Source: Arthrobacter sp. C2 | GTDB lineage: Bacteria; Actinomycetota; Actinomycetes; Actinomycetales; Micrococcaceae | DNA: 64,000 nt | Direction of reading: 5' to 3' | Assembly: GCA_024207135.1 (NCBI GenBank) | Contig: CP042428.1 | Span: forward strand, 930,001-994,000 | Shown here: in pieces, positions 1 to 64,000 of the stretch | Layout of the letters: the number at the start of each line of letters is the position of its first letter | How positions within the stretch are numbered: position 1 is the first letter of the stretch | Program-made: the position numbers and the translations under genes | The notes under the pieces: generated by a model | Seen by the model: the letters and a program-made list of their open reading frames with translations, nothing else | Told to the model about the DNA's origin: nothing | Databases searched by the model: none

Positions 1-802
1 TCGAGCGGAACTCGAAGTGCAGGGTGCATCCGGCCGGGATGGTGTTGACCGCGATGCCGCCGGAGATCTTGTTCACCGTAGTGGTGGTGTACGGGACGAT
101 GAAGGCCTCGTCGAAGGGACCGTCCTGCTTGAAGCCCCGCGCCAGGGAGTCGACGAAGCCGGTGAATTCGGCCGCGGCGGAAATCGCGTTGACGCCCTGG
201 GTGGTCAGCGAGGAGTGTGCCGCGACGCCGTGGAAGTCCACGCGGATCACGTTGACCGACTTGTGGCCGCGGACCACGCGCATGCTGGTCGGCTCCCCCA
301 CGATGCACCCGCGCGGGGCCAGGCCCGCCTCGGTGATGGCGGCAACCAGGTCCACGGCGCCGAGGCAGCCGACCTCCTCGTCGTAGGAGAAGGCCAGGTG
401 GATCGGCTCGTTCAGCTTGGCTGCCGCGATCGAATCGAGCTTGGCCATGATCACCGCAACGAAGGACTTCATGTCGCAGGTGCCGCGTGCGTACAGCTTG
501 CCGTCGCGGACCTCGGGGGTGAACGGATCGCTGCTCCAGTCCTGCCCGTCGACAGGCACGACGTCGGTGTGCCCGGAGAGCACGATGCCGCCGGTCCGGG
601 TGCCGTCGGCGGCCGGGATGGTGGCCAGCAGGTTTGCTTTGTCGCCCTCGGCGTTGTGCACCAGGGTCGAGGCGATGCCCAGGGCTTCGAGCCGTCCCAC
701 GACGTAGTCGATCAGCGGAAGATTGGTGTCGCGGCTCGTGGTGTCGAAGCCGATCAGCTTCGTGATCTCGGCCATGGTCGATGCGCTGGGTGCTTGTGGC
801 AC
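1..802 (-). CDS. argE: Acetylornithine deacetylase-like M20 metallopeptidase, 3' end beyond window
   Basis: The reverse strand encodes an M20-family hydrolase of which the first 267 codons are inside the window; the C-terminus lies to the left of base 1. A GTG start at 802 is preceded by a GAGGAG ribosome site about 9 nt upstream. The N-terminal catalytic half carries the metal-binding stretch SGHTDVVPVDGQDW, the second ligand stretch ARGTCDMKSF, and the general-base/ligand stretch SYDEEVGCLG, followed by the start of the dimerisation domain (HKSVNVIRVDFHGVAAHSS). The exact VPVDGQDWSSDPF wording is typical of ArgE (N-acetylornithine to ornithine) rather than DapE, but M20A families overlap, so the substrate is inferred. 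It is not beside other arginine genes here, so a peptidase or other deacylase role is possible. Confidence 0.8.
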   Translation of the reverse strand, partial: MPQAPSASTMAEITKLIGFDTTSRDTNLPLIDYVVGRLEALGIASTLVHNAEGDKANLLATIPAADGTRTGGIVLSGHTDVVPVDGQDWSSDPFTPEVRDGKLYARGTCDMKSFVAVIMAKLDSIAAAKLNEPIHLAFSYDEEVGCLGAVDLVAAITEAGLAPRGCIVGEPTSMRVVRGHKSVNVIRVDFHGVAAHSSLTTQGVNAISAAAEFTGFVDSLARGFKQDGPFDEAFIVPYTTTTVNKISGGIAVNTIPAGCTLHFEFRS

Positions 803-1211
803 TGCTACTCCTCGTGTTCGTGGCGGAGGCCCGGTTGCCAAGGGGAAAACTGAAATGGGCCGCAAAAAGTCTCTCATCGCTAGCGGTCGGGCCCTTGAAC
901 GATGAATGTGCAACGTAACAACCAACACCGATCTGGAGCACCTGACCACTTTATTGTAATGAGGATCACCAATTTTGCCCCCTGGCTCCGTGCCGTGCGC
1001 CGTCCGGCGTGGGACGACGCGGACAGCCGTGGCCCACGAAGGTCCGTCGTCACAGGAACCGCTGCGCCGATCGACCGCCCTGCAGGGATGCCGGAGTCCC
1101 AATGCAAGGGCGGATCCCTCCGGGTTGGCCCTTCGCGCGCGGCAGCCAGTCCAATGGATCAATATCTAGGGGTTCCGGGGTCGGGTCGTTTGCCTCGCGA
1201 GCAGGGGCAAT
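803..1211. other. Gene-free stretch between argE start and RNase H gene stop
   Basis: About 410 bases lie upstream of the leftward argE-like gene and downstream of the leftward RNase H-domain gene. Open frames here lack ribosome sites and recognisable protein composition. The part nearest 802 must carry the argE promoter; no convincing -35/-10 pair or hairpin terminator was picked out by eye. Confidence 0.5.
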
Positions 1212-2300
1212 TCAGCGCCCCGCCGCCTGCACGTAGCCGTCCGCGCCCCGAAAATCCGCGCGGACGGAGTCAACCCGACGCCAGAGCTCTTCCTCGACAA
1301 GGTGTTGCGGTTGCTTGGCTGCAAGCCTTGCCAGGTTCGCAAGTTCGTCTGCGGCTTCGTTCAAGGGGTGGCCCACATGGCCCCTGACGTATTGGAATTC
1401 CACCTCGGCTTCCACAGACGACCAAGCCTGCAGGAAGCGGGCACGTGCATCGTCGCTGATCCCGCAATAACCAGGTTTCGGCACCAGGTTCGCCGCAAGC
1501 GTTCGCGCCATTTTGAGGGCATCCTTGCTGTCACTGAGCACCATCGCATGATGGGTTGAAACACCGCAAAGCATTTCCATGGCCAGGATGACAGCCTCGA
1601 ATTCCATCTGTCCGATCTTGGTGTCGCTGTGCCACGACCGGATGCACACGTCCCCGCGGTTGCTGACTACGCCCACTCCGCTGGCCCCTTGCGGATCCAG
1701 GGACGCATCGGCGGCCAACACCATTTGGTTCGTGTTCGTGCCACTGACATCCAGGTATTCGGGCCACCAGTAATGTTTCTCGGTCGCCGGGTGCTGAGGG
1801 ACCGGTTCGGCCGTCCTCAGTGCCGCGCGTTGCTCCGGGCGCAAGAGTCCTGCACGGATGGCGTCTTGGCTTTGCCGCTGGCTTTTGTGCGCCATCTCCG
1901 GAATCAGGATGCCCACGGCACGGTTTCGAGGGTCCAAGCCGCGGGTGACGGGCGTTCCGGTTTCATGCAACCGAGCAGCAACGCCACCGCGTTTGCTGGG
2001 GACTGCCAACCAGGCTGGAGCCCCGGCATCGCAGACCACCCGATGGATGTCGGCCAGGATTTCGTCCATGGGCCGCGGATTCTTGGTTTCGCCATGGTGG
2101 ATCCGAGCGCCGGTGCGGATGTCGTGGGCGACCACGATCCAGCGCACCAGGCTTTTCTTTTCCCAGCTGTTGGACCACGAGGCAAAGGCGACATGAACCA
2201 ACGCATCCAGAAGCTTGTCGTTCGGTTCGCGCGGAACGGCGGCGCGGTTGTATTCGCGCTTAAGGATGTCCCCACTGGCGAGGGCAAGCACATTTTCCAT
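1212..2300 (-). CDS. RNase H-like domain protein with extra N-terminal region
   Basis: A 362-residue protein with a C-terminal RNase HI fold at about residues 192-330. The four acidic catalytic positions can be placed: D198 in VLAADAS, E235 in MEFEAVILAME, D257 in LSDSKDAL and D318 in NEAADELAN, with VRGHVGH just before the last one. That completeness supports cleavage of RNA in RNA/DNA hybrids. The first 190 residues are an additional region not recognised; it contains two segments (about 30-70 and 85-130) that look like a degenerate alpha/beta fold. ATG at 2300 is chosen because reading the frame further back runs into the tRNA gene at 2432. No strong ribosome site is seen, so translation may be leaderless or weak. 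A short stand-alone RNase HI is about 150 residues, so this is a fusion. Confidence 0.75.
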   Translation of the reverse strand: MENVLALASGDILKREYNRAAVPREPNDKLLDALVHVAFASWSNSWEKKSLVRWIVVAHDIRTGARIHHGETKNPRPMDEILADIHRVVCDAGAPAWLAVPSKRGGVAARLHETGTPVTRGLDPRNRAVGILIPEMAHKSQRQSQDAIRAGLLRPEQRAALRTAEPVPQHPATEKHYWWPEYLDVSGTNTNQMVLAADASLDPQGASGVGVVSNRGDVCIRSWHSDTKIGQMEFEAVILAMEMLCGVSTHHAMVLSDSKDALKMARTLAANLVPKPGYCGISDDARARFLQAWSSVEAEVEFQYVRGHVGHPLNEAADELANLARLAAKQPQHLVEEELWRRVDSVRADFRGADGYVQAAGR

Positions 2301-2431
2301 GTGACCAGTCTGCGCGCCGCTACCGACACTTAGTCGCGGCGTCCACTGTTGCCCGACAGTGCGCCGAAGGCACAGAAACTGATACCCGCCTCGACCCAGG
2401 AAGGGTCCTGGGTCACGGGGCGGGCATCTAT

Positions 2432-2507
2432 TGGTGGGCCCTACCGGGATCGAACCGATGACATTCACGGTGTAAACGTGACGCTCTACCAGCTGAGCTA
2501 AAGGCCC
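2432..2507 (-). tRNA. tRNA-Val (anticodon TAC)
   Basis: The reverse strand folds as a complete tRNA: acceptor arm GGGCCTT pairing with AGGGCCC (one G-T pair), D arm GCTC/GAGC, anticodon stem TCACG/CGTGA with loop TTTACAC giving anticodon TAC, T loop GGTTCGATCCC, discriminator A and an encoded CCA at 2432-2434. It lies between two leftward protein genes and reads in the same direction. Confidence 0.95.
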
Positions 2508-2627
2508 TTGGCACTACTGAATTCTTTTGGTTGACGTTCCGCCGGAAGTGTTCGTGACAAGAATATGACTGTTGGCAATGTACCCGCCCGAGCTGTCGAA
2601 ATAGACGCAAAGATTCTTCGACAACAA

Positions 2628-3119
2628 TTAGGTGAGTAGGTCCATCGCCTCTCGGTAGCGCGCGATGGCGCGCGCCTGATGGATAGGTGAACTAAAGGAA
2701 TCCACCACGCGTCCCTCTGCGATGAGGAACGTGTGCCGCGTTGCCGCGCCGGACTCGAAGTTGAATGCGCCGTAGCTGCTTGCTACGGCACCGTGTGGCC
2801 AGAAGTCGGCCAGCAGATCAAACCCGAATCGGGCTTGGTCCGCATAGGTGCGCAGTGCGTACTTGTGATCCACCGAGACACCCATGATGCGGGTGTTTCG
2901 TGCGGCAAATTCTTCGCGCACTTCTTCCAGTTCTTCCAGTTCCGACCCGCAGACCGCGGAGAACGCGAACGGATAGAAAACCAGGAAGTAGGCCTGCTCC
3001 CCCAAGGACCGGGACTCGATGAGTTCACCGTGTTGGTTGGGAAGGGCGAAGCCCGGGGCCGTTTGACCGGCCCGCGGCGGCGAGGAGGGACTCCCCGTCG
3101 CCGTTTGAGATGGTTCCAC
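2628..3119 (-). CDS. ahpE: AhpE-type peroxiredoxin
   Basis: A thioredoxin-fold peroxidase that reduces hydroperoxides through a peroxidatic cysteine, C57 in the stretch FYPFAFSAVCGSEL. The stretch DFWPHGAVASSYGAFN downstream is characteristic of the actinobacterial AhpE group. No obvious resolving cysteine is present, which fits the 1-Cys AhpE mechanism using an external thiol. The frame is open upstream to 3176, inside the DUF3052 gene, but a GTG at 3119 lies only 4 nt after that gene's TAG and gives the usual length (163 residues), so coupled translation from 3119 is preferred. Its pairing with DUF3052 next to aceE matches the mycobacterial arrangement. Confidence 0.85.
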   Translation of the reverse strand: MEPSQTATGSPSSPPRAGQTAPGFALPNQHGELIESRSLGEQAYFLVFYPFAFSAVCGSELEELEEVREEFAARNTRIMGVSVDHKYALRTYADQARFGFDLLADFWPHGAVASSYGAFNFESGAATRHTFLIAEGRVVDSFSSPIHQARAIARYREAMDLLT

Positions 3120-3123
3120 AGCG

Positions 3124-3540
3124 CTAGTTCTTGCGGCGCGCAACAAGTCGAGTGGCCGACCAATCCTCGGAAACACCCTCGGTGTTGGTCACGTGGAGGC
3201 CCGCGGTGGGTGCATCGGCCTGGATCGAGGCAGGTGAAACGTATCCGTCTCGACCCGACTTCGGGGTCAAGAGCCATACGACGCCCTTTTCATCCAGGCT
3301 GACCAGCGAATCGACCAGGGCATCAATCAAATCCCCGTCGTCATCGCGCCACCAGTAGATGATTCCGTCGACTACCTCGTGGTCTTCCTCTGTCAGTAGT
3401 TCGGAACCCACTGCGTCCTCAAGGGAATCGCGCAGATCAAAGTCCACATCGTCGTCGTACCCGAGTTCCTGAATCAGGTCCCCGTCTTTGAAGCCCATTT
3501 TCTGTGCGGCTTCGTGCTTTGCCGGTGCGGCGTCGCTCAC
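3124..3540 (-). CDS. DUF3052 family protein
   Basis: A 138-residue acidic cytoplasmic protein of the actinobacterial DUF3052 family, function unknown. The start is GTG at 3540, preceded 7 nt upstream by a strong GGAGGAG ribosome site; a longer frame reaching 3666 is unlikely because it lacks such a site. Recognisable parts are the N-terminal AAQKMGFKDGDLIQELGYD and the C-terminal VVWLLTPKSGRDGYVSPASI. The gene is divergent from aceE and followed within 4 nt by ahpE, a gene order known from other actinobacteria. No catalytic motif is visible. Confidence 0.85.
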   Translation of the reverse strand: MSDAAPAKHEAAQKMGFKDGDLIQELGYDDDVDFDLRDSLEDAVGSELLTEEDHEVVDGIIYWWRDDDGDLIDALVDSLVSLDEKGVVWLLTPKSGRDGYVSPASIQADAPTAGLHVTNTEGVSEDWSATRLVARRKN

Positions 3541-3715
3541 GTCACTCCTCCTGCTGCTGTAAAGCGTCTGGTAACAACCAAACACCCTTTTGGCCTTCCC
3601 ATCAAGCGCAAAGCCTTCAACACGCCGAAATAGTGACGACTTCGACCCGCATTCGGCTCTCGGCACATTCGCCGTGTAACTTCAAAAGGTCGCATGTGTT
3701 TAGCCCGGATACGTT

Positions 3716-3744
3716 TTGGGTCGGCATGCGCATTAGAGTGTAAT
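3716..3744 (+). promoter_or_regulatory. Candidate aceE promoter within the divergent DUF3052/aceE gap
   Basis: The 333-base gap 3541-3873 separates the divergent DUF3052 and aceE genes and holds no gene. On the plus strand TTGGGT (3716-3721) and TGTAAT (3739-3744) are 17 bases apart, a reasonable vegetative-sigma -35/-10 pair, giving a leader of about 120 bases before aceE. The opposite strand must also carry the DUF3052 promoter, not identified. Confidence 0.35.
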
Positions 3745-3873
3745 CGGCGGTCCGCGACCAACCACCCTTGGGGAACGGGCCAAACCTTTGGCGCTAGCAA
3801 CGCCACTGTGGGTTGGAGATGCTTACTTGCGCCCAATGCACAGTCCCCGCTGTACCCCCATAACGAGGAGAAG

Positions 3874-6621
3874 ATGGACGTGGCTGTAGAGGAACATATT
3901 TCTCACATCCGTAGCGGCTTGACCAGCCAGTTGCCCGATCGGGATCCGGAGGAGACCGCCGAATGGATTGAGTCCTTCGACGATCTGGTCGAAACGCAGG
4001 GCACCGAGCGTGCCCAGTACATTGTTCGTTCACTGCTACAGCGCGCAGGCGCCAAGAGTGTGGGCGTCCCCATGGTTACCACCACGGACTACGTGAACAC
4101 GATTCCGGTGGACCAGGAACCAGAGTTCCCGGGTGACGAGCAGATTGAACGACGCTACCGAGCTTTCATGCGCTGGAACGCCGCGGTCATGGTGCACCGC
4201 GGGCAGCGCCCGGGCGTCGGAGTGGGCGGACACATCTCCACCTACGCCGGTGCCGCAACCCTTTATGAAGTGGGCTTCAACCACTTCTTCCGCGGCAAGA
4301 GCCACCCAGGCGGAGGCGACCAGGTCTTCTTCCAGGGCCACGCCTCCCCCGGAATGTATGCCCGCGCGTTCCTCGAAGGACGCCTGAGCGAAGAGGACAT
4401 GGACGGCTTCCGCCAGGAGAAGTCCCGCAAGGGCCATGCCCTGCCGTCGTACCCGCACCCGCACTCGCTGCCGGACTTCTGGGAATTCCCCACCGTGTCC
4501 ATGGGCATCGGCCCGATGAACGCCATATACCAGGCGCAGTCGAACCGCTACCTGCAGAACCGCGGCATCAAGGACACCTCGGACCAGCACGTCTGGGCCT
4601 TCCTGGGCGACGGCGAGATGGACGAGCCCGAATCGCGCGGCCTGCTCCAGCTGGCTGCCAACGAGAAGCTAGACAACCTCACGTTTGTGGTCAACTGCAA
4701 CCTGCAGCGCCTCGACGGCCCGGTTCGCGGCAACGGCAAGATCATGCAGGAACTTGAGGCATTCTTCCGCGGTGCGGGCTGGAACGTCATCAAGGTTGTC
4801 TGGGGCCGCGAGTGGGATGCCCTGCTCGACAAGGACGAAGACAACTCGCTGGTCGACATCATGAACCAGACCCCGGACGGCGACTACCAGACCTACAAGG
4901 CCGAAAACGGCGCCTTCGTCCGCGAGCACTTCTTCGGAAAGTCCCCGCAGACCAAGGAAATGGTTTCGGACCTCACCGACGAGCAGATTTGGAACCTGAA
5001 GCGGGGCGGCCACGACTACCACAAGGTCTACGCGGCCTACAAGGCAGCCACCGAGTTCAAGGGCAAGCCGACGGTCATCCTGACCAAGACGGTCAAGGGC
5101 TACGGCCTGGGCCCGCACTTCGAGGCGCGCAACGCGACGCACCAGATGAAGAAGATGACGCTGGCAGACCTCAAGGCCTTCCGCGACCACCTGCGCATCC
5201 CGATCACCGACGAGCAGCTCGAAGCCGACCCGTACCTGCCGCCGTACTACCGTCCGACGCAGGATTCTGCCGAGTACAAGTACATGATGGAACGCCGCAA
5301 CGAGCTCGGCGGCCCCGTGCCGTCGCGTCGCACCAAGTCCAAGGAGATCCACCTCCCCGAGGACAAGGCCTACGACACCGCCTCCCGCGGTTCGGGCAAG
5401 CAGCAGGCGGCCACCACCATGGCCTTCGTGCGCCTGCTCAAGGACCTGATGCGCGACAAGGAATTCGGCAAGCGTGTCGTCCCGATCGTGCCCGACGAGT
5501 CGCGCACCTTCGGCATGGATGCCTTCTTCCCGACCGCCAAGATCTACAACCCGGCCGGACAGAACTACCTCTCTGTTGACCGCGAACTGGTTCTTGCCTA
5601 CAAGGAATCCCCTGCCGGGCAGCTGATCCACCCGGGCATCAACGAGGCCGGCGCCGTCGCGGCGTTCACCGCAGCGGGCACCGCCTACGCCACCCACGAC
5701 GAGCCGTTGATCCCGATCTACGTGTTCTACTCGATGTTCGGCTTCCAGCGCACGGGCGATGCCTTCTGGGCAGCCGGCGACCAGATGGCCCGCGGGTTCA
5801 TCATGGGCGCCACCGCCGGTCGCACCACGCTGACCGGCGAGGGCCTGCAGCACGCGGACGGGCACTCCCCGATCCTTGCCTCCACCAACCCGGCCGTGGT
5901 CACCTACGACCCGGCATACGGCTACGAGATCGGCCACATCGTCAAGGCCGGCCTCGAGCGCATGTACGGCGGCAAGCACGAGGACCCGAACGTGATGTAC
6001 TACATCACGATCTACAACGAGCCCTACCAGCAGCCCAAGGAGCCGGAGAACCTCGACGTCGCCGGAATCCTCGGCGGCATCTACCAGGTCTCCCCGGCGA
6101 CCGTCGACGGACCGCGTGCCCAGCTGCTCGCCTCCGGCGTGGCCGTCCCGTGGACCATCGATGCCCAGCGCATGCTCGCCGAGGACTGGGGAGTGTCGGC
6201 CGATGTCTGGTCCGTCACCTCCTGGAACGAGTTGCGCCGCGACGGCCTGGAGTGCGAGGAGCAGTCGTTCCTCGACCCGAGCGCCGAGCCGCGTGTGCCG
6301 TTCGTTGCCCAGCAGCTGGCCGGTGCCACCGGCCCGGTCGTTGCGGTCTCGGACTACATGAAGGCAGTGCCTGACCAGATCCGGCAGTTCGTGCCCAACG
6401 AATTCGCCACCCTGGGCGCCGACGGATTCGGTTTCTCCGATACCCGCGCCGCGGCACGTCGCTTCTTCAAGATCGACGCGCACTCGGTGGTTGTTCGCAC
6501 GCTGCAGATGCTGGCCAAGCGCGGGGAGGTCGACGCCTCGGTGCCGGCAGCCGCCTTTGCCAAGTACAAGCTCGACGACGTGACCGCCGGCACCAGCGGC
6601 AACGCGGGCGGCGACGCCTAG
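3874..6621 (+). CDS. aceE: Pyruvate dehydrogenase E1 component, homodimeric type
   Basis: A 915-residue thiamine-diphosphate enzyme that decarboxylates pyruvate and passes the acetyl group to E2 lipoyl domains. ATG at 3874 follows a CGAGGAG ribosome site 3 bases upstream; no comparable ribosome site is seen at the earlier in-frame start codons. The cofactor-binding signature is visible as [14 protein letters not shown] through [14 protein letters not shown] (about residues 245-290). The length and these motifs match the single-chain E1 of E. coli and actinobacteria, not the split alpha/beta type. It is followed by a strong terminator and then the fatty-acid operon, linking acetyl-CoA supply and its consumption in one locus. 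E2 and E3 are not in the window. Confidence 0.97.
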
Positions 6622-6644
6622 TTTCCCGCGGCACGTGAGCACCG

Positions 6645-6693
6645 GCGGTGGCGCGGCTCCCCCCTTGGCGGGGAGCCGCGCCACCGCTTTTTT
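6645..6693 (+). terminator. Rho-independent terminator after aceE
   Basis: An 18-bp perfect stem (6645-6662 with 6670-6687, 7-base loop) is followed by six T residues. It lies 24 bases past the aceE stop and separates aceE from fasR. Confidence 0.9.
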
Positions 6694-6804
6694 ACGTGCA
6701 TTTCCCGGCTTCGGCACCCGTTCCCGCAGCCGTGCCGCTTCGCGGCCTGGTTGTGCGAAGCCTACAAAATAGTTCACCGGGCCGATGATGCGTATGCTCG
6801 TTCT

Positions 6805-8070
6805 ATGAGTGATGAGCAAACGCCGAATCCTGCCCAACGGATCCGGCCCTTCCGGCAAGCCAAGGCCAGCCCGGAAACCCTCAAGCGGCTCAAGCAGCAC
6901 CTGGGCGTGCTCTCCACCGTGGCCCTGAAGCACCTTGACCAGTCCCTTCCCTGGTACCGCGGCCTGCGCCCCGAGGAGCGGGCGGCCCTGGGCCTGGTGG
7001 CCCAGAAGGGCATCGCCTCCTTCGTCTCCTGGTACGAGCGGCCCACCACCTCGCCGCAATGGGTGCTCAACGACGTCTTCGGTGCGGCCCCCACGGAACT
7101 GACCCGGTCCATCAGCCTGCAAAAGGCCCTCCAACTGATCCGCACCATCGTGGAGGTCGTCGAATCCCAGGTCCCGGACATCGCCCCGGAATCCGAGCAC
7201 ACCCAGCTGCGCGAAGCGGTCCTGCGCTACTCGCGGGAGGTCGCCTTCGCCGCGGCCGACGTGTACGCCCGGGCCGCGGAGACCCGCGGGGCCTGGGATT
7301 CACGGCTCGAGGCGCTTGTGGTCGATGCGGTGATGCGCGGCGAGTCGCAGGATTCCCTGCGCTCGAGGATTGCGGCCGTGGGATGGAAGTCGCACGAGAA
7401 CATCCTGGTGATGATCGGTGCCACCCCGGTCTCCTCGCAGGTCGGATTCGTCAGCGAACTCCGCCGCGCCGCCGCCCGCTACGCCCGCGACTCCCTGGTC
7501 GGGGTCCACGGCGAACGAGCCATCTTGATGCTCGGCGGGGTGGAGGCGGACCGTGCCGGAATGGACCGTCTGGCCTCGTTCTTCGGCGAGGGCCCGGTGG
7601 TCTACAGCCCGCTGGCGCCCACGCTCAAGGAGGCCTCCGCCAGCGCCAAGGCCGCCTTTGCCGCCATCGCCGCGGCCAAGGCCTGGCCGCTGGCCCCGCG
7701 CCCCGTGGACGCCGACGACCTGTGGCCCGAGCGGGTCATGAACAACGACACCGAGGCGCGCGAGGCGCTGGTCTCGGGGATCTACAACCCGCTGATCAAG
7801 GCCGGAAACGGGCTGATCGAGACGCTTTCGAGCTACCTGTCGCTGGGCCACTCGCTGGAAGGGACGGCCCGCGAGCTGTTCGTCCATGCCAACACCGTGC
7901 GCTACCGGCTCAAGCGGGTCTGCGACGTCACCGGCTGGGATCCGCTGGTGCCGCGCGAGGCCTTCGTGCTGCAAACCGCGCTGGTGGTCGGCCGGCTGGA
8001 CACCGAAACATCTGCGAACTTGCCCGAAACGCGGCAACCGGTGCCGCGCAAGGGCCCCGCCACCTTGTAG
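6805..8070 (+). CDS. fasR: PucR-family transcriptional regulator of fatty acid synthesis (FasR-like)
   Basis: A 421-residue regulator. The C-terminus has the PucR/CdaR-type helix-turn-helix: LSSYLSLGHSLEGTARELF then VHANTVRYRLKRV, at about residues 345-390. The N-terminal two thirds is the alpha/beta region seen in this group, with a GGDEF-like middle part (about residues 200-290) lacking the cyclase motif. ATG at 6805 is chosen; the earlier in-frame start has no better ribosome site. A homologous regulator directly upstream of fabD in Streptomyces (FasR) activates the fabD-fabH-acpP-fabF operon, so the same job is inferred here from position and family. A fabD-proximal inverted repeat at 8089-8129 is a candidate site. 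Confidence 0.85.
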   Translation: MSDEQTPNPAQRIRPFRQAKASPETLKRLKQHLGVLSTVALKHLDQSLPWYRGLRPEERAALGLVAQKGIASFVSWYERPTTSPQWVLNDVFGAAPTELTRSISLQKALQLIRTIVEVVESQVPDIAPESEHTQLREAVLRYSREVAFAAADVYARAAETRGAWDSRLEALVVDAVMRGESQDSLRSRIAAVGWKSHENILVMIGATPVSSQVGFVSELRRAAARYARDSLVGVHGERAILMLGGVEADRAGMDRLASFFGEGPVVYSPLAPTLKEASASAKAAFAAIAAAKAWPLAPRPVDADDLWPERVMNNDTEAREALVSGIYNPLIKAGNGLIETLSSYLSLGHSLEGTARELFVHANTVRYRLKRVCDVTGWDPLVPREAFVLQTALVVGRLDTETSANLPETRQPVPRKGPATL

Positions 8071-8088
8071 GATTCATACAAAAGCATG

Positions 8089-8129
8089 CCGACAAGTCGG
8101 TGTGTCAAAACAGCCGTCGTGACCGACTT
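8089..8129 (+). promoter_or_regulatory. Inverted repeats between fasR and fabD, candidate operator
   Basis: In the 77-base fasR-fabD gap, CCGAC-AA-GTCGG (8089-8100) is a tight palindrome, and AAGTCGGT (8094-8101) is repeated inverted as ACCGACTT (8122-8129), 20 bases away. Three related half-sites just before the fab operon suggest a regulator site, most simply for FasR. A hairpin in the leader is the alternative. Confidence 0.4.
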
Positions 8130-8147
8130 CTTTGGAAAGCTGGAGTA

Positions 8148-9071
8148 GTGCTAGCAATCGTGTGCCCTGGACAGGGCTCCCAGACCCCCGGATTCCTTTC
8201 CCCATGGCTTGAGGTCCCGGGTGTTTCCGAGCATCTCGCCGGACTCTCCGCCATCACGGAACGCGACCTGACCGCCCACGGGACGGTCTCGGACGAGGAG
8301 ACCATCAAGGACACCGCGGTGGCCCAGCCGCTGATCGTGGCCGCGGGCCTCGTGGCCGCCCGCGCCCTGTTTGGCGAGGCACTACCGGCCAACACCGTGC
8401 TGGCCGGACACTCCGTCGGCGAGATCACCGCAACCGCACTGGCCGGCGCGCTGTCCGAGCAGGACGCCATGGTCTTCGTGCGTGAACGGGCCAACGCCAT
8501 GGCCCTGGCCGCCGCGGCAACCCCGACCGGCATGGCCGCAGTCCTCGGCGGGGACTCCGAGGAAGTCAACGCGTCGATCATCGCCGCCGGGCTGACCCCG
8601 GCCAACGCCAACGGCGGAGGCCAGATCGTTGCCGCCGGCACGCTGGAGCAGATCGAGGGCTTCGCCGCCAATCCTCCGGCCAAGGCCCGGGTCATCCCGC
8701 TGAAGGTCGCCGGCGCATTCCACACCCACCACATGGCCCCGGCCGTGGCGGTGCTGGAGGAACTCTCCGCAACGTTGGAGGCCAAGGACCCGAGCACCAC
8801 GCTGCTGTCCAACTACGACGGCGCCCCGGTCACCGGTGGTGCGGCCAACCTCGCCTCGCTGGTTGCCCAGGTCTCCCGCCCGGTGCGCTGGGACAAGTGC
8901 ATGGAGCAGATGGCCGCACTGGGCGTCACCGGGATCATCGAGCTGGCCCCGGCAGGAACGCTGGTGGGCCTGGCCCGCCGCGGCCTGAAGGGCGTGCCCA
9001 CTCTGGCCCTGAAGTCCCCCGCAGACCTCGAGGCGGCACGCGCCTTCGTACTCGAACACACCCAAGCATAG
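8148..9071 (+). CDS. fabD: Malonyl-CoA:ACP transacylase
   Basis: Transfers malonyl groups from CoA to acyl carrier protein for fatty acid elongation. The 307-residue protein shows the N-terminal CPGQGSQTPGFL motif, the nucleophile S89 in AGHSVGE, the Q60-P-L-I oxyanion segment and catalytic H192 in GAFHTHHM. GTG at 8148 gives the N-terminus expected for actinobacterial FabD; its GGAG ribosome site is unusually close (2 bases). It is the first gene of the fabD-fabH-acpP-fabF operon and is followed by fabH after 14 bases. Confidence 0.95.
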   Translation: MLAIVCPGQGSQTPGFLSPWLEVPGVSEHLAGLSAITERDLTAHGTVSDEETIKDTAVAQPLIVAAGLVAARALFGEALPANTVLAGHSVGEITATALAGALSEQDAMVFVRERANAMALAAAATPTGMAAVLGGDSEEVNASIIAAGLTPANANGGGQIVAAGTLEQIEGFAANPPAKARVIPLKVAGAFHTHHMAPAVAVLEELSATLEAKDPSTTLLSNYDGAPVTGGAANLASLVAQVSRPVRWDKCMEQMAALGVTGIIELAPAGTLVGLARRGLKGVPTLALKSPADLEAARAFVLEHTQA

Positions 9072-9085
9072 GAAGTCACCGAACC

Positions 9086-10141
9086 ATGACTGCAGTGATG
9101 AACCAGACCACCGCGCGCGAATTCAGCCGCATCCACGGTGTGGGCTCCTTCCGCCCCGATGTCATCGTCACCAACGACGACGTCTGCCAGTGGATCGATT
9201 CCTCCGACGAGTGGATCCAGCAGCGCACCGGGATCGTGACCCGTGCGCGCGCCGGTGAAGACACCTCGCTGCTGGACATGGCCGAAGGCGCGTCCCGCGA
9301 AGCACTGGCTTCGGCGGGCATCGAGGCCAGCCAGATCGGTGCCGTCATCGTTTCCACCGTGACGTTCCCCTATGCCACACCGTCCGCGGCGGCGGCCCTT
9401 GCCGATCGCATCGGGGCCACCCCGGCACCGGCCTTCGACATCTCGGCAGCCTGCGCCGGCTACTGCTACGGAGTGGCCCAGGCAGACGCCTTGGTGCGTT
9501 CCGGCATGGCCGAATACGTGCTGGTCGTGGGCGCCGAAAAGCTCTCGGACGTCATCGACAACCACGAACGCACCATCTCCTTCCTGCTCGGCGACGGCGC
9601 CGGAGCCGTCGTCATCGGCCCCTCGGACATCCCCGGGATCTCCCCGTCGGTGTGGGGTTCGGACGGCTCGAAGTGGTCCGCCATCGGCATGACCCACTCC
9701 CAGCTGGATCTGCGCGACGCGGTCCTGCAGGCCGAGTCTTCCCCCGAGGGCACCGCGCTGGTCGCCGGCACCGAGGCCCAGCTGTGGCCCACGCTGCGCC
9801 AGGACGGCCAGACGGTCTTCCGCTGGGCCGTGTGGGAAATGGCCAAGATGGCCAAGCAGGCCCTGGCCGACGCCGGAGTCACCGCCGAGGACCTGGCCGC
9901 GTTCATCCCGCACCAGGCCAACATGCGCATCATCGACGAGATGGTCAAGCAGCTGAAGCTGCCGGAGTCGGTGGTTGTCGCCCGTGACATCGCCACCTCC
10001 GGGAACACCTCCGCCGCCTCCATCCCGATGGCCATGGACCGGATGCTGAAGGAGAGCCCCGAGCTTTCCGGCGGCCTGGCCCTGCAAATTGGATTTGGCG
10101 CCGGGCTTGTCTTTGGCGCACAGGTCGTTGTCCTGCCCTAG
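9086..10141 (+). CDS. fabH: Beta-ketoacyl-ACP synthase III
   Basis: Condenses an acyl-CoA starter with malonyl-ACP to begin fatty acid chains; in actinobacteria it usually accepts branched starters. The full catalytic triad is present: C123 (SAACAGYCYG), H276 (FIPHQANMRI) and N307 (ATSGNTSA) in 351 residues. ATG at 9086 follows AGGAAG; an ATG four codons later is the only close alternative. It sits between fabD and acpP in the operon. Confidence 0.95.
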   Translation: MTAVMNQTTAREFSRIHGVGSFRPDVIVTNDDVCQWIDSSDEWIQQRTGIVTRARAGEDTSLLDMAEGASREALASAGIEASQIGAVIVSTVTFPYATPSAAAALADRIGATPAPAFDISAACAGYCYGVAQADALVRSGMAEYVLVVGAEKLSDVIDNHERTISFLLGDGAGAVVIGPSDIPGISPSVWGSDGSKWSAIGMTHSQLDLRDAVLQAESSPEGTALVAGTEAQLWPTLRQDGQTVFRWAVWEMAKMAKQALADAGVTAEDLAAFIPHQANMRIIDEMVKQLKLPESVVVARDIATSGNTSAASIPMAMDRMLKESPELSGGLALQIGFGAGLVFGAQVVVLP

Positions 10142-10239
10142 GGTTAACCCCCAGGGACACAACCCATCATTCGGACCGCACACCTGTGGTCTGCATAGTC
10201 GTCGGGCTTGTTACCGGCAAACACAGAAAAGGAGCCATC

Positions 10240-10485
10240 ATGGCTAGCAACGAAGAGATTCTGGCCGGCTTGGCCGAGATCGTCAACGAAGAGACCGGTC
10301 TGGAGACCGAAGCGGTCGAAATGGACAAGTCCTTCACCGAGGACCTGGACATCGACTCCATCTCGATGATGACGATCGTCGTCAACGCCGAGGAAAAGTT
10401 CGACGTGAAGATCCCGGACGAAGAGGTCAAGAACCTCAAGACCGTTGCCGATGCAGTGAACTTCATCGCTGGCGCACAGGCCTAG
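10240..10485 (+). CDS. acpP: Acyl carrier protein
   Basis: An 81-residue acidic carrier protein that holds growing acyl chains on a phosphopantetheine arm. The attachment serine is S40 in the DLDIDSISM motif. ATG at 10240 follows AAAAGGAG at 6-base spacing, the best ribosome site in the operon, which fits the high amount of ACP cells need. A 98-base gap separates it from fabH and may hold an extra promoter. Confidence 0.96.
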   Translation: MASNEEILAGLAEIVNEETGLETEAVEMDKSFTEDLDIDSISMMTIVVNAEEKFDVKIPDEEVKNLKTVADAVNFIAGAQA

Positions 10486-10733
10486 GCAAGGCATTGATGC
10501 CACCCCTTGAGGTACGTTCCCGATACGGGTCGTGCTTCAAGGGGTGCATCGCCCCGGCCTCCATGGCCACCGGTTTGCCGGCACCTGCCAGCCAATCCGC
10601 TTTACCGGTTTCGTAACCGATCCCCAGATTTTCGATTCAATCCGGATCCGCACCCGTTGGTGCCGCGGCCCGATGCTTGGATCGCGCGCTAGCTTCGCTA
10701 GCCGTTTCGCCCCAACCAGTAGAGAGTTTCAAC

Positions 10734-11972
10734 ATGGCTCGCAAAGTTGTTATCACCGGCCTTGGTGCCACCACGCCCATCGGCGGAGACGTCCCGACCC
10801 TGTGGGCCAACGCCCTCAAGGGTGTTTCCGGCGCCCACACGCTGCCCGATGAATGGGTTGAAACCTACAACTTGCCGGTGAAATTTGCCGCCAAGGCATC
10901 CACTCCGGCCTCCGAGGTCCTCTCCCGCGTGGAAATGAAGCGCATGGACCCTTCCACCCAGTTCGCCGTGGTTGCCGCGCGCGAGGCCTGGAAGGATTCC
11001 GGCATCGAGACGGTCGACCACGACCGCCTGGCGGTGGCGTTTGCCACCGGAATCGGCGGCGTCTGGACGCTGCTTGACGCCTGGGACACCTTGAAGGAAA
11101 AGGGCCCGCGCCGCGTGCTGCCCATGACGGTTCCGATGCTGATGCCCAACGGCCCGGCCGCGGCCGTCTCGCTGGACCTCGGCGCACGCGCCGGCGCCCA
11201 CACCCCCGTTTCGGCCTGCGCCTCGGGCACCGAGGCCATGCACATCGGCCTCGAGCTGATCCGTTCGGGCAAGGCCGACGTCGTTGTTTGCGGCGGCGCG
11301 GAAGCCGCCATCCACCCGATGCCGATGGCCTCTTTTGCCGCCATGCAGGCGCTGTCCAAGCGCAACGACGACCCGGAGCACGCCTCGCGCCCATACGACA
11401 TCGACCGTGACGGCTTCGTCATGGGCGAAGGCGCCGGTGCCCTGGTCCTCGAGGCCGAGGAGCACGCCATTGCCCGCGGCGCCACGATCTACGCCGAGTT
11501 GGCTGGAACCTCGGTCACCGCCGACGCCTACCACATCACCGCGCCGGACCCGGAGGGTCTGGGTGCCACCCGCGCCCTGAAGGCCGCGATGTTCGACGGT
11601 CGGATCCAGCCCGAGGACGTGGTGCACGTCAACGCGCACGCGACTTCGACGCCGGTTGGCGACAAGCCCGAGTACACGGCCCTGCGTGCGGCCCTGGGCT
11701 CGCACCTGGACAAGGTCTGTGTCTCGGCCACCAAGTCGCAGATGGGCCACCTGCTCGGCGCCTCCGGTGCCGTCGAGTCGGTGCTTGCCGTGCTGGCCGT
11801 CTACCACCGCAAGGCCCCGGTGACCATCAACCTGGAAAACCAGGATCCGGAGATTCCGTTGGATGTCGTTGTCGGCACCCCCCGCGAACTGCCCGAGGGC
11901 TCCATCGTTGCGCTGAACAACTCGTTCGGATTCGGCGGGCACAACGCCGTCGTTGCCATCCGCAGCGTCTAG
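10734..11972 (+). CDS. fabF: Beta-ketoacyl-ACP synthase II
   Basis: Carries out the elongating condensations of fatty acid synthesis. The 412-residue thiolase-fold protein has the C-H-H triad: C162 (VSACASGTEA), H302 (NAHATSTPVGD) and H339 (QMGHLLGASGA). ATG at 10734 begins the standard MARKVVITG N-terminus. It closes the operon, with 248 bases between it and acpP and a long hairpin 30 bases downstream. Confidence 0.95.
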   Translation: MARKVVITGLGATTPIGGDVPTLWANALKGVSGAHTLPDEWVETYNLPVKFAAKASTPASEVLSRVEMKRMDPSTQFAVVAAREAWKDSGIETVDHDRLAVAFATGIGGVWTLLDAWDTLKEKGPRRVLPMTVPMLMPNGPAAAVSLDLGARAGAHTPVSACASGTEAMHIGLELIRSGKADVVVCGGAEAAIHPMPMASFAAMQALSKRNDDPEHASRPYDIDRDGFVMGEGAGALVLEAEEHAIARGATIYAELAGTSVTADAYHITAPDPEGLGATRALKAAMFDGRIQPEDVVHVNAHATSTPVGDKPEYTALRAALGSHLDKVCVSATKSQMGHLLGASGAVESVLAVLAVYHRKAPVTINLENQDPEIPLDVVVGTPRELPEGSIVALNNSFGFGGHNAVVAIRSV

Positions 11973-12001
11973 CACCCTGGCGGGGCAGCACCCGCCGAAC
12001 T

Positions 12002-12040
12002 GACAATGCCCGGGACTCGATTCGAGTCCCGGGCATTGTC
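12002..12040 (+). terminator. Perfect hairpin after fabF
   Basis: Two perfectly complementary 19-base arms (12002-12020 and 12022-12040) flank a single central base. It follows fabF by 30 bases. No T-run follows, so it may terminate weakly or act as an mRNA 3' stabiliser. Confidence 0.65.
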
Positions 12041-12572
12041 GTTACCGAGGTGGGTCGGGGAAGTGCGGGGCCGGCAAGGACAACCGGCCCGAACTGCCGC
12101 AAAGGTGCGACCGTCCGTCGCCGATCGCGTCCTTTTGGGAAGCCAACTGTCGCCGGTTTTCACCGGAGCACAGCGCCTGCGGCCATGCGGGCAACGTAAT
12201 GAAGGACTGCCGGGCCGCGGACCTTGAGGCCAGAGGCGGTGCCAAGCTGGTGTGCGGCAAGGGGGCTGGCGAATTCCAGTTGCCGCGGCGCATCCCGGTC
12301 GCCGGAGCGGACTGGTGCTTGCTATGCGTTTTGCGCCTGACGTCTACGACACTGGGTGGAACGGTCCCGCATCATTCCCGAAGCTGGATCGCCCGCATGC
12401 GACACGCGATGCAACCAATCGCCAATTCGCCGGATGCCTTGTCCCCGAACGATGTTCCACCTGGTTGGAATGGTGACCATTGCGTCCTGGCCGTGCCGCT
12501 CTACTGCTTTCGGCAAGGCCCGGAGGAAAGCCGTGGCTGTGCGGCGCGGATTGCCGCGGTGGGATGATCCGG
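12041..12572. other. Gene-free stretch between fabF and DUF3145
   Basis: About 530 bases between two convergent genes. Several short frames are open on both strands but none has a ribosome site or recognisable protein. Apart from the fabF hairpin at its left edge nothing could be assigned. Confidence 0.5.
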
Positions 12573-13076
12573 CTAGATGACCTGGTGCAGCCAGCGCACG
12601 GGTGCGCCCTCGGCCGCATAGCGGAAGGGTTCGAGTTCCTCGTCCCAGGCCTCACCCAGGGCGATGGAGAGCTCTTGGTACACGATGGCCGGATCCCCGG
12701 CACCCTTTTCGTAGGCCCAGCGGATGCGTTCCTCGGAAACCATGATGTTGCCGGCGGCATCGGTGGTGGCATGGAAGATGCCCAGTTCCGGGGTGTGGGA
12801 CCAGCGGCTCGAGTCGACACCGGGGCTTGCTTCCTCGGTGACCTCGTAGCGAAGGTGAGCCCAGCCGCGAAGAGCGGACGCCAAAAGAGCACCGGTCCCG
12901 GGCTTGCCGGTCCAGTTGACCTCCGCCCGGGACATGCCGGGGGCCGCGCTCTGCTCCGTCCAGTGCAGGTCGGTCCGCTGGTCGACAACGGAACCGATCG
13001 CCCATTCGATATGCGGGCACAGCGCTGAAGGGGCTGAGTGTACGAAAAGTACGCCCCTTGTCAGTGCGTCAGACAT
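12573..13076 (-). CDS. DUF3145 family protein
   Basis: A 167-residue cytoplasmic protein of the actinobacterial DUF3145 family, function unknown. ATG at 13076 has a GGAGGAAAGC ribosome site directly upstream. Visible features are the N-terminal TRGVLFVHSAPSALCPHIEW and the acidic ELSIALGEAWDEELEPFRY near the end. The family is found beside the fab cluster in other actinobacteria, and that linkage is kept here although the gene points toward fabF. No catalytic motif is seen; a link to lipid synthesis is only contextual. Confidence 0.85.
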   Translation of the reverse strand: MSDALTRGVLFVHSAPSALCPHIEWAIGSVVDQRTDLHWTEQSAAPGMSRAEVNWTGKPGTGALLASALRGWAHLRYEVTEEASPGVDSSRWSHTPELGIFHATTDAAGNIMVSEERIRWAYEKGAGDPAIVYQELSIALGEAWDEELEPFRYAAEGAPVRWLHQVI

Positions 13077-13208
13077 GCTTTCCTCCGATGTGCTGTTGGA
13101 ACGTCTTCCCCAACGTCAACAACCCTGATTCGAAGTCCAGTAAGTCCTGTTTAGTATTGTGCATGATTATACGTCGTTCGGCCAGCGACTTTCGACCATG
13201 ACTTCGGT

Positions 13209-14192
13209 TTATGCGCGCGGATGGGCCTTTTGGTAACTGTCCTTGAGCCGCTCGACGGACACCTGGGTGTAAAGCTGCGTGGTGGCAAGCGAGGAATGCC
13301 CTAGGATCTCCTGCACGGCACGCAGATCCGCTCCCCGGTCCAACAGGTGGGTTGCCGCGCTGTGCCGCAGTGCGTGGGGCCCGCGCGCGGCGGTGTCCCC
13401 CAGCGCCGCGAGCGCGTCCGAGACCACCTGGCGGGCCTGGCGGGCATCGAGGCGCTTCCCGCGACGACCCAGCAGCAGCGCACGGGCGGAGCCATCGGTG
13501 CGCAAGACCGGTCGGCCACGGCGCAGCCAGTCATCGAGGGCATTCAACGCCGGCTGGCCGAACGGGACGGTGCGTTCCTTGTTGCCCTTGCCGATGACCC
13601 GCAGCGTCCGCCGGTCCAGGTCGATGTCGCCGACATCCAGCGACACCAGCTCCCCCACGCGGATGGCCGTGGCATAGAGGAGTTCCAGGATGAGCTTGTC
13701 GCGGTCGGCGAGCGCGAGCTGTTCGGCGCTGGGGTCCGGCGTCTTGTCCTCCGGGGCGCGGGGTGGCTGGGGCGTGGGTTGGAAGATTCGTTCGATTTGG
13801 TTGTTTTGCAGGATGTGCGGGAGGCGTTGTTCGCGTTTGGGTGACTGGAGGCGGATGGCCGGGTTGGTGGTGATGAGGTTTTCACGTACTGCCCAGGCGA
13901 GGAAGCTGCGGATGGTGGCGGAGCGTCGGGCGAGGGTGGCGCGGGAGAGGCCGGATTCCTGGAGCGCCATGAGCCAGCCGCGCAGCAGGGTGAGGTCGAG
14001 GCCTGCCATGTTGGTGGCACCGCGTTTGGTGGCATAGGCGTAGAGGTTGGTGATGTCGCCTCCGTAGGCGCGCAGGGTGTGTTCGCTGCGTTCGCGTTCC
14101 AGGGCCATGTGTCTCAGGAAGCCGTCGCGGGCTTCATGCAGCTCGGCCGGGAGGGGCGGGGCTTCGGTTTTTTGTTCGATTGGCTCTGGCAC
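13209..14192 (-). CDS. xerC: Tyrosine recombinase XerC
   Basis: A site-specific recombinase that, with a partner, resolves chromosome dimers at dif. In 327 residues the N-terminal SAM-like core-binding domain (about 20-110) is followed by the catalytic domain with R178 (ATAIRVGEL), K202/K205 region (GKGNKERTVP), H273-x-x-R276 (HALRHSAATHLL), H299 (LGHSS) and nucleophile Y308 (TTQLYTQ). GTG at 14192 is chosen because extension would run into dprA; the ribosome site is weak. A Pro-rich insert at about 137-157 lies between the two domains. It follows dprA by 70 bases, as in many actinobacteria. Confidence 0.9.
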   Translation of the reverse strand: MPEPIEQKTEAPPLPAELHEARDGFLRHMALERERSEHTLRAYGGDITNLYAYATKRGATNMAGLDLTLLRGWLMALQESGLSRATLARRSATIRSFLAWAVRENLITTNPAIRLQSPKREQRLPHILQNNQIERIFQPTPQPPRAPEDKTPDPSAEQLALADRDKLILELLYATAIRVGELVSLDVGDIDLDRRTLRVIGKGNKERTVPFGQPALNALDDWLRRGRPVLRTDGSARALLLGRRGKRLDARQARQVVSDALAALGDTAARGPHALRHSAATHLLDRGADLRAVQEILGHSSLATTQLYTQVSVERLKDSYQKAHPRA

Positions 14193-14262
14193 GTCTCTAC
14201 TGTCTCCCGCGCGGGGGCCCGGGGCAATGGTGCCACGCCGGTTGGTCGGCGCAGGGTGTTGC

Positions 14263-15561
14263 TCAGTCCGGCTGGGGGGCTCCGCGTTGGGGTTCGCGTC
14301 CGTTGGGGAAGCGGCGTATCCATCCGTTGCCGGTGCGTTGGGCCAGTGAGCGGGCCGACAGGCGGGAGAGCCCCCCGAGGATCGATCCCATGCCCAGTCC
14401 GGCGACGATGGCCAGTTGGTCCGCGGTGCGCGGGATGCGGACGGGCAGGGCGTCGAGCAGGAGGAGGTCTTGGACGGGCAGTCCGTCGTAGTCCCTGCGG
14501 TCCTCCGCTTCGGTGGTTCCGGTGTCCCGGGGTGCGGGGACCGATTCGGCGGGTGCGGGTGCGTGCACGGGGAGGTTGAGTAGTTCGATGGCTTCTGCGG
14601 CGTCGGTAACAAGGGTTGCGGCGCCCTCTCGGATGAGACGGTGGCACCCGGCGGAGTTGGCGGAGAAGACGGAGCCGGGGACGGCTCCGACCTCGCGGCC
14701 CATTTCGGCCGCGTGGTGTGCGGTGCTCAGCGCCCCGGAGCGCCAGCGGGCTTCGGAGACGATGGTTGCGGCGCACAGGGCGGCGATCATCCTGTTGCGC
14801 TGCAGAAACCTCCAGCGGCTGGGCGTCGCCCCGGGTGCCACCTCGGCGATGAGCAGGCCCCGGCGGTGGACGGCCTTGAGCAGGTCTTCATTCCCCACGG
14901 GGTAGAAGCGGTTCAGTCCCCCCGCCATCACGGCAATGGTTGGGGGCGTGGCGGGCTGGCCCGGGGCCTGGTTGGTGGGCGCGTCTTCGGCGAGCGCGGC
15001 TTGGTGGGCTTGGGCGTCTATGCCGTAGGCCCCTCCCGAGACGATGCAGATGCCGTGTTCGCGAAGCCCGTGGACGAGTTCTGCGGTGATGGTGCGTCCG
15101 TACTCGGTGGCGTCTCGTGATCCGACGATGGCGACCAGGCAGGAGGTGTCGCGCAGGATGGCCAGGTCCCCTTCTCCCCGGTACCACAGGGCCAGCGGTG
15201 CGGCGAGGCCGAGGGCTTCGAAGCCGGCGGGCCAGTGGGGGTCGTGCGGGGCGATGAGCCCTCCCCCGAGGTGGGTCATGAGCTTGAGGTCCGCTTCGGG
15301 GTCGGCGAGCGCCGCGCGTGGGCGCCAGCGTTCGAGCCCGGCGTCCAGGCGCAGGGCGGAGCGGGAGGCTCCGTGGGCGTCGAGCAGTTCTGCGACTTGT
15401 TGCTGTTCGCTGGCGGGGGCAGGTCCGGCATGGTCGTGGATGAGCCGGTAGGCGTCGATGGCTCCCGCTATCTGCACGAGGGCGGCTCCGGTTTGGTCGT
15501 TGGGTTCGATGATGTGGGTGAGGCCGGCTCGCGCCAGGATCTCCGGGTTGGTGTTGTCCAT
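14263..15561 (-). CDS. dprA: DNA-processing protein DprA
   Basis: A Rossmann-like DNA-binding protein that loads RecA on incoming single-stranded DNA during transformation. The 432-residue protein has the hallmark segments LVAIVGSRDATEYG and IVSGGAYGIDAQAH, then AVMAGGLNRFYPVGNEDLL and RNRMIAALCAATIVSEA. The C-terminal about 70 residues form the winged-helix-like tail. ATG at 15561 fits family length; longer readings of the frame are arginine/histidine-rich and unlikely. It is upstream of xerC and was probably once directly downstream of comM, from which it is now separated by the ABC transporter at 15.9-19.5 kb. Confidence 0.93.
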   Translation of the reverse strand: MDNTNPEILARAGLTHIIEPNDQTGAALVQIAGAIDAYRLIHDHAGPAPASEQQQVAELLDAHGASRSALRLDAGLERWRPRAALADPEADLKLMTHLGGGLIAPHDPHWPAGFEALGLAAPLALWYRGEGDLAILRDTSCLVAIVGSRDATEYGRTITAELVHGLREHGICIVSGGAYGIDAQAHQAALAEDAPTNQAPGQPATPPTIAVMAGGLNRFYPVGNEDLLKAVHRRGLLIAEVAPGATPSRWRFLQRNRMIAALCAATIVSEARWRSGALSTAHHAAEMGREVGAVPGSVFSANSAGCHRLIREGAATLVTDAAEAIELLNLPVHAPAPAESVPAPRDTGTTEAEDRRDYDGLPVQDLLLLDALPVRIPRTADQLAIVAGLGMGSILGGLSRLSARSLAQRTGNGWIRRFPNGREPQRGAPQPD

Positions 15562-15935
15562 GTCGGCGTTGCTTCCCGCTGGTGTGGTGGCGTCCTCCCG
15601 GGCGTTGCGCCGTGCCCGTGCCGCTCGTGTTCGGGCAGGGGCCGTGAGGGTCTTGGTGTTCCCCCCATGGTGCGGTGGACTGCTGCCGGTGGTTCGGGAA
15701 GGGATCGCGGCGTGTGGACGGGGCGCGGGCACACGGCATTGCCGGTTGTGGGGGCAAGTGCGTCCAGCGTGCCGGCGGTAGTCGCCCGCCGGCTCCGGGA
15801 TGCTCTTGGAACGGAACAAATGTTGCTTGTGGGAGTGCAAATAGGTAACGATGGGTTCAACGTCCATACCGACGGCCACGTGCTTCCGGGGGCGATCGCC
15901 TGTCGGAACAACTGAAACGAAACTAGGCACCACAC
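15562..15935. other. Divergent intergenic region between dprA and the ABC transporter
   Basis: About 374 bases that must carry promoters for dprA (leftward) and the osmolyte transporter operon (rightward). The dprA-proximal half is very G/C-rich, the half near 15830-15935 less so. No palindromic operator could be assigned by eye. Confidence 0.45.
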
Positions 15936-16868
15936 ATGAGAAAACAGAAGCTTCCCCTGATTGCAGCCCTGTCCGTCGTGGCCGGTTCCCTAATCCTGTC
16001 CGGGTGCTCCAATCCCACCGCGGCTCCGTCCCCCAGCGATTCGGCAAGCGGCGGCACCCTTACGGTGTCCTCGGCGAACTTCACCGAATCCGAGATCATC
16101 GGCAACCTCTATGCCGAGGCGCTGAAGGATGCGGGATTCACCGTCGAAACGAAGTTCAACATCGGGACCCGCGAGGCCTACATCCCGGCACTGTCCGACG
16201 GTTCGATCGATGTGATCCCGGACTACACCGGGAACCTTTTGCTCTTCCTGGACAAGAACGCCGACGTATCTTCGCCGGAGTCGATCCTTTCGGCCCTGCC
16301 CGCGGCGCTGGCCACCAAGAAGCTGTCCATGCTCACCGCGGCCTCGGCCGAGGACAAGGACGCGGTCGTTGTCACCCGGGCCACGGCCGATAAGTGGAAC
16401 CTGAAGACGATCGAGGACCTGGTGCCGCACAACGACGAGGTGATCATGGCCGGACCGCCCGAGTTCAAGGAACGGGCCGTGGGGTTGCCGGGGCTGGAGA
16501 AGAACTACGGGTTCGCACCGGTGAAGTTCGAACCGATTTCCGATGGCGGCGGTCCGGCAACCGTGAAGGCGCTGCTTGACGGGAAGGTGACCGCGGCGAA
16601 CATCTTCACCACGTCCACCGCGATCCCGGCCAACGACCTGGTGGTCCTCGAGGACCCGAAGAACAACTTCCCGGCCCAGCAGGTCGTCCCGGTCGCCGCG
16701 GAGGGCAAGCTCGACGACAAGGCCGTTGCGGCGATCGATGCGATCTCCGCGAAGCTGAGCACCGAGGAACTGATCAAGCTCAACGGGCAGGTCTCCGGGG
16801 ATGCGAAGGTCGAGCCGAAGCAGGCTGCCATCACGTGGCTCACCGAGCAGGGTTTGCTGGGCAAGTAG
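15936..16868 (+). CDS. Glycine betaine/choline-type ABC transporter substrate-binding lipoprotein
   Basis: A 310-residue exported binding protein of the OpuCC/OsmF family. The signal peptide ends in a lipobox LSGC with C24 as lipid site, followed by a Ser/Pro/Ala-rich linker. The mature protein starts with VSSANFTESEIIGNLYAEAL and contains IDVIPDYTGNLL, both typical of quaternary-amine binding proteins. The first gene of a four-gene set with an ATPase and two permeases. The ligand (betaine, choline, carnitine or other) cannot be fixed from sequence alone. Confidence 0.88.
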   Translation: MRKQKLPLIAALSVVAGSLILSGCSNPTAAPSPSDSASGGTLTVSSANFTESEIIGNLYAEALKDAGFTVETKFNIGTREAYIPALSDGSIDVIPDYTGNLLLFLDKNADVSSPESILSALPAALATKKLSMLTAASAEDKDAVVVTRATADKWNLKTIEDLVPHNDEVIMAGPPEFKERAVGLPGLEKNYGFAPVKFEPISDGGGPATVKALLDGKVTAANIFTTSTAIPANDLVVLEDPKNNFPAQQVVPVAAEGKLDDKAVAAIDAISAKLSTEELIKLNGQVSGDAKVEPKQAAITWLTEQGLLGK

Positions 16869-17009
16869 CGCGGAATTCCGCCCTAAAACGACCGCATTAG
16901 AACGCATGTTCGATTTGGGGACGGGTGGGCTTGCCCGCCGGTGGGCCACACCCATCCCCGACCGGATTTTCGCGCCGCACCGCCACGACAAGGACCCCAA
17001 GAGACCGCA

Positions 17010-18077
17010 ATGATCACCTTCGAATCAGTGTCCAAGCTCTACCCGGGCGGCACCCAGGCGGTCACCGACCTGGACCTGCAGATCGCCACCGGCTCCTTCA
17101 CGGTGCTGGTGGGCCCCAGCGGCTGCGGCAAGACCACCTCGATGCGGATGATCAACCGCATGGTCGCACCGACCGGCGGCCGGGTCCTCATCGACGGGCA
17201 GGACGTGGCGGACATCCGTGCCGTCACCCTGCGCCTGGGGATCGGCTACGTGCTGCAAAACGCCGGGCTCTTCCCGCACCGTACGGTGCTGGACAACGTC
17301 GCCACCGTCCAACGCCTGCTGGGCCTGTCCAAGGCCGAGGCCCGCACCAAGGCCCACGAGGCCATGGAACGGGTCGGGCTGGACGCCTCCCTGGCCACCC
17401 GGTACCCGGCACAACTCTCCGGCGGACAGCAGCAACGCGTCGGGGTCGCCCGCGCGCTGGCCGCCGACCCGCCGATCCTGCTCATGGACGAACCCTTTTC
17501 CGCGGTGGACCCGATCGTGCGCCTGGAACTGCAGCAGGAGGTCGCCCACCTGCAGGCCGAAATCAAGAAGACCATCGTGATGGTCACCCACGACATCGAC
17601 GAAGCGCTGACCCTCGGGGACCGCATCGCGGTGCTGGCCCCCGGCGGGGTGCTGCACCAATACGCCGCCCCGATCGACATCCTCGCCCGGCCCGCCACCG
17701 ACTTCGTCGCCTCGCTGGTCGCCAAGGACCGCGGGTTCCGCACCCTGTCCTTCGAGACGCTCACCGGCCTGGGCACCACCGCCCTGCCGGTTCCCGACCC
17801 CGAGGGAATCATCGACATGTCCGCGCTGTCCCCGGGATGGAGCGTGCAGGTCAACCGCGATGCCGGCACCGCCGCGTGGATCGACGCCGACGGGGCCGTG
17901 TTCGGCCCGCACCCGCTGGTGCCGGCGGATGCCTCCCTGCGCACCGGACTGGACGCGGTGCTGGCCTCCCCGACCTCCGCGGCGCTGCTGGTGGATGGAA
18001 CCGGGACCATCGGTTCCTACTTCACCCTGGCGGACCTGGGTCCGCTGCTGCGCCCCAACGAGCAGGCCCGCGCATGA
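17010..18077 (+). CDS. Quaternary-amine ABC transporter ATP-binding protein
   Basis: A 355-residue ABC ATPase energising the adjacent permeases. Walker A GPSGCGKTT (35-43), signature LSGGQ (136-140) and Walker B ILLMDE (156-161) are intact. The last 110 residues resemble a pair of degenerate CBS-like modules, as in the OpuCA/ProV type where they sense ionic strength, though they are poorly conserved. ATG at 17010 follows a purine-rich stretch, and the gene ends in an ATGA overlap with the first permease, showing tight coupling. Confidence 0.9.
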   Translation: MITFESVSKLYPGGTQAVTDLDLQIATGSFTVLVGPSGCGKTTSMRMINRMVAPTGGRVLIDGQDVADIRAVTLRLGIGYVLQNAGLFPHRTVLDNVATVQRLLGLSKAEARTKAHEAMERVGLDASLATRYPAQLSGGQQQRVGVARALAADPPILLMDEPFSAVDPIVRLELQQEVAHLQAEIKKTIVMVTHDIDEALTLGDRIAVLAPGGVLHQYAAPIDILARPATDFVASLVAKDRGFRTLSFETLTGLGTTALPVPDPEGIIDMSALSPGWSVQVNRDAGTAAWIDADGAVFGPHPLVPADASLRTGLDAVLASPTSAALLVDGTGTIGSYFTLADLGPLLRPNEQARA

Positions 18078-18808
18078 ACTGGCTGCTGGACAACCTGCCC
18101 CAGGCAATGGGGCTGACCGTTGAGCACCTGTACCTGAGCCTGGTCCCCACCCTCATCGGGGTCGTGGTGGCCCTGGGGCTCGGGCTGGCCTTCGGGAACC
18201 GGCCGCGTGCCCGGGCGATCATCACCGCGGTGGCCAGTGCGATCTTCACCATCCCCTCGCTGGCACTGTTCGTGGTGATCCCCTCGATCATCGGCACCCA
18301 GATCCTGGATCCGCTCAACGTGGTCATCGCCCTGGCCCTGTACTCGGCCTCGCTGCTGGTGCGCACCGTGTTCGACGCGCTGGATGCCGTGGCCCCGGAG
18401 GTGCTCAATGCCGCCGAGGCCCTGGGCTACTCCCACGCGAGGCGCCGGATCTTCGTGGACCTGCCCCTGGCCGTGGCCCCGCTGGCCGCCGGCACCCGGG
18501 TCGCCGCGGTGACCAACGTGTCGCTGGTGTCGGTGGGTGCGGTGATCGGCGTGGGTGGACTGGGCCAACTCTTTGTCTCGGGCTACCAGCGCAACTACCC
18601 GGACCAGATCCTGGCCGGAATCATCGTGATCCTGCTTGTGGCCCTGGTCTTTGACCGGGTCATCGCGGTCGCCGCCCGGCTGCTGACCCCCTGGCTGCAC
18701 CAGGGTGCCGCAGCGAATTCCGGGGACGGCAAACGCCGCCGCACCAGCCCCGCACCCGTCGCCCCGGCACCGCAAGAGCTGGCCGCATCCGGGCGGGAGG
18801 CCAAATGA
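18074..18808 (+). CDS. ABC transporter permease (OpuC-type)
   Basis: A 244-residue inner-membrane permease with about five to six hydrophobic segments and the BPD-type loop EALGYSHARRRIFVDLPLAV, which docks the ATPase. A 30-residue charged and Pro-rich tail follows the last helix. It overlaps the ATPase by ATGA at 18074 and the second permease by ATGA at 18805. Confidence 0.88.
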   Translation: MNWLLDNLPQAMGLTVEHLYLSLVPTLIGVVVALGLGLAFGNRPRARAIITAVASAIFTIPSLALFVVIPSIIGTQILDPLNVVIALALYSASLLVRTVFDALDAVAPEVLNAAEALGYSHARRRIFVDLPLAVAPLAAGTRVAAVTNVSLVSVGAVIGVGGLGQLFVSGYQRNYPDQILAGIIVILLVALVFDRVIAVAARLLTPWLHQGAAANSGDGKRRRTSPAPVAPAPQELAASGREAK

Positions 18809-19467
18809 TCAACGAAATGCTGGCCTACTTCGCCCAGGGCGCCAACTGGGCCGGGGAGACCGGGATCCCGGCCCGGCTCGGCGAACACCTCTGGTACTCG
18901 TTCCTGGCCGTTGCGGCCGCCGCGGTGCTCGCGTTCCCCGTCGGCGTGTTCATCGGGCACACCGGCGTGGGCAAGGTCTACCTGGTTTCGGCCTCCAACG
19001 TGCTGCGTGCGCTGCCCTCGCTGGGCATCATGACGCTGCTGGTGCTCTTGATGGGCATCGGGCTGCTGCCGCCGCTGGCCGCGTTGGTGCTGATCGCGAT
19101 CCCGCCGATCCTGGCCGGGGTCTACGCCGGGGTCGCCAACGTCGATCCCGAGGTGGTGGACGCCGCCCGGGCCATCGGCATGAAGGACTCCCGGATCATC
19201 CTGCAGGTCGAGCTGCCGCTGGCGCTGCCGCTGATCCTGGGCGGGATGCGCGGGGCGATCCTGCAGGTCGTGGCCACCGCCACGATCGCCGCCTACGTGA
19301 ACCTGGGCGGGCTGGGCCGCTACATCTTCGACGGGCTCGCGCTCTACGACTACGGCCAGGTGCTGGTCGGCGCCGTGCTGGTCACCGCGCTGGCGCTGGT
19401 GCTCGACGGGTTGCTGGCCTTGCTGGTCAAGGCCGTGTCCCCGGCCAGGCGCGCGATCGCCAGGTAG
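18805..19467 (+). CDS. ABC transporter permease (OpuC-type)
   Basis: The second permease, 220 residues, with about six transmembrane segments and the ATPase-docking loop ARAIGMKDSRIILQVELPLA. Together with the other permease it makes the heterodimeric channel of an OpuC-like importer. It is the last gene of the operon. Confidence 0.88.
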   Translation: MINEMLAYFAQGANWAGETGIPARLGEHLWYSFLAVAAAAVLAFPVGVFIGHTGVGKVYLVSASNVLRALPSLGIMTLLVLLMGIGLLPPLAALVLIAIPPILAGVYAGVANVDPEVVDAARAIGMKDSRIILQVELPLALPLILGGMRGAILQVVATATIAAYVNLGGLGRYIFDGLALYDYGQVLVGAVLVTALALVLDGLLALLVKAVSPARRAIAR

Positions 19468-19667
19468 CGGGCCCCCGGTCAACCGACGCGGTCGGCGAGC
19501 GCGGCCGCGAAAAGAGAGCCGATGTGTCCTTGTCCGGTTCCAGGGAAGCCATCTGAAACACTGGTCCCATGCCACCCTTGTAACCAGATGTCGTCCTGCG
19601 CAGTTTCACCCGCGCGGACACGGAATTCTTCTCGCGCCTCGCCACGGATGGTCGCGTCACGCGTTTT

Positions 19668-20072
19668 GTGGGCGACGGCCGCCCCTGGGACAGCGGGGTC
19701 ATCGCCGCGCGGGTTGATTCCGCGTTGGGTGGGTTTCCGCCGGAGCACCCCGAAGCCAGACGCTGGTTCATCGCGAGCCTGGGCGGGGAGCCCGCCGGGC
19801 TGGTGGTCTCCTCCCGCCACGAAGGGGCAGTTGAAATCGGCTATTGGGTGGCACCCGAGCATTGGGGCAGGGGCCTGGCCGGGAGGATGGTGGCCATGGC
19901 GATCCCTGTCGTTTGGGATGCATACGGCCCGGTTTCACTGTCCGCTCGGGTCGAGCCGGGGAACCTGGCTTCCGTTCGCATCCTGGCGCGCCACGGCTTC
20001 CGCGCCGACGGGGTGACGCCCGAGGGCCTGGCCGTGTACCGGCTCGATCACCATTCCCCAGCACGGTCTTGA
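19668..20072 (+). CDS. GNAT-family acetyltransferase, N-terminus uncertain
   Basis: A small acetyl-CoA-dependent N-acetyltransferase. Visible GNAT elements are the AVEIGYWVAPEHWGRGLAG stretch (motif A with the acetyl-CoA loop) and VEPGNLASVRILARHGF (motif B). GTG at 19668 is the first usable start, giving 134 residues, but the reading frame upstream continues with family-like sequence (LRSFTRADTEFFSRLATDG) back to an in-frame TAA at 19581-19583, which itself is preceded in frame by ATG at 19569. The gene may thus be a nonsense-damaged pseudogene, or use a rare start. Its substrate is unknown. Confidence 0.6.
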   Translation: MGDGRPWDSGVIAARVDSALGGFPPEHPEARRWFIASLGGEPAGLVVSSRHEGAVEIGYWVAPEHWGRGLAGRMVAMAIPVVWDAYGPVSLSARVEPGNLASVRILARHGFRADGVTPEGLAVYRLDHHSPARS

Positions 20073-20318
20073 ACAGCTGCTGCCCCGGCCAGGGGGCGTT
20101 CGACCGGCAGGGAGCCGCCGGTAACCACCGGCCAGGGGATCGGTAGCTGCGGGGATTCCGGCAACAGCACCGAACCCCACGTCCATGTCCAAGCCATCGA
20201 CGTCCGCGACGTCGACGCCGCCCGAGCGGTGCGCCTGGCATTCAGGTCGGCGCTGCCGCGCAACGGAGAGGTCATCGAGGTCCCCGCGCAGCGGTGCCAA
20301 AGCCCTATGCGGCGAGGT

Positions 20319-21869
20319 TCAGCCCACGTCCCCCTTGCCGTGCTGGCGCAGCTGGATCGCCACATCCACGTCCTCTGCGGTCGGGCAGGCATGGGAGTTC
20401 AAATCCGCGATGGACCAGGCAATGCGCAGCACCCGGTCATATCCGCGGGCGCTCAGCCGCAGGGACTCGGTGGCCCGGTTCAGCCCGGCCAGGGTTGCTG
20501 TCAGCAGGCGCAGGTCGTTGCGCAGGATCGCCCCGGGCACCTCGGCATTGGTGCCGATCCCCCAACGCTTGAGCCGGTCGCGGGCCGCGCCACGGGCTTC
20601 GGCGACCCGGGCGGCCACCACCGCGGAGCGTTCTCCGGTGTCGCGTCCGGCCAGCTCCCGGGCGGAGAGCTGCGGAACGAAGAGCTGCATATCGATGCGG
20701 TCCAGCAGCGGGCCCGAGAGCCGGGCCAGGTAGCGTCGGCGTTGCATCGGGGTGCAGGTGCACTCGGTCCCCTTGCCCAGGTTGCGTCCGCAGGGACACG
20801 GGTTGGCCGCCAGCAGCAGCTGGAAGCGCGCCGGGTAGCTGGCGGTGCCCGCCGCCCGGTGCAGCACCAGCACCCCGGATTCCAGGGGTTGGCGCAGCGC
20901 GTCCAGGGCCGTGGCCGAGAACTCCGGCGCCTCGTCCAGGAAGAGCACGCCCCGATGCGCCCGGGAGGCGGCACCGGGGCGCGGGATGCCGCTGCCGCCG
21001 CCGATGAGCGCGACCATGGAGGCGCTGTGGTGAGGGGACTCGAAGGGCGGGCGGCGCAGCAGCGAGGTGATGGGCGTTCCCCCGGCGGCCAACGAATGCA
21101 CGGCGGTGGTTTCCAGCGCCTGGGCATCGTCGAGGTCGGGCAGCAGCCCGGGCAGGCGTTGGGCGAGCATGGTCTTCCCAGCCCCGGGAGGCCCGGTGAA
21201 CAGCAGGTGGTGTCCTCCGGCGGCCGCGACCTCCAGGGCGTACTTGCCCTGGGCCTGGCCGAGGACCTCGGACAGGTCCGGCTCGGGGCTGCCTGTTGCC
21301 GACCATGCCGCGGCCTTGCGCGCGGGCGAATTGTGCCGGGCCATGTAGCGCAGCGCGAGGGGGTCGGCCCCGCAGTCGGCCAGGACCTGGGACAGGTGAG
21401 CGTAGGAGCGCACGCGGGCTCCTGCCACCAGTTGCGCCTCCGCGCTGTTCTCCTCGGCGACCACCACCGCCGGGCAGCCCGCGCGCACGGCGGCCATGAC
21501 GGCGGGAAGCACCCCGGGGATCGGGCGCAGGGACCCGTCGAGCCCGAGCTCGGCCAGGTAGACGACGCCCGGGGACGGGGTGATGGCCCGGTCCGCAGCC
21601 AGTGCGGCCAACAGGATGGCCAGATCGAATCCGGAGCCGCGCTTGTGCAGCGTGGCGGGGGTCAGGTTCACCGTCAGCCTGCGGTTGGGCAGCGGGATGC
21701 CGGAGTTGCGGGCCGCGGAACGGATGCGCTCACGTGATTCGTTCAATGCCGCATCGGGCAGCCCCAGCAGGATGAAGCCGGGGATGCCGTTGCCGACATC
21801 CGCTTCCACCTCGATGAGCGCCCCGGACAGGCCCGTGAGCCCGATGCCCAGGGTGCGGGCCAGGCTCAC
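20319..21869 (-). CDS. comM: ComM/YifB-type Mg-chelatase-like AAA+ ATPase
   Basis: A 516-residue AAA+ helicase that promotes branch migration during recombination of transformed DNA. The N-terminal Lon-like fold (about 1-190) includes GIPGFILLGLPDAALNESRERI, followed by Walker A TGPPGAGKTMLAQRLPGLLP and Walker B GVLFLDEAPEF, a zinc-like ANPCPCG...CTCTP cluster, and the C-terminal chelatase part. The GTG start at 21869 overlaps the yraN stop as GTGA. Together with yraN upstream and dprA downstream (now displaced) it belongs to a conserved DNA-uptake cluster. Confidence 0.92.
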   Translation of the reverse strand: MSLARTLGIGLTGLSGALIEVEADVGNGIPGFILLGLPDAALNESRERIRSAARNSGIPLPNRRLTVNLTPATLHKRGSGFDLAILLAALAADRAITPSPGVVYLAELGLDGSLRPIPGVLPAVMAAVRAGCPAVVVAEENSAEAQLVAGARVRSYAHLSQVLADCGADPLALRYMARHNSPARKAAAWSATGSPEPDLSEVLGQAQGKYALEVAAAGGHHLLFTGPPGAGKTMLAQRLPGLLPDLDDAQALETTAVHSLAAGGTPITSLLRRPPFESPHHSASMVALIGGGSGIPRPGAASRAHRGVLFLDEAPEFSATALDALRQPLESGVLVLHRAAGTASYPARFQLLLAANPCPCGRNLGKGTECTCTPMQRRRYLARLSGPLLDRIDMQLFVPQLSARELAGRDTGERSAVVAARVAEARGAARDRLKRWGIGTNAEVPGAILRNDLRLLTATLAGLNRATESLRLSARGYDRVLRIAWSIADLNSHACPTAEDVDVAIQLRQHGKGDVG

Positions 21870-22225
21870 GACTCCACCCCCACCAGGTGCTCGATGCTTG
21901 GCTGCGCACCCGGGGGCATCAGGATCGCCACCACGTCCACCCGCACGGCTCCCGGGTTGCGGCGATGGGCCACGCACCAGCGCCGCACCAGGCGCGAGAG
22001 CCTGCGCAGCTTGGCCGGGTTCACCGCCTCGGCCGGGTGCCCGAAGCCCAGCGAGCTGCGGGTCTTGACCTCCACCCCGACAACCTGGCCGTCCGTCTCT
22101 GCGACGATGTCCAACTCGCCAAGGTTGCAGCGCCAATTGCGTTCCAGCACCCTGTAGCCGGAGTTCAGCAGGTAGCTGGCGGCAAGTTCCTCGCCTTTGG
22201 CACCGAGTTCCTGGTTGTGGTTCAT
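21866..22225 (-). CDS. YraN/UPF0102 family endonuclease-like protein
   Basis: A 119-residue protein with the restriction-endonuclease-like fold of UPF0102: LGAKGEELAASYLL, then WRCNLGELDIVAETDGQVVGVEVKTR containing the E-D-ExK style acidic and Lys residues, and the C-terminal RVDVVAIL. ATG at 22225 is preceded by AGGAG. It is translationally coupled to comM, and its exact substrate is unknown. Confidence 0.9.
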   Translation of the reverse strand: MNHNQELGAKGEELAASYLLNSGYRVLERNWRCNLGELDIVAETDGQVVGVEVKTRSSLGFGHPAEAVNPAKLRRLSRLVRRWCVAHRRNPGAVRVDVVAILMPPGAQPSIEHLVGVES

Positions 22226-22400
22226 GGGCACACTCCTGGGTTCTCCGACCGCGATCCCCCGGGGACAGTGGAGGGGGTTGCTGGTCGGTTGGTTCCAAGG
22301 ATGCACCGGGCCGGACGGCGAGCGCCGGGGCGCCGGCAGCAGTGTGGATAACCGCCGGCAGTCGCCTCCGGCGAGCGCCGAGGCACCCCAACGGGGTTTT

Positions 22401-23078
22401 CTATCCCCCGTAGGGCCAGGACCAGCCGCCGTCGTCCTGTGGATCGTAGGCGACCCGTCCCGCGGTGGCCGACACGTCGAGGACCAGTTTCCCGGAAACC
22501 GTCTGGCCCGGGTTCAGCACCGGCGGCAACAGCTCCGCGTCGTCGAAGCACCCCCACGCGGTCTCCGAGGTGACATTGCGGTCGGGTTTCCCGTCCGGAG
22601 CTGCCACGGCGAAGGCCTCGGCGACCAGCGGCATGCACGATTCGTCCAGGTCACCGCCGACCTTCGCCGCGACGTTGCCTGCCAGGCTGGCCTTGACCTC
22701 CAGGATGAGGAACGCGCTGCGGGTGGGCTTCAGCGGAGTCGTGCCGACGCGGGGAGTGCATTCGGCGGCCAGGGAGGCGTTGGTGACCTCGATGGTGAAG
22801 TAGCTCTTTTGGGTTTTCTCGTCGAGAAGCCCGGCTTTCTCCCCTGCCTGCTTGCGGACGTTGGCGTGCCCATCGGTCTTCACCGTGGTGCCGGTGCCCG
22901 GGTTGGATTGCGCGATTGACGGGGCCGGTCCCGCATCTGGCGCAGGCATTCCCGTGGTTGCCGGTGCGGGGGCGGGCGCAGCCTGGGACGGATTGGGAGC
23001 CGTGGTGCCCGTGCATCCGGTGGCCGTGATGCCGATGGCCGCGGCGAGGCAGAAGAACGTGGGTGCGTGGCGTTTCAT
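22401..23078 (-). CDS. Exported protein D1 of the duplicated module, putative lipoprotein
   Basis: A 225-residue exported protein of unknown function. The signal peptide ends at ATGC (C22), an imperfect lipobox, followed by a Pro/Ala-rich linker (24-60). The mature part (about 70-225) looks like an all-beta, DUF4352-like domain with KSYFTIEVTNASLAAEC and VTSETAWGCFDDAELLPPV, ending in WSWPYGG. It starts 2 bases after the stop of S1 at a GAGGT ribosome site, so the two are translated together. Its paralog D2 (25901-26557) shares most of the C-terminal half and the same tail, but has no cysteine at the processing point. The cysteines C106 and C168 region may form a disulphide. Confidence 0.7.
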   Translation of the reverse strand: MKRHAPTFFCLAAAIGITATGCTGTTAPNPSQAAPAPAPATTGMPAPDAGPAPSIAQSNPGTGTTVKTDGHANVRKQAGEKAGLLDEKTQKSYFTIEVTNASLAAECTPRVGTTPLKPTRSAFLILEVKASLAGNVAAKVGGDLDESCMPLVAEAFAVAAPDGKPDRNVTSETAWGCFDDAELLPPVLNPGQTVSGKLVLDVSATAGRVAYDPQDDGGWSWPYGG

Positions 23079-23080
23079 GG

Positions 23081-24268
23081 TCAGTACCTCGACAGGTAGT
23101 CGCCGGAGACCACGCGGATCCCGTGCATGGACAGGTACTTGCTGATCTTGGAGCCCCCCACGTAGGCCCAGGAGATCTTGCCGTCCCGGTCGGTGACGAG
23201 CTTGCGGTTGTAGTTCTGGTCGGCCAACGGCTTGGTCGCGTCGAAGCGTTCCCACTTGTCCAGGTTTGCCAGGGTGGAACGGTAGTGCCCGGATTTGATG
23301 TCCATGCGTTCGACCACCACCGTGCGGGACCTGGAGGAGGAGGGCGTGATGAAGGACCACCACGTCTGGTGGGGCTTGAGGTACATGTTGTAGTACGCCA
23401 GCTTGGTCTTGGTTTGCTTCGTGGTCCGGCCCGAGAGGATGTGGTGGGCGGATTGGCCCTTGCGCAGGGTTCCGTAGACGACAACGGAGTGCTGGGGATG
23501 CTTGTCGAGGTACTTGTTGGAGATCCAGCCGGTGCCCTTGGAGGTCTTGGCCTTCGACCAGCCGCCCGAGGTCCTCACGTAGGTGACGCGCGTATTTGTC
23601 GGTACGACCCCCAGCGAACCGTGCCTGGTGCTGTTTCCCTTGCGGACGTTGACGTTTGCCGTGGTCCAGCGGTAGGTGGGCTTGGCGGCCGCCGCGTTCT
23701 TCAGGTAGGCCGAGGCCACCCAGCCGGTCCTGCCCTTGTAGCTGGTCCGGCTCCAGGACCCGCTGGTCGAGGTGACCACCAGCGTGGTATTGCGCGGGAT
23801 TGTGAGCAGGACCTTGGTGCCGGTGCTCTTGCCCCGGCGCAGGTTCAGGTTGTAGGTGGTTCTCTTGCGCGTGGACTTGGCAGGTGCCTTGGCGTCCGCC
23901 GCCTTCTTCAGGTAGGCCGAAGCCACCCAGCCGGTCCTGCCCTTGTAGCTGGTCCGGCTCCACGACCCGCTGGTCGAGGTGACCACCAGCGTGGTGTTGC
24001 GCGGGATGGTGACCAGGACCTTGGTGCCGGCGCTCTTGCCCCGGCGCAGGTTCAGGTTGTGGGTCGTGGTCTTCTGCTGGTTCGCGGCCTGTGCCGCGAT
24101 GGCAGCCACGCCGGCTCCGGGTGGCAGGGAGCGCGTGGACGAATCCAGGGTGGTTGCCGCGGCCGGGGCAGAGTGTGCCGGGGGCGTGGCAAGGCCGGTG
24201 GTTCCCCCGGTCACCGCGACGGCGAGGGCTATGGCCGTGCCCAATGTGTACCTGTGCAATCGAAACAC
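23081..24268 (-). CDS. Secreted SH3b-gamma-glutamylcyclotransferase-like fusion S1
   Basis: A 395-residue exported protein. After a signal peptide come three bacterial SH3 (SH3b) domains, each ending in a GWxxxxYL stretch, and a C-terminal cyclotransferase-like domain (about 260-395) that opens with VVVYGTLRKGQ, carries a Glu in VVVERMDI at the position of the family's catalytic Glu, and ends VSGDYLSRY. Known cyclotransferases turn gamma-glutamyl peptides into 5-oxoproline; export plus SH3b suggests a wall peptide target, but this is inference. The GTG start at 24268 is possible, yet a TTG at 24259 lies 6 bases after a good GAGGTG, so it may be the true start. D1 follows after 2 bases. Confidence 0.75.
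   Translation of the reverse strand: MFRLHRYTLGTAIALAVAVTGGTTGLATPPAHSAPAAATTLDSSTRSLPPGAGVAAIAAQAANQQKTTTHNLNLRRGKSAGTKVLVTIPRNTTLVVTSTSGSWSRTSYKGRTGWVASAYLKKAADAKAPAKSTRKRTTYNLNLRRGKSTGTKVLLTIPRNTTLVVTSTSGSWSRTSYKGRTGWVASAYLKNAAAAKPTYRWTTANVNVRKGNSTRHGSLGVVPTNTRVTYVRTSGGWSKAKTSKGTGWISNKYLDKHPQHSVVVYGTLRKGQSAHHILSGRTTKQTKTKLAYYNMYLKPHQTWWSFITPSSSRSRTVVVERMDIKSGHYRSTLANLDKWERFDATKPLADQNYNRKLVTDRDGKISWAYVGGSKISKYLSMHGIRVVSGDYLSRY
23703..24060 (-). repeat. Tandem direct repeat encoding two near-identical SH3b domains
   Basis: Segments 23703-23853 and 23910-24060 are 151-base direct copies, offset by 207 bases (69 codons), differing at only a few bases. They encode the first two SH3b domains of S1. 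High base identity, not just protein identity, indicates a recent in-gene duplication or gene conversion. Confidence 0.85.
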
Positions 24269-24428
24269 CTCGTTGGTTGTGGTTCCGGTGCGCCGAGTCA
24301 AGGCGACCGGGTGTTGCCTGTATCGAGGTAGTGTCCAGCCGGGGTGGAAAGGTGACGCGGGAACATCCAGGGTTTTCTGGCGGTTGTCTCGGGCCGCCGG
24401 GTGCAGGGACAACGCTGCGAAGCCGGAC

Positions 24429-24923
24429 TCAGCCGCTGGGGAAACCGAGCCCGGAGGTACCGGCGGAATGGACCTGTGCCTGGGCCGCCCGCAGAAGGTG
24501 CCCGTCGATCCCGAAGTCGACCTCGCGCGGGAGGCCGGTCCCGCACAGGCACAGCGCCAGGGGCGCCGTTCCGAAGCTGCCCGGCACCCAGTGCCCAAGG
24601 CGGGCGTAGCTTCCGCTGCGGTCCTCGGCGGATTCGCCGGCGAGCAGGCCGAGGACCGTTTCGGTCCCGTCGAGGTCGATGGACACCAGTTCCCCTTCCC
24701 CTGCCGCGTAGGAGTCCGACAGCGCCCGGAGGTAGGCAAGTTGCTCCTCGGCGGGCAGCCGGTGGAATACCCGGTCCAGGACCAGCACGGCGCCGGTGCA
24801 GTGGACGCGGGCCTCGCGCAGGGACAGCCGGTGCCGCTGGTCTTGGTGCAGCACCCGGTTGAAGGCGAGCACGTAGGGCACCTCGGTTTCGGGGACGGCA
24901 TCGTTCGGGGTTCCGGAGCTCAA
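24429..24923 (-). CDS. Unknown protein X3, short paralog of X1/X2
   Basis: A 164-residue protein without signal peptide, family not recognised. It lines up with the C-terminal half of X1 and X2: LAFNRVLHQDQRHRLSLREA matches VVLDQVIHQTPAQFLRL in X2 and VPLGRVLHHDAHEVLHLGTA in X1, followed in all three by an ARVH/AQVF/ATVH-type segment and a Leu/Val-rich strand. The N-terminal half of X1/X2 is missing. The TTG start at 24923 overlaps the X2 stop as TTGA; a GTG a few codons later is an alternative. It could be a functional small partner or a degenerating copy. Confidence 0.6.
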   Translation of the reverse strand: MSSGTPNDAVPETEVPYVLAFNRVLHQDQRHRLSLREARVHCTGAVLVLDRVFHRLPAEEQLAYLRALSDSYAAGEGELVSIDLDGTETVLGLLAGESAEDRSGSYARLGHWVPGSFGTAPLALCLCGTGLPREVDFGIDGHLLRAAQAQVHSAGTSGLGFPSG

Positions 24924-25870
24924 GTACCCGGCTCCCGGTGGCCGAAGGTGCGGATGCGTTGTGCCGCCTCGCGCAGCACGGAGGTGTCCAACCGGAACCG
25001 GACCTCCAGCGGCTCGGCAGTGCCGTCGGGCCCGATCGCGTCGTGGACGGTGAGGGTCCCGGCGAGCTCCTCGGCTTCCGGTGCGGGATGGATCCAGAAT
25101 TGGTGGTTCAGCGTGTAGCAGTGCGGCCCCACGTTCCCGTCTGCCCGGTGTGGCGCACAGGGCTGTGGCGCGCCGGTTTCCGCATCGCGAAGCTCCAGGG
25201 AGAGCTCGACGTTCCCGTGCTGTTCGTTGCTGCGCCGGAACCAGATCAATCCGTCTTCGCGCACCCCGCGCACAACGACGCAGTCGACCATCAGCAGCAC
25301 CCCGTTGCCGAAGACCTGCGCGGTGTCCAGCCGCAGGAACTGGGCCGGTGTTTGGTGGATGACTTGGTCCAGGACCACGGTGGCCCCGAGCTCGGTGGGG
25401 CGCGGCCAATGCGTGTCGTCGGCATCCCCGGTGGACTCGTTGGCCGCAACAAGTTCCGCCCAGTGATCCGGGGCGGTTAGCTCGTCCGAACCGGACCGAT
25501 CCGGCGGCACCTCGGGCAGGCCCTCGCCGGTGTACACCTCGTGCGCGACCAGGAGTTCGGCCAGCGCCGCGTGGACGCCCCCGGAGGCCGTGAACAGCTT
25601 GTGGGCGGTCTCCGGCCGGCGCAGGGCATCGGAGATCCGTCCCTGACGATCATCCAGTGCGTGGGCGTAGGCCAGCAGTGCGGCGTTCAGCGCGGGGATG
25701 GAGGCATCGAAGGCACGCTTGCCGACCTCGGGATCGTGTTCGACCTCGCCGAGTTCGAGCGACAGCGAGCTGTCATAGGCGTGGCCAGCGGTGAGGAATC
25801 CGAAGTCCTCGACTTCCGGTTCTTCCCTGTTTGGGTCCTCGGGGTCGGGCGTGCCTGGCTGCTCGCCCAT
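24920..25870 (-). CDS. Unknown protein X2 of the duplicated module
   Basis: A 316-residue acidic protein, not recognised, with no signal peptide or transmembrane helix. It has two visible parts: an Ala/Leu-rich, probably helical N-terminal half (about 25-130), and a mixed-strand C-terminal half (about 155-316) related to X1 and X3. The C-terminal end (TEPLEVRFRLDTSVLREAAQ) is nearly parallel to X1 (TEPLAIGFELDTAVLRESV). ATG at 25870 follows AAGGAG. It starts 30 bases after the D2 stop and overlaps X3, so D2-X2-X3 are likely co-transcribed. Confidence 0.65.
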   Translation of the reverse strand: MGEQPGTPDPEDPNREEPEVEDFGFLTAGHAYDSSLSLELGEVEHDPEVGKRAFDASIPALNAALLAYAHALDDRQGRISDALRRPETAHKLFTASGGVHAALAELLVAHEVYTGEGLPEVPPDRSGSDELTAPDHWAELVAANESTGDADDTHWPRPTELGATVVLDQVIHQTPAQFLRLDTAQVFGNGVLLMVDCVVVRGVREDGLIWFRRSNEQHGNVELSLELRDAETGAPQPCAPHRADGNVGPHCYTLNHQFWIHPAPEAEELAGTLTVHDAIGPDGTAEPLEVRFRLDTSVLREAAQRIRTFGHREPGT

Positions 25871-25900
25871 GTTCGTGGGGGCTCCTTCGTGGGTTCCGGG

Positions 25901-26557
25901 CTATCCTCCGTAGGGCCAGGACCAGCCGCCGTTGTCCTCGGGGTCGTAGGCCACCTTGCCCGTGGTCGCGTCCACGTCCAGGACGACCTTGCCGGTGACG
26001 CTTTGGCCGGGGTTGACCACCGGCGGCAACAGCACCGAGTCGTCGAAGCAGCCCCAGGCCGTCTCCGAGGTGACGTTGCGGTCCGGCGTCCCGCTGGAGG
26101 TGGTCACTGAGAACGCCTCGGCCACCAGCGGCATGAACAGGTCCCGGGTGCTGCCGCCGACCTGCTCGGAGACCGAGGCGGCCAGGGTGGCCTTGACATC
26201 CAGGACCAGGAACCTGGAGCGGGTCGGTGCCAGCTGCTGGTTGCCCACGCGCGAGGTGCACCGGTTCAGCAGCTGCGTCTTGGTAACCTCGATGGTGAAG
26301 TAGCTCTTGTTGGTCTGCTCATCGACCAGGCCGGCCTTTTCGCCGATCTTCTTCTGCACGTTGTCGAACCTGTCGGTTTTCACCGCGGTGCCGGTGGACG
26401 GATTGGCCTCGGCAATCGCGGGGCCCGCCACCAGGTCGCCGGGAAGCTTCCATTCGTTGCTGCTGGCGGCACCGGCGAACCCGATGCCCCAGGCCACCAA
26501 CCCCACGACCGCGGCGGATGAGACGACGCCGGTGATGATCTTGCCCTGCTTCTTCAT
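25901..26557 (-). CDS. Exported protein D2 of the duplicated module
   Basis: A 218-residue protein with an N-terminal hydrophobic segment at about 8-29 (MKKQGKIITGVVSSAAVVG) acting as signal or membrane anchor. Unlike D1 it has no cysteine at the cleavage region. The rest is the same all-beta, DUF4352-like domain with KSYFTIEVTKTQLLNRC, VTSETAWGCFDDSVLLPP and the C-terminal WSWPYGG. It begins 2 bases after the stop of S2, as D1 does after S1. Function unknown; envelope location is inferred. Confidence 0.7.
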   Translation of the reverse strand: MKKQGKIITGVVSSAAVVGLVAWGIGFAGAASSNEWKLPGDLVAGPAIAEANPSTGTAVKTDRFDNVQKKIGEKAGLVDEQTNKSYFTIEVTKTQLLNRCTSRVGNQQLAPTRSRFLVLDVKATLAASVSEQVGGSTRDLFMPLVAEAFSVTTSSGTPDRNVTSETAWGCFDDSVLLPPVVNPGQSVTGKVVLDVDATTGKVAYDPEDNGGWSWPYGG

Positions 26558-26559
26558 GC

Positions 26560-28215
26560 TCAGAACCTCTTCAGGTAGTCGCCGGAAGTCACACGGATTC
26601 CGTTTTTGGTCAGGTAGGCCCCGATCTTCTTCGAGCCCAGGTAGGCCCAGGACCTGTGGCCGTCCCTGTCGGTGACCAGCACGCGGTTGTAGTTCTGGTC
26701 GGCCAGCGGCTTGTTGGGGTTGAAACGCTCCCACTTGTCCATGTTCACCACGGTCGCCCGGTAGCTGGCTGGCTTGATCTCCATCCGCTCGACAACCACC
26801 TTGTCAGCGGCGCTCTTGCTGGGGATGACGTAGGAGAGCCAGGTCTTGTTCGGCTGCAGGTACATGCGGTGCGAGGCGATCGTGGTCTTGGTTTCCTTCG
26901 AGGTCTTGCCCTTGAGGATGTAGTACGCCGACTGTCCCTTGCGCAGGGTTCCGTAGACGGCGAAGGAGTGCTGGCCTTCCTTGTCCAGATATTGGTTGGA
27001 GATCCAGCCGGTGCCCTTGGATGAGACCACGTTCGACCAGCCGTTGGCGGTCTTGAGGTAGGTGACGCGCTCGTTGGCCGGGACCTTGCCCAGGGACTTG
27101 TGCGAGGTGCCCGACCCCTTGCGGATGTTGACCGTTGCCGTGGTCCAGCGGTAGGTCGCCTTCGGTGCCGGGGGCTTGGCGGTGGTGGGGCCGATGGTGC
27201 TGGTGGACAGCGTGGAGGTCGGCACCCAGCCGTTGCCGTTGCCAGTCCGGATCCCGGTCCAGCCGCCGCTGGTGCGCAGCCACTCGACCTTGGCGCCCTT
27301 TTTCATCGAGGTGACCTTGGCGGACTTGTTGTTGGTGCCCGCGTACACGGCCTGCGTCGATTTCAGCCAGCGGTGCACGATGGCGGGATTGGTCTTGGAC
27401 AGGTGGGCGGACTCGATGTAGCCGGTCTTTCCCGACACCTTGACCTTGCTCCAGGACCCGGAGGCCGCGAGGTACTCGACCTTGGCACGGCGCTGGTAGA
27501 CCCCCAGCGATGCGCTGGTCTTCGATGCGCCCTGGCGCAGCGTGGTGAACCCGGTGGTGTAGCGGTGCGTGGCGGCCTGTGGCTTGGGTGCCGGCTTCTT
27601 GGCCGCGGGGGCGTTCTTGAGGTAGCTGGAGGCCACCCAGCCGGTCTTGCCCTTGTACTTGGTCTTGCTCCAGGTGCCGCTGGTTGCGGTGACGGTGATG
27701 GTGGTGTTCTTCGGGATGGTCGCCAACGCCTTGGTCTTGGTGCTCTTTCCCTGGCGCAGGTTGAGGTTGTTCTTGGTGATCTTTTGGGCGGAGGGCTTGG
27801 CTTTTGCCTGGGGACCGGACTTCTGGGGTGCCGGCTGCTTCGCGGCCGGTGCGTTCTTCAGGTACCGGGAGGCGACCCAACCGGTCTTGCCCTTGTACTT
27901 GGTCTTGCTCCAGGTGCCGATGGTCTCGGTGACGGTCAGAGCGGCGTTCTTCGGGATCACCAGCAGGACCTTGGCCTTGGCGCTGCGCGACTTGCGCAGG
28001 TTCAGGTTGTTGGTGGTGGCCTTCTTCAGGTTCACCTTTTTCGCGGCGATGCCCAGTGGCACACTGCCCATCGGTTCCAGCAGCCCCGGCATGGCCCACG
28101 ACGTTGTTGCTGCCGGAGCGAGGATCTGGCTGGTCGCCGGAGACATGAAACCGGTGCTGCTTCCCGTCACGGCGATGGCCAGTGCCAGCACGGCGGCGAT
28201 TCTTTTCTTTTGCAC
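26560..28215 (-). CDS. Secreted SH3b-gamma-glutamylcyclotransferase-like fusion S2
   Basis: A 551-residue exported protein, paralog of S1. The signal peptide VQKKRIAAVLALAIAVTGSS is followed by five SH3b domains (each with a GWV/GYI strand near its end) at roughly 68-400, and a C-terminal cyclotransferase-like domain (416-551) with AVYGTLRKGQ, VVVERMEIKP and VTSGDYLKRF. The catalytic-type Glu is conserved. S1 has only three SH3b domains, so the number of wall-binding modules has changed between copies. GTG at 28215 has a GGGGGAT ribosome site. A 256-base gap upstream likely holds its promoter; D2 follows after 2 bases. Confidence 0.75.
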   Translation of the reverse strand: MQKKRIAAVLALAIAVTGSSTGFMSPATSQILAPAATTSWAMPGLLEPMGSVPLGIAAKKVNLKKATTNNLNLRKSRSAKAKVLLVIPKNAALTVTETIGTWSKTKYKGKTGWVASRYLKNAPAAKQPAPQKSGPQAKAKPSAQKITKNNLNLRQGKSTKTKALATIPKNTTITVTATSGTWSKTKYKGKTGWVASSYLKNAPAAKKPAPKPQAATHRYTTGFTTLRQGASKTSASLGVYQRRAKVEYLAASGSWSKVKVSGKTGYIESAHLSKTNPAIVHRWLKSTQAVYAGTNNKSAKVTSMKKGAKVEWLRTSGGWTGIRTGNGNGWVPTSTLSTSTIGPTTAKPPAPKATYRWTTATVNIRKGSGTSHKSLGKVPANERVTYLKTANGWSNVVSSKGTGWISNQYLDKEGQHSFAVYGTLRKGQSAYYILKGKTSKETKTTIASHRMYLQPNKTWLSYVIPSKSAADKVVVERMEIKPASYRATVVNMDKWERFNPNKPLADQNYNRVLVTDRDGHRSWAYLGSKKIGAYLTKNGIRVTSGDYLKRF

Positions 28216-28471
28216 TCGGATCCCCCATTGGTCCTGTTTTGCCCGATGCCGTGCACGGCCGCGGTGGCGGCCCCGGCGACGGCACATGATCAACCATACG
28301 TGCGACGAATGGACGATCTGCATTTGCACGCGATCGTTACGGATCAATGTACTGACTTTTGCGACGCGTTGGTAGTGGCCAGAAGCGCCAAGGCAAGTTG
28401 TGAAGTTCTGCCATCAACTGTGCGGAATACCGGCACGCCCGGCGCAGCGGCGGGCTGCCGGGCCGCCGCCT

Positions 28472-29443
28472 TCAGGCTCCCGTGGCGTGGTTCCCGAACC
28501 TGCGGATGCCGGTCACCGACTCGCGCAACACCGCGGTGTCCAACTCGAACCCGATGGCCAGCGGCTCGGTGCGCCCCTCCGCGGTGGGCGCGCCGTTGAC
28601 CGTGAACGTTCCGGCGAGCAGGTCGGCATCCAGGGCGCGCGAAACCCAGAAGCGGTGGACCAGCCGGTAGCACCCGCTCTCCACGTTCCCCTCGCCCCCG
28701 TGCACCTCGGCGGGGTAGCGGGTCCCGGTGCCGGGGTCCCCCAGCTCCAGCCCGAGTTCGACCGCACCGAGAGTCTCGTGGCTCCGTCGGTGCCAGCTCA
28801 GGGCGTCCTCGTGGGCCCCGCGCAGGTTCAGGTAGTCGAAGGACAACAGCACCCCGGTGCTGTGCACCGTCGCGGTTCCCAGATGCAGCACTTCGTGCGC
28901 GTCGTGGTGCAGCACCCTGCCCAGGGGCACCGTGGCGCCCACTTCGTCGAGCCGCGGCCCGAAGCGTTCCTCCTCCTGGTCCCGGGTGAGCTCGTCTGCT
29001 TCCAGCATCCGGGCCCAGTCCTCCGGGTCCCCCGGGTCGAACGGCACCTCGCGATACAGCGGGCCTTCCAGGAACGAGTGGCCCGTCCAGGCCCGGTGCC
29101 CCAGGCCCAGGTCCTCGAGTGCGTCGTGCACCGCGTCGGAGGCGGCCAGCAACTCGGTGTCTTCATGCTCCGGGCCAAGGGCGGCGTCGAAGTCCGGCTC
29201 GCGGGTCCCCAGCACCTGCAGGTAACCGTGCAGCGCTGTGTTCAGGCCTGAGATCGCGGATTCGAAGGCATGCTTGCCAGCCCGGGCGTCCGGGGCCCTG
29301 TCATCGAATTCAAAGGACAAGGCGCTAAGGAAGGGTAGGCCGTTCCGGGTGCCGCCCGACATCCTGCCGAAGGAAACCGTCCCGGCCTCCTGCTCCGGCG
29401 TGTTTTCCCCGTCGGGATCCCCGTGGCCTGGGCGTTCGCTCAT
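28472..29443 (-). CDS. Unknown protein X1 of the duplicated module
   Basis: A 323-residue acidic, signal-less protein, family not recognised, paralog of X2 (and of X3 in its C-terminal half). Shared segments include GATVPLGRVLHHDAHEVL and AGTFTVNGAPTAEGRTEPLA. The N-terminal half is helical and contains ISGLNTALHGYLQVL, matching IPALNAALLAYAHAL in X2. ATG at 29443 has a GGAAGGA site. It lies upstream of S2 and D2 in the same direction, as X2-X3 lie upstream of S1-D1. No catalytic motif stands out. Confidence 0.65.
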   Translation of the reverse strand: MSERPGHGDPDGENTPEQEAGTVSFGRMSGGTRNGLPFLSALSFEFDDRAPDARAGKHAFESAISGLNTALHGYLQVLGTREPDFDAALGPEHEDTELLAASDAVHDALEDLGLGHRAWTGHSFLEGPLYREVPFDPGDPEDWARMLEADELTRDQEEERFGPRLDEVGATVPLGRVLHHDAHEVLHLGTATVHSTGVLLSFDYLNLRGAHEDALSWHRRSHETLGAVELGLELGDPGTGTRYPAEVHGGEGNVESGCYRLVHRFWVSRALDADLLAGTFTVNGAPTAEGRTEPLAIGFELDTAVLRESVTGIRRFGNHATGA

Positions 29444-29602
29444 CGTTTTTGCGTCCTTCCGGGGTCCGGAACACTGTTTTGCCCGATCCTAACAGCGATG
29501 CCGCCGGATCCCGGGCGCCACCGCCGCAGGCCAGACATGGCACTGCCCCCGGGTCCGGGCACGAATCGCGTGCGCGGCATCGGGGGCAGGCGGCGAAGCG
29601 GC

Positions 29603-29923
29603 CTAGTTCAGCCCGTCCTTGGGAATGGAGAGGTCATCGACGCGGTTCAGTTCCTCGATGTTCACGTCCTTGAAGGTCACGATGCGCACCGACTGCACGA
29701 AGCGGCCGGTGCGGTAGACATCCCAGACCCAGGCGTCGGTGAGCGTGAGGTCGAAGAAGACCTCGCCGTCGGCCGAGCGGGTCTTGAGGTCCACGTTGTT
29801 GGCCAGGTAAAAACGCCGCTCGGTTTCCACGACGTAATTGAAGAGGTTCGCCACGTCCTTGTATTCGCGGTAAAGCTGCAGCTCGAGTTCCGCTTCGTAG
29901 TTTTCCAGGTCTTCGGCACTCAT
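29603..29923 (-). CDS. DUF2469 family protein
   Basis: A 106-residue acidic protein of the actinobacterial DUF2469 family, recognisable by MSAEDLENYEAELELQLYRE and by the Phe-rich middle (FNYVVETERRFYLANNV). It overlaps the rnhB stop with its ATG at 29923, behind a GGGGAG site, and the pair rnhB-DUF2469 is conserved in actinobacteria. Function is unknown. It is the last gene before the inserted duplicated module. Confidence 0.92.
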   Translation of the reverse strand: MSAEDLENYEAELELQLYREYKDVANLFNYVVETERRFYLANNVDLKTRSADGEVFFDLTLTDAWVWDVYRTGRFVQSVRIVTFKDVNIEELNRVDDLSIPKDGLN

Positions 29924-30660
29924 GGTGTTCTCCCCTCGCCCTTCGCCTTGGTGGTAGGTCCCGGCGGCTTGGGTGTCAGCTGCCAGGTCTTGCGGTGGTA
30001 CTCGCTCGCGCCGTGCGCGAGGATGCCCGCCCGGTGGGCGGCGGTGCCATACCCCTTGTTCTGTATCCAACCGTACGCCGGGTAATCGCGATCGTAACCA
30101 TCCATGAGGTCGTCACGTTCGACTTTGGCCAAAATGGAGGCCGCGGCGATGGACAGCGCCAGCAGGTCGCCCTTGACCAAGGTGCGGACGGGGATCAGCA
30201 GCCCGTCGATGTCCGCCGGTTTCCCGAACCCGGGCACCAGGGAATCGAGCAGCGTGGGTTGGACGGTAGCCGAGAGCCAGTCGAGGTTGCCGTCCAGCAG
30301 CACCGCGTCGGCCTGCTGCACCCGGTGCGCCGCGATGGCGGCGCGGTGGCCGGCCAGCCGCAGCGCAGGCACCAGGCCCAGGGCGTCGATTTCCGCGGCG
30401 CTGGCGTGCCCCACGCCCCAGGCCGCGGCCCAGGACTTGATCGCCGGGGCCAGTTCGTGGCGCACGGCGTCGGAGAGCAGCTTCGAATCCCGCACCCGGG
30501 GCAGTTCGGGAACCGCCGCGGGGTCGATCACGACGTAGCCCACGGACACCGGTCCGGCCAGCGAACCGCGTCCCACCTCGTCGGCGGCGCCGATGAAGCG
30601 GTGGCCGCCGGCGGCCGCCAGGGCCAGTTCGTGTTGCAGGGTCGGTGCCACCGAGCTCAT
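29920..30660 (-). CDS. rnhB: Ribonuclease HII
   Basis: Removes RNA from RNA/DNA hybrids and misincorporated ribonucleotides. The 246-residue protein has the catalytic GAADEVGRGSLAGP (D27, E28), VRDSKLLS, the DGNLDWL acidic segment and the AAASILAKVERD signature. ATG at 30660 overlaps the lepB stop as ATGA, and the 3' end overlaps DUF2469. Confidence 0.95.
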   Translation of the reverse strand: MSSVAPTLQHELALAAAGGHRFIGAADEVGRGSLAGPVSVGYVVIDPAAVPELPRVRDSKLLSDAVRHELAPAIKSWAAAWGVGHASAAEIDALGLVPALRLAGHRAAIAAHRVQQADAVLLDGNLDWLSATVQPTLLDSLVPGFGKPADIDGLLIPVRTLVKGDLLALSIAAASILAKVERDDLMDGYDRDYPAYGWIQNKGYGTAAHRAGILAHGASEYHRKTWQLTPKPPGPTTKAKGEGRTP

Positions 30661-31373
30661 TTGCTGGCCGGGGCCGGGACGTTGGCGAAGACCTCGTGGT
30701 GCCCGGAGATCGAACCGAGGCGGCCCAGAGGCCAGGAAATCACCGCGGCCCGGCCCTCGACGGAGGAGATATCCACGAAGCCGCCCTGCAGCTCCTCGTG
30801 GTAGCGGGAGTCCGCGGAGGCCGCGCGGTGGTCCCCCATGACCCAGAGCTTGCCCTCGGGCACGGTCTTGGTGAATTCGGAGTCCGAGGGGTTGTCGCCC
30901 GGGAAGATGTAGGGCTCGGTGATGGCCGTGCCGTTGACGGTCAGCTTGCCGTCGGCGGAGCAGCAGGCCACGGTGTCCCCCGGCATGCCGATGATCCGCT
31001 TGATCAGGTGCTGATTGGACGGGTCCGGCACGAGGCCGACGAAGGTGAAGAATTCGGTCACCGGGTTGGTGGCCGTGGCGGGGATCGGAGGCAGCCAGCC
31101 CTCCTCGTCGCGGAAGACCACCACATCGCCGCGGTTGAGCTCGAAGGGGCCAGGCGCCATGAGGTTGGCAAAGATGCGGTCGTTGACCTGCAGCGTTTCT
31201 TCCATCGATCCCGAGGGGATGTAGAAAGCACGGAAGAAGAACGTCTTGACGACCAGTGAGATCACCAGGGCGACCACGACGATGATCAGGACCTCGCGGA
31301 CCGCTGCCCATACGGGATTTCTTTTCTTGCCCGGTTGCTCCGGTGTTGCGGCTGGGTCGCTGGCGTGGCTCAC
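30657..31373 (-). CDS. lepB: Signal peptidase I (first of two)
   Basis: A membrane-bound peptidase that cleaves signal peptides of exported proteins. In 238 residues there is one transmembrane helix (about 24-44), the nucleophile S56 in IPSGSMEETL, and the general base K125 in HLIKRIIGMPGD, plus the VMGDHRAASADSR box near the end. The GTG at 31373 gives the usual short cytoplasmic N-terminus. A second copy lies at 36187-36843, split from this one by the protease insertion. Confidence 0.95.
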   Translation of the reverse strand: MSHASDPAATPEQPGKKRNPVWAAVREVLIIVVVALVISLVVKTFFFRAFYIPSGSMEETLQVNDRIFANLMAPGPFELNRGDVVVFRDEEGWLPPIPATATNPVTEFFTFVGLVPDPSNQHLIKRIIGMPGDTVACCSADGKLTVNGTAITEPYIFPGDNPSDSEFTKTVPEGKLWVMGDHRAASADSRYHEELQGGFVDISSVEGRAAVISWPLGRLGSISGHHEVFANVPAPASK

Positions 31374-31509
31374 GTGGGTGCAGGCCCTTTCAAGTTCTTG
31401 TCTCTGGCAATGCGGGCCGCACCCGCACCCGCCCGCCCCTTCGGGCAGGCGGAAACGAATCACGATCCTTCAGCTACCACCCTACGTCGCACGGCCAGTG
31501 GGAGCCGTA

Positions 31510-31541
31510 TGGCGCGCCTGCGGATGCCGCAAGGCGCGCCA
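31510..31541 (-). terminator. Hairpin after the prodomain lipoprotein gene
   Basis: TGGCGCGCCT-GCGG and CCGC-AAGGCGCGCCA form a 14-bp stem with one bulged base. It lies 17 bases beyond the stop of the leftward lipoprotein gene. No U-run is seen, so termination strength is uncertain. Confidence 0.55.
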
Positions 31542-31557
31542 CACACCATGGTGCGGT

Positions 31558-32118
31558 CTAGCTGGTGCTCGCAGCCGGGGAAGCCGGACCGGCCGATTCC
31601 TCGAAGACCAGCGAGATGCCGCCGGTGACGTCGGCGGAGGCCAGGCCCTTCTTGACGGTTTCAAGCTGGGCCGGGTCCACGGCCAGGGTGATCGATCCGT
31701 TGCGCCCGGAGGGGACGTAGCGGTGGATGGCGGTGGCGACGGCTCCGCCCTGCTCGCGCTGCCAGGCCATGATCTTGCCGATCGCGGCGTCGAGTTCGGC
31801 CGCGTTGTACTTGGCCAGGTGCGCCACCGCGCCGGCCTCGGTGACGGTGGCCTCGGCGGCCTTGTCGGTGACCGCCACGTGCAGCTTGTCCTCGGCGATC
31901 CATGCCTCGGAGTACTTGTCCCCCAGGGTGTCCTTGAGGGTTTCATTGAGTTGGAGCAATTGGGGGTCCTGGCTCTGCTCGGGCGCGCTGCTGACGGATG
32001 TCGAAGCTGTCGGGTCGGACGAAGCCGGGGATCCGGCCTCGGATCCGCAGGCCGAAAGCAGCAGCGCCGCGGCCAATGCGGCCCCGCCCAGGGCAACGCG
32101 TGTCGTGGGGTTCTTCAT
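31558..32118 (-). CDS. Lipoprotein resembling a free-standing streptogrisin-type protease propeptide
   Basis: A 186-residue lipoprotein (lipobox LSAC, C24). After a Ser/Thr-rich linker, the domain at about 65-180 reads like the alpha-lytic-protease prodomain: LGDKYSEAWIAEDKLHVAVT, EAGAVAHLAKYNAAELDA and a final SLVFEES strand. There is no protease domain after it. It sits directly downstream of the secreted protease gene at 32280-35222, so a folding-helper or inhibitor role for that protease is the inference; it could equally serve other secreted proteases. Start at ATG 32118. Confidence 0.65.
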   Translation of the reverse strand: MKNPTTRVALGGAALAAALLLSACGSEAGSPASSDPTASTSVSSAPEQSQDPQLLQLNETLKDTLGDKYSEAWIAEDKLHVAVTDKAAEATVTEAGAVAHLAKYNAAELDAAIGKIMAWQREQGGAVATAIHRYVPSGRNGSITLAVDPAQLETVKKGLASADVTGGISLVFEESAGPASPAASTS

Positions 32119-32196
32119 GTGTGATGACCACCTTCTTCTTCGGGCCGAGTCTAGGGGCCCATCTGGGGTGTTTGCTGACAGGCTCGTGGGAAAAGC

Positions 32197-32246
32197 GGAG
32201 GGGGCCTCCCAGGGAATTGCAAGCAATTCCGCGAAAGGCCCCCGCG
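32197..32246 (-). terminator. Hairpin between protease and lipoprotein genes
   Basis: On the minus strand GGGGGCCT and AGGCCCCC form an outer stem and GGAATT/AATTCC an inner stem across an asymmetric internal loop. It lies about 35 bases past the protease stop and likely ends or attenuates its transcript. Confidence 0.6.
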
Positions 32247-32279
32247 CTCATGGGTTCCGGCTAGCCGAGAACCGCATGG

Positions 32280-35222
32280 TTAGGCACCGTGGTGCCCCTT
32301 GGTGTTCTTGCGGCGGAAGAGCAGGAACGCTCCGCCTGCGACCAGCAGGACGCCGCCGGTGGCGATGAACGGCAGTGCGGCGTTCGGGCCGGTGTTGGCC
32401 AACGGGTCGCTGTCGTTGTCATCGTCGTTGGTGTTGCCCTGCGGGGCCACCGGTGCCTTGGAAGGCTCCGGATCCTGGCTTGGCTTCGGCGACGCGGTCG
32501 GGGCCTCGGAAGGCTCCGGCGACGCCGTTGGCTCCTCGGTCGGTTCCGGCTTCGGCTCGGCAGCCAGGGTGAAGGAGATCGATGCGGATGCCGAGGCAAC
32601 CTCGTCGATAACCTGCACGGCGGTGACCTTGTGGTCGCCGGACTTGAGGTCGGCCGGAACCAGGACGGTCCAGGCGCCGTCGGCAACCGTTGCGGTGAGC
32701 TCGGTGTCGCCGATGGTCACCTTGATGATGGCACCGTTGATGCCGAAGCCGCTGACGGTCTTCGGGGCCTCGTCGAAGGCGAACTTCTGGCCGTCTTCAG
32801 GGGATTCGATCGACGGGGCGACCGGGACGACCTTGAAGCTGGACTTGGCGGCGGCCGAGGTGGTTTCCCCGACGCTCTGCACGGCGGTGACGCTGTGCGA
32901 CCCGTAGGACAGGGCAGCATCGTCTTCCAGCGTGAATCTCCACTTGCCGTCGTTGCCGACGGTGACCAGCTGCGTGGCAGCCGCGGAGGCCTGCTCGGCA
33001 TCGGGCAGGGTCAACTTGACCTCGGCACCGGCGACGCCGGTACCGGCAATCGCCTTCTGTGCCTCGGTGTAGGTCTTGCCGTTGGCCGGGGTGGTGATGG
33101 CCGGGGCGTCAAGCTGGATCTTGAAGGCGCTGGAAACTGCCTTGGAGGTCTGGCCGTCGCGCGCCTGGGTGGCGGAAATCGAGTAGTCGCCGTATGACAG
33201 TGCCTCGGTGAGCTTGACGCTCCAGCTGCCGTCGGCTGCGACCTTGGCGGTGCCGGTGGCATCGCCGGTGAGGGTCACGGTGGCTCCGGCAACACCGGTG
33301 CCCGAGATGGTGGACACCGGTGCGTTGAGCGTGGCGTCGTTCTTCGGGGTGGTGATCGCCGGGGCGCCGATGACGACGTTGAACGATCCTGCGGTGGTCT
33401 CGGACTCGTTGAAGCCGTTGATCGTCTGCAGGGTGAAGTCGAACTTGCCGAACGTGGAAGGTGCCTTGAAGCTGAACTTGCCGTTGGCAACCTTGGCCTT
33501 GGCGATTTCCTTGCCGCCCGAAACAACCTTGACGGTCGAGCCGGATGGTGCGCTTGCCACGGTGCCGTTGAGGGTTTCACCCGCCGAGACGTTCGAGCCG
33601 TTTGCCGGGGTGGCGATGGCGGGGGCGTTCAATGACAACGCGATGGAGTAGCCGGCGGTGTGCGCAAGTCCGTCCTTGATATCGGTGAAGTATGCACGTC
33701 CCCCGTCATATGGGGAGACAGCGCTGGTTATACCGACTGCCTTGTTGCCCGCGATAACGGATCCGCCCGAGTCACCCTGGAAAGCCTTTTCGCTTCCACC
33801 TGGGTTCACCATGCCAAAACCACGAACACCGCGAACATCATTGTTGAATCCACCCACTAGGAAGATTCCGACTTCGTCCACAGTTCCGCACGTCCACCCG
33901 GTAGTACGGCCAGACTTGCAAATATTTGTCCCGTCGACAGCCGTTGACACTCCGGTTACCCTGGTGCCGGAATCCCGTTCGTCAGCACCCTTCCAGTCGG
34001 AAACCATGGCCTTCAGGTTCAGATCCTTATTGATCTTGTCGATGACCGAGATATCGGTACCGACATTGCCCGGATCCTGTGCCTGTGGATCATTAACCGG
34101 TGAGTCATCGACACCGCCGAACTGCGAAAAACCGAATGTGCCAAGGTCAGCACCAACCGCGATCGGATTGTTCTTTCCGTCGTGTTCAATGATCTTCACA
34201 TCGGTGATTTCACCGTCGTGGCTGCAGTGACCGGCGGAAATAACTGCCGGCGCACCGGCTGCGTTGAACCCATTGAACCCGATTGAGCACAAAGAAACCT
34301 CAGTCGGGCTCGTTTGCGCTCCATAGCCCATGCCGCCCAACACGTCGTTGTCTGCAGCAGCCTTTGCCGGACCTTCTGCGCTCTCGATGGTGACCTTGGT
34401 GTACTTCGATGCGAATTGCTCCGGTGTGAGCTTCGCATTCTTGAACTGAACATCCTCGGCGCCAGCGCTTTCCTTCGCCTTGCGGTCATCCAGCTTCGCA
34501 GCACCACCGGTCCGGATGACGTAATTGCCGTCGCCGTCCTTCATGATTGCCTGAAGTTTCGAAACTGTCTTTGAATCGACGCTGTCTACGTAGGCCTGAA
34601 AGAGGGATTCCGCACTCTTCGGCCTGACCTTTGCCTCCGTTTTAGGCAAGACCGGCTCAACGGTCTCCTGGTACTTAGGCGTCTCAGCAACTTCTTTTTT
34701 CATCTGAGACTGAACATCGCTGGTTTCGGGAGCGCCCGTGGCGTCGACCTTTTCGGGAGCCACGGATGCTTCGATCTCGGGTTCGGCCACGATGTTGAGT
34801 TCAACGTCGGTGCCCTCGGTCAGCTCGTCGAGCTTCTCGGTGACGTTCTTGAGCGACGATGCCGCCACGGTGACGTTGATCTTGTTCTCAGCAATTGCAA
34901 AGTCAGCAACAAGCTTTGACTGCTTCAATTCCTTGGTGAGCGAATCAACAACCGCGCTCAGCTCACCGTTCTTGTAGAACTCTTCGATGGTGATGCCGAG
35001 ATCGCGTTCAACGGCTTCCTCCAGACCGTCTGGCAGCGCGGCCTGATTCGCATCCGTTGACGCTTCGGTGGTGGGTGCCGCCGAAGTTTCCGTGGATACA
35101 GGTTCGGGGCTTGCCGTGGTGGTGGCGATTGCCGGCGCAGCGAAGCTGCTGCCGATCACCAACGCCGTGGTCGCGGCAGCGATGCTGCCCCGCTTTAGTA
35201 GAGCACGTGATGAATCGTGCAT
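32280..35222 (-). CDS. Cell-wall-anchored chymotrypsin-fold serine protease with Ig-like domains
   Basis: A 980-residue secreted protein. After the signal peptide (about 1-33) comes a prodomain-like stretch (62-150; LEEAVERDLGITIEEFYKNG). The S1-family protease domain (about 300-530) keeps H332 (ISAGHCS), D390 (VGTDISVID) and S485 (FQGDSGGSV). Four bacterial Ig-like repeats follow (about 533-890), each opening like APAITTPANG, then a Pro/Glu/Ser-rich spacer, and a sortase signal LANTG (941-945) with hydrophobic helix and RRK tail. LAxTG suits a class E sortase. ATG at 35222 has a GGGAG site. The N-terminal third looks less G/C-rich than its surroundings. Substrate unknown. Confidence 0.88.
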   Translation of the reverse strand: MHDSSRALLKRGSIAAATTALVIGSSFAAPAIATTTASPEPVSTETSAAPTTEASTDANQAALPDGLEEAVERDLGITIEEFYKNGELSAVVDSLTKELKQSKLVADFAIAENKINVTVAASSLKNVTEKLDELTEGTDVELNIVAEPEIEASVAPEKVDATGAPETSDVQSQMKKEVAETPKYQETVEPVLPKTEAKVRPKSAESLFQAYVDSVDSKTVSKLQAIMKDGDGNYVIRTGGAAKLDDRKAKESAGAEDVQFKNAKLTPEQFASKYTKVTIESAEGPAKAAADNDVLGGMGYGAQTSPTEVSLCSIGFNGFNAAGAPAVISAGHCSHDGEITDVKIIEHDGKNNPIAVGADLGTFGFSQFGGVDDSPVNDPQAQDPGNVGTDISVIDKINKDLNLKAMVSDWKGADERDSGTRVTGVSTAVDGTNICKSGRTTGWTCGTVDEVGIFLVGGFNNDVRGVRGFGMVNPGGSEKAFQGDSGGSVIAGNKAVGITSAVSPYDGGRAYFTDIKDGLAHTAGYSIALSLNAPAIATPANGSNVSAGETLNGTVASAPSGSTVKVVSGGKEIAKAKVANGKFSFKAPSTFGKFDFTLQTINGFNESETTAGSFNVVIGAPAITTPKNDATLNAPVSTISGTGVAGATVTLTGDATGTAKVAADGSWSVKLTEALSYGDYSISATQARDGQTSKAVSSAFKIQLDAPAITTPANGKTYTEAQKAIAGTGVAGAEVKLTLPDAEQASAAATQLVTVGNDGKWRFTLEDDAALSYGSHSVTAVQSVGETTSAAAKSSFKVVPVAPSIESPEDGQKFAFDEAPKTVSGFGINGAIIKVTIGDTELTATVADGAWTVLVPADLKSGDHKVTAVQVIDEVASASASISFTLAAEPKPEPTEEPTASPEPSEAPTASPKPSQDPEPSKAPVAPQGNTNDDDNDSDPLANTGPNAALPFIATGGVLLVAGGAFLLFRRKNTKGHHGA

Positions 35223-36135
35223 ATGGAATTCTCCCAATTCAAGGTGTGGTACCTCGCTTTTGTGTGCGCCGCGTCTGTCGTTGGGGACATCCGATTGGGC
35301 AAACCGCGAGCAATGAGTGTTACCAAAATGAAACCCTAACCTGTGTAGATATCCGGATACAAACATCAGTGGACCCAATATCCACTTGCTGGATAAATTG
35401 ACGCGTCAACCAGTTGGGGTGAATTCCGCGTAATTCCGGGGGCAGAGCGGGAAGCGTTCTTACTCGCCCTCCACGACACGCCCGAACCAAAATTCCCACG
35501 TCCACTCACGTAATTTTCTCAAGATTCCCAGCTTTTGCGCAGATTGATGTGCGTCAACCGCCACGCTAGGCTCGGATCCGGATCCGCGAGCAGCGCCCCG
35601 CCGGTTTTAAACATTAAATTTAGTTACTTGAATGTCCAACCAAACCACGCGCAGCCATTCGACCAGTTTTCATACCTAGCGAGGACGTTTCCCGGGTCTG
35701 TGTACCGCCTCCCGGGACGAGCCAAAGGCGTGTCGACAACTACGTGAAATGTCGTGTTATGCAGCTGCTTCGCCCCCCGGTCATCCACCACAAGTAGATG
35801 GGCCGTGTTGCCAAGGGTCCCGCGAGGAGCACTTCGCTTGCGAATGATTACGCTCGATCGCCAGCGCCCCGACATTCAGCGGGCTTGATCTCACGATGGA
35901 CGGAGTCCTCAAGGAATACGACCGTCTCACTACTGGACATCGGCAGAAGCAAAGCGCTTGTATCGCCGATGGCAGGGAACCAGTGTACTGTTGCATCTCG
36001 CTCGGTCGGCATGCGGAGCCCTGATCGAGCCCAGATGGCGCCCATGACTTGCGCGGTGCGCCGGCCCGCCGGAACACAATGCCCGGCGCACAATTCGGAT
36101 GGACATGCTCTCAATCCCCGAGGAATTTGGCCAGC
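35223..36135. other. Long gene-free region upstream of the protease
   Basis: About 910 bases, visibly richer in A/T than the rest of the window. Short open frames exist on both strands (for example about 35535-35747 plus and 35781-36077 minus) but none has a ribosome site plus sensible composition. The protease promoter must be near 35230-35350. No intact transposase or integrase was recognised; it may be a degraded insertion. Confidence 0.5.
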
Positions 36136-36166
36136 AAAAAGCCCGCCACTGCAACAGTGGCGGGCC
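36136..36166 (-). terminator. Rho-independent terminator after second lepB
   Basis: GCCCGCCACT and AGTGGCGGGC (36141-36150, 36156-36165) form a 10-bp stem with a 5-base loop. The five A residues at 36136-36140 become a U-run on the minus strand. It lies about 20 bases past the lepB stop. Confidence 0.88.
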
Positions 36167-36186
36167 ATAGGTTACGGGGTCGCGAG

Positions 36187-36843
36187 CTAGCCCTCGACGG
36201 AGTGCCTCCGGTCCAGCGGCCAGATCACAGCGGTGACCTTGCCGATGACCCGGTCAACGGGAATCATGCCGCCGCCCGGTGCACCAAGAAGCGCACGCGA
36301 GTCCTCGGACACCGAACGGTGGTCCCCCATGACCCACAAGCGCCCCTCGGGGATCTTCACGTCGAATTCAAGGTCGCTTGGCTTGTTTCCGTCAAGAACG
36401 TAGGGCTCCTCCAGCGGAATGCCGTTGACGACCAGGCGCCCGTCGGGGCCGCAGCAGGCGACGGTGTCGCCGCCAACACCGATGACCCGCTTGACGTACA
36501 CCGCGTCCTTGCCAGCAAGACGCAACGCCCAGGCCAGGGAATCAAGGGCCCCGGGGCGCTGGTAGGGCAGGAAGGAACCGCGGCCGTCAAAGATGACCAC
36601 ATCCCCGCGTTGGATCCCGGCGTCCTTGTAGGCAAGCCGATTCACCAGCAGCCCATCACCCGGGTTCAACGTGGATTCCATGGAAGTGGAACCGATGTAG
36701 AAGAAGTCAACGACGGTGGCACGAACGACCAGGGTGATCAGAGCCGCCGCTGCAAGCGCGCCAACGACAAAGCGCCAGCCCCTCGAAGGAGACCGGCGCT
36801 TTGTCGAAGCGGAAAAACTTTCCGATTCAGTAGATCGATCCAC
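36187..36843 (-). CDS. lepB: Signal peptidase I (second)
   Basis: A 218-residue signal peptidase paralogous to that at 30657-31373. One transmembrane helix lies at about 24-42; the nucleophile is S54 in GSTSMESTLN and the base K118 in AVYVKRVIG, with VMGDHRSVSEDSR near the end. The start is GTG at 36843. It directly follows rplS and precedes its own terminator, so the two signal peptidases are now in separate transcription units. Two LepB copies are common in actinobacteria and may split substrates. Confidence 0.94.
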   Translation of the reverse strand: MDRSTESESFSASTKRRSPSRGWRFVVGALAAAALITLVVRATVVDFFYIGSTSMESTLNPGDGLLVNRLAYKDAGIQRGDVVIFDGRGSFLPYQRPGALDSLAWALRLAGKDAVYVKRVIGVGGDTVACCGPDGRLVVNGIPLEEPYVLDGNKPSDLEFDVKIPEGRLWVMGDHRSVSEDSRALLGAPGGGMIPVDRVIGKVTAVIWPLDRRHSVEG

Positions 36844-36903
36844 GATGGATCCCCATCCCCGCAGCCCTGGGGGCCGCGAAGATGAAGGCTCTCGCTTTTC
36901 TGG

Positions 36904-37263
36904 CTACTTGGCGGTCCGGAAGTCGCGCTTTTCGCGGATCTTCGCGGCCTTGCCGTGGCGATCGCGCATGTAGAACAGCTTCGCACGGCGAACGTCACCG
37001 CGGGAGACCAGTTCGATCTTTTCCAGGACCGGGGAGTGCACCGGGAAGGTACGCTCTACGCCGACACCGAAGGAGACCTTGCGAACGGTGAAGGTTTCGC
37101 CCACGCCGCGGCCCTGGCGACCAAGGACGAAGCCCTGGAAAACCTGAACACGGGTGTTCTTGCCTTCGATGATGTTGACGTGGACCTTGACGGTATCGCC
37201 CGGGCGGAAGTCGGGAACATCGTTGCGCAGCGAGGCTGCATCGACAGAGTCGAGAATATGCAT
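36904..37263 (-). CDS. rplS: 50S ribosomal protein L19
   Basis: A 119-residue ribosomal protein at the 30S-50S interface. Recognisable parts are [34 protein letters not shown] and [18 protein letters not shown] at 37263 follows AGGAG. It is normally directly downstream of trmD; here thiC and the ankyrin lipoprotein intervene. Confidence 0.97.
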
Positions 37264-37776
37264 GAATGCATCTCCTAAATAGACGCCGCAGGTCACCTAT
37301 TTTAGACACGGACCGTAATTGTTCCCCGGGGCGCACAAGTGCGTTCGGAAAAAAGATGTGGCGGTCCGAAGCTTGGTACCGCGATCCGTTTGCGGATCGA
37401 CGGCTGGTCCAACTGTTGACTCGTTCCCCCTGCGGCAGGAGCAGAACCCAGTAGACCCAAGAATCTATTTTGCCACACTCCGGGGCATGGCGCGAAGTTC
37501 CCCACCCACAGGCGGACCCGCATCGAAAGGATCTGCCCGATGATGCTCCGGGTCTGAGCAGCACCGGCAGTGTCTGCCCGGACGGGATCCCGCCGCGATC
37601 GCGGCTCCGAACGCGCCAAGGGGACCGTAAACCCGCCACGAAAAGGCCCGATTCGATCGGAACCAGTCATCGGGAACGCATTGAACAAACACCGGACCGC
37701 GCCGCCGGGCGCAACCTACCGGTGCCCAAGGTCACAAACGGTGCCGTTCCGGATCATGTGATAGTTTCGTTTTCGA
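37264..37776. other. Divergent region between rplS and the thiC riboswitch
   Basis: About 510 bases between leftward rplS and the rightward thiC leader. It must carry promoters for both. Small open frames lack ribosome sites. No further structure was recognised before the riboswitch at 37777. Confidence 0.5.
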
Positions 37777-39675
<1,899 letters not shown>

Positions 39676-39693
39676 CGGCCTGCTGCCGGTCTA

Positions 39694-39733
39694 GCGCCGG
39701 GCCCGGGCTCCCCTGCAAGGCCCGGGCCGGCGC
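39694..39733 (+). terminator. Hairpin after thiC
   Basis: GCGCCGGGCCCGGG (39694-39707) pairs with CCCGGGCCGGCGC (39721-39733) with one bulge and a 13-base loop. It lies between thiC and the ankyrin lipoprotein. Confidence 0.6.
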
Positions 39734-39770
39734 TTCACGACTCGCCACCCCCTCGCGCTAGGATGGGCCC

Positions 39771-40523
39771 ATGTCCGTGCGCCGCTCATCCCGCTTCCCG
39801 ATGGCCGTGACCCTGGCCGCGGCGCTGCTGTCGCTGGCCGCCTGCGCAACCGCACCCTCCGGGCCCGCAACGACCTCGACGCCCGATCCATCCACCGCGT
39901 CGGCAGCCGCAACCGCCGACGGGTCCACGTCCGGACAGGCACTGCTTGTCGCGGCCCGGGCCAATGACGCCGACCAGGTGCGGCAACTGCTCGATGCCGG
40001 GGTCTCGCCGGATTTCCGCGACGCCGATGGCCGTCCGGTGCTGGTCACCGCCACGCGGGCCAACGCGCTGGAAGCGGCGAGGGAACTGATCCTGCGGGGT
40101 GCCGACGTCAATGCCCGGGACGGCAACTCGGACTCGGCGTTCCTCTATGCCGGGGCGGAGGGATTCCTCGGGATCCTGGAATTCACCCTGCAGCACGGCG
40201 CCGACGTCAGGAGCACCAACCGCTACGGGGGCACCGCGCTCATTCCGGCCTGCGAGCACGCCCATGTCGAAACGGTCCGCCTGCTCATCGAGGCAGGAAC
40301 GGACGTCGACCACGTGAACGACCTGGGGTGGACGTGCCTGCTCGAGGCGGTCATCCTGGGCGACGGCGGCACCGCGCACCAGGAGGTGGTGCGGCTGCTC
40401 ATCGCGGCGGGCGCAGACACCTCCATCGCGGATTCCAGCGGCACCACGGCACTCGAACACGCCCTCCGGCTACGGCAAAGCGCGGTGGCCGGGCTCCTGG
40501 AAGATGCCCAGCTACCGCGCTAG
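39771..40523 (+). CDS. Ankyrin-repeat lipoprotein
   Basis: A 250-residue exported protein with a signal peptide ending in lipobox LAAC (C25), a Ser/Thr/Ala linker (30-55) and four to five ankyrin repeats (about 56-245) with the usual signatures: LLDAGVSPDFRDADGRPVLV, ADVNARDGNSDSAF, GADVRSTNRYGGTALI and GADTSIADSSGTTAL. Ankyrin proteins bind partners; here the partner would be outside the membrane. Convergent to trmD, with no link to thiamine visible other than position. Confidence 0.85.
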   Translation: MSVRRSSRFPMAVTLAAALLSLAACATAPSGPATTSTPDPSTASAAATADGSTSGQALLVAARANDADQVRQLLDAGVSPDFRDADGRPVLVTATRANALEAARELILRGADVNARDGNSDSAFLYAGAEGFLGILEFTLQHGADVRSTNRYGGTALIPACEHAHVETVRLLIEAGTDVDHVNDLGWTCLLEAVILGDGGTAHQEVVRLLIAAGADTSIADSSGTTALEHALRLRQSAVAGLLEDAQLPR

Positions 40524-40544
40524 GGGTGGCGAATCTGAAGGCTG

Positions 40545-41351
40545 CTAGCCGAGCTCGTCCTTCGGGACGATGCGACCCTCGACGATGGCAAAACCGTTGT
40601 GCCACAGGGTGTCGCGGTCGTGCCGGTTCAGCGTGGAGGCATCCAGCTGCACGATCAGGTCCGGGCGCCGGGTGGCGGTGCGCTCCAGCTGCTTGTTGCG
40701 GCGAAAGCGTGCGATCTTGCCGTGGTTGCCCGAAAGCAGCACCTCGGGAACCTCGCGGCCCTCCCAGGTGCCGGGCTTGGTGTACACCGGGTACTCCAGC
40801 AGTCCGTCGGAGTGCGATTCCTCGACCAGCGACTCCGGGTTTCCGATGACCCCGGGGATCAGCCGGCCAATGGCCTCGACCATCGCCAGCACCGCGACCT
40901 CTCCCCCGTTGAGCACGTAGTCGCCGATGGACACCGGGCGCACGTCGAAGGCCTCGGAGGCAAATTCCAGGACCCGCTCGTCTATGCCCTCGTACCTGCC
41001 GCAGGCAAAGGCCAGGTGCTGCGCCCCGGCCAGTTCGTAGGCCATCTCCTGGTCGAAGACCGCGCCGGCCGGCGAGGGGACGATCAGGATCGGCTTGTCG
41101 CCCAGCGCGTTGGAGACCGGGGATTCGGTGGCGATGCGCGCCAGCGCGGCTCCCCAGGGCTCCGGTTTCATGACCATGCCGGCGCCGCCGCCGTAGGGGG
41201 TGTCATCAACGGTGCGGTGGCGGTCGTGGGTGTAGTCGCGCAGGTCGTGCACGTTCAGATCCAGCAGCTTCTCCCGCCGGGCCTTGCCGATCAGCGACAA
41301 ATCAAGGGCGGCAAGGTACTCCGGGAAGATGGAGACAACATCAATGCGCAT
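40545..41351 (-). CDS. trmD: tRNA (guanine-N1)-methyltransferase
   Basis: A SPOUT methyltransferase that methylates G37 of tRNAs with G36, preventing frameshifts. In 268 residues it shows [32 protein letters not shown], the knot-forming ISIG-type [15 protein letters not shown] and [14 protein letters not shown] at 41351 is 4 bases after the rimM stop. Last gene of the rpsP-khpA-rimM-trmD unit in this window. Confidence 0.97.
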
Positions 41352-41356
41352 CGTGC

Positions 41357-41902
41357 CTAGGCTTCCTTGCCTGCTGCGTTCTCGCCCGAGCCGTCCTCGC
41401 GGTTGACCTCGAAGAGGCCGGCCGGCGGGGTCAGCATGATGTAGCCGCCCTCGATGTTGACCTCGGGGACGATGTCCTCGACGAACGGCACGTAGATCTC
41501 GTCGCCTTCGATGGATTCGACGACCAGCAGGTCCTGCACGTTGCCGGTGCGCAGTGCGGTGACCTTGCCGACGACCTTGTCATCCACGCGGGCCTCGAGG
41601 TCCACCAGCTCGTGCTCGTACCAGCCCTCGGAATCGTCCTCGACCTCTTCGGTGTCGATGAACAGCTTGGCCCCGCGCACCGTCTCGGCGGTGTTGCGGT
41701 CAAGCAACTCCTCGAAGGCCAGCAACAGGATTTCCTTGTTCCAGCGCGCTCCCTCGACGGTGAGCTGCTTGATGCTGGGGTGCTCGACCTCGAAGACCGC
41801 ACCGGGAACAAACCTGTCTTCCGGCGCATCGGTGAGCACCTGGACGGTCACCTCTCCGCGGATGCCGTGTGGTTTGCCAATGCGGGCGACCTGGAGGCGC
41901 AT
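41357..41902 (-). CDS. rimM: 16S rRNA processing protein RimM
   Basis: A ribosome maturation factor for the 30S head, binding S19. The 181-residue protein has the N-terminal [21 protein letters not shown] and the C-terminal PRC-barrel with [23 protein letters not shown] at 41902 follows AAGGAG. The C-terminal 20 residues are acidic and variable. A 238-base gap with a strong hairpin separates it from khpA. Confidence 0.95.
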
Positions 41903-42074
41903 GCGTTTTCTCCTTGAATACAAATCAATGGGTGGCCGGAGGTCTCCGGCAAGGGGGCGTGCCTTGGCGGGACTTTCATCCCCGGCACTTTTCTAGGTTC
42001 AATCTTACGTGCGAGTTGGGCCTTGCCGGCTCCGTGCCGCCAACGGCGGCGTCGCACCATGGCCGTTAAGCCAC

Positions 42075-42111
42075 TTTGGTCCCACGATCCGTCATGGATC
42101 GTGGGACCAAA
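42075..42111 (-). terminator. Perfect 16-bp hairpin between khpA and rimM
   Basis: TTTGGTCCCACGATCC at 42075-42090 pairs with 42096-42111 around a 5-base loop. It lies about 30 bases beyond the khpA stop in the reading direction. There is no clear U-run after it, so it may terminate partially, letting rpsP-khpA be made in excess of rimM-trmD. Confidence 0.5.
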
Positions 42112-42140
42112 GGTACACAAAAAATGTGTGGTGAGGCTGG

Positions 42141-42380
42141 CTACCGGCGTCGGTCCGTGTCGACTACGTCAACGCGGATCGGTTCCTCCGCCAGTGCTGC
42201 AACCACGGTGCGCAGCGCCTTGGCGGTGCGACCCTGGCGGCCAATGACCCGACCGAGATCCTCGGGGTGCACGCGCACCTCAAGGATGTCACCGCGACGA
42301 TTTGCCTTCAACGCAACCTGCACGTCTTCGGGGGTGTCTACGATGCCACGTACCAGGTGATCCAGCGCCTCAACGAGCAC
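42141..42380 (-). CDS. khpA: KH-domain RNA-binding protein KhpA
   Basis: A 79-residue single KH-domain RNA-binding protein (UPF0109). The KH signature appears as VHPEDLGRVIGRQGRTAKAL, with the GxxG loop as G-R-Q-G. The start is GTG at 42380, 3 bases after the rpsP stop, showing coupling. The gene order rpsP-khpA is conserved in many Gram-positives. Confidence 0.93.
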   Translation of the reverse strand: MLVEALDHLVRGIVDTPEDVQVALKANRRGDILEVRVHPEDLGRVIGRQGRTAKALRTVVAALAEEPIRVDVVDTDRRR

Positions 42381-42383
42381 TGG

Positions 42384-42797
42384 TTACTCAGCCTCGGTTG
42401 CTTCTGCCTCGACCTCGGCCTCGGCAGCAGGCTTTTCAGCCTTCTTGGTGATGGCCTCGGGCAAGATGACCGAGCCCTTCTCCGGAACAACGAATGCCGG
42501 CTTGGCTTCCTTGACGCGCAAGGTGCCTTCCTGGCCTTCGATGCCCTTGAACTTCTGCCAGTCACCGGTGATCTTCAAGAGAGCGGCAACCTGCTCGGTC
42601 GGCTGTGCGCCGACGGAGAGCCAGTACTGAGCACGCTCGGACTTGACCTCGATGAACGAAGGCTCTTCGGTCGGGTGGTACTTGCCGATTTCTTCGATGG
42701 CACGGCCGTCGCGCTTGGCGCGAGCATCCATGACGACGATACGGTAGTAAGGTGCGCGAATCTTGCCGAAACGCTTCAGACGAATTTTAACGGCCAC
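42384..42797 (-). CDS. rpsP: 30S ribosomal protein S16
   Basis: A 137-residue ribosomal protein binding 16S rRNA of the 30S body. Recognisable: [20 protein letters not shown] and the [15 protein letters not shown] stretch. The GTG at 42797 follows AGGAG. The C-terminal 50 residues, rich in Lys, Glu and Ala, extend past the usual length of about 90, as in other high-GC actinobacteria. First gene of its transcription unit here; ffh is not next to it within the window. Confidence 0.96.
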
Positions 42798-43264
42798 GGT
42801 AGTGGTCACTCCTGTTTTCTCAACATGTGCGAAGTCCTGTTTCTGCACCCGTGGGGCGGGCCATACCGCAGATCTTCAAAAGGACAGGATTCAAGGCGGA
42901 GAGAGGGGCCACTTCAAATCGAGTACCTGTCCATTATGCCAGAAAGTTTTGGCCGCAATGGACCGGCCACCACTTTTCCTTGGCTGCGTGTCGCATCGCA
43001 CAAAAACCACCGCCCGGACAGGCAAGCATCGACGTCGAATGCTGCTGTCATTCGCGATGCGTGCCACCCGCACGGACCCGGCGACCCCGCCCGGGCATGG
43101 GCGTTCCGGAACGACGGCGACAAGGAATACCCGCCGACCCGAGGCGTGGGGCCTGTCGATGATTCCCCGGGCAAAAAGTGATCGGCACCCTTCCCTTGAT
43201 ATATTTCGGTATCCAGCCGGGAGTGCTTCGACATCCCGGGGCGAATGCGAAGCAAAGGGAATCG
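42798..43264. other. Divergent region between rpsP and the first of two paralogous unknown genes
   Basis: About 470 bases that must hold the rpsP promoter leftward and the next gene's promoter rightward. Open frames here (for example about 42914-43441 minus) are not convincing. No operator or RNA structure assigned. Confidence 0.45.
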
Positions 43265-43939
43265 ATGGCACTGGCCGACAACTGGAAGCGCGCCCAGCCC
43301 GGCGACCCGTTCTGGGACGAGCAGGCGGCGGGACTGCACGCTGCGCATGTGGCTCCCCTCAACGAGTTGATCGTGCGGCTCGGCGATGCCAAGGGCGGGG
43401 TCCGACTGCCGCTGGCCGCCCCGTGGCACGGCGGGATCCACGCACCGGCACTAATCGTCCTGAACGACGCGGGTGAACCGCGCGACGAAACCACCTTCAT
43501 GTGCATCAGGAACCCGGACCGGGCCGCGGACCGGCAACGCCACTTGATGACCGAGTTCGGCATCCATCCGACGGACTTTTGCCAGTGGAACGGGTACCCA
43601 TGGCCGCGCAGCGACCCCAAGCGGGACCTGACGCCCGAGCAGTCGGCCGAGGGCGGCCTGGCGCTTCTGGAGGTCATGGGGCTGATGACGGACCTGGAGA
43701 TGCTGTTGCTCCTGGGGAAGAAGGCCCAAGACGCAGCGGATGCGGTGCTTCCGCAAATCCATTCCACGTTCCCCGAGCTGCACATCGTCCGATCCCTTCA
43801 TCCGCTGGGTGCCAAGCGGACCGTGGACCGGCAGGAACAGAAACGCGTCTGGGCGGGGATTGCCGGCCGGCTTCGCGAGGGCAGGGCGGGTGGTTTGGCG
43901 CTCCCGGAATCCAATGGTTCGGCGCGAACAACCCAGTGA
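43265..43939 (+). CDS. Unknown protein, possible uracil-DNA-glycosylase-like fold (first paralog)
   Basis: A 224-residue cytoplasmic protein, no close family recognised. The beginning (HVAPLNELIVRLGD) and APWHGGIHAPALIVLNDAG match the next gene (HVAPLNSLVQDLRA; APLHGGTDATILCLM). The middle WNGYPWPR and the helical LLLLGKKAQDAADAVL followed by IVRSLHPLGAK are reminiscent of uracil-DNA-glycosylase-like proteins, where a Gly-Lys-Ala helix precedes a His-Pro loop. The catalytic Asp/Asn residues could not be placed with confidence, so enzymatic activity is not claimed. ATG at 43265 is preferred over an earlier in-frame start at 43178, which would add a non-matching leader. Confidence 0.6.
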   Translation: MALADNWKRAQPGDPFWDEQAAGLHAAHVAPLNELIVRLGDAKGGVRLPLAAPWHGGIHAPALIVLNDAGEPRDETTFMCIRNPDRAADRQRHLMTEFGIHPTDFCQWNGYPWPRSDPKRDLTPEQSAEGGLALLEVMGLMTDLEMLLLLGKKAQDAADAVLPQIHSTFPELHIVRSLHPLGAKRTVDRQEQKRVWAGIAGRLREGRAGGLALPESNGSARTTQ

Positions 43940-44035
43940 CGCTTGATACCTCGTGTCGCCCGGGGTGCGGAATCGGCTTCGGCCCGTGCCATGCTTGTGG
44001 CTAAACCCCTCAAAAGTTACATGAGAGAAACCTTC

Positions 44036-44920
44036 ATGCCCCGCAAAATGATCGACCCCGAATTCAGGAACTCGCAGGAATCGGAGTTGTGGGCCGAACA
44101 CGTTGCACCCCTCAATTCCCTCGTCCAGGACCTGCGCGCCGAATCGCCCGGAAACACCGGATCCGTCCCGTTCTTCGCGCCCCTCCATGGCGGCACCGAC
44201 GCCACCATCCTGTGCCTGATGCCCGCCCCCGATGCTGCCAATCGAGCCGAGGACGGCGAGGACATTCTCTCCACCGAGGCTGACGATGCATCGGCCGAGG
44301 CACTGGCCACCTTGCTGGCCGAGTCGGAAATCGACACCAAGGAAGTTGTGCTCTGGCACGCCTACCCGTGGTACCGGGCCGAGGGTGCTGCCGGACGCTT
44401 GACCGGCGCGGAGACGAATGCCGGGCTCGAACCCATGGGCAGGTTGCTGCGGCTGGTTCCCAACCTGCGCGCGGTCATCCTCATGGGCAAGGGCCCGGAG
44501 GAGTTCTGGGCGAAGCTGACCAAGAAATACCCGCAGGCAGTCACGCGGATCACGGCCATTCCCAGCTTCTCGCCCGCCCCGCTCTCCCTGAGTGGCACCA
44601 CGGCCCAGCGCGAGCAGCGCATTGCCCGACGCTCCGAGGCCATGCGCGAGGCCCGCACGATCGTGAAGGTCCCCCGTGGTCCGGCCGGCCCCCGCCGCGA
44701 ATCGATGGTGCGTGCTGCGGATCTTGGTCCCGAGCACCTGAAGCGCGTGATCGAGGTCAGCGACGGCAACCAGACGCTGCACGGTCCCCTGCTCAAGGCC
44801 TTCCAGCCGAGCCCCGAGTGGCGGGTGACCCTGACCGTGGAGGTCGCCGGCCAGCGCCGCGCGCTGGGCGTCACCCCCGACACCTGGGTGCGCGTCTACC
44901 GAGGTTCCGGCCTCCGCTAG
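44036..44920 (+). CDS. Unknown protein, possible uracil-DNA-glycosylase-like fold (second paralog)
   Basis: A 294-residue paralog of the preceding gene, with an added C-terminal domain of about 90 residues (from about 200; EHLKRVIEVSDG, then LTVEVAGQRRALGV). The first part has HVAPLNSL, APLHGGTDAT, HAYPWYR, VILMGKGPEEFW and AIPSFSP, aligned to the first copy, though the His-Pro loop becomes Pro-Ser. ATG at 44036 is likely; 44021 is an alternative. Adjacent orientation suggests tandem duplication, with a possible partner or regulatory role. Function unknown. Confidence 0.6.
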   Translation: MPRKMIDPEFRNSQESELWAEHVAPLNSLVQDLRAESPGNTGSVPFFAPLHGGTDATILCLMPAPDAANRAEDGEDILSTEADDASAEALATLLAESEIDTKEVVLWHAYPWYRAEGAAGRLTGAETNAGLEPMGRLLRLVPNLRAVILMGKGPEEFWAKLTKKYPQAVTRITAIPSFSPAPLSLSGTTAQREQRIARRSEAMREARTIVKVPRGPAGPRRESMVRAADLGPEHLKRVIEVSDGNQTLHGPLLKAFQPSPEWRVTLTVEVAGQRRALGVTPDTWVRVYRGSGLR

Positions 44921-44946
44921 GAACGCACGCAACGGCTGCAGACACA

Positions 44947-44993
44947 AAAATGCCTGTTCGGCGAAGGTTTTCCTTCCGCCGAACAGGCATTTT
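44947..44993. terminator. Bidirectional terminator between convergent genes
   Basis: AAAATGCCTGTTCGGCG pairs with CGCCGAACAGGCATTTT, extended by AAGG/CCTT with one bulge, around a T-rich loop. The A-run on one side and T-run on the other allow termination from both directions. Confidence 0.9.
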
Positions 44994-45040
44994 CACGTGT
45001 TTTCGAGGTGGCCATTTAGATCAGCCACACCGCATGGCGG

Positions 45041-45169
45041 TTATTTCGAAACCTTGCGCACGGGGTCAAGGATCGTTTCCCCCGCAGTCTTGGTGCGCTT
45101 TTCGGCGCGCTTTTCCTTGATGGATTTCGAGGGTTTCTTGGCTTCTGCCTTGCGCGGTGACTTCGACAT
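45041..45169 (-). CDS. Small basic protein, 42 residues
   Basis: A short leftward gene, MSKSPRKAEAKKPSKSIKEK at its start, then a Lys/Arg/Thr-rich middle and a LDPVRKVSK end. ATG at 45169 follows AGGA. Lys and Arg make up over a third of residues, and it is followed by the bidirectional terminator. Similar short basic proteins occur in other Arthrobacter-like genomes (recalled, not searched). Function unknown; nucleic-acid binding is plausible from charge only. Confidence 0.6.
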   Translation of the reverse strand: MSKSPRKAEAKKPSKSIKEKRAEKRTKTAGETILDPVRKVSK

Positions 45170-45323
45170 GTTGTGCCGTCCTAGCTGGGATTGCTCGGCA
45201 ATCCCAAAATTTAGGGGAAAGTACCCCTACAGGCAAACCCTAGCCTGTATTGCTGTGCATTTGGCTGGACCCGCCGGATTCCGCTCACGGCACCTTGCCA
45301 TGGATCGCCTCCGGGCCCCGTGG

Positions 45324-46541
45324 CTATTCGGCCAGCCACGCACGTGCTGCAGCGACCAGGGCATCGACTCCCACGCCCAGCGTCGGTTGGACTTGCGGGG
45401 CAAACCGCGGTGAATGGTTCGAGGGAATGTCCTCCGGCATCCTTCCGGTTGCGGCAAAGTCCTTGAAGAGGCTTGGGTCGGCCCCGCCCAAGAACCAATA
45501 CACCAGCGGCGCCCCGGCAGCAGTGGCCAGGATGCCGACATCCTCGCTGCCCGCGACCGGGCCCGGATCCATGACATGCTCCGCGCCAAACCGCCGGGAC
45601 AGCACCGCGGCAACCCGCGCCGACGCCGCGGTGTCGTTGACTGTCAGCGGGAAATGCTCTTCCAGGCTGACCACGGGCTCCGAGGGCGACCCGGAGGCCA
45701 TGGCCTCGCCGCGCACCACGCGTTCGATGGAGCTGAGCACCTTGGTGCGCACCGATTCATCGAAGGTCCTGATGCTCAGCCCCAGGGTGGCGTGCGAGGC
45801 AATAATGTTGTTCTTGGTGCCGGCATGGATCTGGCCGACCGTCAGCACCGCCTGGTCGGCGTCGGCAAGCTCCCGCGAGACGATGCCCTGCAGGCGCATG
45901 GTGGTGGCCGCGGCCAGCAGCACCGGGTCCACGGTGGTCTCCGGGCGCGAGCCGTGCCCGCCGGAGCCGTGCAGCGTGATGGTCAGCGAATCGGCCGAGG
46001 CCATGGCGACTCCCGGGCGCAACCCGAGCCATCCGGAAGGGAACGGAGCGACGTGCTGGCCGAGCACGACGTCGGGTTTCGGCACCGTCGCGTAGAGCCC
46101 GTCATCGACCATGGCTTGGGCGCCACCACCGGATTCCTCGGCGGGCTGGAAGAGCGCCAGCACGGTCCCGGACCAGGTTCCCCGCTGGGCGACAAGCATT
46201 TCCACGGCGCCCAGCAGGCAGGTGACGTGCACGTCGTGGCCGCAGGCGTGCATGACCGGGACCAAGTGGTCGTCGGTGCCGGTGGCCACCGCGGTGCTGG
46301 CATAGTCCAGCCCGGTGGCCTCGAGCACCGGCAGCCCGTCCATGTCCGCGCGCAGCAGCACGATGGGGCCGGGCCCGTTGGCCAGCACGCCGACAACGCC
46401 GGTGCCGCCGATGCCGCTGTGGACCTTGAGACCGAGCTCGGCCAGGTGCCCGGCGACGATGCCGGCGGTGCGGTGTTCCTGGAAGGAGAGTTCGGGGTTG
46501 GCGTGCAGGTCGCGGTACAGGTGCTCGAGGTCAATGGCCAT
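45324..46541 (-). CDS. M20-family amidohydrolase
   Basis: A 405-residue metal-dependent hydrolase of the M20D group (N-acyl amino acid or indole-acetyl-amino acid hydrolases). Metal ligands are visible in MHACGHDVH, and the PAEESGGGA segment carries the catalytic Glu pair; LRADMDGLPV is also typical. ATG at 46541 starts MAIDLEHLYRDLHANPELS, the usual N-terminus. The preferred amino acid cannot be told. It is divergent from trkH. Confidence 0.85.
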   Translation of the reverse strand: MAIDLEHLYRDLHANPELSFQEHRTAGIVAGHLAELGLKVHSGIGGTGVVGVLANGPGPIVLLRADMDGLPVLEATGLDYASTAVATGTDDHLVPVMHACGHDVHVTCLLGAVEMLVAQRGTWSGTVLALFQPAEESGGGAQAMVDDGLYATVPKPDVVLGQHVAPFPSGWLGLRPGVAMASADSLTITLHGSGGHGSRPETTVDPVLLAAATTMRLQGIVSRELADADQAVLTVGQIHAGTKNNIIASHATLGLSIRTFDESVRTKVLSSIERVVRGEAMASGSPSEPVVSLEEHFPLTVNDTAASARVAAVLSRRFGAEHVMDPGPVAGSEDVGILATAAGAPLVYWFLGGADPSLFKDFAATGRMPEDIPSNHSPRFAPQVQPTLGVGVDALVAAARAWLAE

Positions 46542-46699
46542 GGGCCCGAGTCTAGGACTCCAACACCCCTCAGTGCCATGGTTTCGACGTGTCGCGGCCT
46601 GGGTTCCGATGCTTCGGGGCGCCGGTGCCGCCTGCGCGGATTTGGGGCGTCCCGGCACCAAACCAAGGTTTTGGTCCGGCAGCGCTTATTCTGGGATCC

Positions 46700-48067
46700 A
46701 TGCGTGTCCCAGCTATGAAATACAGGCCCCTGGTTAGGGCACTGCTCCCCAGGCATCCGGCCCAGGCCATAGCCCTGGGTTTCGGTCTGGCCGTCGCCGC
46801 CGGAACGGCGATCCTGATGCTGCCCATGGCCAAGACCGGACCGGGCGGGGCCAACTTCCTCGAGGCCCTGTTCACCGCCACCTCCGCCGTCTGCGTGACA
46901 GGTTTGGCGGTCGTTGACACCGCGACCTACTGGACGCGGTTCGGGCAGGTCGTGATCCTCGTGCTGATCCAGCTCGGCGGCTTTGGCATCATGTCCTTCG
47001 CCTCGCTGCTCGGGGTGCTGATGGCTAGGCGGCTGGGGCTGAAGTCGCGGATCCAGACGGCGGCAGAAACCAAGAGCGCCGGCTTCGGCGACGTGCGTTC
47101 GGTGCTGCTGGGGGTCCTGCGCATCACCGCTGGCACCGAGCTGGTGATCGCGGTCCTGTTGACGCTGCGCTTTGCCGTGGGCCTGGGCAACCCGTGGGGA
47201 CATTCCATCTGGCTGGGTTTCTTCCACTCGATCTCGGCCTTCAACAATGCCGGGTTTGCGCTGTTCAGCGACAACTTGATGGGTTTCGTGGGAGATCCCT
47301 GGATCTGCCTGCCGATCGCCGCCGCCATCATCGTTGGCGGACTGGGTTTTCCGGTGCTTTTCGAGCTTCGGAGGCACTACCGCCGGCCGCTGCACTGGAC
47401 CATGAACACCAAGCTGGTCCTGGGCGGCACGGTGACGCTGCTGGCCGGCGGCACCGCCTTCATCTGCGCCCTGGAATGGACCAACCCCAAGACCCTGGGT
47501 CTGCTGTCCACCGCCGACAAGATGCTGGCCGGATTCTTCCAATCGGTCATGACCCGCACCGCGGGCTTCAACTCGCTGGACTTCGGGCAGATGGATCCGG
47601 CCACCTGGCTGGGCATGGACATCTTGATGTTCATCGGCGGCGGACCGGCCGGCACCGCGGGCGGGCTGAAGATCACCACGTTCGCCGTGCTGTTCTTCAT
47701 CCTGCTCACCGAGATCCAGGGCGGCACGGCCGTGAACGTCTTTGGCAAGCGGCTCTCGCGTTCGGTCCACCGCCAGGCCATCACCCTCGTGCTGCTGGCC
47801 GTGGCCCTGGTCATCGGCTCGACCATGGCGCTGATGCTGATGACCGACTTCGGCCTGGACCGGCTGCTGTTCGAAACGATCTCCGCCTTCGCCACCGTCG
47901 GGCTGTCCACCGGCATCACCGCCTCGCTGCCGCCGGCCGGCCAGCTGCTGCTGGTGTTCCTGATGTTCATCGGGCGCCTGGGGCCGGTCACCCTGGCCTC
48001 GGCGCTGGCGTTGCGCACTCGACCCGTGATGTATGAATTCCCGAAAGAGAGGCCACTCATTGGCTAA
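46700..48067 (+). CDS. TrkH/KtrB-type potassium transporter subunit
   Basis: A 455-residue membrane protein with eight transmembrane helices arranged in four pore repeats, imports K+. Selectivity-loop stretches are visible: ATSAVCVTGLAVVDT, SAFNNAGFALFSD, SVMTRTAGFNSLD and FATVGLSTGIT. It works with the cytoplasmic RCK protein encoded next (8-base overlap). The ATG at 46700 gives MRVPAMKYRPLVRALLPRHP. Confidence 0.94.
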   Translation: MRVPAMKYRPLVRALLPRHPAQAIALGFGLAVAAGTAILMLPMAKTGPGGANFLEALFTATSAVCVTGLAVVDTATYWTRFGQVVILVLIQLGGFGIMSFASLLGVLMARRLGLKSRIQTAAETKSAGFGDVRSVLLGVLRITAGTELVIAVLLTLRFAVGLGNPWGHSIWLGFFHSISAFNNAGFALFSDNLMGFVGDPWICLPIAAAIIVGGLGFPVLFELRRHYRRPLHWTMNTKLVLGGTVTLLAGGTAFICALEWTNPKTLGLLSTADKMLAGFFQSVMTRTAGFNSLDFGQMDPATWLGMDILMFIGGGPAGTAGGLKITTFAVLFFILLTEIQGGTAVNVFGKRLSRSVHRQAITLVLLAVALVIGSTMALMLMTDFGLDRLLFETISAFATVGLSTGITASLPPAGQLLLVFLMFIGRLGPVTLASALALRTRPVMYEFPKERPLIG

Positions 48068-48758
48068 GCACCACTTGTTCACGCCCAAGTCCATGGAGCG
48101 CATTGCCGAGGCCAACTCGGTGGTCGTCATCGGCCTGGGTCGCTTCGGCGGGGCGCTGGCCCTGGAGCTGGCCGCGGCCGGCACCGAGGTGCTGGGCATC
48201 GACAACGACGAGGACATCGTCCAGTCGTTCAACGGGCGGCTCACCCACGTGGTTCGCGCCGACTCCACCAAGGAGGAGGCGCTGCGCCAGCTTTCGGTGC
48301 ACGAGTTCGACCGCGCCGTGGTCGGCATCGGCAGCGACCTGGAGGCCAGCATCCTGACCACCTCGGCGCTGCTGCGCTTCAACAAGCCCACCATCTGGGC
48401 CAAGGCGGTCAGCGCCGCGCACGGTCAGATCCTGGAGCAGCTGGGCGTCAAGCACGTGATCCGCCCCGAGCAGGACATGGGCCGGCGGGTGGCGCACCTG
48501 GTTCGCGGCGCGATGCTCGACTACGTCGAGTTCGAGGACGGGTTCGCGATGGTCAAGACCCGCCCGCCGAAGGAGGCGGTGGGCCGCCCGCTCGGGGACA
48601 CCGGCATCCGGTCCAAGCACCATGTCACCATCGTGGCGGCCAAGCGGCCGGGCCAGGAATGGGACTACACCACCACCTCCACGGTGCTGCACGAGGGCGA
48701 CGAGATCATCGTGGCCGGTGCGACCTCCGCGGCCGAGCGCTTCGCCACCCTGCTTTAG
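48060..48758 (+). CDS. TrkA/KtrA-type potassium channel gating protein
   Basis: A 232-residue cytoplasmic regulator. The RCK_N Rossmann domain begins with VVVIGLGRFGGALALELAAA and includes the acidic D-N-D after the second strand; the C-terminal RCK_C starts near residue 140. The TTG at 48060 lies 7 bases after GAGAGG and overlaps the trkH stop; an ATG at 48033 further upstream is the alternative. Nucleotide binding controls the K+ pore. Confidence 0.92.
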   Translation: MAKHHLFTPKSMERIAEANSVVVIGLGRFGGALALELAAAGTEVLGIDNDEDIVQSFNGRLTHVVRADSTKEEALRQLSVHEFDRAVVGIGSDLEASILTTSALLRFNKPTIWAKAVSAAHGQILEQLGVKHVIRPEQDMGRRVAHLVRGAMLDYVEFEDGFAMVKTRPPKEAVGRPLGDTGIRSKHHVTIVAAKRPGQEWDYTTTSTVLHEGDEIIVAGATSAAERFATLL

Positions 48759-49007
48759 GCTGGGAAATTGCCGTGAACCCTGGGGCCGCCGGATGGGCCA
48801 CGGCGCCCTTGGGTTCCCGCGGAAATCCGGGGCCCGGGGCACCTGCGGCGCTGTGCGGCGCCACTGGGCGGGGACCGGCGGGAAATCCCGGCAGCGTGCG
48901 TTCCGCTAGAGTTGAAAGCACTATGGACGACCCCCCTTCACACATGCCCTGGCCCCTCCCACTGACTGCCGGTTCGATTCCGGCACCTGGCGGAGAGGGG
49001 CGCCCAC

Positions 49008-50327
49008 ATGAATGAGTGGATCATGATCGGCATCGGTCTGCTGCTCACCGTTGGCACCGGCTTGTTCGTTGCCTCCGAATTCGCCTTGGTGAACCTTGAT
49101 CGGCACGACCTCGAGGCGCGCGCCGAGCGCGGCGAGAAGCGCCTGGGAACCACCATCAAGGCCCTGAAGATCACCTCGACCCACCTCTCCAGCGCGCAGT
49201 TGGGTATCACCCTGACCACGCTGCTGACCGGCTACACCTTCGAACCGGCGATCAGCTCCCTGCTGCGCGGCCCGCTGCTGACCGCGGGCGTCGCCGAGAC
49301 ACTGGTCCCGGGCATAGGCACTGTCGTCGGGGTTTTCCTGGCCACGGTGTTCTCCATGGTGATCGGCGAGCTGGTGCCCAAGAACTTTGCCCTGGCCGTG
49401 CCGCTGGCCACCGCCAAGTTGGTGGTGCCCTTCCAGGCCGCCTTTACCGCGGTGTTCAAGCCGGTGATCCTGCTGTTCAACAACACCGCCAACACCATCA
49501 TCCGCTCCTTCGGCATCGAGCCGAAGGAAGAACTCTCCGGGGCCCGCAGCGCCGAGGAACTCACCTCCCTCGTGCGCCGCTCCGCCCTGGAGGGAGCCCT
49601 GGAACAGGACCACGCGACACTGCTGCACCGCACGCTGCGCTTCTCCGAGCGAACGGCCGGTGACGTGATGACCCCGCGCGTGCGCATGGTGCCCGTCGAA
49701 GCCTCCGCCACCGCCGGTGACATCCTCGAGGCCGCGGTGGCCACCGGGTTCTCCCGCTTCCCGGTGATCGGGCGGGATCGCGACGAGATCCTGGGGGTGG
49801 TGCACCTCAAGGCCGCCTTCGCCCTGCCGCTTGCCCGGCGCGCCACCACCGCCGCAACCGAACTGATGGCCAGCCCGCTGATGGTGCCCGAGTCCATGGG
49901 CGTCGACTCGCTGCTGGGCAAGCTGCGCACCCACGGCCTGCAGGTGGCGATCGTCTCCGACGAACACGGCGGAACCGCCGGCATCGTCACCCTCGAGGAC
50001 CTCGTGGAGGAACTCGTCGGCGAACTGGAGGACGAACACGACCGCGCCCGCGTCGGCGTGCTGCGGACCGCAGGGGCGATCACCTTCGATGCCTCGCTGC
50101 GTCCCGACGAGCTGCTTGAGCGCACGGGCGTCTTGGTGCCCGAGCACGAGGACTACGACACGCTGGCCGGCTTCGTCGCCCAGCAACTGGACAGGGTCCC
50201 GGAACCCGGTCTCGAGGTGCGCATCGACGCCGGCTCGCTGCGGGTCGAACGCGTCGTGGGCACCGCCGTCCAGCGCCTGAAGTTCACCCCCGACCCGGCC
50301 GAATCCACCCAGGAGCAGACCCGATGA
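49008..50327 (+). CDS. HlyC/CorC-type membrane protein (CNNM-CBS)
   Basis: A 439-residue membrane protein of the hemolysin C/CorC family. Four transmembrane helices in the CNNM/DUF21 region (about 1-180) are followed by a CBS pair (about 210-340) with FSRFPVIGRDRDEILGVVH and VTLEDLVEELVGEL, and a C-terminal CorC_HlyC domain (about 350-430). The family is tied to Mg2+/Na+ export. ATG at 49008 has GGAGAGGGG. The ATGA overlap with the next gene marks an operon. Confidence 0.92.
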   Translation: MNEWIMIGIGLLLTVGTGLFVASEFALVNLDRHDLEARAERGEKRLGTTIKALKITSTHLSSAQLGITLTTLLTGYTFEPAISSLLRGPLLTAGVAETLVPGIGTVVGVFLATVFSMVIGELVPKNFALAVPLATAKLVVPFQAAFTAVFKPVILLFNNTANTIIRSFGIEPKEELSGARSAEELTSLVRRSALEGALEQDHATLLHRTLRFSERTAGDVMTPRVRMVPVEASATAGDILEAAVATGFSRFPVIGRDRDEILGVVHLKAAFALPLARRATTAATELMASPLMVPESMGVDSLLGKLRTHGLQVAIVSDEHGGTAGIVTLEDLVEELVGELEDEHDRARVGVLRTAGAITFDASLRPDELLERTGVLVPEHEDYDTLAGFVAQQLDRVPEPGLEVRIDAGSLRVERVVGTAVQRLKFTPDPAESTQEQTR

Positions 50328-51364
50328 ACGAGTACCTGCCCGGAATCATCTGGCTGGTGGTGCTGCTGGTGATCAACGCGTTCTTCGTCGGCGCCGAGTT
50401 CGCCGTGATCTCCGCCCGCCGCTCGCAGATCGAGCCGAAGGCCGAGGCCGGCTCCAAGGCCGCGAAGACCACGCTGTGGGCCATGGAGCACGCGACGCTG
50501 ATGCTGGCCACCAGCCAGCTGGGCATCACCGTGTGCTCGCTGGTGATCCTGAACGTGTCCGAACCGGCGATCCACCACCTGCTGGAAATCCCGCTGGGGT
50601 TCACCACGCTCTCGGCCGAGGCCATCGGCGTGATCGCCTTCGTCACGGCCCTGCTGCTGGTCACCTTCCTGCACGTGGTCATCGGCGAGATGGTCCCGAA
50701 GAACATCTCCTTCTCGGTGCCCACGCGCGCGGCCCTGCTGCTGGCTCCCCCGCTGGTGATGGTGGCCCGGATCGTCAAGCCGGTGATCTGGAGCCTGAAC
50801 GGCATCGCGAACTGTGTGCTGCGGCTCTTCCGCGTCGAGCCCAAGGACGAGGCCACCAGCGCGTTCACGCTCGAGGAAGTCGCCGGCATCGTGGAGCAGT
50901 CCACGCGCGACGGGGTGCTCTTGGATGCCAGCGGAACCCTCGGCAAGGCCTTCGAGTTCACCTCCAAGAAGGTATCCGACGTCGAGGTGCCGATCGGGGC
51001 GATGGTGGTGTTGCCGCAGGATTCCTCCCCGGCCGACATCCAGCACGCGGTCGCCACGCACGGATACTCCCGCTACATCCTGGTGGACGGCGACGGGGAG
51101 CCCTCCGGGTACCTGCACCTGAAGGACGTCATGGACCTGACCGTCCCGGAGGCCTTTGCCCAGCCGGTCCCGGCCAAGCGGATCCGGTCCCTGGCCTCGG
51201 TCTTCGGCGGCAGCGAGCTGGAGGATGCGCTGGCGGCCATGCGCCGCAGCGGTTCCCACGTGGCCCGCGTGCTGGACGCCGCCGGCTCCACCACCGGCGT
51301 GCTGTTCCTGGAGGACATCATCGAGGAACTGGTCGGCGAGGTGCAGGACGCCACCAGCGCCTGA
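50324..51364 (+). CDS. HlyC/CorC-type membrane protein, shorter paralog
   Basis: A 346-residue paralog of the preceding gene with the CNNM/DUF21 region (1-180) and CBS pair (about 205-340), but without the terminal CorC_HlyC domain. LFLEDIIEELVGEVQD closes the CBS part just before the stop. The stacked pair of long and short genes is common in actinobacteria; they may form a heterodimer. It overlaps the upstream gene by ATGA. Confidence 0.92.
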   Translation: MNEYLPGIIWLVVLLVINAFFVGAEFAVISARRSQIEPKAEAGSKAAKTTLWAMEHATLMLATSQLGITVCSLVILNVSEPAIHHLLEIPLGFTTLSAEAIGVIAFVTALLLVTFLHVVIGEMVPKNISFSVPTRAALLLAPPLVMVARIVKPVIWSLNGIANCVLRLFRVEPKDEATSAFTLEEVAGIVEQSTRDGVLLDASGTLGKAFEFTSKKVSDVEVPIGAMVVLPQDSSPADIQHAVATHGYSRYILVDGDGEPSGYLHLKDVMDLTVPEAFAQPVPAKRIRSLASVFGGSELEDALAAMRRSGSHVARVLDAAGSTTGVLFLEDIIEELVGEVQDATSA

Positions 51365-51386
51365 TGCCGCAAAACCGGCAAACGTC

Positions 51387-51414
51387 AGCGGCCCGCCCCA
51401 TGGGGCGGGCCGCT
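51387..51414. terminator. Bidirectional hairpin between convergent genes
   Basis: AGCGGCCCGCCCCA and TGGGGCGGGCCGCT form a perfect 28-base palindrome, 22 bases after the HlyC-like gene and 18 before the pstS stop. No T-run is seen. Confidence 0.7.
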
Positions 51415-51431
51415 GCCGTTGAACGGAAATG

Positions 51432-52586
51432 CTATGGGCGCAGCGTGATCGAATCGATCGCCGCGGCGGCCTCGGCGGCCAGGTCCTCGGGCATCGGTGC
51501 GCTCTTGGCCGAGTCGGCGGCGACCTTTTGGCCCTCGTCGCTGACGATGTAGTGGCCGAAGGCCTTGACCAGTTCCAGGGAGTTGGGATCGGTGTAGCCG
51601 CTGCACACGATGAAGTAGGAGACCAGCACCAGCGGGTAGGCACCGGGCTTGGTGGTGGTGCGGTCCAGTTCCAGGGCGATGTCGTTGCCGTGGCGCCCTG
51701 GCACCCGGTGCGAGGCGCTCACCGCGATGGCCGCGGCCTTGCCGCTGACCGGAACGAAGGAGTCACCGACCTTCAGCGTGCCCTTGCCCAGGGTCGCGTC
51801 GACCAGCGAGTCATCGGCGTAGGTCACCGCACCCTCGGTCCGGGCCACCGTGGTGACGACCCCGGAATTTCCCTGGGCCTGCTCGGTGCCCAGCCCGCCG
51901 GGCCAGGACCCGGACGGATCGTGCGTCCAGCTCTCGGGGGCGGCGGCATGCAGGTAGTCGGTGAAGTTCTCGGTGGTTCCCGAGTCGTCCGAGCGGGCGA
52001 CCACGGTCATCGGGACATCGGGCAGCGACGCATCCGGGTTCAGGGCCTTGATCGCCGGGTCCTGCCAGGAGGTGATGGTGCCGGAGAAGATCTTTGCGAT
52101 GGTTGCCGCGTCGAAGTCCAGTTCCTTGATACCGGGCAGATTGAAGGCGATCGATATCGGCGAGATATACACGGGGATGTTGATCGCGCCCTCTGGTCCG
52201 CAGGTTTGCTGCGAGCGAGCCACCTCGGATTCCTTGAGGTAGGCGTCGGAGCCGGCAAATAGCGTGGCCCCGGCCAGCAGGCCTGCGCGTCCGGCTCCGG
52301 ATCCCACCGAGGCGTATTGGACCTGCACCTTGGGATGCTGGGTGGCGAATCCGCCGATCCAGGCGTTCATAGCGGAGTTCTGTGCGCTTGACCCGCCGCC
52401 GGTGAGCGTGCCGGAAAGATGCGAGGTGTTGTTTTCGGCGGCCTGGCGTTGGGCGTCGCCCAGCGGGTAGTCGGCACCGCAGCCGGTCAGCAGCAGGCCA
52501 AGGCCCAGCATCAGCGCGATCCGCCGCTGGGGCGCCGCTCTCAGGACGTGAAAGCTGGCCATCGGTTGGTGGGCCTGGTGCGGCAA
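51432..52586 (-). CDS. pstS: Phosphate-binding lipoprotein PstS
   Basis: A 384-residue periplasmic-type phosphate-binding protein. The lipobox LLTGC (C36) follows a hydrophobic stretch. The phosphate-binding loops GTLTGGGSSAQNS, LFAGSDAYLKESE and SDDSGTTENFTDYL are intact. The start is taken as TTG 52586, 5 bases after AGGAGG; an ATG at 52562 without a site is less likely. pstC, pstA and pstB are not next to it, so it is an orphan here or serves a transporter elsewhere. Confidence 0.9.
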   Translation of the reverse strand: MPHQAHQPMASFHVLRAAPQRRIALMLGLGLLLTGCGADYPLGDAQRQAAENNTSHLSGTLTGGGSSAQNSAMNAWIGGFATQHPKVQVQYASVGSGAGRAGLLAGATLFAGSDAYLKESEVARSQQTCGPEGAINIPVYISPISIAFNLPGIKELDFDAATIAKIFSGTITSWQDPAIKALNPDASLPDVPMTVVARSDDSGTTENFTDYLHAAAPESWTHDPSGSWPGGLGTEQAQGNSGVVTTVARTEGAVTYADDSLVDATLGKGTLKVGDSFVPVSGKAAAIAVSASHRVPGRHGNDIALELDRTTTKPGAYPLVLVSYFIVCSGYTDPNSLELVKAFGHYIVSDEGQKVAADSAKSAPMPEDLAAEAAAAIDSITLRP

Positions 52587-52711
52587 GGATTCCTCCTGGG
52601 GACGATGCACGAAATGGACCTAGACGACCATAGCGCGCACACGGTCCGGTCCCCGAATCGAGAAGGGGTTTCGATTCGGTGGCGGAGGTGTTGTCTGGCG
52701 GTTTTGGCGGC

Positions 52712-54181
52712 CTACTGCCGCCGCGGCGGCGGGGCTGCGGGCGGCCCCACGGGGTGCACGGCATAGTTTTCGGTGCCGGGCATTCGCGGCGCGCTGGAAG
52801 TATAGGAGTGTCCGCTGGAGGTGGTGACCCTGATGCTGTGCCGGTCCCCAGGCACCGGGATTTCGGACCAGTCGGGCGATTCCTTGGTGGCGTTGCACCA
52901 GGCGCACCGTGCACCGTCGTTTTCCGCGCAGGTTTCTCCGCCGAGGGCGGCTTGGACCACGTGGTCAAGGTGTTGGACCCTGCCGGTGCAGTAGGGGGTG
53001 CGGCAGAACTGGTCGCGGGTGGTGATGAACCGCTTGAGGCTGCCGGTGAAGAGTCTGGCCTTGCGGTCCATGGCGATGAGGTCACCGGTCCCCGGTGCCG
53101 TGTACAGCCGGCGAACCCAGGTTCCCAGCGGGGTTTCCGGGTTGCCGGCGAAGAGTTCACGTGCCTTCTTCGCGGAGATGACGCCGTAGCCCTGCAGGAA
53201 AGCCGGTTCCGGGTGTCCCTGCATCAGCGTCCGGTCGGTCATGACCAGTTCGAGGGTCACCGGGATGTTGGTGAAGTCCTTGACGCCGGTCAGGCCTTCC
53301 AGGACGGTGTCGGCGGCGATCTGTGCTGCGTTGCGCGTGTCCCCTGCTGCGTGCGCACTGGCGATTTCCCGGGCCAGCACCTGTGCAATGGCGGCCCCGA
53401 CCTCGGTGGGCACGATGCCGATAATCTTCGTCCGGTGTGAGTCGATGGGGTAGACGCTCACGTAGCGGTCCTTGGCGGCCTTGGCTTCGAGGTCGGCCTC
53501 GACCTGGTTTTGGTAGGCAAGGGCCCAGTGGCGGAGCATCGCTTCGAGCTTCTTGCTGCCCAGGCCGAAGCAGGTGTGGGTTTCCATGAAGAGGCGGGCG
53601 TCGAGCTCCGTCCGGGCGTCTTCGTCGAGGTCCTTCAGCACGCGGTAGATGATGCGGGCTTCGGCGTCGTTGATGACACCGAATTTGAGGCCGGCCTTGG
53701 TGAAGGGCAGCGATTGGCAGAGCATCCGGGAATAGTTCAGCTCCCGGGTTCCGGAGCGCGGCGCTTCGTGCCGGGCTATGGCGACGTCTGCGCCGATGCC
53801 TTGCTGCGGGTTCTTTTCCAGCACGCCGCGGCGCGTGCGGTCGGTGGTGACAGCTGCCTCGTGGGCGCAGGCGATTTCCGCTTGCACCGCGTTGGCGCAG
53901 GATTTCAGGTCTTCCAGGGCCCCGACGCCCTCGATCGCCTCGTACGGGGAGAGCTCCAGCGGTACGTCGGCGACGGCTTGGGTCACGGTGCGGATGCCGT
54001 CCACTCCGGTGCAGGCGAAGAAGTCGGCGAGCAAGGCGTTCATGTCCAGGCCCCTGCCGAGCAGGGCCCCGTAGCTCAGGTCCACGGACTCGAGGTCAGC
54101 TTCCAGGTCCGCGAACAGCTCATCGTCGAGGTCAGCATCTTCGATGCTGCCGAATCCCGAAGTCGATGACGACGTTGCCAT
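52712..54181 (-). CDS. DUF222/HNH endonuclease-domain protein
   Basis: A 489-residue protein of the actinobacterial DUF222-HNH family (13E12-type). The DUF222 region (about 100-340) is mostly helical; the HNH module follows at about 390-450, with CRTPYCTGRVQHLDHVVQAA and the ENDGARCAWCNATKE cysteine pair giving a zinc-HNH fold. Such genes often occur in many copies and are thought to move or be mobilised, though no flanking repeats are visible here. Nuclease activity is inferred from HNH only. Confidence 0.85.
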   Translation of the reverse strand: MATSSSTSGFGSIEDADLDDELFADLEADLESVDLSYGALLGRGLDMNALLADFFACTGVDGIRTVTQAVADVPLELSPYEAIEGVGALEDLKSCANAVQAEIACAHEAAVTTDRTRRGVLEKNPQQGIGADVAIARHEAPRSGTRELNYSRMLCQSLPFTKAGLKFGVINDAEARIIYRVLKDLDEDARTELDARLFMETHTCFGLGSKKLEAMLRHWALAYQNQVEADLEAKAAKDRYVSVYPIDSHRTKIIGIVPTEVGAAIAQVLAREIASAHAAGDTRNAAQIAADTVLEGLTGVKDFTNIPVTLELVMTDRTLMQGHPEPAFLQGYGVISAKKARELFAGNPETPLGTWVRRLYTAPGTGDLIAMDRKARLFTGSLKRFITTRDQFCRTPYCTGRVQHLDHVVQAALGGETCAENDGARCAWCNATKESPDWSEIPVPGDRHSIRVTTSSGHSYTSSAPRMPGTENYAVHPVGPPAAPPPRRQ

Positions 54182-54485
54182 GACTCCATTCTAGAAAGCC
54201 CCACAGACATTTTGGGAATCGGCTCCTCCCTCTCCGGCCGGGGCACGTCCGCACGTTTTCATCCCAATGGGACGGCATGCGCCCGCGGCGGCATTGGCGC
54301 CGCAACGGTCGAACTTGGGATCGCCGGGCAGGCAGAGCACGGATGCCAGCAGTCTTGTTCGCTTGTGTCTGTGGCGAGGGCAGGTTCCAGGGAGGCGTCG
54401 GCTTGCGGAAACCAAGGAGATGCGGCCCGATGGCATCCATATCCGGGCCGGGTACGTGACGTGCCAAGGCCGGGTGCGGGCCGGT
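54182..54485. other. Gene-free stretch between HNH gene and TetR gene
   Basis: About 300 bases, mainly upstream of the leftward HNH gene and downstream of tetR. Open frames here have no ribosome sites. No repeats or hairpins marking an element edge were recognised. Confidence 0.45.
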
Positions 54486-55196
54486 TCACCCGGTACGCGC
54501 CGAGGTCTCCGGTCCACCCCCGGTTTCGGGGATCCAGCGCTGCAGGGCATCGAGGATCAGCTCGAGACCGATCTCGAATTCATCACCCAAGTCGTAGCCC
54601 GGTTGCAGCACGTGTTCGGTGGCTATTTCCATGAGGTGCGGATAGTCGCCGGCGGAGAACAGCTGCACGATCGGATCGGTGACGCTTGCCGCGGTGTCGC
54701 GCCCGCTGAAGGGAAGCGCGGCCTCCTGCAGGGCGAAGCCGTAGGTGTAGCTGTCCAGCAATGCGTAGGCGTGCGCCGCGGCCTTCACCGAGAATCCGGC
54801 GGTTCGCAGGACCCCGAGCGTCGCATCGTGGTGGCGCAGCGTCGCCGGGCCGGGGGCAGTGCGCGACTCCAGCAGGCCGATGGCCCAGGTGTGGCGGCCC
54901 AGCGCCTGGCGCACCGCGCCGGCGCGCCGGCGCATCTCCCGTTTCCAGTCCCCCACGACGGATGGGACATCGATCTCGGCAAACACCATGTCGATGATGG
55001 CGTCCAGGATCTCGCCCTTGTTGGCCACGTAGTAGTAGAGCGACATGGGCTTCACCCCGAGCTCCCTGGCCAGTGATCTCATGGTCAGCGCCCCGATCCC
55101 GTCCGCGTCGGCAATCGCAACGGCGCTTCCCAGCACGCGTTCCCGGCTTAGCGGAGTACGTGGCAAGGGCTCTTCAGAAATTTCCTCGGCCGTCAT
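54486..55196 (-). CDS. TetR-family transcriptional repressor
   Basis: A 236-residue regulator. The N-terminal helix-turn-helix (about 18-65) reads [20 protein letters not shown] with [14 protein letters not shown] after it; the C-terminal ligand-binding domain (about 85-225) is of the TetR_C type seen in tetracycline-like regulators. It is divergent from the oxidoreductase at 55293, and the gap has a dyad consistent with its own operator. The inducer is unknown. Confidence 0.9.
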
Positions 55197-55225
55197 GTCC
55201 CGATCCTATCGCATTTTCGTACTAT

Positions 55226-55252
55226 GTAAGCTAAAGTAACTTACTAAGTAAG
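55226..55252. promoter_or_regulatory. Overlapping inverted repeats, candidate TetR operator
   Basis: Between the divergent tetR and oxidoreductase genes, CTTACT-A-AGTAAG (55240-55252) is a perfect dyad, and GTAAG (55226-55230) pairs with CTTAC (55240-55244). The region is A/T-rich in an otherwise G/C-rich setting. Position fits repression of both genes. Confidence 0.55.
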
Positions 55253-55292
55253 GCAACAATTCGTGAAGCCTTGCACCCCGGAAGGAATCGCC

Positions 55293-56324
55293 ATGAACGG
55301 CGAAGGGCAAGTACCACCGCAGGCATCCGAGGCGACGGGCGGGACGGAGCCCCAAGCAACAATGCGGGCCGTCATCCAGGACCGGTACGGGGACGCGAAG
55401 GTCCTCCATTCGGCAGACATCCCCGTACCCGTTCCGCGGGACAACGAGGTGCTCGTGCGGGTCCATGCCGCCGGCTTGGACCGCGGCACCTGGCACCTGA
55501 TGACCGGCACCCCGCTGCTGGCACGCCTGGCCGTGGGCCTGCGCAGGCCCAGGAACCCGGTGCCGGGCCTTGACCTGGCCGGCACGGTGGCCGCGGTCGG
55601 AGCGACCATCACCCGCTTCGCCGTCGGGGATGCGGTCTATGGCTTCGGGCGCGCAACGTTCGCCGAATATGCGGTGGCCAAGGAAGACCGGCTGGCCCTC
55701 AAGCCTGCAAGCCTCGACTTCCGCCAGGCCGCCGTGGTCCCGGTGTCGGGTGCCACCGCGCTCCAGGCCCTGCGCCTGGGCCGTGTCGCCGCGGGCCAGC
55801 GCGTCCTGGTCACCGGCGCCTCGGGCGGGGTGGGAAGCTATGCGGTCCAGCTGGCCAAGGCGCTTGGCGCCGAGGTCACCGGCGTGGCCTCCACCGCGAA
55901 GCAGGACCTCGTCCTGGCCCTGGGGGCCGAGCACTCGGTGGACTACACGCGCCAGGATTTTACCGAGTTTTCGCAGCGCTACGACCTGATCGTTGACACC
56001 GGAGGAAACCCGAGCCTGCGCCGGCTGCGCAGGGCGCTGACAGCCACGGGCACCGCGGTGGTTGTCGGCGGCGAGGGCGCCGGAAAGTGGCTGGGCATGA
56101 ACCGCCAGTTCAGGGCCGTGGCGCTCTCGCCATTCATCCGCCAGCGCCTGGTGATGCTGGCCTCCGCCCAGCGCGCCACCGACCTGGAGGAGCTGTCCCC
56201 GTTCCTGGAATCGGGCGCGGTGCGCCCGCACCTCGAAGTGTCTTACCCGCTGGAACGGGCACGGGCGGCCATGGAACACCTCGTGGCCGGCAAGGCCCGG
56301 GGCAAGATCTCCATCACCAACTAA
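55293..56324 (+). CDS. NAD(P)-dependent alcohol dehydrogenase, zinc-lacking MDR family
   Basis: A 343-residue medium-chain oxidoreductase. After a 24-residue Gln/Pro-rich leader the GroES-like domain begins at MRAVIQDRYGD; VPGLDLAGTVAAVG is typical. The nucleotide fold has GQRVLVTGASGGVGSYAVQLAK. The catalytic zinc ligands (Cys/His of alcohol dehydrogenases) are not seen, so it belongs with quinone oxidoreductase-like members. ATG at 55293 follows GGAAGGA; an upstream GTG at 55263 has no site. Likely controlled by the divergent TetR. Confidence 0.85.
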   Translation: MNGEGQVPPQASEATGGTEPQATMRAVIQDRYGDAKVLHSADIPVPVPRDNEVLVRVHAAGLDRGTWHLMTGTPLLARLAVGLRRPRNPVPGLDLAGTVAAVGATITRFAVGDAVYGFGRATFAEYAVAKEDRLALKPASLDFRQAAVVPVSGATALQALRLGRVAAGQRVLVTGASGGVGSYAVQLAKALGAEVTGVASTAKQDLVLALGAEHSVDYTRQDFTEFSQRYDLIVDTGGNPSLRRLRRALTATGTAVVVGGEGAGKWLGMNRQFRAVALSPFIRQRLVMLASAQRATDLEELSPFLESGAVRPHLEVSYPLERARAAMEHLVAGKARGKISITN

Positions 56325-56404
56325 GGCACGCCAACCCACCTTCGTTCCCGCCCGCGGAATTCCGCGTCCCCCGTCTCAGCACCGCTTCGTGAAAGCCGAA
56401 CACC

Positions 56405-57322
56405 ATGACCACCCAGCCAGCATCCGCACCCCAGGCCCCTTCCACCGGACACATGTCCGGACTCCACATGGCCCTGCTCGTCATCGGGGTGCTGCTCACC
56501 GTAGCATCCCTCGGTTCAATCGCCGTCCCGGGCTTCCCAGACACCGGCCCGGAATTCGCGGCCCTGGCCGCCGGGACGGCACTGGGCCTCCTGGCCATCC
56601 TCGTGGGGGCCGCCGGACTGGGCCGCAGCATCGCCGCCGGCGCCCCGCAGGTCAACGAAACATCCGCGGCGCTGCCCACGGAAGTCTCCGGGCAACTGGA
56701 CCCGGGGCTCTCGCGCTGGAAGTGGCTGGTCAAGTGGTTCCTGGCCATCCCGCACGTGGTGGTGCTGGCGCTGCTGTGGGTTGCGTTCCCGGTGGTGACG
56801 TTCGCCGCCGGCCTGGTGATCCTGCTGACCGGGAAGTATCCGGCTTCCTGGTTCCAGTTCTCCGTCGGGGTGCTGCGCTGGAACTGGCGGGTTTCCTTCT
56901 ACGCCTACGGCGTGCTGGGCACCGACGCCTACCCGCCCTTCACCCTGGCCCGCGGCACCTACCCCGCCCGCTTCGACGTCGCCTACCCGGAGCGGCTCTC
57001 GCACTGGCAGGTGCTGGTGAAATCCTGGCTGTTCGCGCTGCCGCACCTGCTCATCGTGGCCGCAATGACCGGAGGCACCTGGGCCGACGATTCCTGGTCA
57101 AACGAGACCCGGGGCATTTCACTGGCCGCCGCGCTGGTGCTCATCGCCGCGGTGATCCTGCTGTTCACCGGTGTGTACCGCCAGGGAATCTTCAACCTGC
57201 TGGTGGGGCTGAACCGCTGGGCGCTGCGCACCGCGGCGTACACGGCCCTGATGACCGATGCGTATCCACCCTTCCGCCTGGACCAGGGTGCCGTGGAACC
57301 GGTGCCCGCGCCGCGCGCCTGA
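56405..57322 (+). CDS. DUF4389 membrane protein
   Basis: A 305-residue membrane protein with about six helices. Two DUF4389 modules are visible: first WFLAIPHVVVLALLWVAFPV with TGKYPASWFQFSVGVLRW and TDAYPPFTL, and second SWLFALPHLLIVAAMTGG with TDAYPPFRL. It starts with two extra N-terminal helices. Function unknown. It follows the oxidoreductase gene by 80 bases on the same strand. Confidence 0.85.
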   Translation: MTTQPASAPQAPSTGHMSGLHMALLVIGVLLTVASLGSIAVPGFPDTGPEFAALAAGTALGLLAILVGAAGLGRSIAAGAPQVNETSAALPTEVSGQLDPGLSRWKWLVKWFLAIPHVVVLALLWVAFPVVTFAAGLVILLTGKYPASWFQFSVGVLRWNWRVSFYAYGVLGTDAYPPFTLARGTYPARFDVAYPERLSHWQVLVKSWLFALPHLLIVAAMTGGTWADDSWSNETRGISLAAALVLIAAVILLFTGVYRQGIFNLLVGLNRWALRTAAYTALMTDAYPPFRLDQGAVEPVPAPRA

Positions 57323-57335
57323 GGTGCGGGCGCGG

Positions 57336-57479
57336 CTACGCGCGCCCGGCGGCCCGGCGGGAACGCCGGGAGAGCGAGTCGATGACCACGGCCAGCAGCA
57401 GCACCGCCCCGGTGATCATGTAGCGCAAGGAGGAATCCAGGTTCACCAGGGTCAGCCCGGAGGAGATCGACTGAATCAC
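57336..57479 (-). pseudogene. Remnant of a sugar ABC-transporter permease C-terminus
   Basis: Forty-seven codons read VIQSISSGLTLVNLDSSLRY and then MITGAVLLLAVVIDSLSRRS, like the last helix and end of RbsC/XylH-type permeases. There is no upstream continuation: before 57479 the frame becomes unrelated. The rest of the gene and its ATPase and binding protein are absent, so it is a deletion relic lying between the DUF4389 and MFS genes. Confidence 0.65.
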
Positions 57480-57648
57480 CAGACAGTTGTTCCCTGACAC
57501 GTGCGGAAGCGTTCGGGGCCAGACCCCAGCCACGCCACATGGCAGACAACGGGGGTCACGCGGTGCCGGAGCCAGAGGGCAGTTGTGAAACACTGGTCTT
57601 CGACCCGGAGCCAACCCGGAAACCACATCTTGACATCAGGAGAGCCGA

Positions 57649-58884
57649 ATGCAGGCACGCGCCGGGCGCCCCGGGAAGTTGCTGCTGGCAGCCCTGCTGG
57701 CCGCGGTGGCCGCCGGCCCGATCCTGAACTACGGGCTGAGCGCCATCAGCGACCTGGTGATCACCGACCTGGGCATCACCGAGGCGCAATTCGGCCTGCT
57801 GGCCACCGTCTGCTTCGCCGCGGGGGCCGTGGGCAACGCGGCCTTCGGCCGCTTCACGGACCGCCAGCCCGACACCCGGCTGCTGGTGCTGGTCTTCGCC
57901 CTGGCCGCCGCGGCCCTGGCCCTGGCCGCGATCCCCGGAGGCTACGTGCTGCTGCTGGTCGCCGCGGGCCTCTCCGGGCTCGCCCAGTCCTTCCCCAACG
58001 GGGTCACCAACCGCATCCTGGCCCAACGCGTCCCGGAGGACAAGCGCATCGGCTGGATCGGCATCAAGCAATCCGGCGTCCAGGTCAGCCAGCTGGTGGC
58101 CTCCCTGGCCTTCCCGGCCCTGGCCGCCTGGATCGGATGGCACGGGGCCAACGCCGTGGGCGCCGTGGTGGCCGGGGCGCTGGGCGTGGTCGCGGTGCGC
58201 GTGGTCGCCTCGGTGCCGCTGCTGCCCCAGGCCCCCGTCCGCATCGGCCCGCTTCCGGCGGGGTCCGCCCCGGTCCCGGCGCCGCCGCCGAACACCAGGT
58301 TCCTGATCTACGCTCTGGCCACCTTCGGCTTCGTCAACGGCATGGGCGTGCAGGCCACCAACGTTTACCTGTCCCTGTATGCGGTGCGCGAACTGGATTT
58401 CAGCCTGGTGCTGGGCGGCCTGGCGGCAGCGGCCGCCGGAGCGATCGGCGTGGCGGCCCGCGTGGGCTGGGGCAAGATGATGTCCGGCGGCATGGCCGCT
58501 CCCCCGCTGTTGCTGCTGCTGGCGACCCTCGCACTCGCCGGGGCCGGGGTGTTCCTGGCCGCCGGGGCCACCGGTTCCGCCGCTCTGCTCTGGTGCGCCG
58601 TGGCCCTGCACGGGGCCTCGGCCCTGGGGGTCTCGGTCGTGCTGATGGCGGCGGTGGTGCGCAGCGTCCCGGCCTCCACCATCGGCATGGCCACCGGAAT
58701 GGTCACCGCCGGGCAATTCGGCGGATTCACCGTCGGCCCCCTGGCCATGGGCGCGCTGATCGGCTCCCCCGGCGGATTCGCGCTGGGCTGGGGCGCGGTG
58801 GCCTGGACCTACGCGCTGTGCGTGGCGCTCGCCGGATACCTGGTGCTGCGTCGGCGCCGCAAGGACCGGGAAGCGGCAGGTTAA
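57649..58884 (+). CDS. MFS transporter
   Basis: A 411-residue major-facilitator protein with twelve predicted helices. A conserved GRFTDRQPDTR loop (between helices 2 and 3) is of the DRxGRR-type family loop. ATG at 57649 follows AGGAGAG. Substrate unknown; it may be an exporter, as no sugar or amino acid signature stands out. It is followed by another MFS gene of a different subfamily. Confidence 0.85.
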   Translation: MQARAGRPGKLLLAALLAAVAAGPILNYGLSAISDLVITDLGITEAQFGLLATVCFAAGAVGNAAFGRFTDRQPDTRLLVLVFALAAAALALAAIPGGYVLLLVAAGLSGLAQSFPNGVTNRILAQRVPEDKRIGWIGIKQSGVQVSQLVASLAFPALAAWIGWHGANAVGAVVAGALGVVAVRVVASVPLLPQAPVRIGPLPAGSAPVPAPPPNTRFLIYALATFGFVNGMGVQATNVYLSLYAVRELDFSLVLGGLAAAAAGAIGVAARVGWGKMMSGGMAAPPLLLLLATLALAGAGVFLAAGATGSAALLWCAVALHGASALGVSVVLMAAVVRSVPASTIGMATGMVTAGQFGGFTVGPLAMGALIGSPGGFALGWGAVAWTYALCVALAGYLVLRRRRKDREAAG

Positions 58885-58996
58885 GCCTGTTTTCCCTCGC
58901 CCCGGGTGCGGTGGAAGACCTACAATGTGGGCATCGGGCGAACTGCACTGCGGCCGGCCGGCCCCGGGCTCCTCGCCTCCGGAGGAAGGAATTCCC

Positions 58997-60361
58997 ATGG
59001 GCAGCACAGCATCGACCTCCCGGCGGATGAGCCCCGAACAGCGCAGGGTGGCAGGGGCCACCATGATCGGCACGACGGTCGAGTGGTACGACTATTTCAT
59101 CTATGCCAACGCCGCCGCCCTGGTCCTGGCACCGCTGTTCTTCTCGGAGCTCGAGGGCACGGTGGCCTCGGTGGTCTCCTTTGCCACCGTGGGCATCAGC
59201 TTCCTGTTCCGGCCCTTCGGGGCCGTGGTGATGGGCCGGGTCGGGGACCGCTACGGGCGCCGGGTGGTGCTGATCATCACCCTGATCCTGATGGGCGCGG
59301 GCACCACCCTGATCGGCGTGCTGCCGACCTACGCCACCATCGGGGTGTGGGCACCGATCCTGCTGGTGCTGCTGCGCGTGATCCAGGGCTTCTCCGCCGG
59401 CGGGGAGTGGGGCGGTGCTGCGCTGATGGCCGTTGAACACGCACCTGCCGACCGCCGCGGCAGGTTCGGGGCCTTCCCGCAGCTGGGCGTTCCCGCCGGG
59501 ATGCTGCTGGCCGCCGGGGTCACCGCCATCTTCGCCGCGGCACTGACCGAGGAACAGTTCCTGGCCTGGGGCTGGCGGGTGCCGTTCCTGCTGAGCTTCG
59601 TGCTGATCCTGGTCGGCCACTACATCCGCACCCGGGTCGAGGAGTCCCCGGTCTTCCACGAGCTGGAGGCCACGAAGCAGACCGAGACGGCCCCGCTGGC
59701 CACCCTCTTCCGCCACCACCCCGGCAAGGTCGTCCAGGCAACATTCATCTTCATGGGCAACAACGCCGCCGGCTACATGCTCACCGGCGGCTTCATCCTC
59801 GGCTACGCCACCAAGCGCCTGGGCCTGGACGCCGGCACCCTCCTGAACATCATCACCATCGGATCGGTGGCCTGGCTGGCTTCCACCTGGGTCTCCGGGG
59901 TGCTCTCGGACCGCATCGGCCGGCGCAAGATGTACATCATCGGCTGGATCGCCATGCTCATCTGGCTGTACCCGCTGTTCCTGCTCATCGACACCGGGAA
60001 GATGCCGCTGGTGGTCATCGCCCTGGTCGTTTTCGGCGCGGTGATGGGGCTGTCCTACGGCCCGCTGCCGGCCCTGTACGCCGAGCTGTTCCCCGCCCGC
60101 ATCCGGCTCAGCGGCTCCTCCATCAGCTACGCCCTGGGCGCGGTGCTCGGCGGGGCCTTTGCTCCCACCATCGCCACCGCCCTGGTGGGAGCCTTCAACT
60201 CCACGATCGCGGTGTCGACCTACCTGTTCCTGCTCGTCGCGGTCTCGCTGGTCGCCACGATCACCCTCAAGGACCGCACCGGCACCAACCTCTACCTGCC
60301 GGACGAGGAAATCAAGCCCCTGAAAACCGACGAAACCCCCGGTCCCATGTACGACCCCTGA
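58997..60361 (+). CDS. MFS transporter, metabolite:H+ symporter (MHS) family
   Basis: A 454-residue symporter with twelve helices. The MHS hallmark is present: GTTVEWYDYFIYANAAALVL, then GRVGDRYGRR and RVIQGFSAGGEWGGAALMAVE. The family imports organic acids, betaine/proline, shikimate or similar solutes. ATG at 58997 follows GGAGGAAGGA. The terminal 30 residues are hydrophilic. A betaine-like substrate would fit the nearby gbc genes, but is unproven. Confidence 0.88.
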   Translation: MGSTASTSRRMSPEQRRVAGATMIGTTVEWYDYFIYANAAALVLAPLFFSELEGTVASVVSFATVGISFLFRPFGAVVMGRVGDRYGRRVVLIITLILMGAGTTLIGVLPTYATIGVWAPILLVLLRVIQGFSAGGEWGGAALMAVEHAPADRRGRFGAFPQLGVPAGMLLAAGVTAIFAAALTEEQFLAWGWRVPFLLSFVLILVGHYIRTRVEESPVFHELEATKQTETAPLATLFRHHPGKVVQATFIFMGNNAAGYMLTGGFILGYATKRLGLDAGTLLNIITIGSVAWLASTWVSGVLSDRIGRRKMYIIGWIAMLIWLYPLFLLIDTGKMPLVVIALVVFGAVMGLSYGPLPALYAELFPARIRLSGSSISYALGAVLGGAFAPTIATALVGAFNSTIAVSTYLFLLVAVSLVATITLKDRTGTNLYLPDEEIKPLKTDETPGPMYDP

Positions 60362-60482
60362 GTGCCCCGGGGGATTCCACCGGCCGCCGCGAGGCCTGTT
60401 CCCGGCACAGGTTCGGGCCCGGGCAGTCCACGGCCAAGCCTCCTGGCTTAGCGCAACCCTCGCGCGAGTGTAGATTCTAGGG

Positions 60483-62108
60483 ATGGTTCCCAGCACTTTC
60501 ACTGATTTCGATTCCCCACCCAACACCGACGGCAATGACGTGTTCCACCAGGCCCGCAGGCGCCGGACCTTTGCCATCATTGCGCACCCGGACGCCGGCA
60601 AGTCGACGTTGACCGAGGCGTTGGCCCTGCATGCGCGGGTCATCACGGAGGCAGGTGTGACGCACGGCAAGCAGGGACGCGCGGCAAGCATGTCCGACTG
60701 GGGCACCATGGAACGCGAACGCGGCATCTCCATCAGCTCCACCGCGTTGCGGTTCGAACACGGCAACGTGATTTTCAACCTGCTCGACACCCCGGGGCAC
60801 GCGGACTTCTCCGAGGACACCTACCGCGTGCTGACGGCCGTGGACTGCGCCATCATGCTTGTCGATTCCTCACGGGGAATGGAAACCCAGACCCTGAAGC
60901 TCTTTGCCGTCTGCAAGGAACTCGGGCTGCCGGTAATCACCGTGTTCAACAAATGGGACCGGCCCGGACAGGAAACGCTGCAGCTGCTCGATGAGGTCCA
61001 GGAAGCCACCGGCCGCATGCCGGTGCCCTTGAACTGGCCCGTGGGCATCGCGGGCGACTTCCGTGGCCTGTACAACCCTGAAAGCGGAACCTACACGCGC
61101 TTGTCTCGCACCAATGCGGGCGCCAGTCTCGCACAGGCCGACGAGCTGAGCCCCGAGGAAGCCGCCCTGGACGCCGGAGACGCGTGGGATGCCGCCCGCG
61201 AAGACTGCGACATTGCTCTCTCCCTCAATGGCGGCTTCGACAGGGAAGATTTCTTGGCCGGCCGGTCCACGCCGGTGCTTTTCGCTGCCGCCGCATCAAA
61301 CTTCGGGGTCGCCCCGCTCTTGGATTTCCTGGTGGACCGGGCGCCCGCGCCGGGTCCGCGCCCGGATTCGTCCGGCACCCTGCGTCCCCTCGATTCGGAT
61401 TTCTCCGGATTCGTCTTCAAGATGCAGTCGGGGATGAACCCAGCCCACCACGACAAGCTCGCCTTTATCCGGGTGTGCTCCGGGACGTTCCGACGGGGCA
61501 TGGCCCTGCTCAACGAATCCACGGCAAAGCCCGTCTCCTCCAAGTACACCCACCACATGAGCGGCAGGGACCGCGATTCAGCGGATGAATCGTGGCCCGG
61601 AGACGTGGTGGGCTTCAGCAACGCCAGCGGATTGCGGATCGGCGACACGGTGCATGCCGGTTCGGCAGTTTCCTTTCCGCGCTTGCCGCACTTCAACGCC
61701 GAGCACTTCCGCGTGGTGCGCAGCCTGGATGCAGGCCGTTCCAAGGCCTTCGCCCGGGGAATCTCCCACCTGGAAGAAGAAGGCACCATCCAGGTTCTCT
61801 ACCGCGGCTTCGGGACGAGCCAGTCGCCGATCTTCGCGGCGGTTGGAGTCCTGCAGTTCGAGGTGGCCCTGGATCGCTTGAAGCGCGAGTTCGGCGCCCC
61901 GGCCGCAATCGACGAGACGTTGCCCTACGAAATGGCCAGGGACCTGTTCGGCCCGGAGCCGGAAAAGACCGCCAAGGCCGCCGCCATCGAGGTCGTCTAC
62001 CGGTCGAACGGGAATCCCGTGGGGCTCTTCAGGAACCAGTGGAAGCTCGGTCGCACCATGACCGACAGCCCCGAGCTCTTCGGCATCACCGACGACGAAG
62101 CCAAATAG
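60483..62108 (+). CDS. prfC: Peptide chain release factor 3
   Basis: A 541-residue translational GTPase that recycles RF1/RF2 from the ribosome. G1 AHPDAGKST (35-42), the GISISST switch region, G3 DTPGHADF and the RF3-typical FRGLYNPESGTYTRL are present; domain III follows (MQSGMNPAHHDKLAFIRV, LQFEVALDRLKREFGAP). The G4 motif reads NKWD rather than the more common NKLD. ATG at 60483 is used. Confidence 0.93.
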   Translation: MVPSTFTDFDSPPNTDGNDVFHQARRRRTFAIIAHPDAGKSTLTEALALHARVITEAGVTHGKQGRAASMSDWGTMERERGISISSTALRFEHGNVIFNLLDTPGHADFSEDTYRVLTAVDCAIMLVDSSRGMETQTLKLFAVCKELGLPVITVFNKWDRPGQETLQLLDEVQEATGRMPVPLNWPVGIAGDFRGLYNPESGTYTRLSRTNAGASLAQADELSPEEAALDAGDAWDAAREDCDIALSLNGGFDREDFLAGRSTPVLFAAAASNFGVAPLLDFLVDRAPAPGPRPDSSGTLRPLDSDFSGFVFKMQSGMNPAHHDKLAFIRVCSGTFRRGMALLNESTAKPVSSKYTHHMSGRDRDSADESWPGDVVGFSNASGLRIGDTVHAGSAVSFPRLPHFNAEHFRVVRSLDAGRSKAFARGISHLEEEGTIQVLYRGFGTSQSPIFAAVGVLQFEVALDRLKREFGAPAAIDETLPYEMARDLFGPEPEKTAKAAAIEVVYRSNGNPVGLFRNQWKLGRTMTDSPELFGITDDEAK

Positions 62109-62129
62109 CAGGGGCAGTTGCGAAGCCGG

Positions 62130-63230
62130 CTAGGCGTCGATCACCAGGTCGCCGGTCGGCTTCGAGCAGCAGATCAGGATCTTGCCCGCGGCGATTTCCC
62201 GGGGCCTGATCCCGCCGGCGTGGTTCATCTCCACCGTGCCCCCAAGCAGGGTGGACTTGCAGGTGCCGCACATCCCCAGTGTGCACGAGGAGGGCAGGGG
62301 GATGCCCGCGGCCAGCGCGGCGTCGAGGATGAACCCGTCCGCGGCGCAGTCGATGGTGCGCCCGCTTTGCACGAACTCGACGCTGAACACCTGTGCGCCG
62401 GCCGCGGCGGCGGTCGACAGCGGCGCCCCGGAGGATGCCGCCGGGGCGTGGTCGGCGATGTCGAAGCTTTCCACCGTGAGCGCCGAGGCGTCGCAGCCCG
62501 CAGCTTCCAGCATCCCGCGGACCGCCTCCAGGTATTCCGGCGGGCCGCAGGCGAAGACCTCGCGCCCGCGCACATCGGGCACCAGTTCGAGCAGCAGCTC
62601 CGCATCCAGCCGCCCCGGCGCGCGCGGGGCGCCCAGGGTGGGGATGGAGCCGGTGCTGAGGATCGTTTCCACGCGGATGCCGCTGGCCTCCGGGATCGAG
62701 CGCAGCTCGCGGTGGAAGATGACCTCGGCCGGGCCGTGCGCGCTGTAGAGCAGCACCGCGTCCACCGGGGCGCCGGAATCCAGCAGGGCCCGGGTGATGG
62801 ACATCAGCGGGGTGATCCCCGAGCCCGCCGCCAGGAACAGGTAGCCGGGCGCAGTGTCCGGCAGCCCGCCGGCGAGCGCGGGCGGGGTGAAGCCGCCCAG
62901 CGGACCGTGGGCCTCGATGACCGTGCCGGGGGCCAGCGAGTCGTGCAGCCAGCTCGAGGCCGGTCCCCCGGGCAGGGCCTTGACCGTGATCTCCAGCCCG
63001 TCCCGCGGGATGGAGCTGATGGTGTAGCAGCGCGCCAGCTGCCCGTGGGGCGTGTCCAGCGAGAACGTGAGGTACTGCCCCGGCAGCCAGCCGAAGCCCT
63101 CCCCAGCCTCGGGCTCGAAGGTGAAGGTCCTGGCCTCCGCGGTCTCCTGGCGGACGGCCGTGCAGCGCAGGGTTCGGTCGGCGGGTGCCGCCGGCAGGGA
63201 AGCCGGCAGGACCTGGAGTTCCTGCGTCAT
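62130..63230 (-). CDS. gbcB: Ferredoxin reductase component of a glycine-betaine-type monooxygenase
   Basis: A 366-residue flavoprotein electron carrier. The FAD motif is RCYTISS, the NAD motif is LAAGSGITPLMS with ACGPPEYLEAVRGML, and a C-terminal plant-type [2Fe-2S] domain has CTLGMCGTCKSTLLGG and a last Cys pair. It overlaps the upstream oxygenase by ATGA at 63227-63230. The arrangement matches GbcB, which passes electrons to GbcA; a related aromatic dioxygenase reductase is possible. Confidence 0.82.
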   Translation of the reverse strand: MTQELQVLPASLPAAPADRTLRCTAVRQETAEARTFTFEPEAGEGFGWLPGQYLTFSLDTPHGQLARCYTISSIPRDGLEITVKALPGGPASSWLHDSLAPGTVIEAHGPLGGFTPPALAGGLPDTAPGYLFLAAGSGITPLMSITRALLDSGAPVDAVLLYSAHGPAEVIFHRELRSIPEASGIRVETILSTGSIPTLGAPRAPGRLDAELLLELVPDVRGREVFACGPPEYLEAVRGMLEAAGCDASALTVESFDIADHAPAASSGAPLSTAAAAGAQVFSVEFVQSGRTIDCAADGFILDAALAAGIPLPSSCTLGMCGTCKSTLLGGTVEMNHAGGIRPREIAAGKILICCSKPTGDLVIDA

Positions 63231-64000
63231 GGCTGCACCTCCATGCCCATGCCGAGGCCAGCGCGCAGGCGGTCGATGTACCAGGAAATGAAGTCCTCGA
63301 CCTGGTATTCGTTCGGGGCGTAGGGCCCCTGGAGGTAGGCGGGGCTGGTGACCCCGAGCTGGGCTCGCTGGACGAAGCTGCAGTCCTGCTCGTTGGTGCG
63401 TTGCCACACCCGTTTCAGTGCCTCCAGGTCGTAGTCTTCCCCCTCCACCGCGTCCTCGTGGACCAGCCAGGTGGTGCGCAGCAGCGTCTTGTCCGGGGAA
63501 AGCGGCAGCACCGAGAAGGTAACCGCGTGGTCGGAGAGCACGTGGAACCAGGCGTTGGGCTGCAGGTGCATGGACAGCCGCCCGAGCCTGGGCTCGGTGA
63601 GCTCCCCCAGCAGCTTGCGGCACAGCAGGCTCCCGTCGGGGCTGAAGGACTCGCCCGCCCCGTCCATGGGTTCGCGCTGGATCCGGAATCCGGTGCCCGG
63701 GGCGCGCAGCTCCTGGATCTGCGCGTAGGGAAGGTTGTGTGCCTCGCTGCGCCGGTGCAGGTCGGCCTCCGCGGCGAGGTAGCGGTCGTAGGCGGGACGC
63801 AGCCGCGGCGGCAGCCCGTCCGGGTCGTATCCGTAGGTGGGGAACAGCGAGCAGGAGAGTTCGGGGTGCCCGTCGCAGTGGTAGCACTCCCGGTTGTTCT
63901 CCATCACCAGCTTCCAGTTCCCGTGCTCCACCAGGTCCTCTTGCGCGGCGACCTTGGTGCGGCGCAGCTGGTGCGGGGCCAGGTAGGGCTCGATCCGGCC
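63227..64000 (-). CDS. gbcA: Rieske oxygenase alpha subunit (GbcA-like), 5' end beyond window
   Basis: The last 257 codons of a Rieske non-heme iron oxygenase; the N-terminal Rieske cluster is off the right edge. The catalytic iron region is seen as NWKLVMENNRECYHCDGHPE with the His ligands, as in glycine-betaine demethylases. Adjacent gbcB and the overlap support a two-component monooxygenase, removing a methyl group from betaine. Other quaternary-amine or aromatic substrates cannot be excluded. Confidence 0.8.
   Translation of the reverse strand, partial: GRIEPYLAPHQLRRTKVAAQEDLVEHGNWKLVMENNRECYHCDGHPELSCSLFPTYGYDPDGLPPRLRPAYDRYLAAEADLHRRSEAHNLPYAQIQELRAPGTGFRIQREPMDGAGESFSPDGSLLCRKLLGELTEPRLGRLSMHLQPNAWFHVLSDHAVTFSVLPLSPDKTLLRTTWLVHEDAVEGEDYDLEALKRVWQRTNEQDCSFVQRAQLGVTSPAYLQGPYAPNEYQVEDFISWYIDRLRAGLGMGMEVQP

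Follow-up and report, generated by a model that had tools for sequence, protein, structure and literature searches.

A gene pair for a predicted SH3b-repeat cyclotransferase and a DUF4352-like partner, with separable X genes nearby, in Paeniglutamicibacter and its relatives

Introduction

Known cyclotransferases of the gamma-glutamylamine cyclotransferase/AIG2-like family (PF06094, GGACT) act on small gamma-glutamyl compounds. The mouse enzyme A2LD1, with residues numbered to 149 in the accessible text of PMC2954230, is a small, stand-alone protein, and that text gives its site as Tyr7, Gly8, Thr9, Leu10, Ile50, Glu82, Tyr88, Tyr115 and Tyr143. Small and stand-alone too is a 165-aa PF06094 protein at one of the loci surveyed here (L139). 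Two further groups are relevant: bacterial surface proteins with SH3 domains (PF08239, SH3_3), where the usual partners of SH3b repeats are wall hydrolases, and exported proteins carrying DUF4352 (PF11611), whose fold is an Ig-like beta-sandwich, with DUF1942 (PF09167) as a weaker look-alike.

Here, we describe a locus in a 64,000-nucleotide stretch (the window) of the genome of Arthrobacter sp. C2, which consists of a single contig of 4.56 Mb. Two of its genes, S1 and S2, encode proteins with a C-terminal domain like that of GGACT, in which the YGTL, Glu and Tyr catalytic positions are kept, and with SH3_3 repeats like those of the bacterial surface proteins. Unlike the small PF06094 enzymes, S adds an export signal (called by eye), surface repeats and a partner, D, which resembles the DUF4352 proteins by way of a stand-alone family. 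A cyclotransferase looks unusual as a partner of SH3b repeats. A first-pass annotation of this DNA had recognized no known system of this composition, and that gap is now partly filled, with S assigned to SH3_3 plus PF06094/GGACT and D appearing distantly DUF4352-like.

Organization of the locus

Open reading frame coordinates and pairwise comparison bear out two parts of the first-pass annotation: seven minus-strand genes in the order X1-S2-D2-X2-X3-S1-D1 that fall into three paralogous families, and a spacing of 2 bases from S to D in both copies (Table 1). The paralogues share 60% (S1/S2), 59% (D1/D2) and 41% (X1/X2) identity, and X3 aligns with the C-terminal half of X alone (hhalign 96.0%, E 4.5e-9). 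The start codons of S1, S2 and X3 were picked by eye. Grouped by spacing, the genes form [X1], [S2-D2-X2-X3] and [S1-D1] rather than X-S-D twice. The four-gene group lies 256 bases from X1 and 169 bases from S1-D1, and inside it gaps of 2 and 30 bases are followed by a 4-base overlap of X2 and X3. A promoter scan returned 0 promoter-like sites (0.4 expected), and the 5 terminator-like sites found (6.3 expected) are all on the plus strand, the genes being on the minus strand; with no such signal for the genes, the grouping into operons is one of spacing only.

Table 1. Features of the locus and its boundaries, in window coordinates
Feature	Position	Strand	Length (aa)	Description
DUF2469 gene	29603..29923	-		5' boundary of the variable interval; Pfam match; start codon by eye
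X1	28472..29443	-	323	N-terminal part of ~160 aa plus C-terminal domain common to an unannotated family; no signal peptide by eye
S2	26560..28215	-	551	GTG start and signal peptide by eye; ends in GGACT after 5 SH3_3 repeats
S2 GGACT domain (PF06094)	26563..26970	-		YGTL at residues 421-424; Glu496, judged by motif, is the counterpart of Glu82, a catalytic residue in mouse GGACT
AGAGG, ribosome-binding-like motif for D2	26566..26570	-		Within the last codons of S2
D2	25901..26557	-	218	DUF4352-like; export/anchor segment at the N-terminus (by eye) and two invariant Cys
X2	24920..25870	-	316	X1 paralogue; start 30 bases past D2
X3	24429..24923	-	164	TTG start by eye, overlaps X2 stop; C-terminal X domain only
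S1	23081..24259	-	392	TTG start and signal peptide by eye; ends in GGACT after 3 SH3_3 repeats
S1 GGACT domain (PF06094)	23084..23491	-		Profile match
GAGG, ribosome-binding-like motif for D1	23087..23090	-		Within the last codons of S1
D1	22401..23078	-	225	DUF4352-like; close to the N-terminus, TATGC resembles a lipobox (by eye)
yraN (UPF0102) open frame	21866..22306	-		3' boundary of the variable interval; Pfam match

The surrounding cluster includes lepB, rnhB and comM (names by eye), and the same cluster was found in relatives. Elsewhere in the window, a TPP riboswitch lies at 37771-37878 on the plus strand.

The S protein

Both S proteins score above the cut-offs of the families to which we assign them. 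Against PF06094 (cut-off 22.8), S2 reaches 35.7 bits and S1 39.9 bits; against SH3_3 (cut-off 27), S2 reaches 177.7 bits in five stretches and S1 116.1 bits in three. The SH3 repeats also bring the S proteins into NCBIfam TIGR04211 (126.7 and 68.8 bits, cut-off 65). S1 and S2 are the sole PF06094 matches in the whole genome. Every one of the 18 S-type domains in the alignment matches PF06094 (E up to 1), and the domain at L047 falls narrowly under the curated cut-off (22.1 versus 22.8 bits). In the S-type alignment, the catalytic Glu column holds E in 25 of 25 sequences, the Tyr of YxR is conserved in 25 of 25, another Tyr is kept in 24 of 25, and the positions of the YGTL substrate loop in 23-24 of 24; these residues were mapped onto mouse GGACT by motif and not by structure, in a mapping that leaves out Ile50 and Tyr143. 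When the S-domain profile was compared with the PDB, the top match was a kinase regulatory subunit (E 1.1e-4), probably by chance, behind which ranks the UPF0131 structure 1v30 (E 0.003). The domain make-up of S and the retention of its catalytic positions are thus well supported by profile and alignment. From the signal peptides called by eye, S is predicted to be exported, and we take it to be a putative active surface cyclotransferase with a gamma-glutamyl substrate.

The D protein

The relation of D to DUF4352 runs through its relatives. D1 and D2 themselves stay under the curated DUF4352 cut-off; in Pfam, D1 matches DEC-1_N alone (E 0.45) and D2 no family at E up to 1. In NCBIfam, D2 has a weak match to PepSY (E 0.07). 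Aligned over its full length with a family of stand-alone relatives, D scores 99.9% in hhalign (E 1.5e-34). At E up to 1, DUF4352 is matched by 13 of 20 of these relatives (1.1e-5 for the best) and DUF1942 by 2 of 20. D therefore appears to be distantly DUF4352-like. Two Cys are invariant across 15 aligned D sequences. PDB sequence searches gave no relative, with best E values of 0.54 for D and 0.039 for the stand-alone relatives, and a literature search on DUF4352 with SH3 or lipoprotein gave nothing relevant among the matches listed.

The first-pass annotation had suggested that S and D are exported, with which the export signals seen by eye in both agree; D is likewise predicted to leave the cell and would serve as a partner of S.

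The S-D pair across genomes

To follow the pair, we defined close D genes as those with E at most 2e-35, dropping four loci that duplicate others (L101-L104) and fragments in L037, L043 and L105. Within 3 kb and on the same strand, GGACT accompanies D at 19 of the 20 complete close D genes outside the window. The one close D gene that has neither a GGACT nor an SH3 neighbour within this same-strand limit is at L045, and at L037 the GGACT neighbour of D is truncated. The stand-alone relatives of DUF4352 type are unlike D in this respect: 0 of 23 distant D loci, some of them cut by contig ends, have GGACT or SH3 nearby. L043 (5059-5920) holds a further S-D copy, which is broken: there, an open frame carrying part of a Mutator-family transposase runs into the end of D.

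In Paeniglutamicibacter, which is 'the genus' in all counts below, D is present in 15 of 15 genomes (8 in one search and 7 in another). Outside the family, a search of 297 genomes of the order found D (E up to 1e-20) in three besides that of the window; S adjoins D in all three of these further genomes, which belong to two other families, and one of them (G405) has an additional D at a contig end, where S is out of view. Across the phylum, D was found at E up to 1e-15 in two of 346 genomes, namely that of the window and another from its family.

The N-terminal anchor of S differs between loci. SLH plus SH3 domains are found at L041, where the gene order is D-S, and SLH plus FG-GAP at L167, with GGACT and D retained in both; L159, where GGACT and D are likewise kept, has FG-GAP-like repeats under the cut-off, and L158 a segment without an identified domain. 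What is fixed across loci is GGACT plus D, while the anchors change. The converse does not hold: of 17 genomes with PF06094 among 149 of the family, 10 have D adjoining and 7 have no D match, so GGACT alone does not imply D. One PF06094 gene without a D match (L154, in G087) has a signal-peptide-like start by eye. At L150 and L153, in two genomes of one genus, the open frame continues past GGACT into a region that by eye resembles a GDSL-type hydrolase.

Wall-type or surface anchors that recur in this way would be needless for a soluble salvage enzyme, which counts against the idea that S serves the uptake of external gamma-glutamyl peptides or glutathione-like nutrients, its repeats only holding it on the surface and D being a ligand-binding helper. 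Salvage is in keeping with the use of small gamma-glutamyl amines by GGACT-type enzymes (the enzyme is named in PMC2954230) and with a genome that has no further PF06094 match; on balance, we consider it unlikely. We prefer to see S as a surface cyclotransferase that would act, perhaps on the wall, together with D.

The pair is also closely spaced and co-inherited. With the start taken as the first ATG or GTG, 14 of 22 pairs have an S-D gap of exactly 2 bases, every one of them among the 16 pairs of the genus, and GAGG occurs in the final S codons in 13 of 22. The distance matrices of S and D correlate at r = 0.92 over 25 pairs (the truncated S of G022 included), a value reached in 0 of 2000 permutations and partly reflecting shared species history. 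The S-D pair thus appears to be the conserved unit, as is well supported by linkage and co-inheritance. It can also decay, given that S is truncated in G022 and both S and D are interrupted in G210.

Duplication and decay of copies, exchange of N-terminal anchors, a patchy spread outside the genus and the layout of an enzyme with a small partner would all suit a system of antagonism and protection, in which S would break a gamma-glutamyl bond in competitors' walls and the producer would be protected by exported D. Set against this are the presence of D throughout the genus, which is more like a housekeeping trait, the joint increase of S and D distances, and the fact that six of the seven proteins have no PADLOC match. 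Such a role is in our judgement distinctly improbable, and a surface enzyme with a retained partner stays our preferred reading of S-D. Two other origins were also considered and rejected. For a known defence system, the six proteins other than S1 matched no PADLOC family (E up to 0.1). For phage or plasmid cargo, D2, the sole protein searched, had no match in the phage or plasmid collection, and in PHROGs X1-X3 had none and D1 and D2 weak ones only (best E 0.011).

X genes and the variable interval

X1, X2 and X3 have no match in Pfam, NCBIfam, PHROG or PADLOC, and a PDB sequence search with X gave no relative (best E 0.27). Among 395 genomes of the family, 24 have a match to X, the long matches being confined to 13 of the 15 genus members; relatives of X were found in P. 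psychrophenolicus, P. terrestris, P. sulfureus and Arthrobacter sp. AQ5-05, by which we assign the genome to Paeniglutamicibacter. The remaining 11 genomes have short matches, ten of which lie inside open frames of 206-308 aa that form one family, while the eleventh (G010) looks like chance. In hhalign, the profile of this unannotated family (L112-L122) matches X over the C-terminal half (96.0%); the family has no Pfam match in the four members scanned and no NCBIfam match in the three scanned.

The interval between DUF2469 and yraN is filled differently from genome to genome. The window holds X-SD-X-X3-SD. G111, G050 and G141 have X-SD-X-X3, with a single S-D; G126, G074 and G219 have X-SD, G190 has X-SD-SD, G156 has SD-SD-X, and G168 has a D fragment, SD and X. 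In G022, there are S-D remnants and one D, with X absent, and the interval lacks S-D but holds two X genes in G094, X-X3 in G210 and X in G180. Where X is present, it is inside the interval in 13 of 13 genomes; S-D is inside in 11 of 15, the pair sitting outside in G094, G180, G200 and G210. From these arrangements, it follows that the copy numbers of X and S-D vary independently. The first-pass annotation had taken the locus for an X-S-D triad duplicated in tandem, and this is contradicted by the three near relatives with X1-S-D-X2-X3 and one S-D, and by the others with X-SD-SD and SD-SD-X. Separately, DUF2469 has a tandem duplicate in G126 and G074 (P. terrestris), at L038 12948-13827 and L039 5076-6072.

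A single three-part machine of X, S and D, with X in the cytoplasm, would account for the joint presence of X and an S-D pair in the interval in 10 of the 15 genus genomes and for the start of X2 only 30 bases past D2. It is hard to square with G180, where X (at 1.34 Mb) and S-D (at 3.30 Mb) are far apart on one contig, or with G094 and G210, where they are on separate contigs. In G200 and G022, D is present and X was not found, S-D pairs outside the genus stand without full-length X, X remains in the interval even where S-D is gone, and in G050 the X genes look interrupted, with S-D open. We regard such a machine as very unlikely. The first-pass annotation, which had the products acting together and named wide separation of the genes in other genomes as the evidence against this, is therefore partly supported: the check speaks for it with S and D, which are linked, co-inherited and stay together, and against it with X as a third part, which is found apart. 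Its tentative placing of X in the cytoplasm fits the lack of a signal peptide, by eye, in X, and X is probably a cytoplasmic neighbour, separable from S-D and not a required part.

A proposed role for S-D

Our leading interpretation of the pair is a surface cyclotransferase with an exported partner that would act on gamma-glutamyl groups, perhaps the bridge Glu of the wall; we hold it tentatively, at a little under an even chance. The locus comprises two copies of a conserved S-D cassette in a variable DUF2469-yraN interval that also hosts genus-specific X genes. On this interpretation, S would be exported and held on the surface via its N-terminal repeats (here SH3b), and its C-terminal cyclotransferase domain would release 5-oxoproline from a gamma-glutamyl group exposed there. 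D would be translated straight after S, probably by translational coupling, and exported, most likely binding S or the wall target of S and so stabilizing or regulating S. The likeliest substrate would be gamma-linked Glu that is left free where interpeptide bridges are uncrosslinked. We infer export, activity, the contact between D and S, and the substrate.

Genus-wide retention and wall-type anchors suggest a substrate in the wall, and a surface-anchored cyclotransferase kept with an exported partner despite anchor exchange points to an extracellular gamma-glutamyl substrate. Bridge Glu is favoured because the wall of the genus is of the A4alpha type, with a Glu-containing, gamma-linked bridge. 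In the accessible text of the literature, PMC6113628 and PMC4786123 included, no statement of a Glu bridge was found for this genus, nor did literature searches find a paper on a peptidoglycan- or SH3-linked gamma-glutamylcyclotransferase. If bridge Glu of A4alpha walls were the substrate, S-D would represent a new peptidoglycan-editing route, and a class of exported proteins that lack annotation would gain a function. A specific form of this idea, a new kind of editing in which a wall-anchored cyclotransferase takes free Glu off uncrosslinked bridges as 5-oxoproline and thereby controls the number of crosslinkable bridges, with D as exported cofactor or brake, strikes us as a rather unlikely one.

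Age of the two S-D copies

The two S-D copies of the window do not appear to be recent duplicates of each other. D2 shares 97% identity with the G111 D protein, yet 59-60% with D1. Pairs of the S2-D2 type are found in eight genomes and form one group in both trees (support 1.000 for S and 0.721 for D). D1 groups with the D of G022 (support 0.994), and S1 has a weak placement (0.697) with G126 and G074; in the corresponding X tree, G156 is represented by the longer piece of its X only. The closeness of D2 to the G111 protein and the tree groupings together indicate that the split between S1-D1 and S2-D2 is old. By these identities and trees, S1-D1 is best read as an older, divergent pair that was kept or regained here, and not as a fresh tandem copy.
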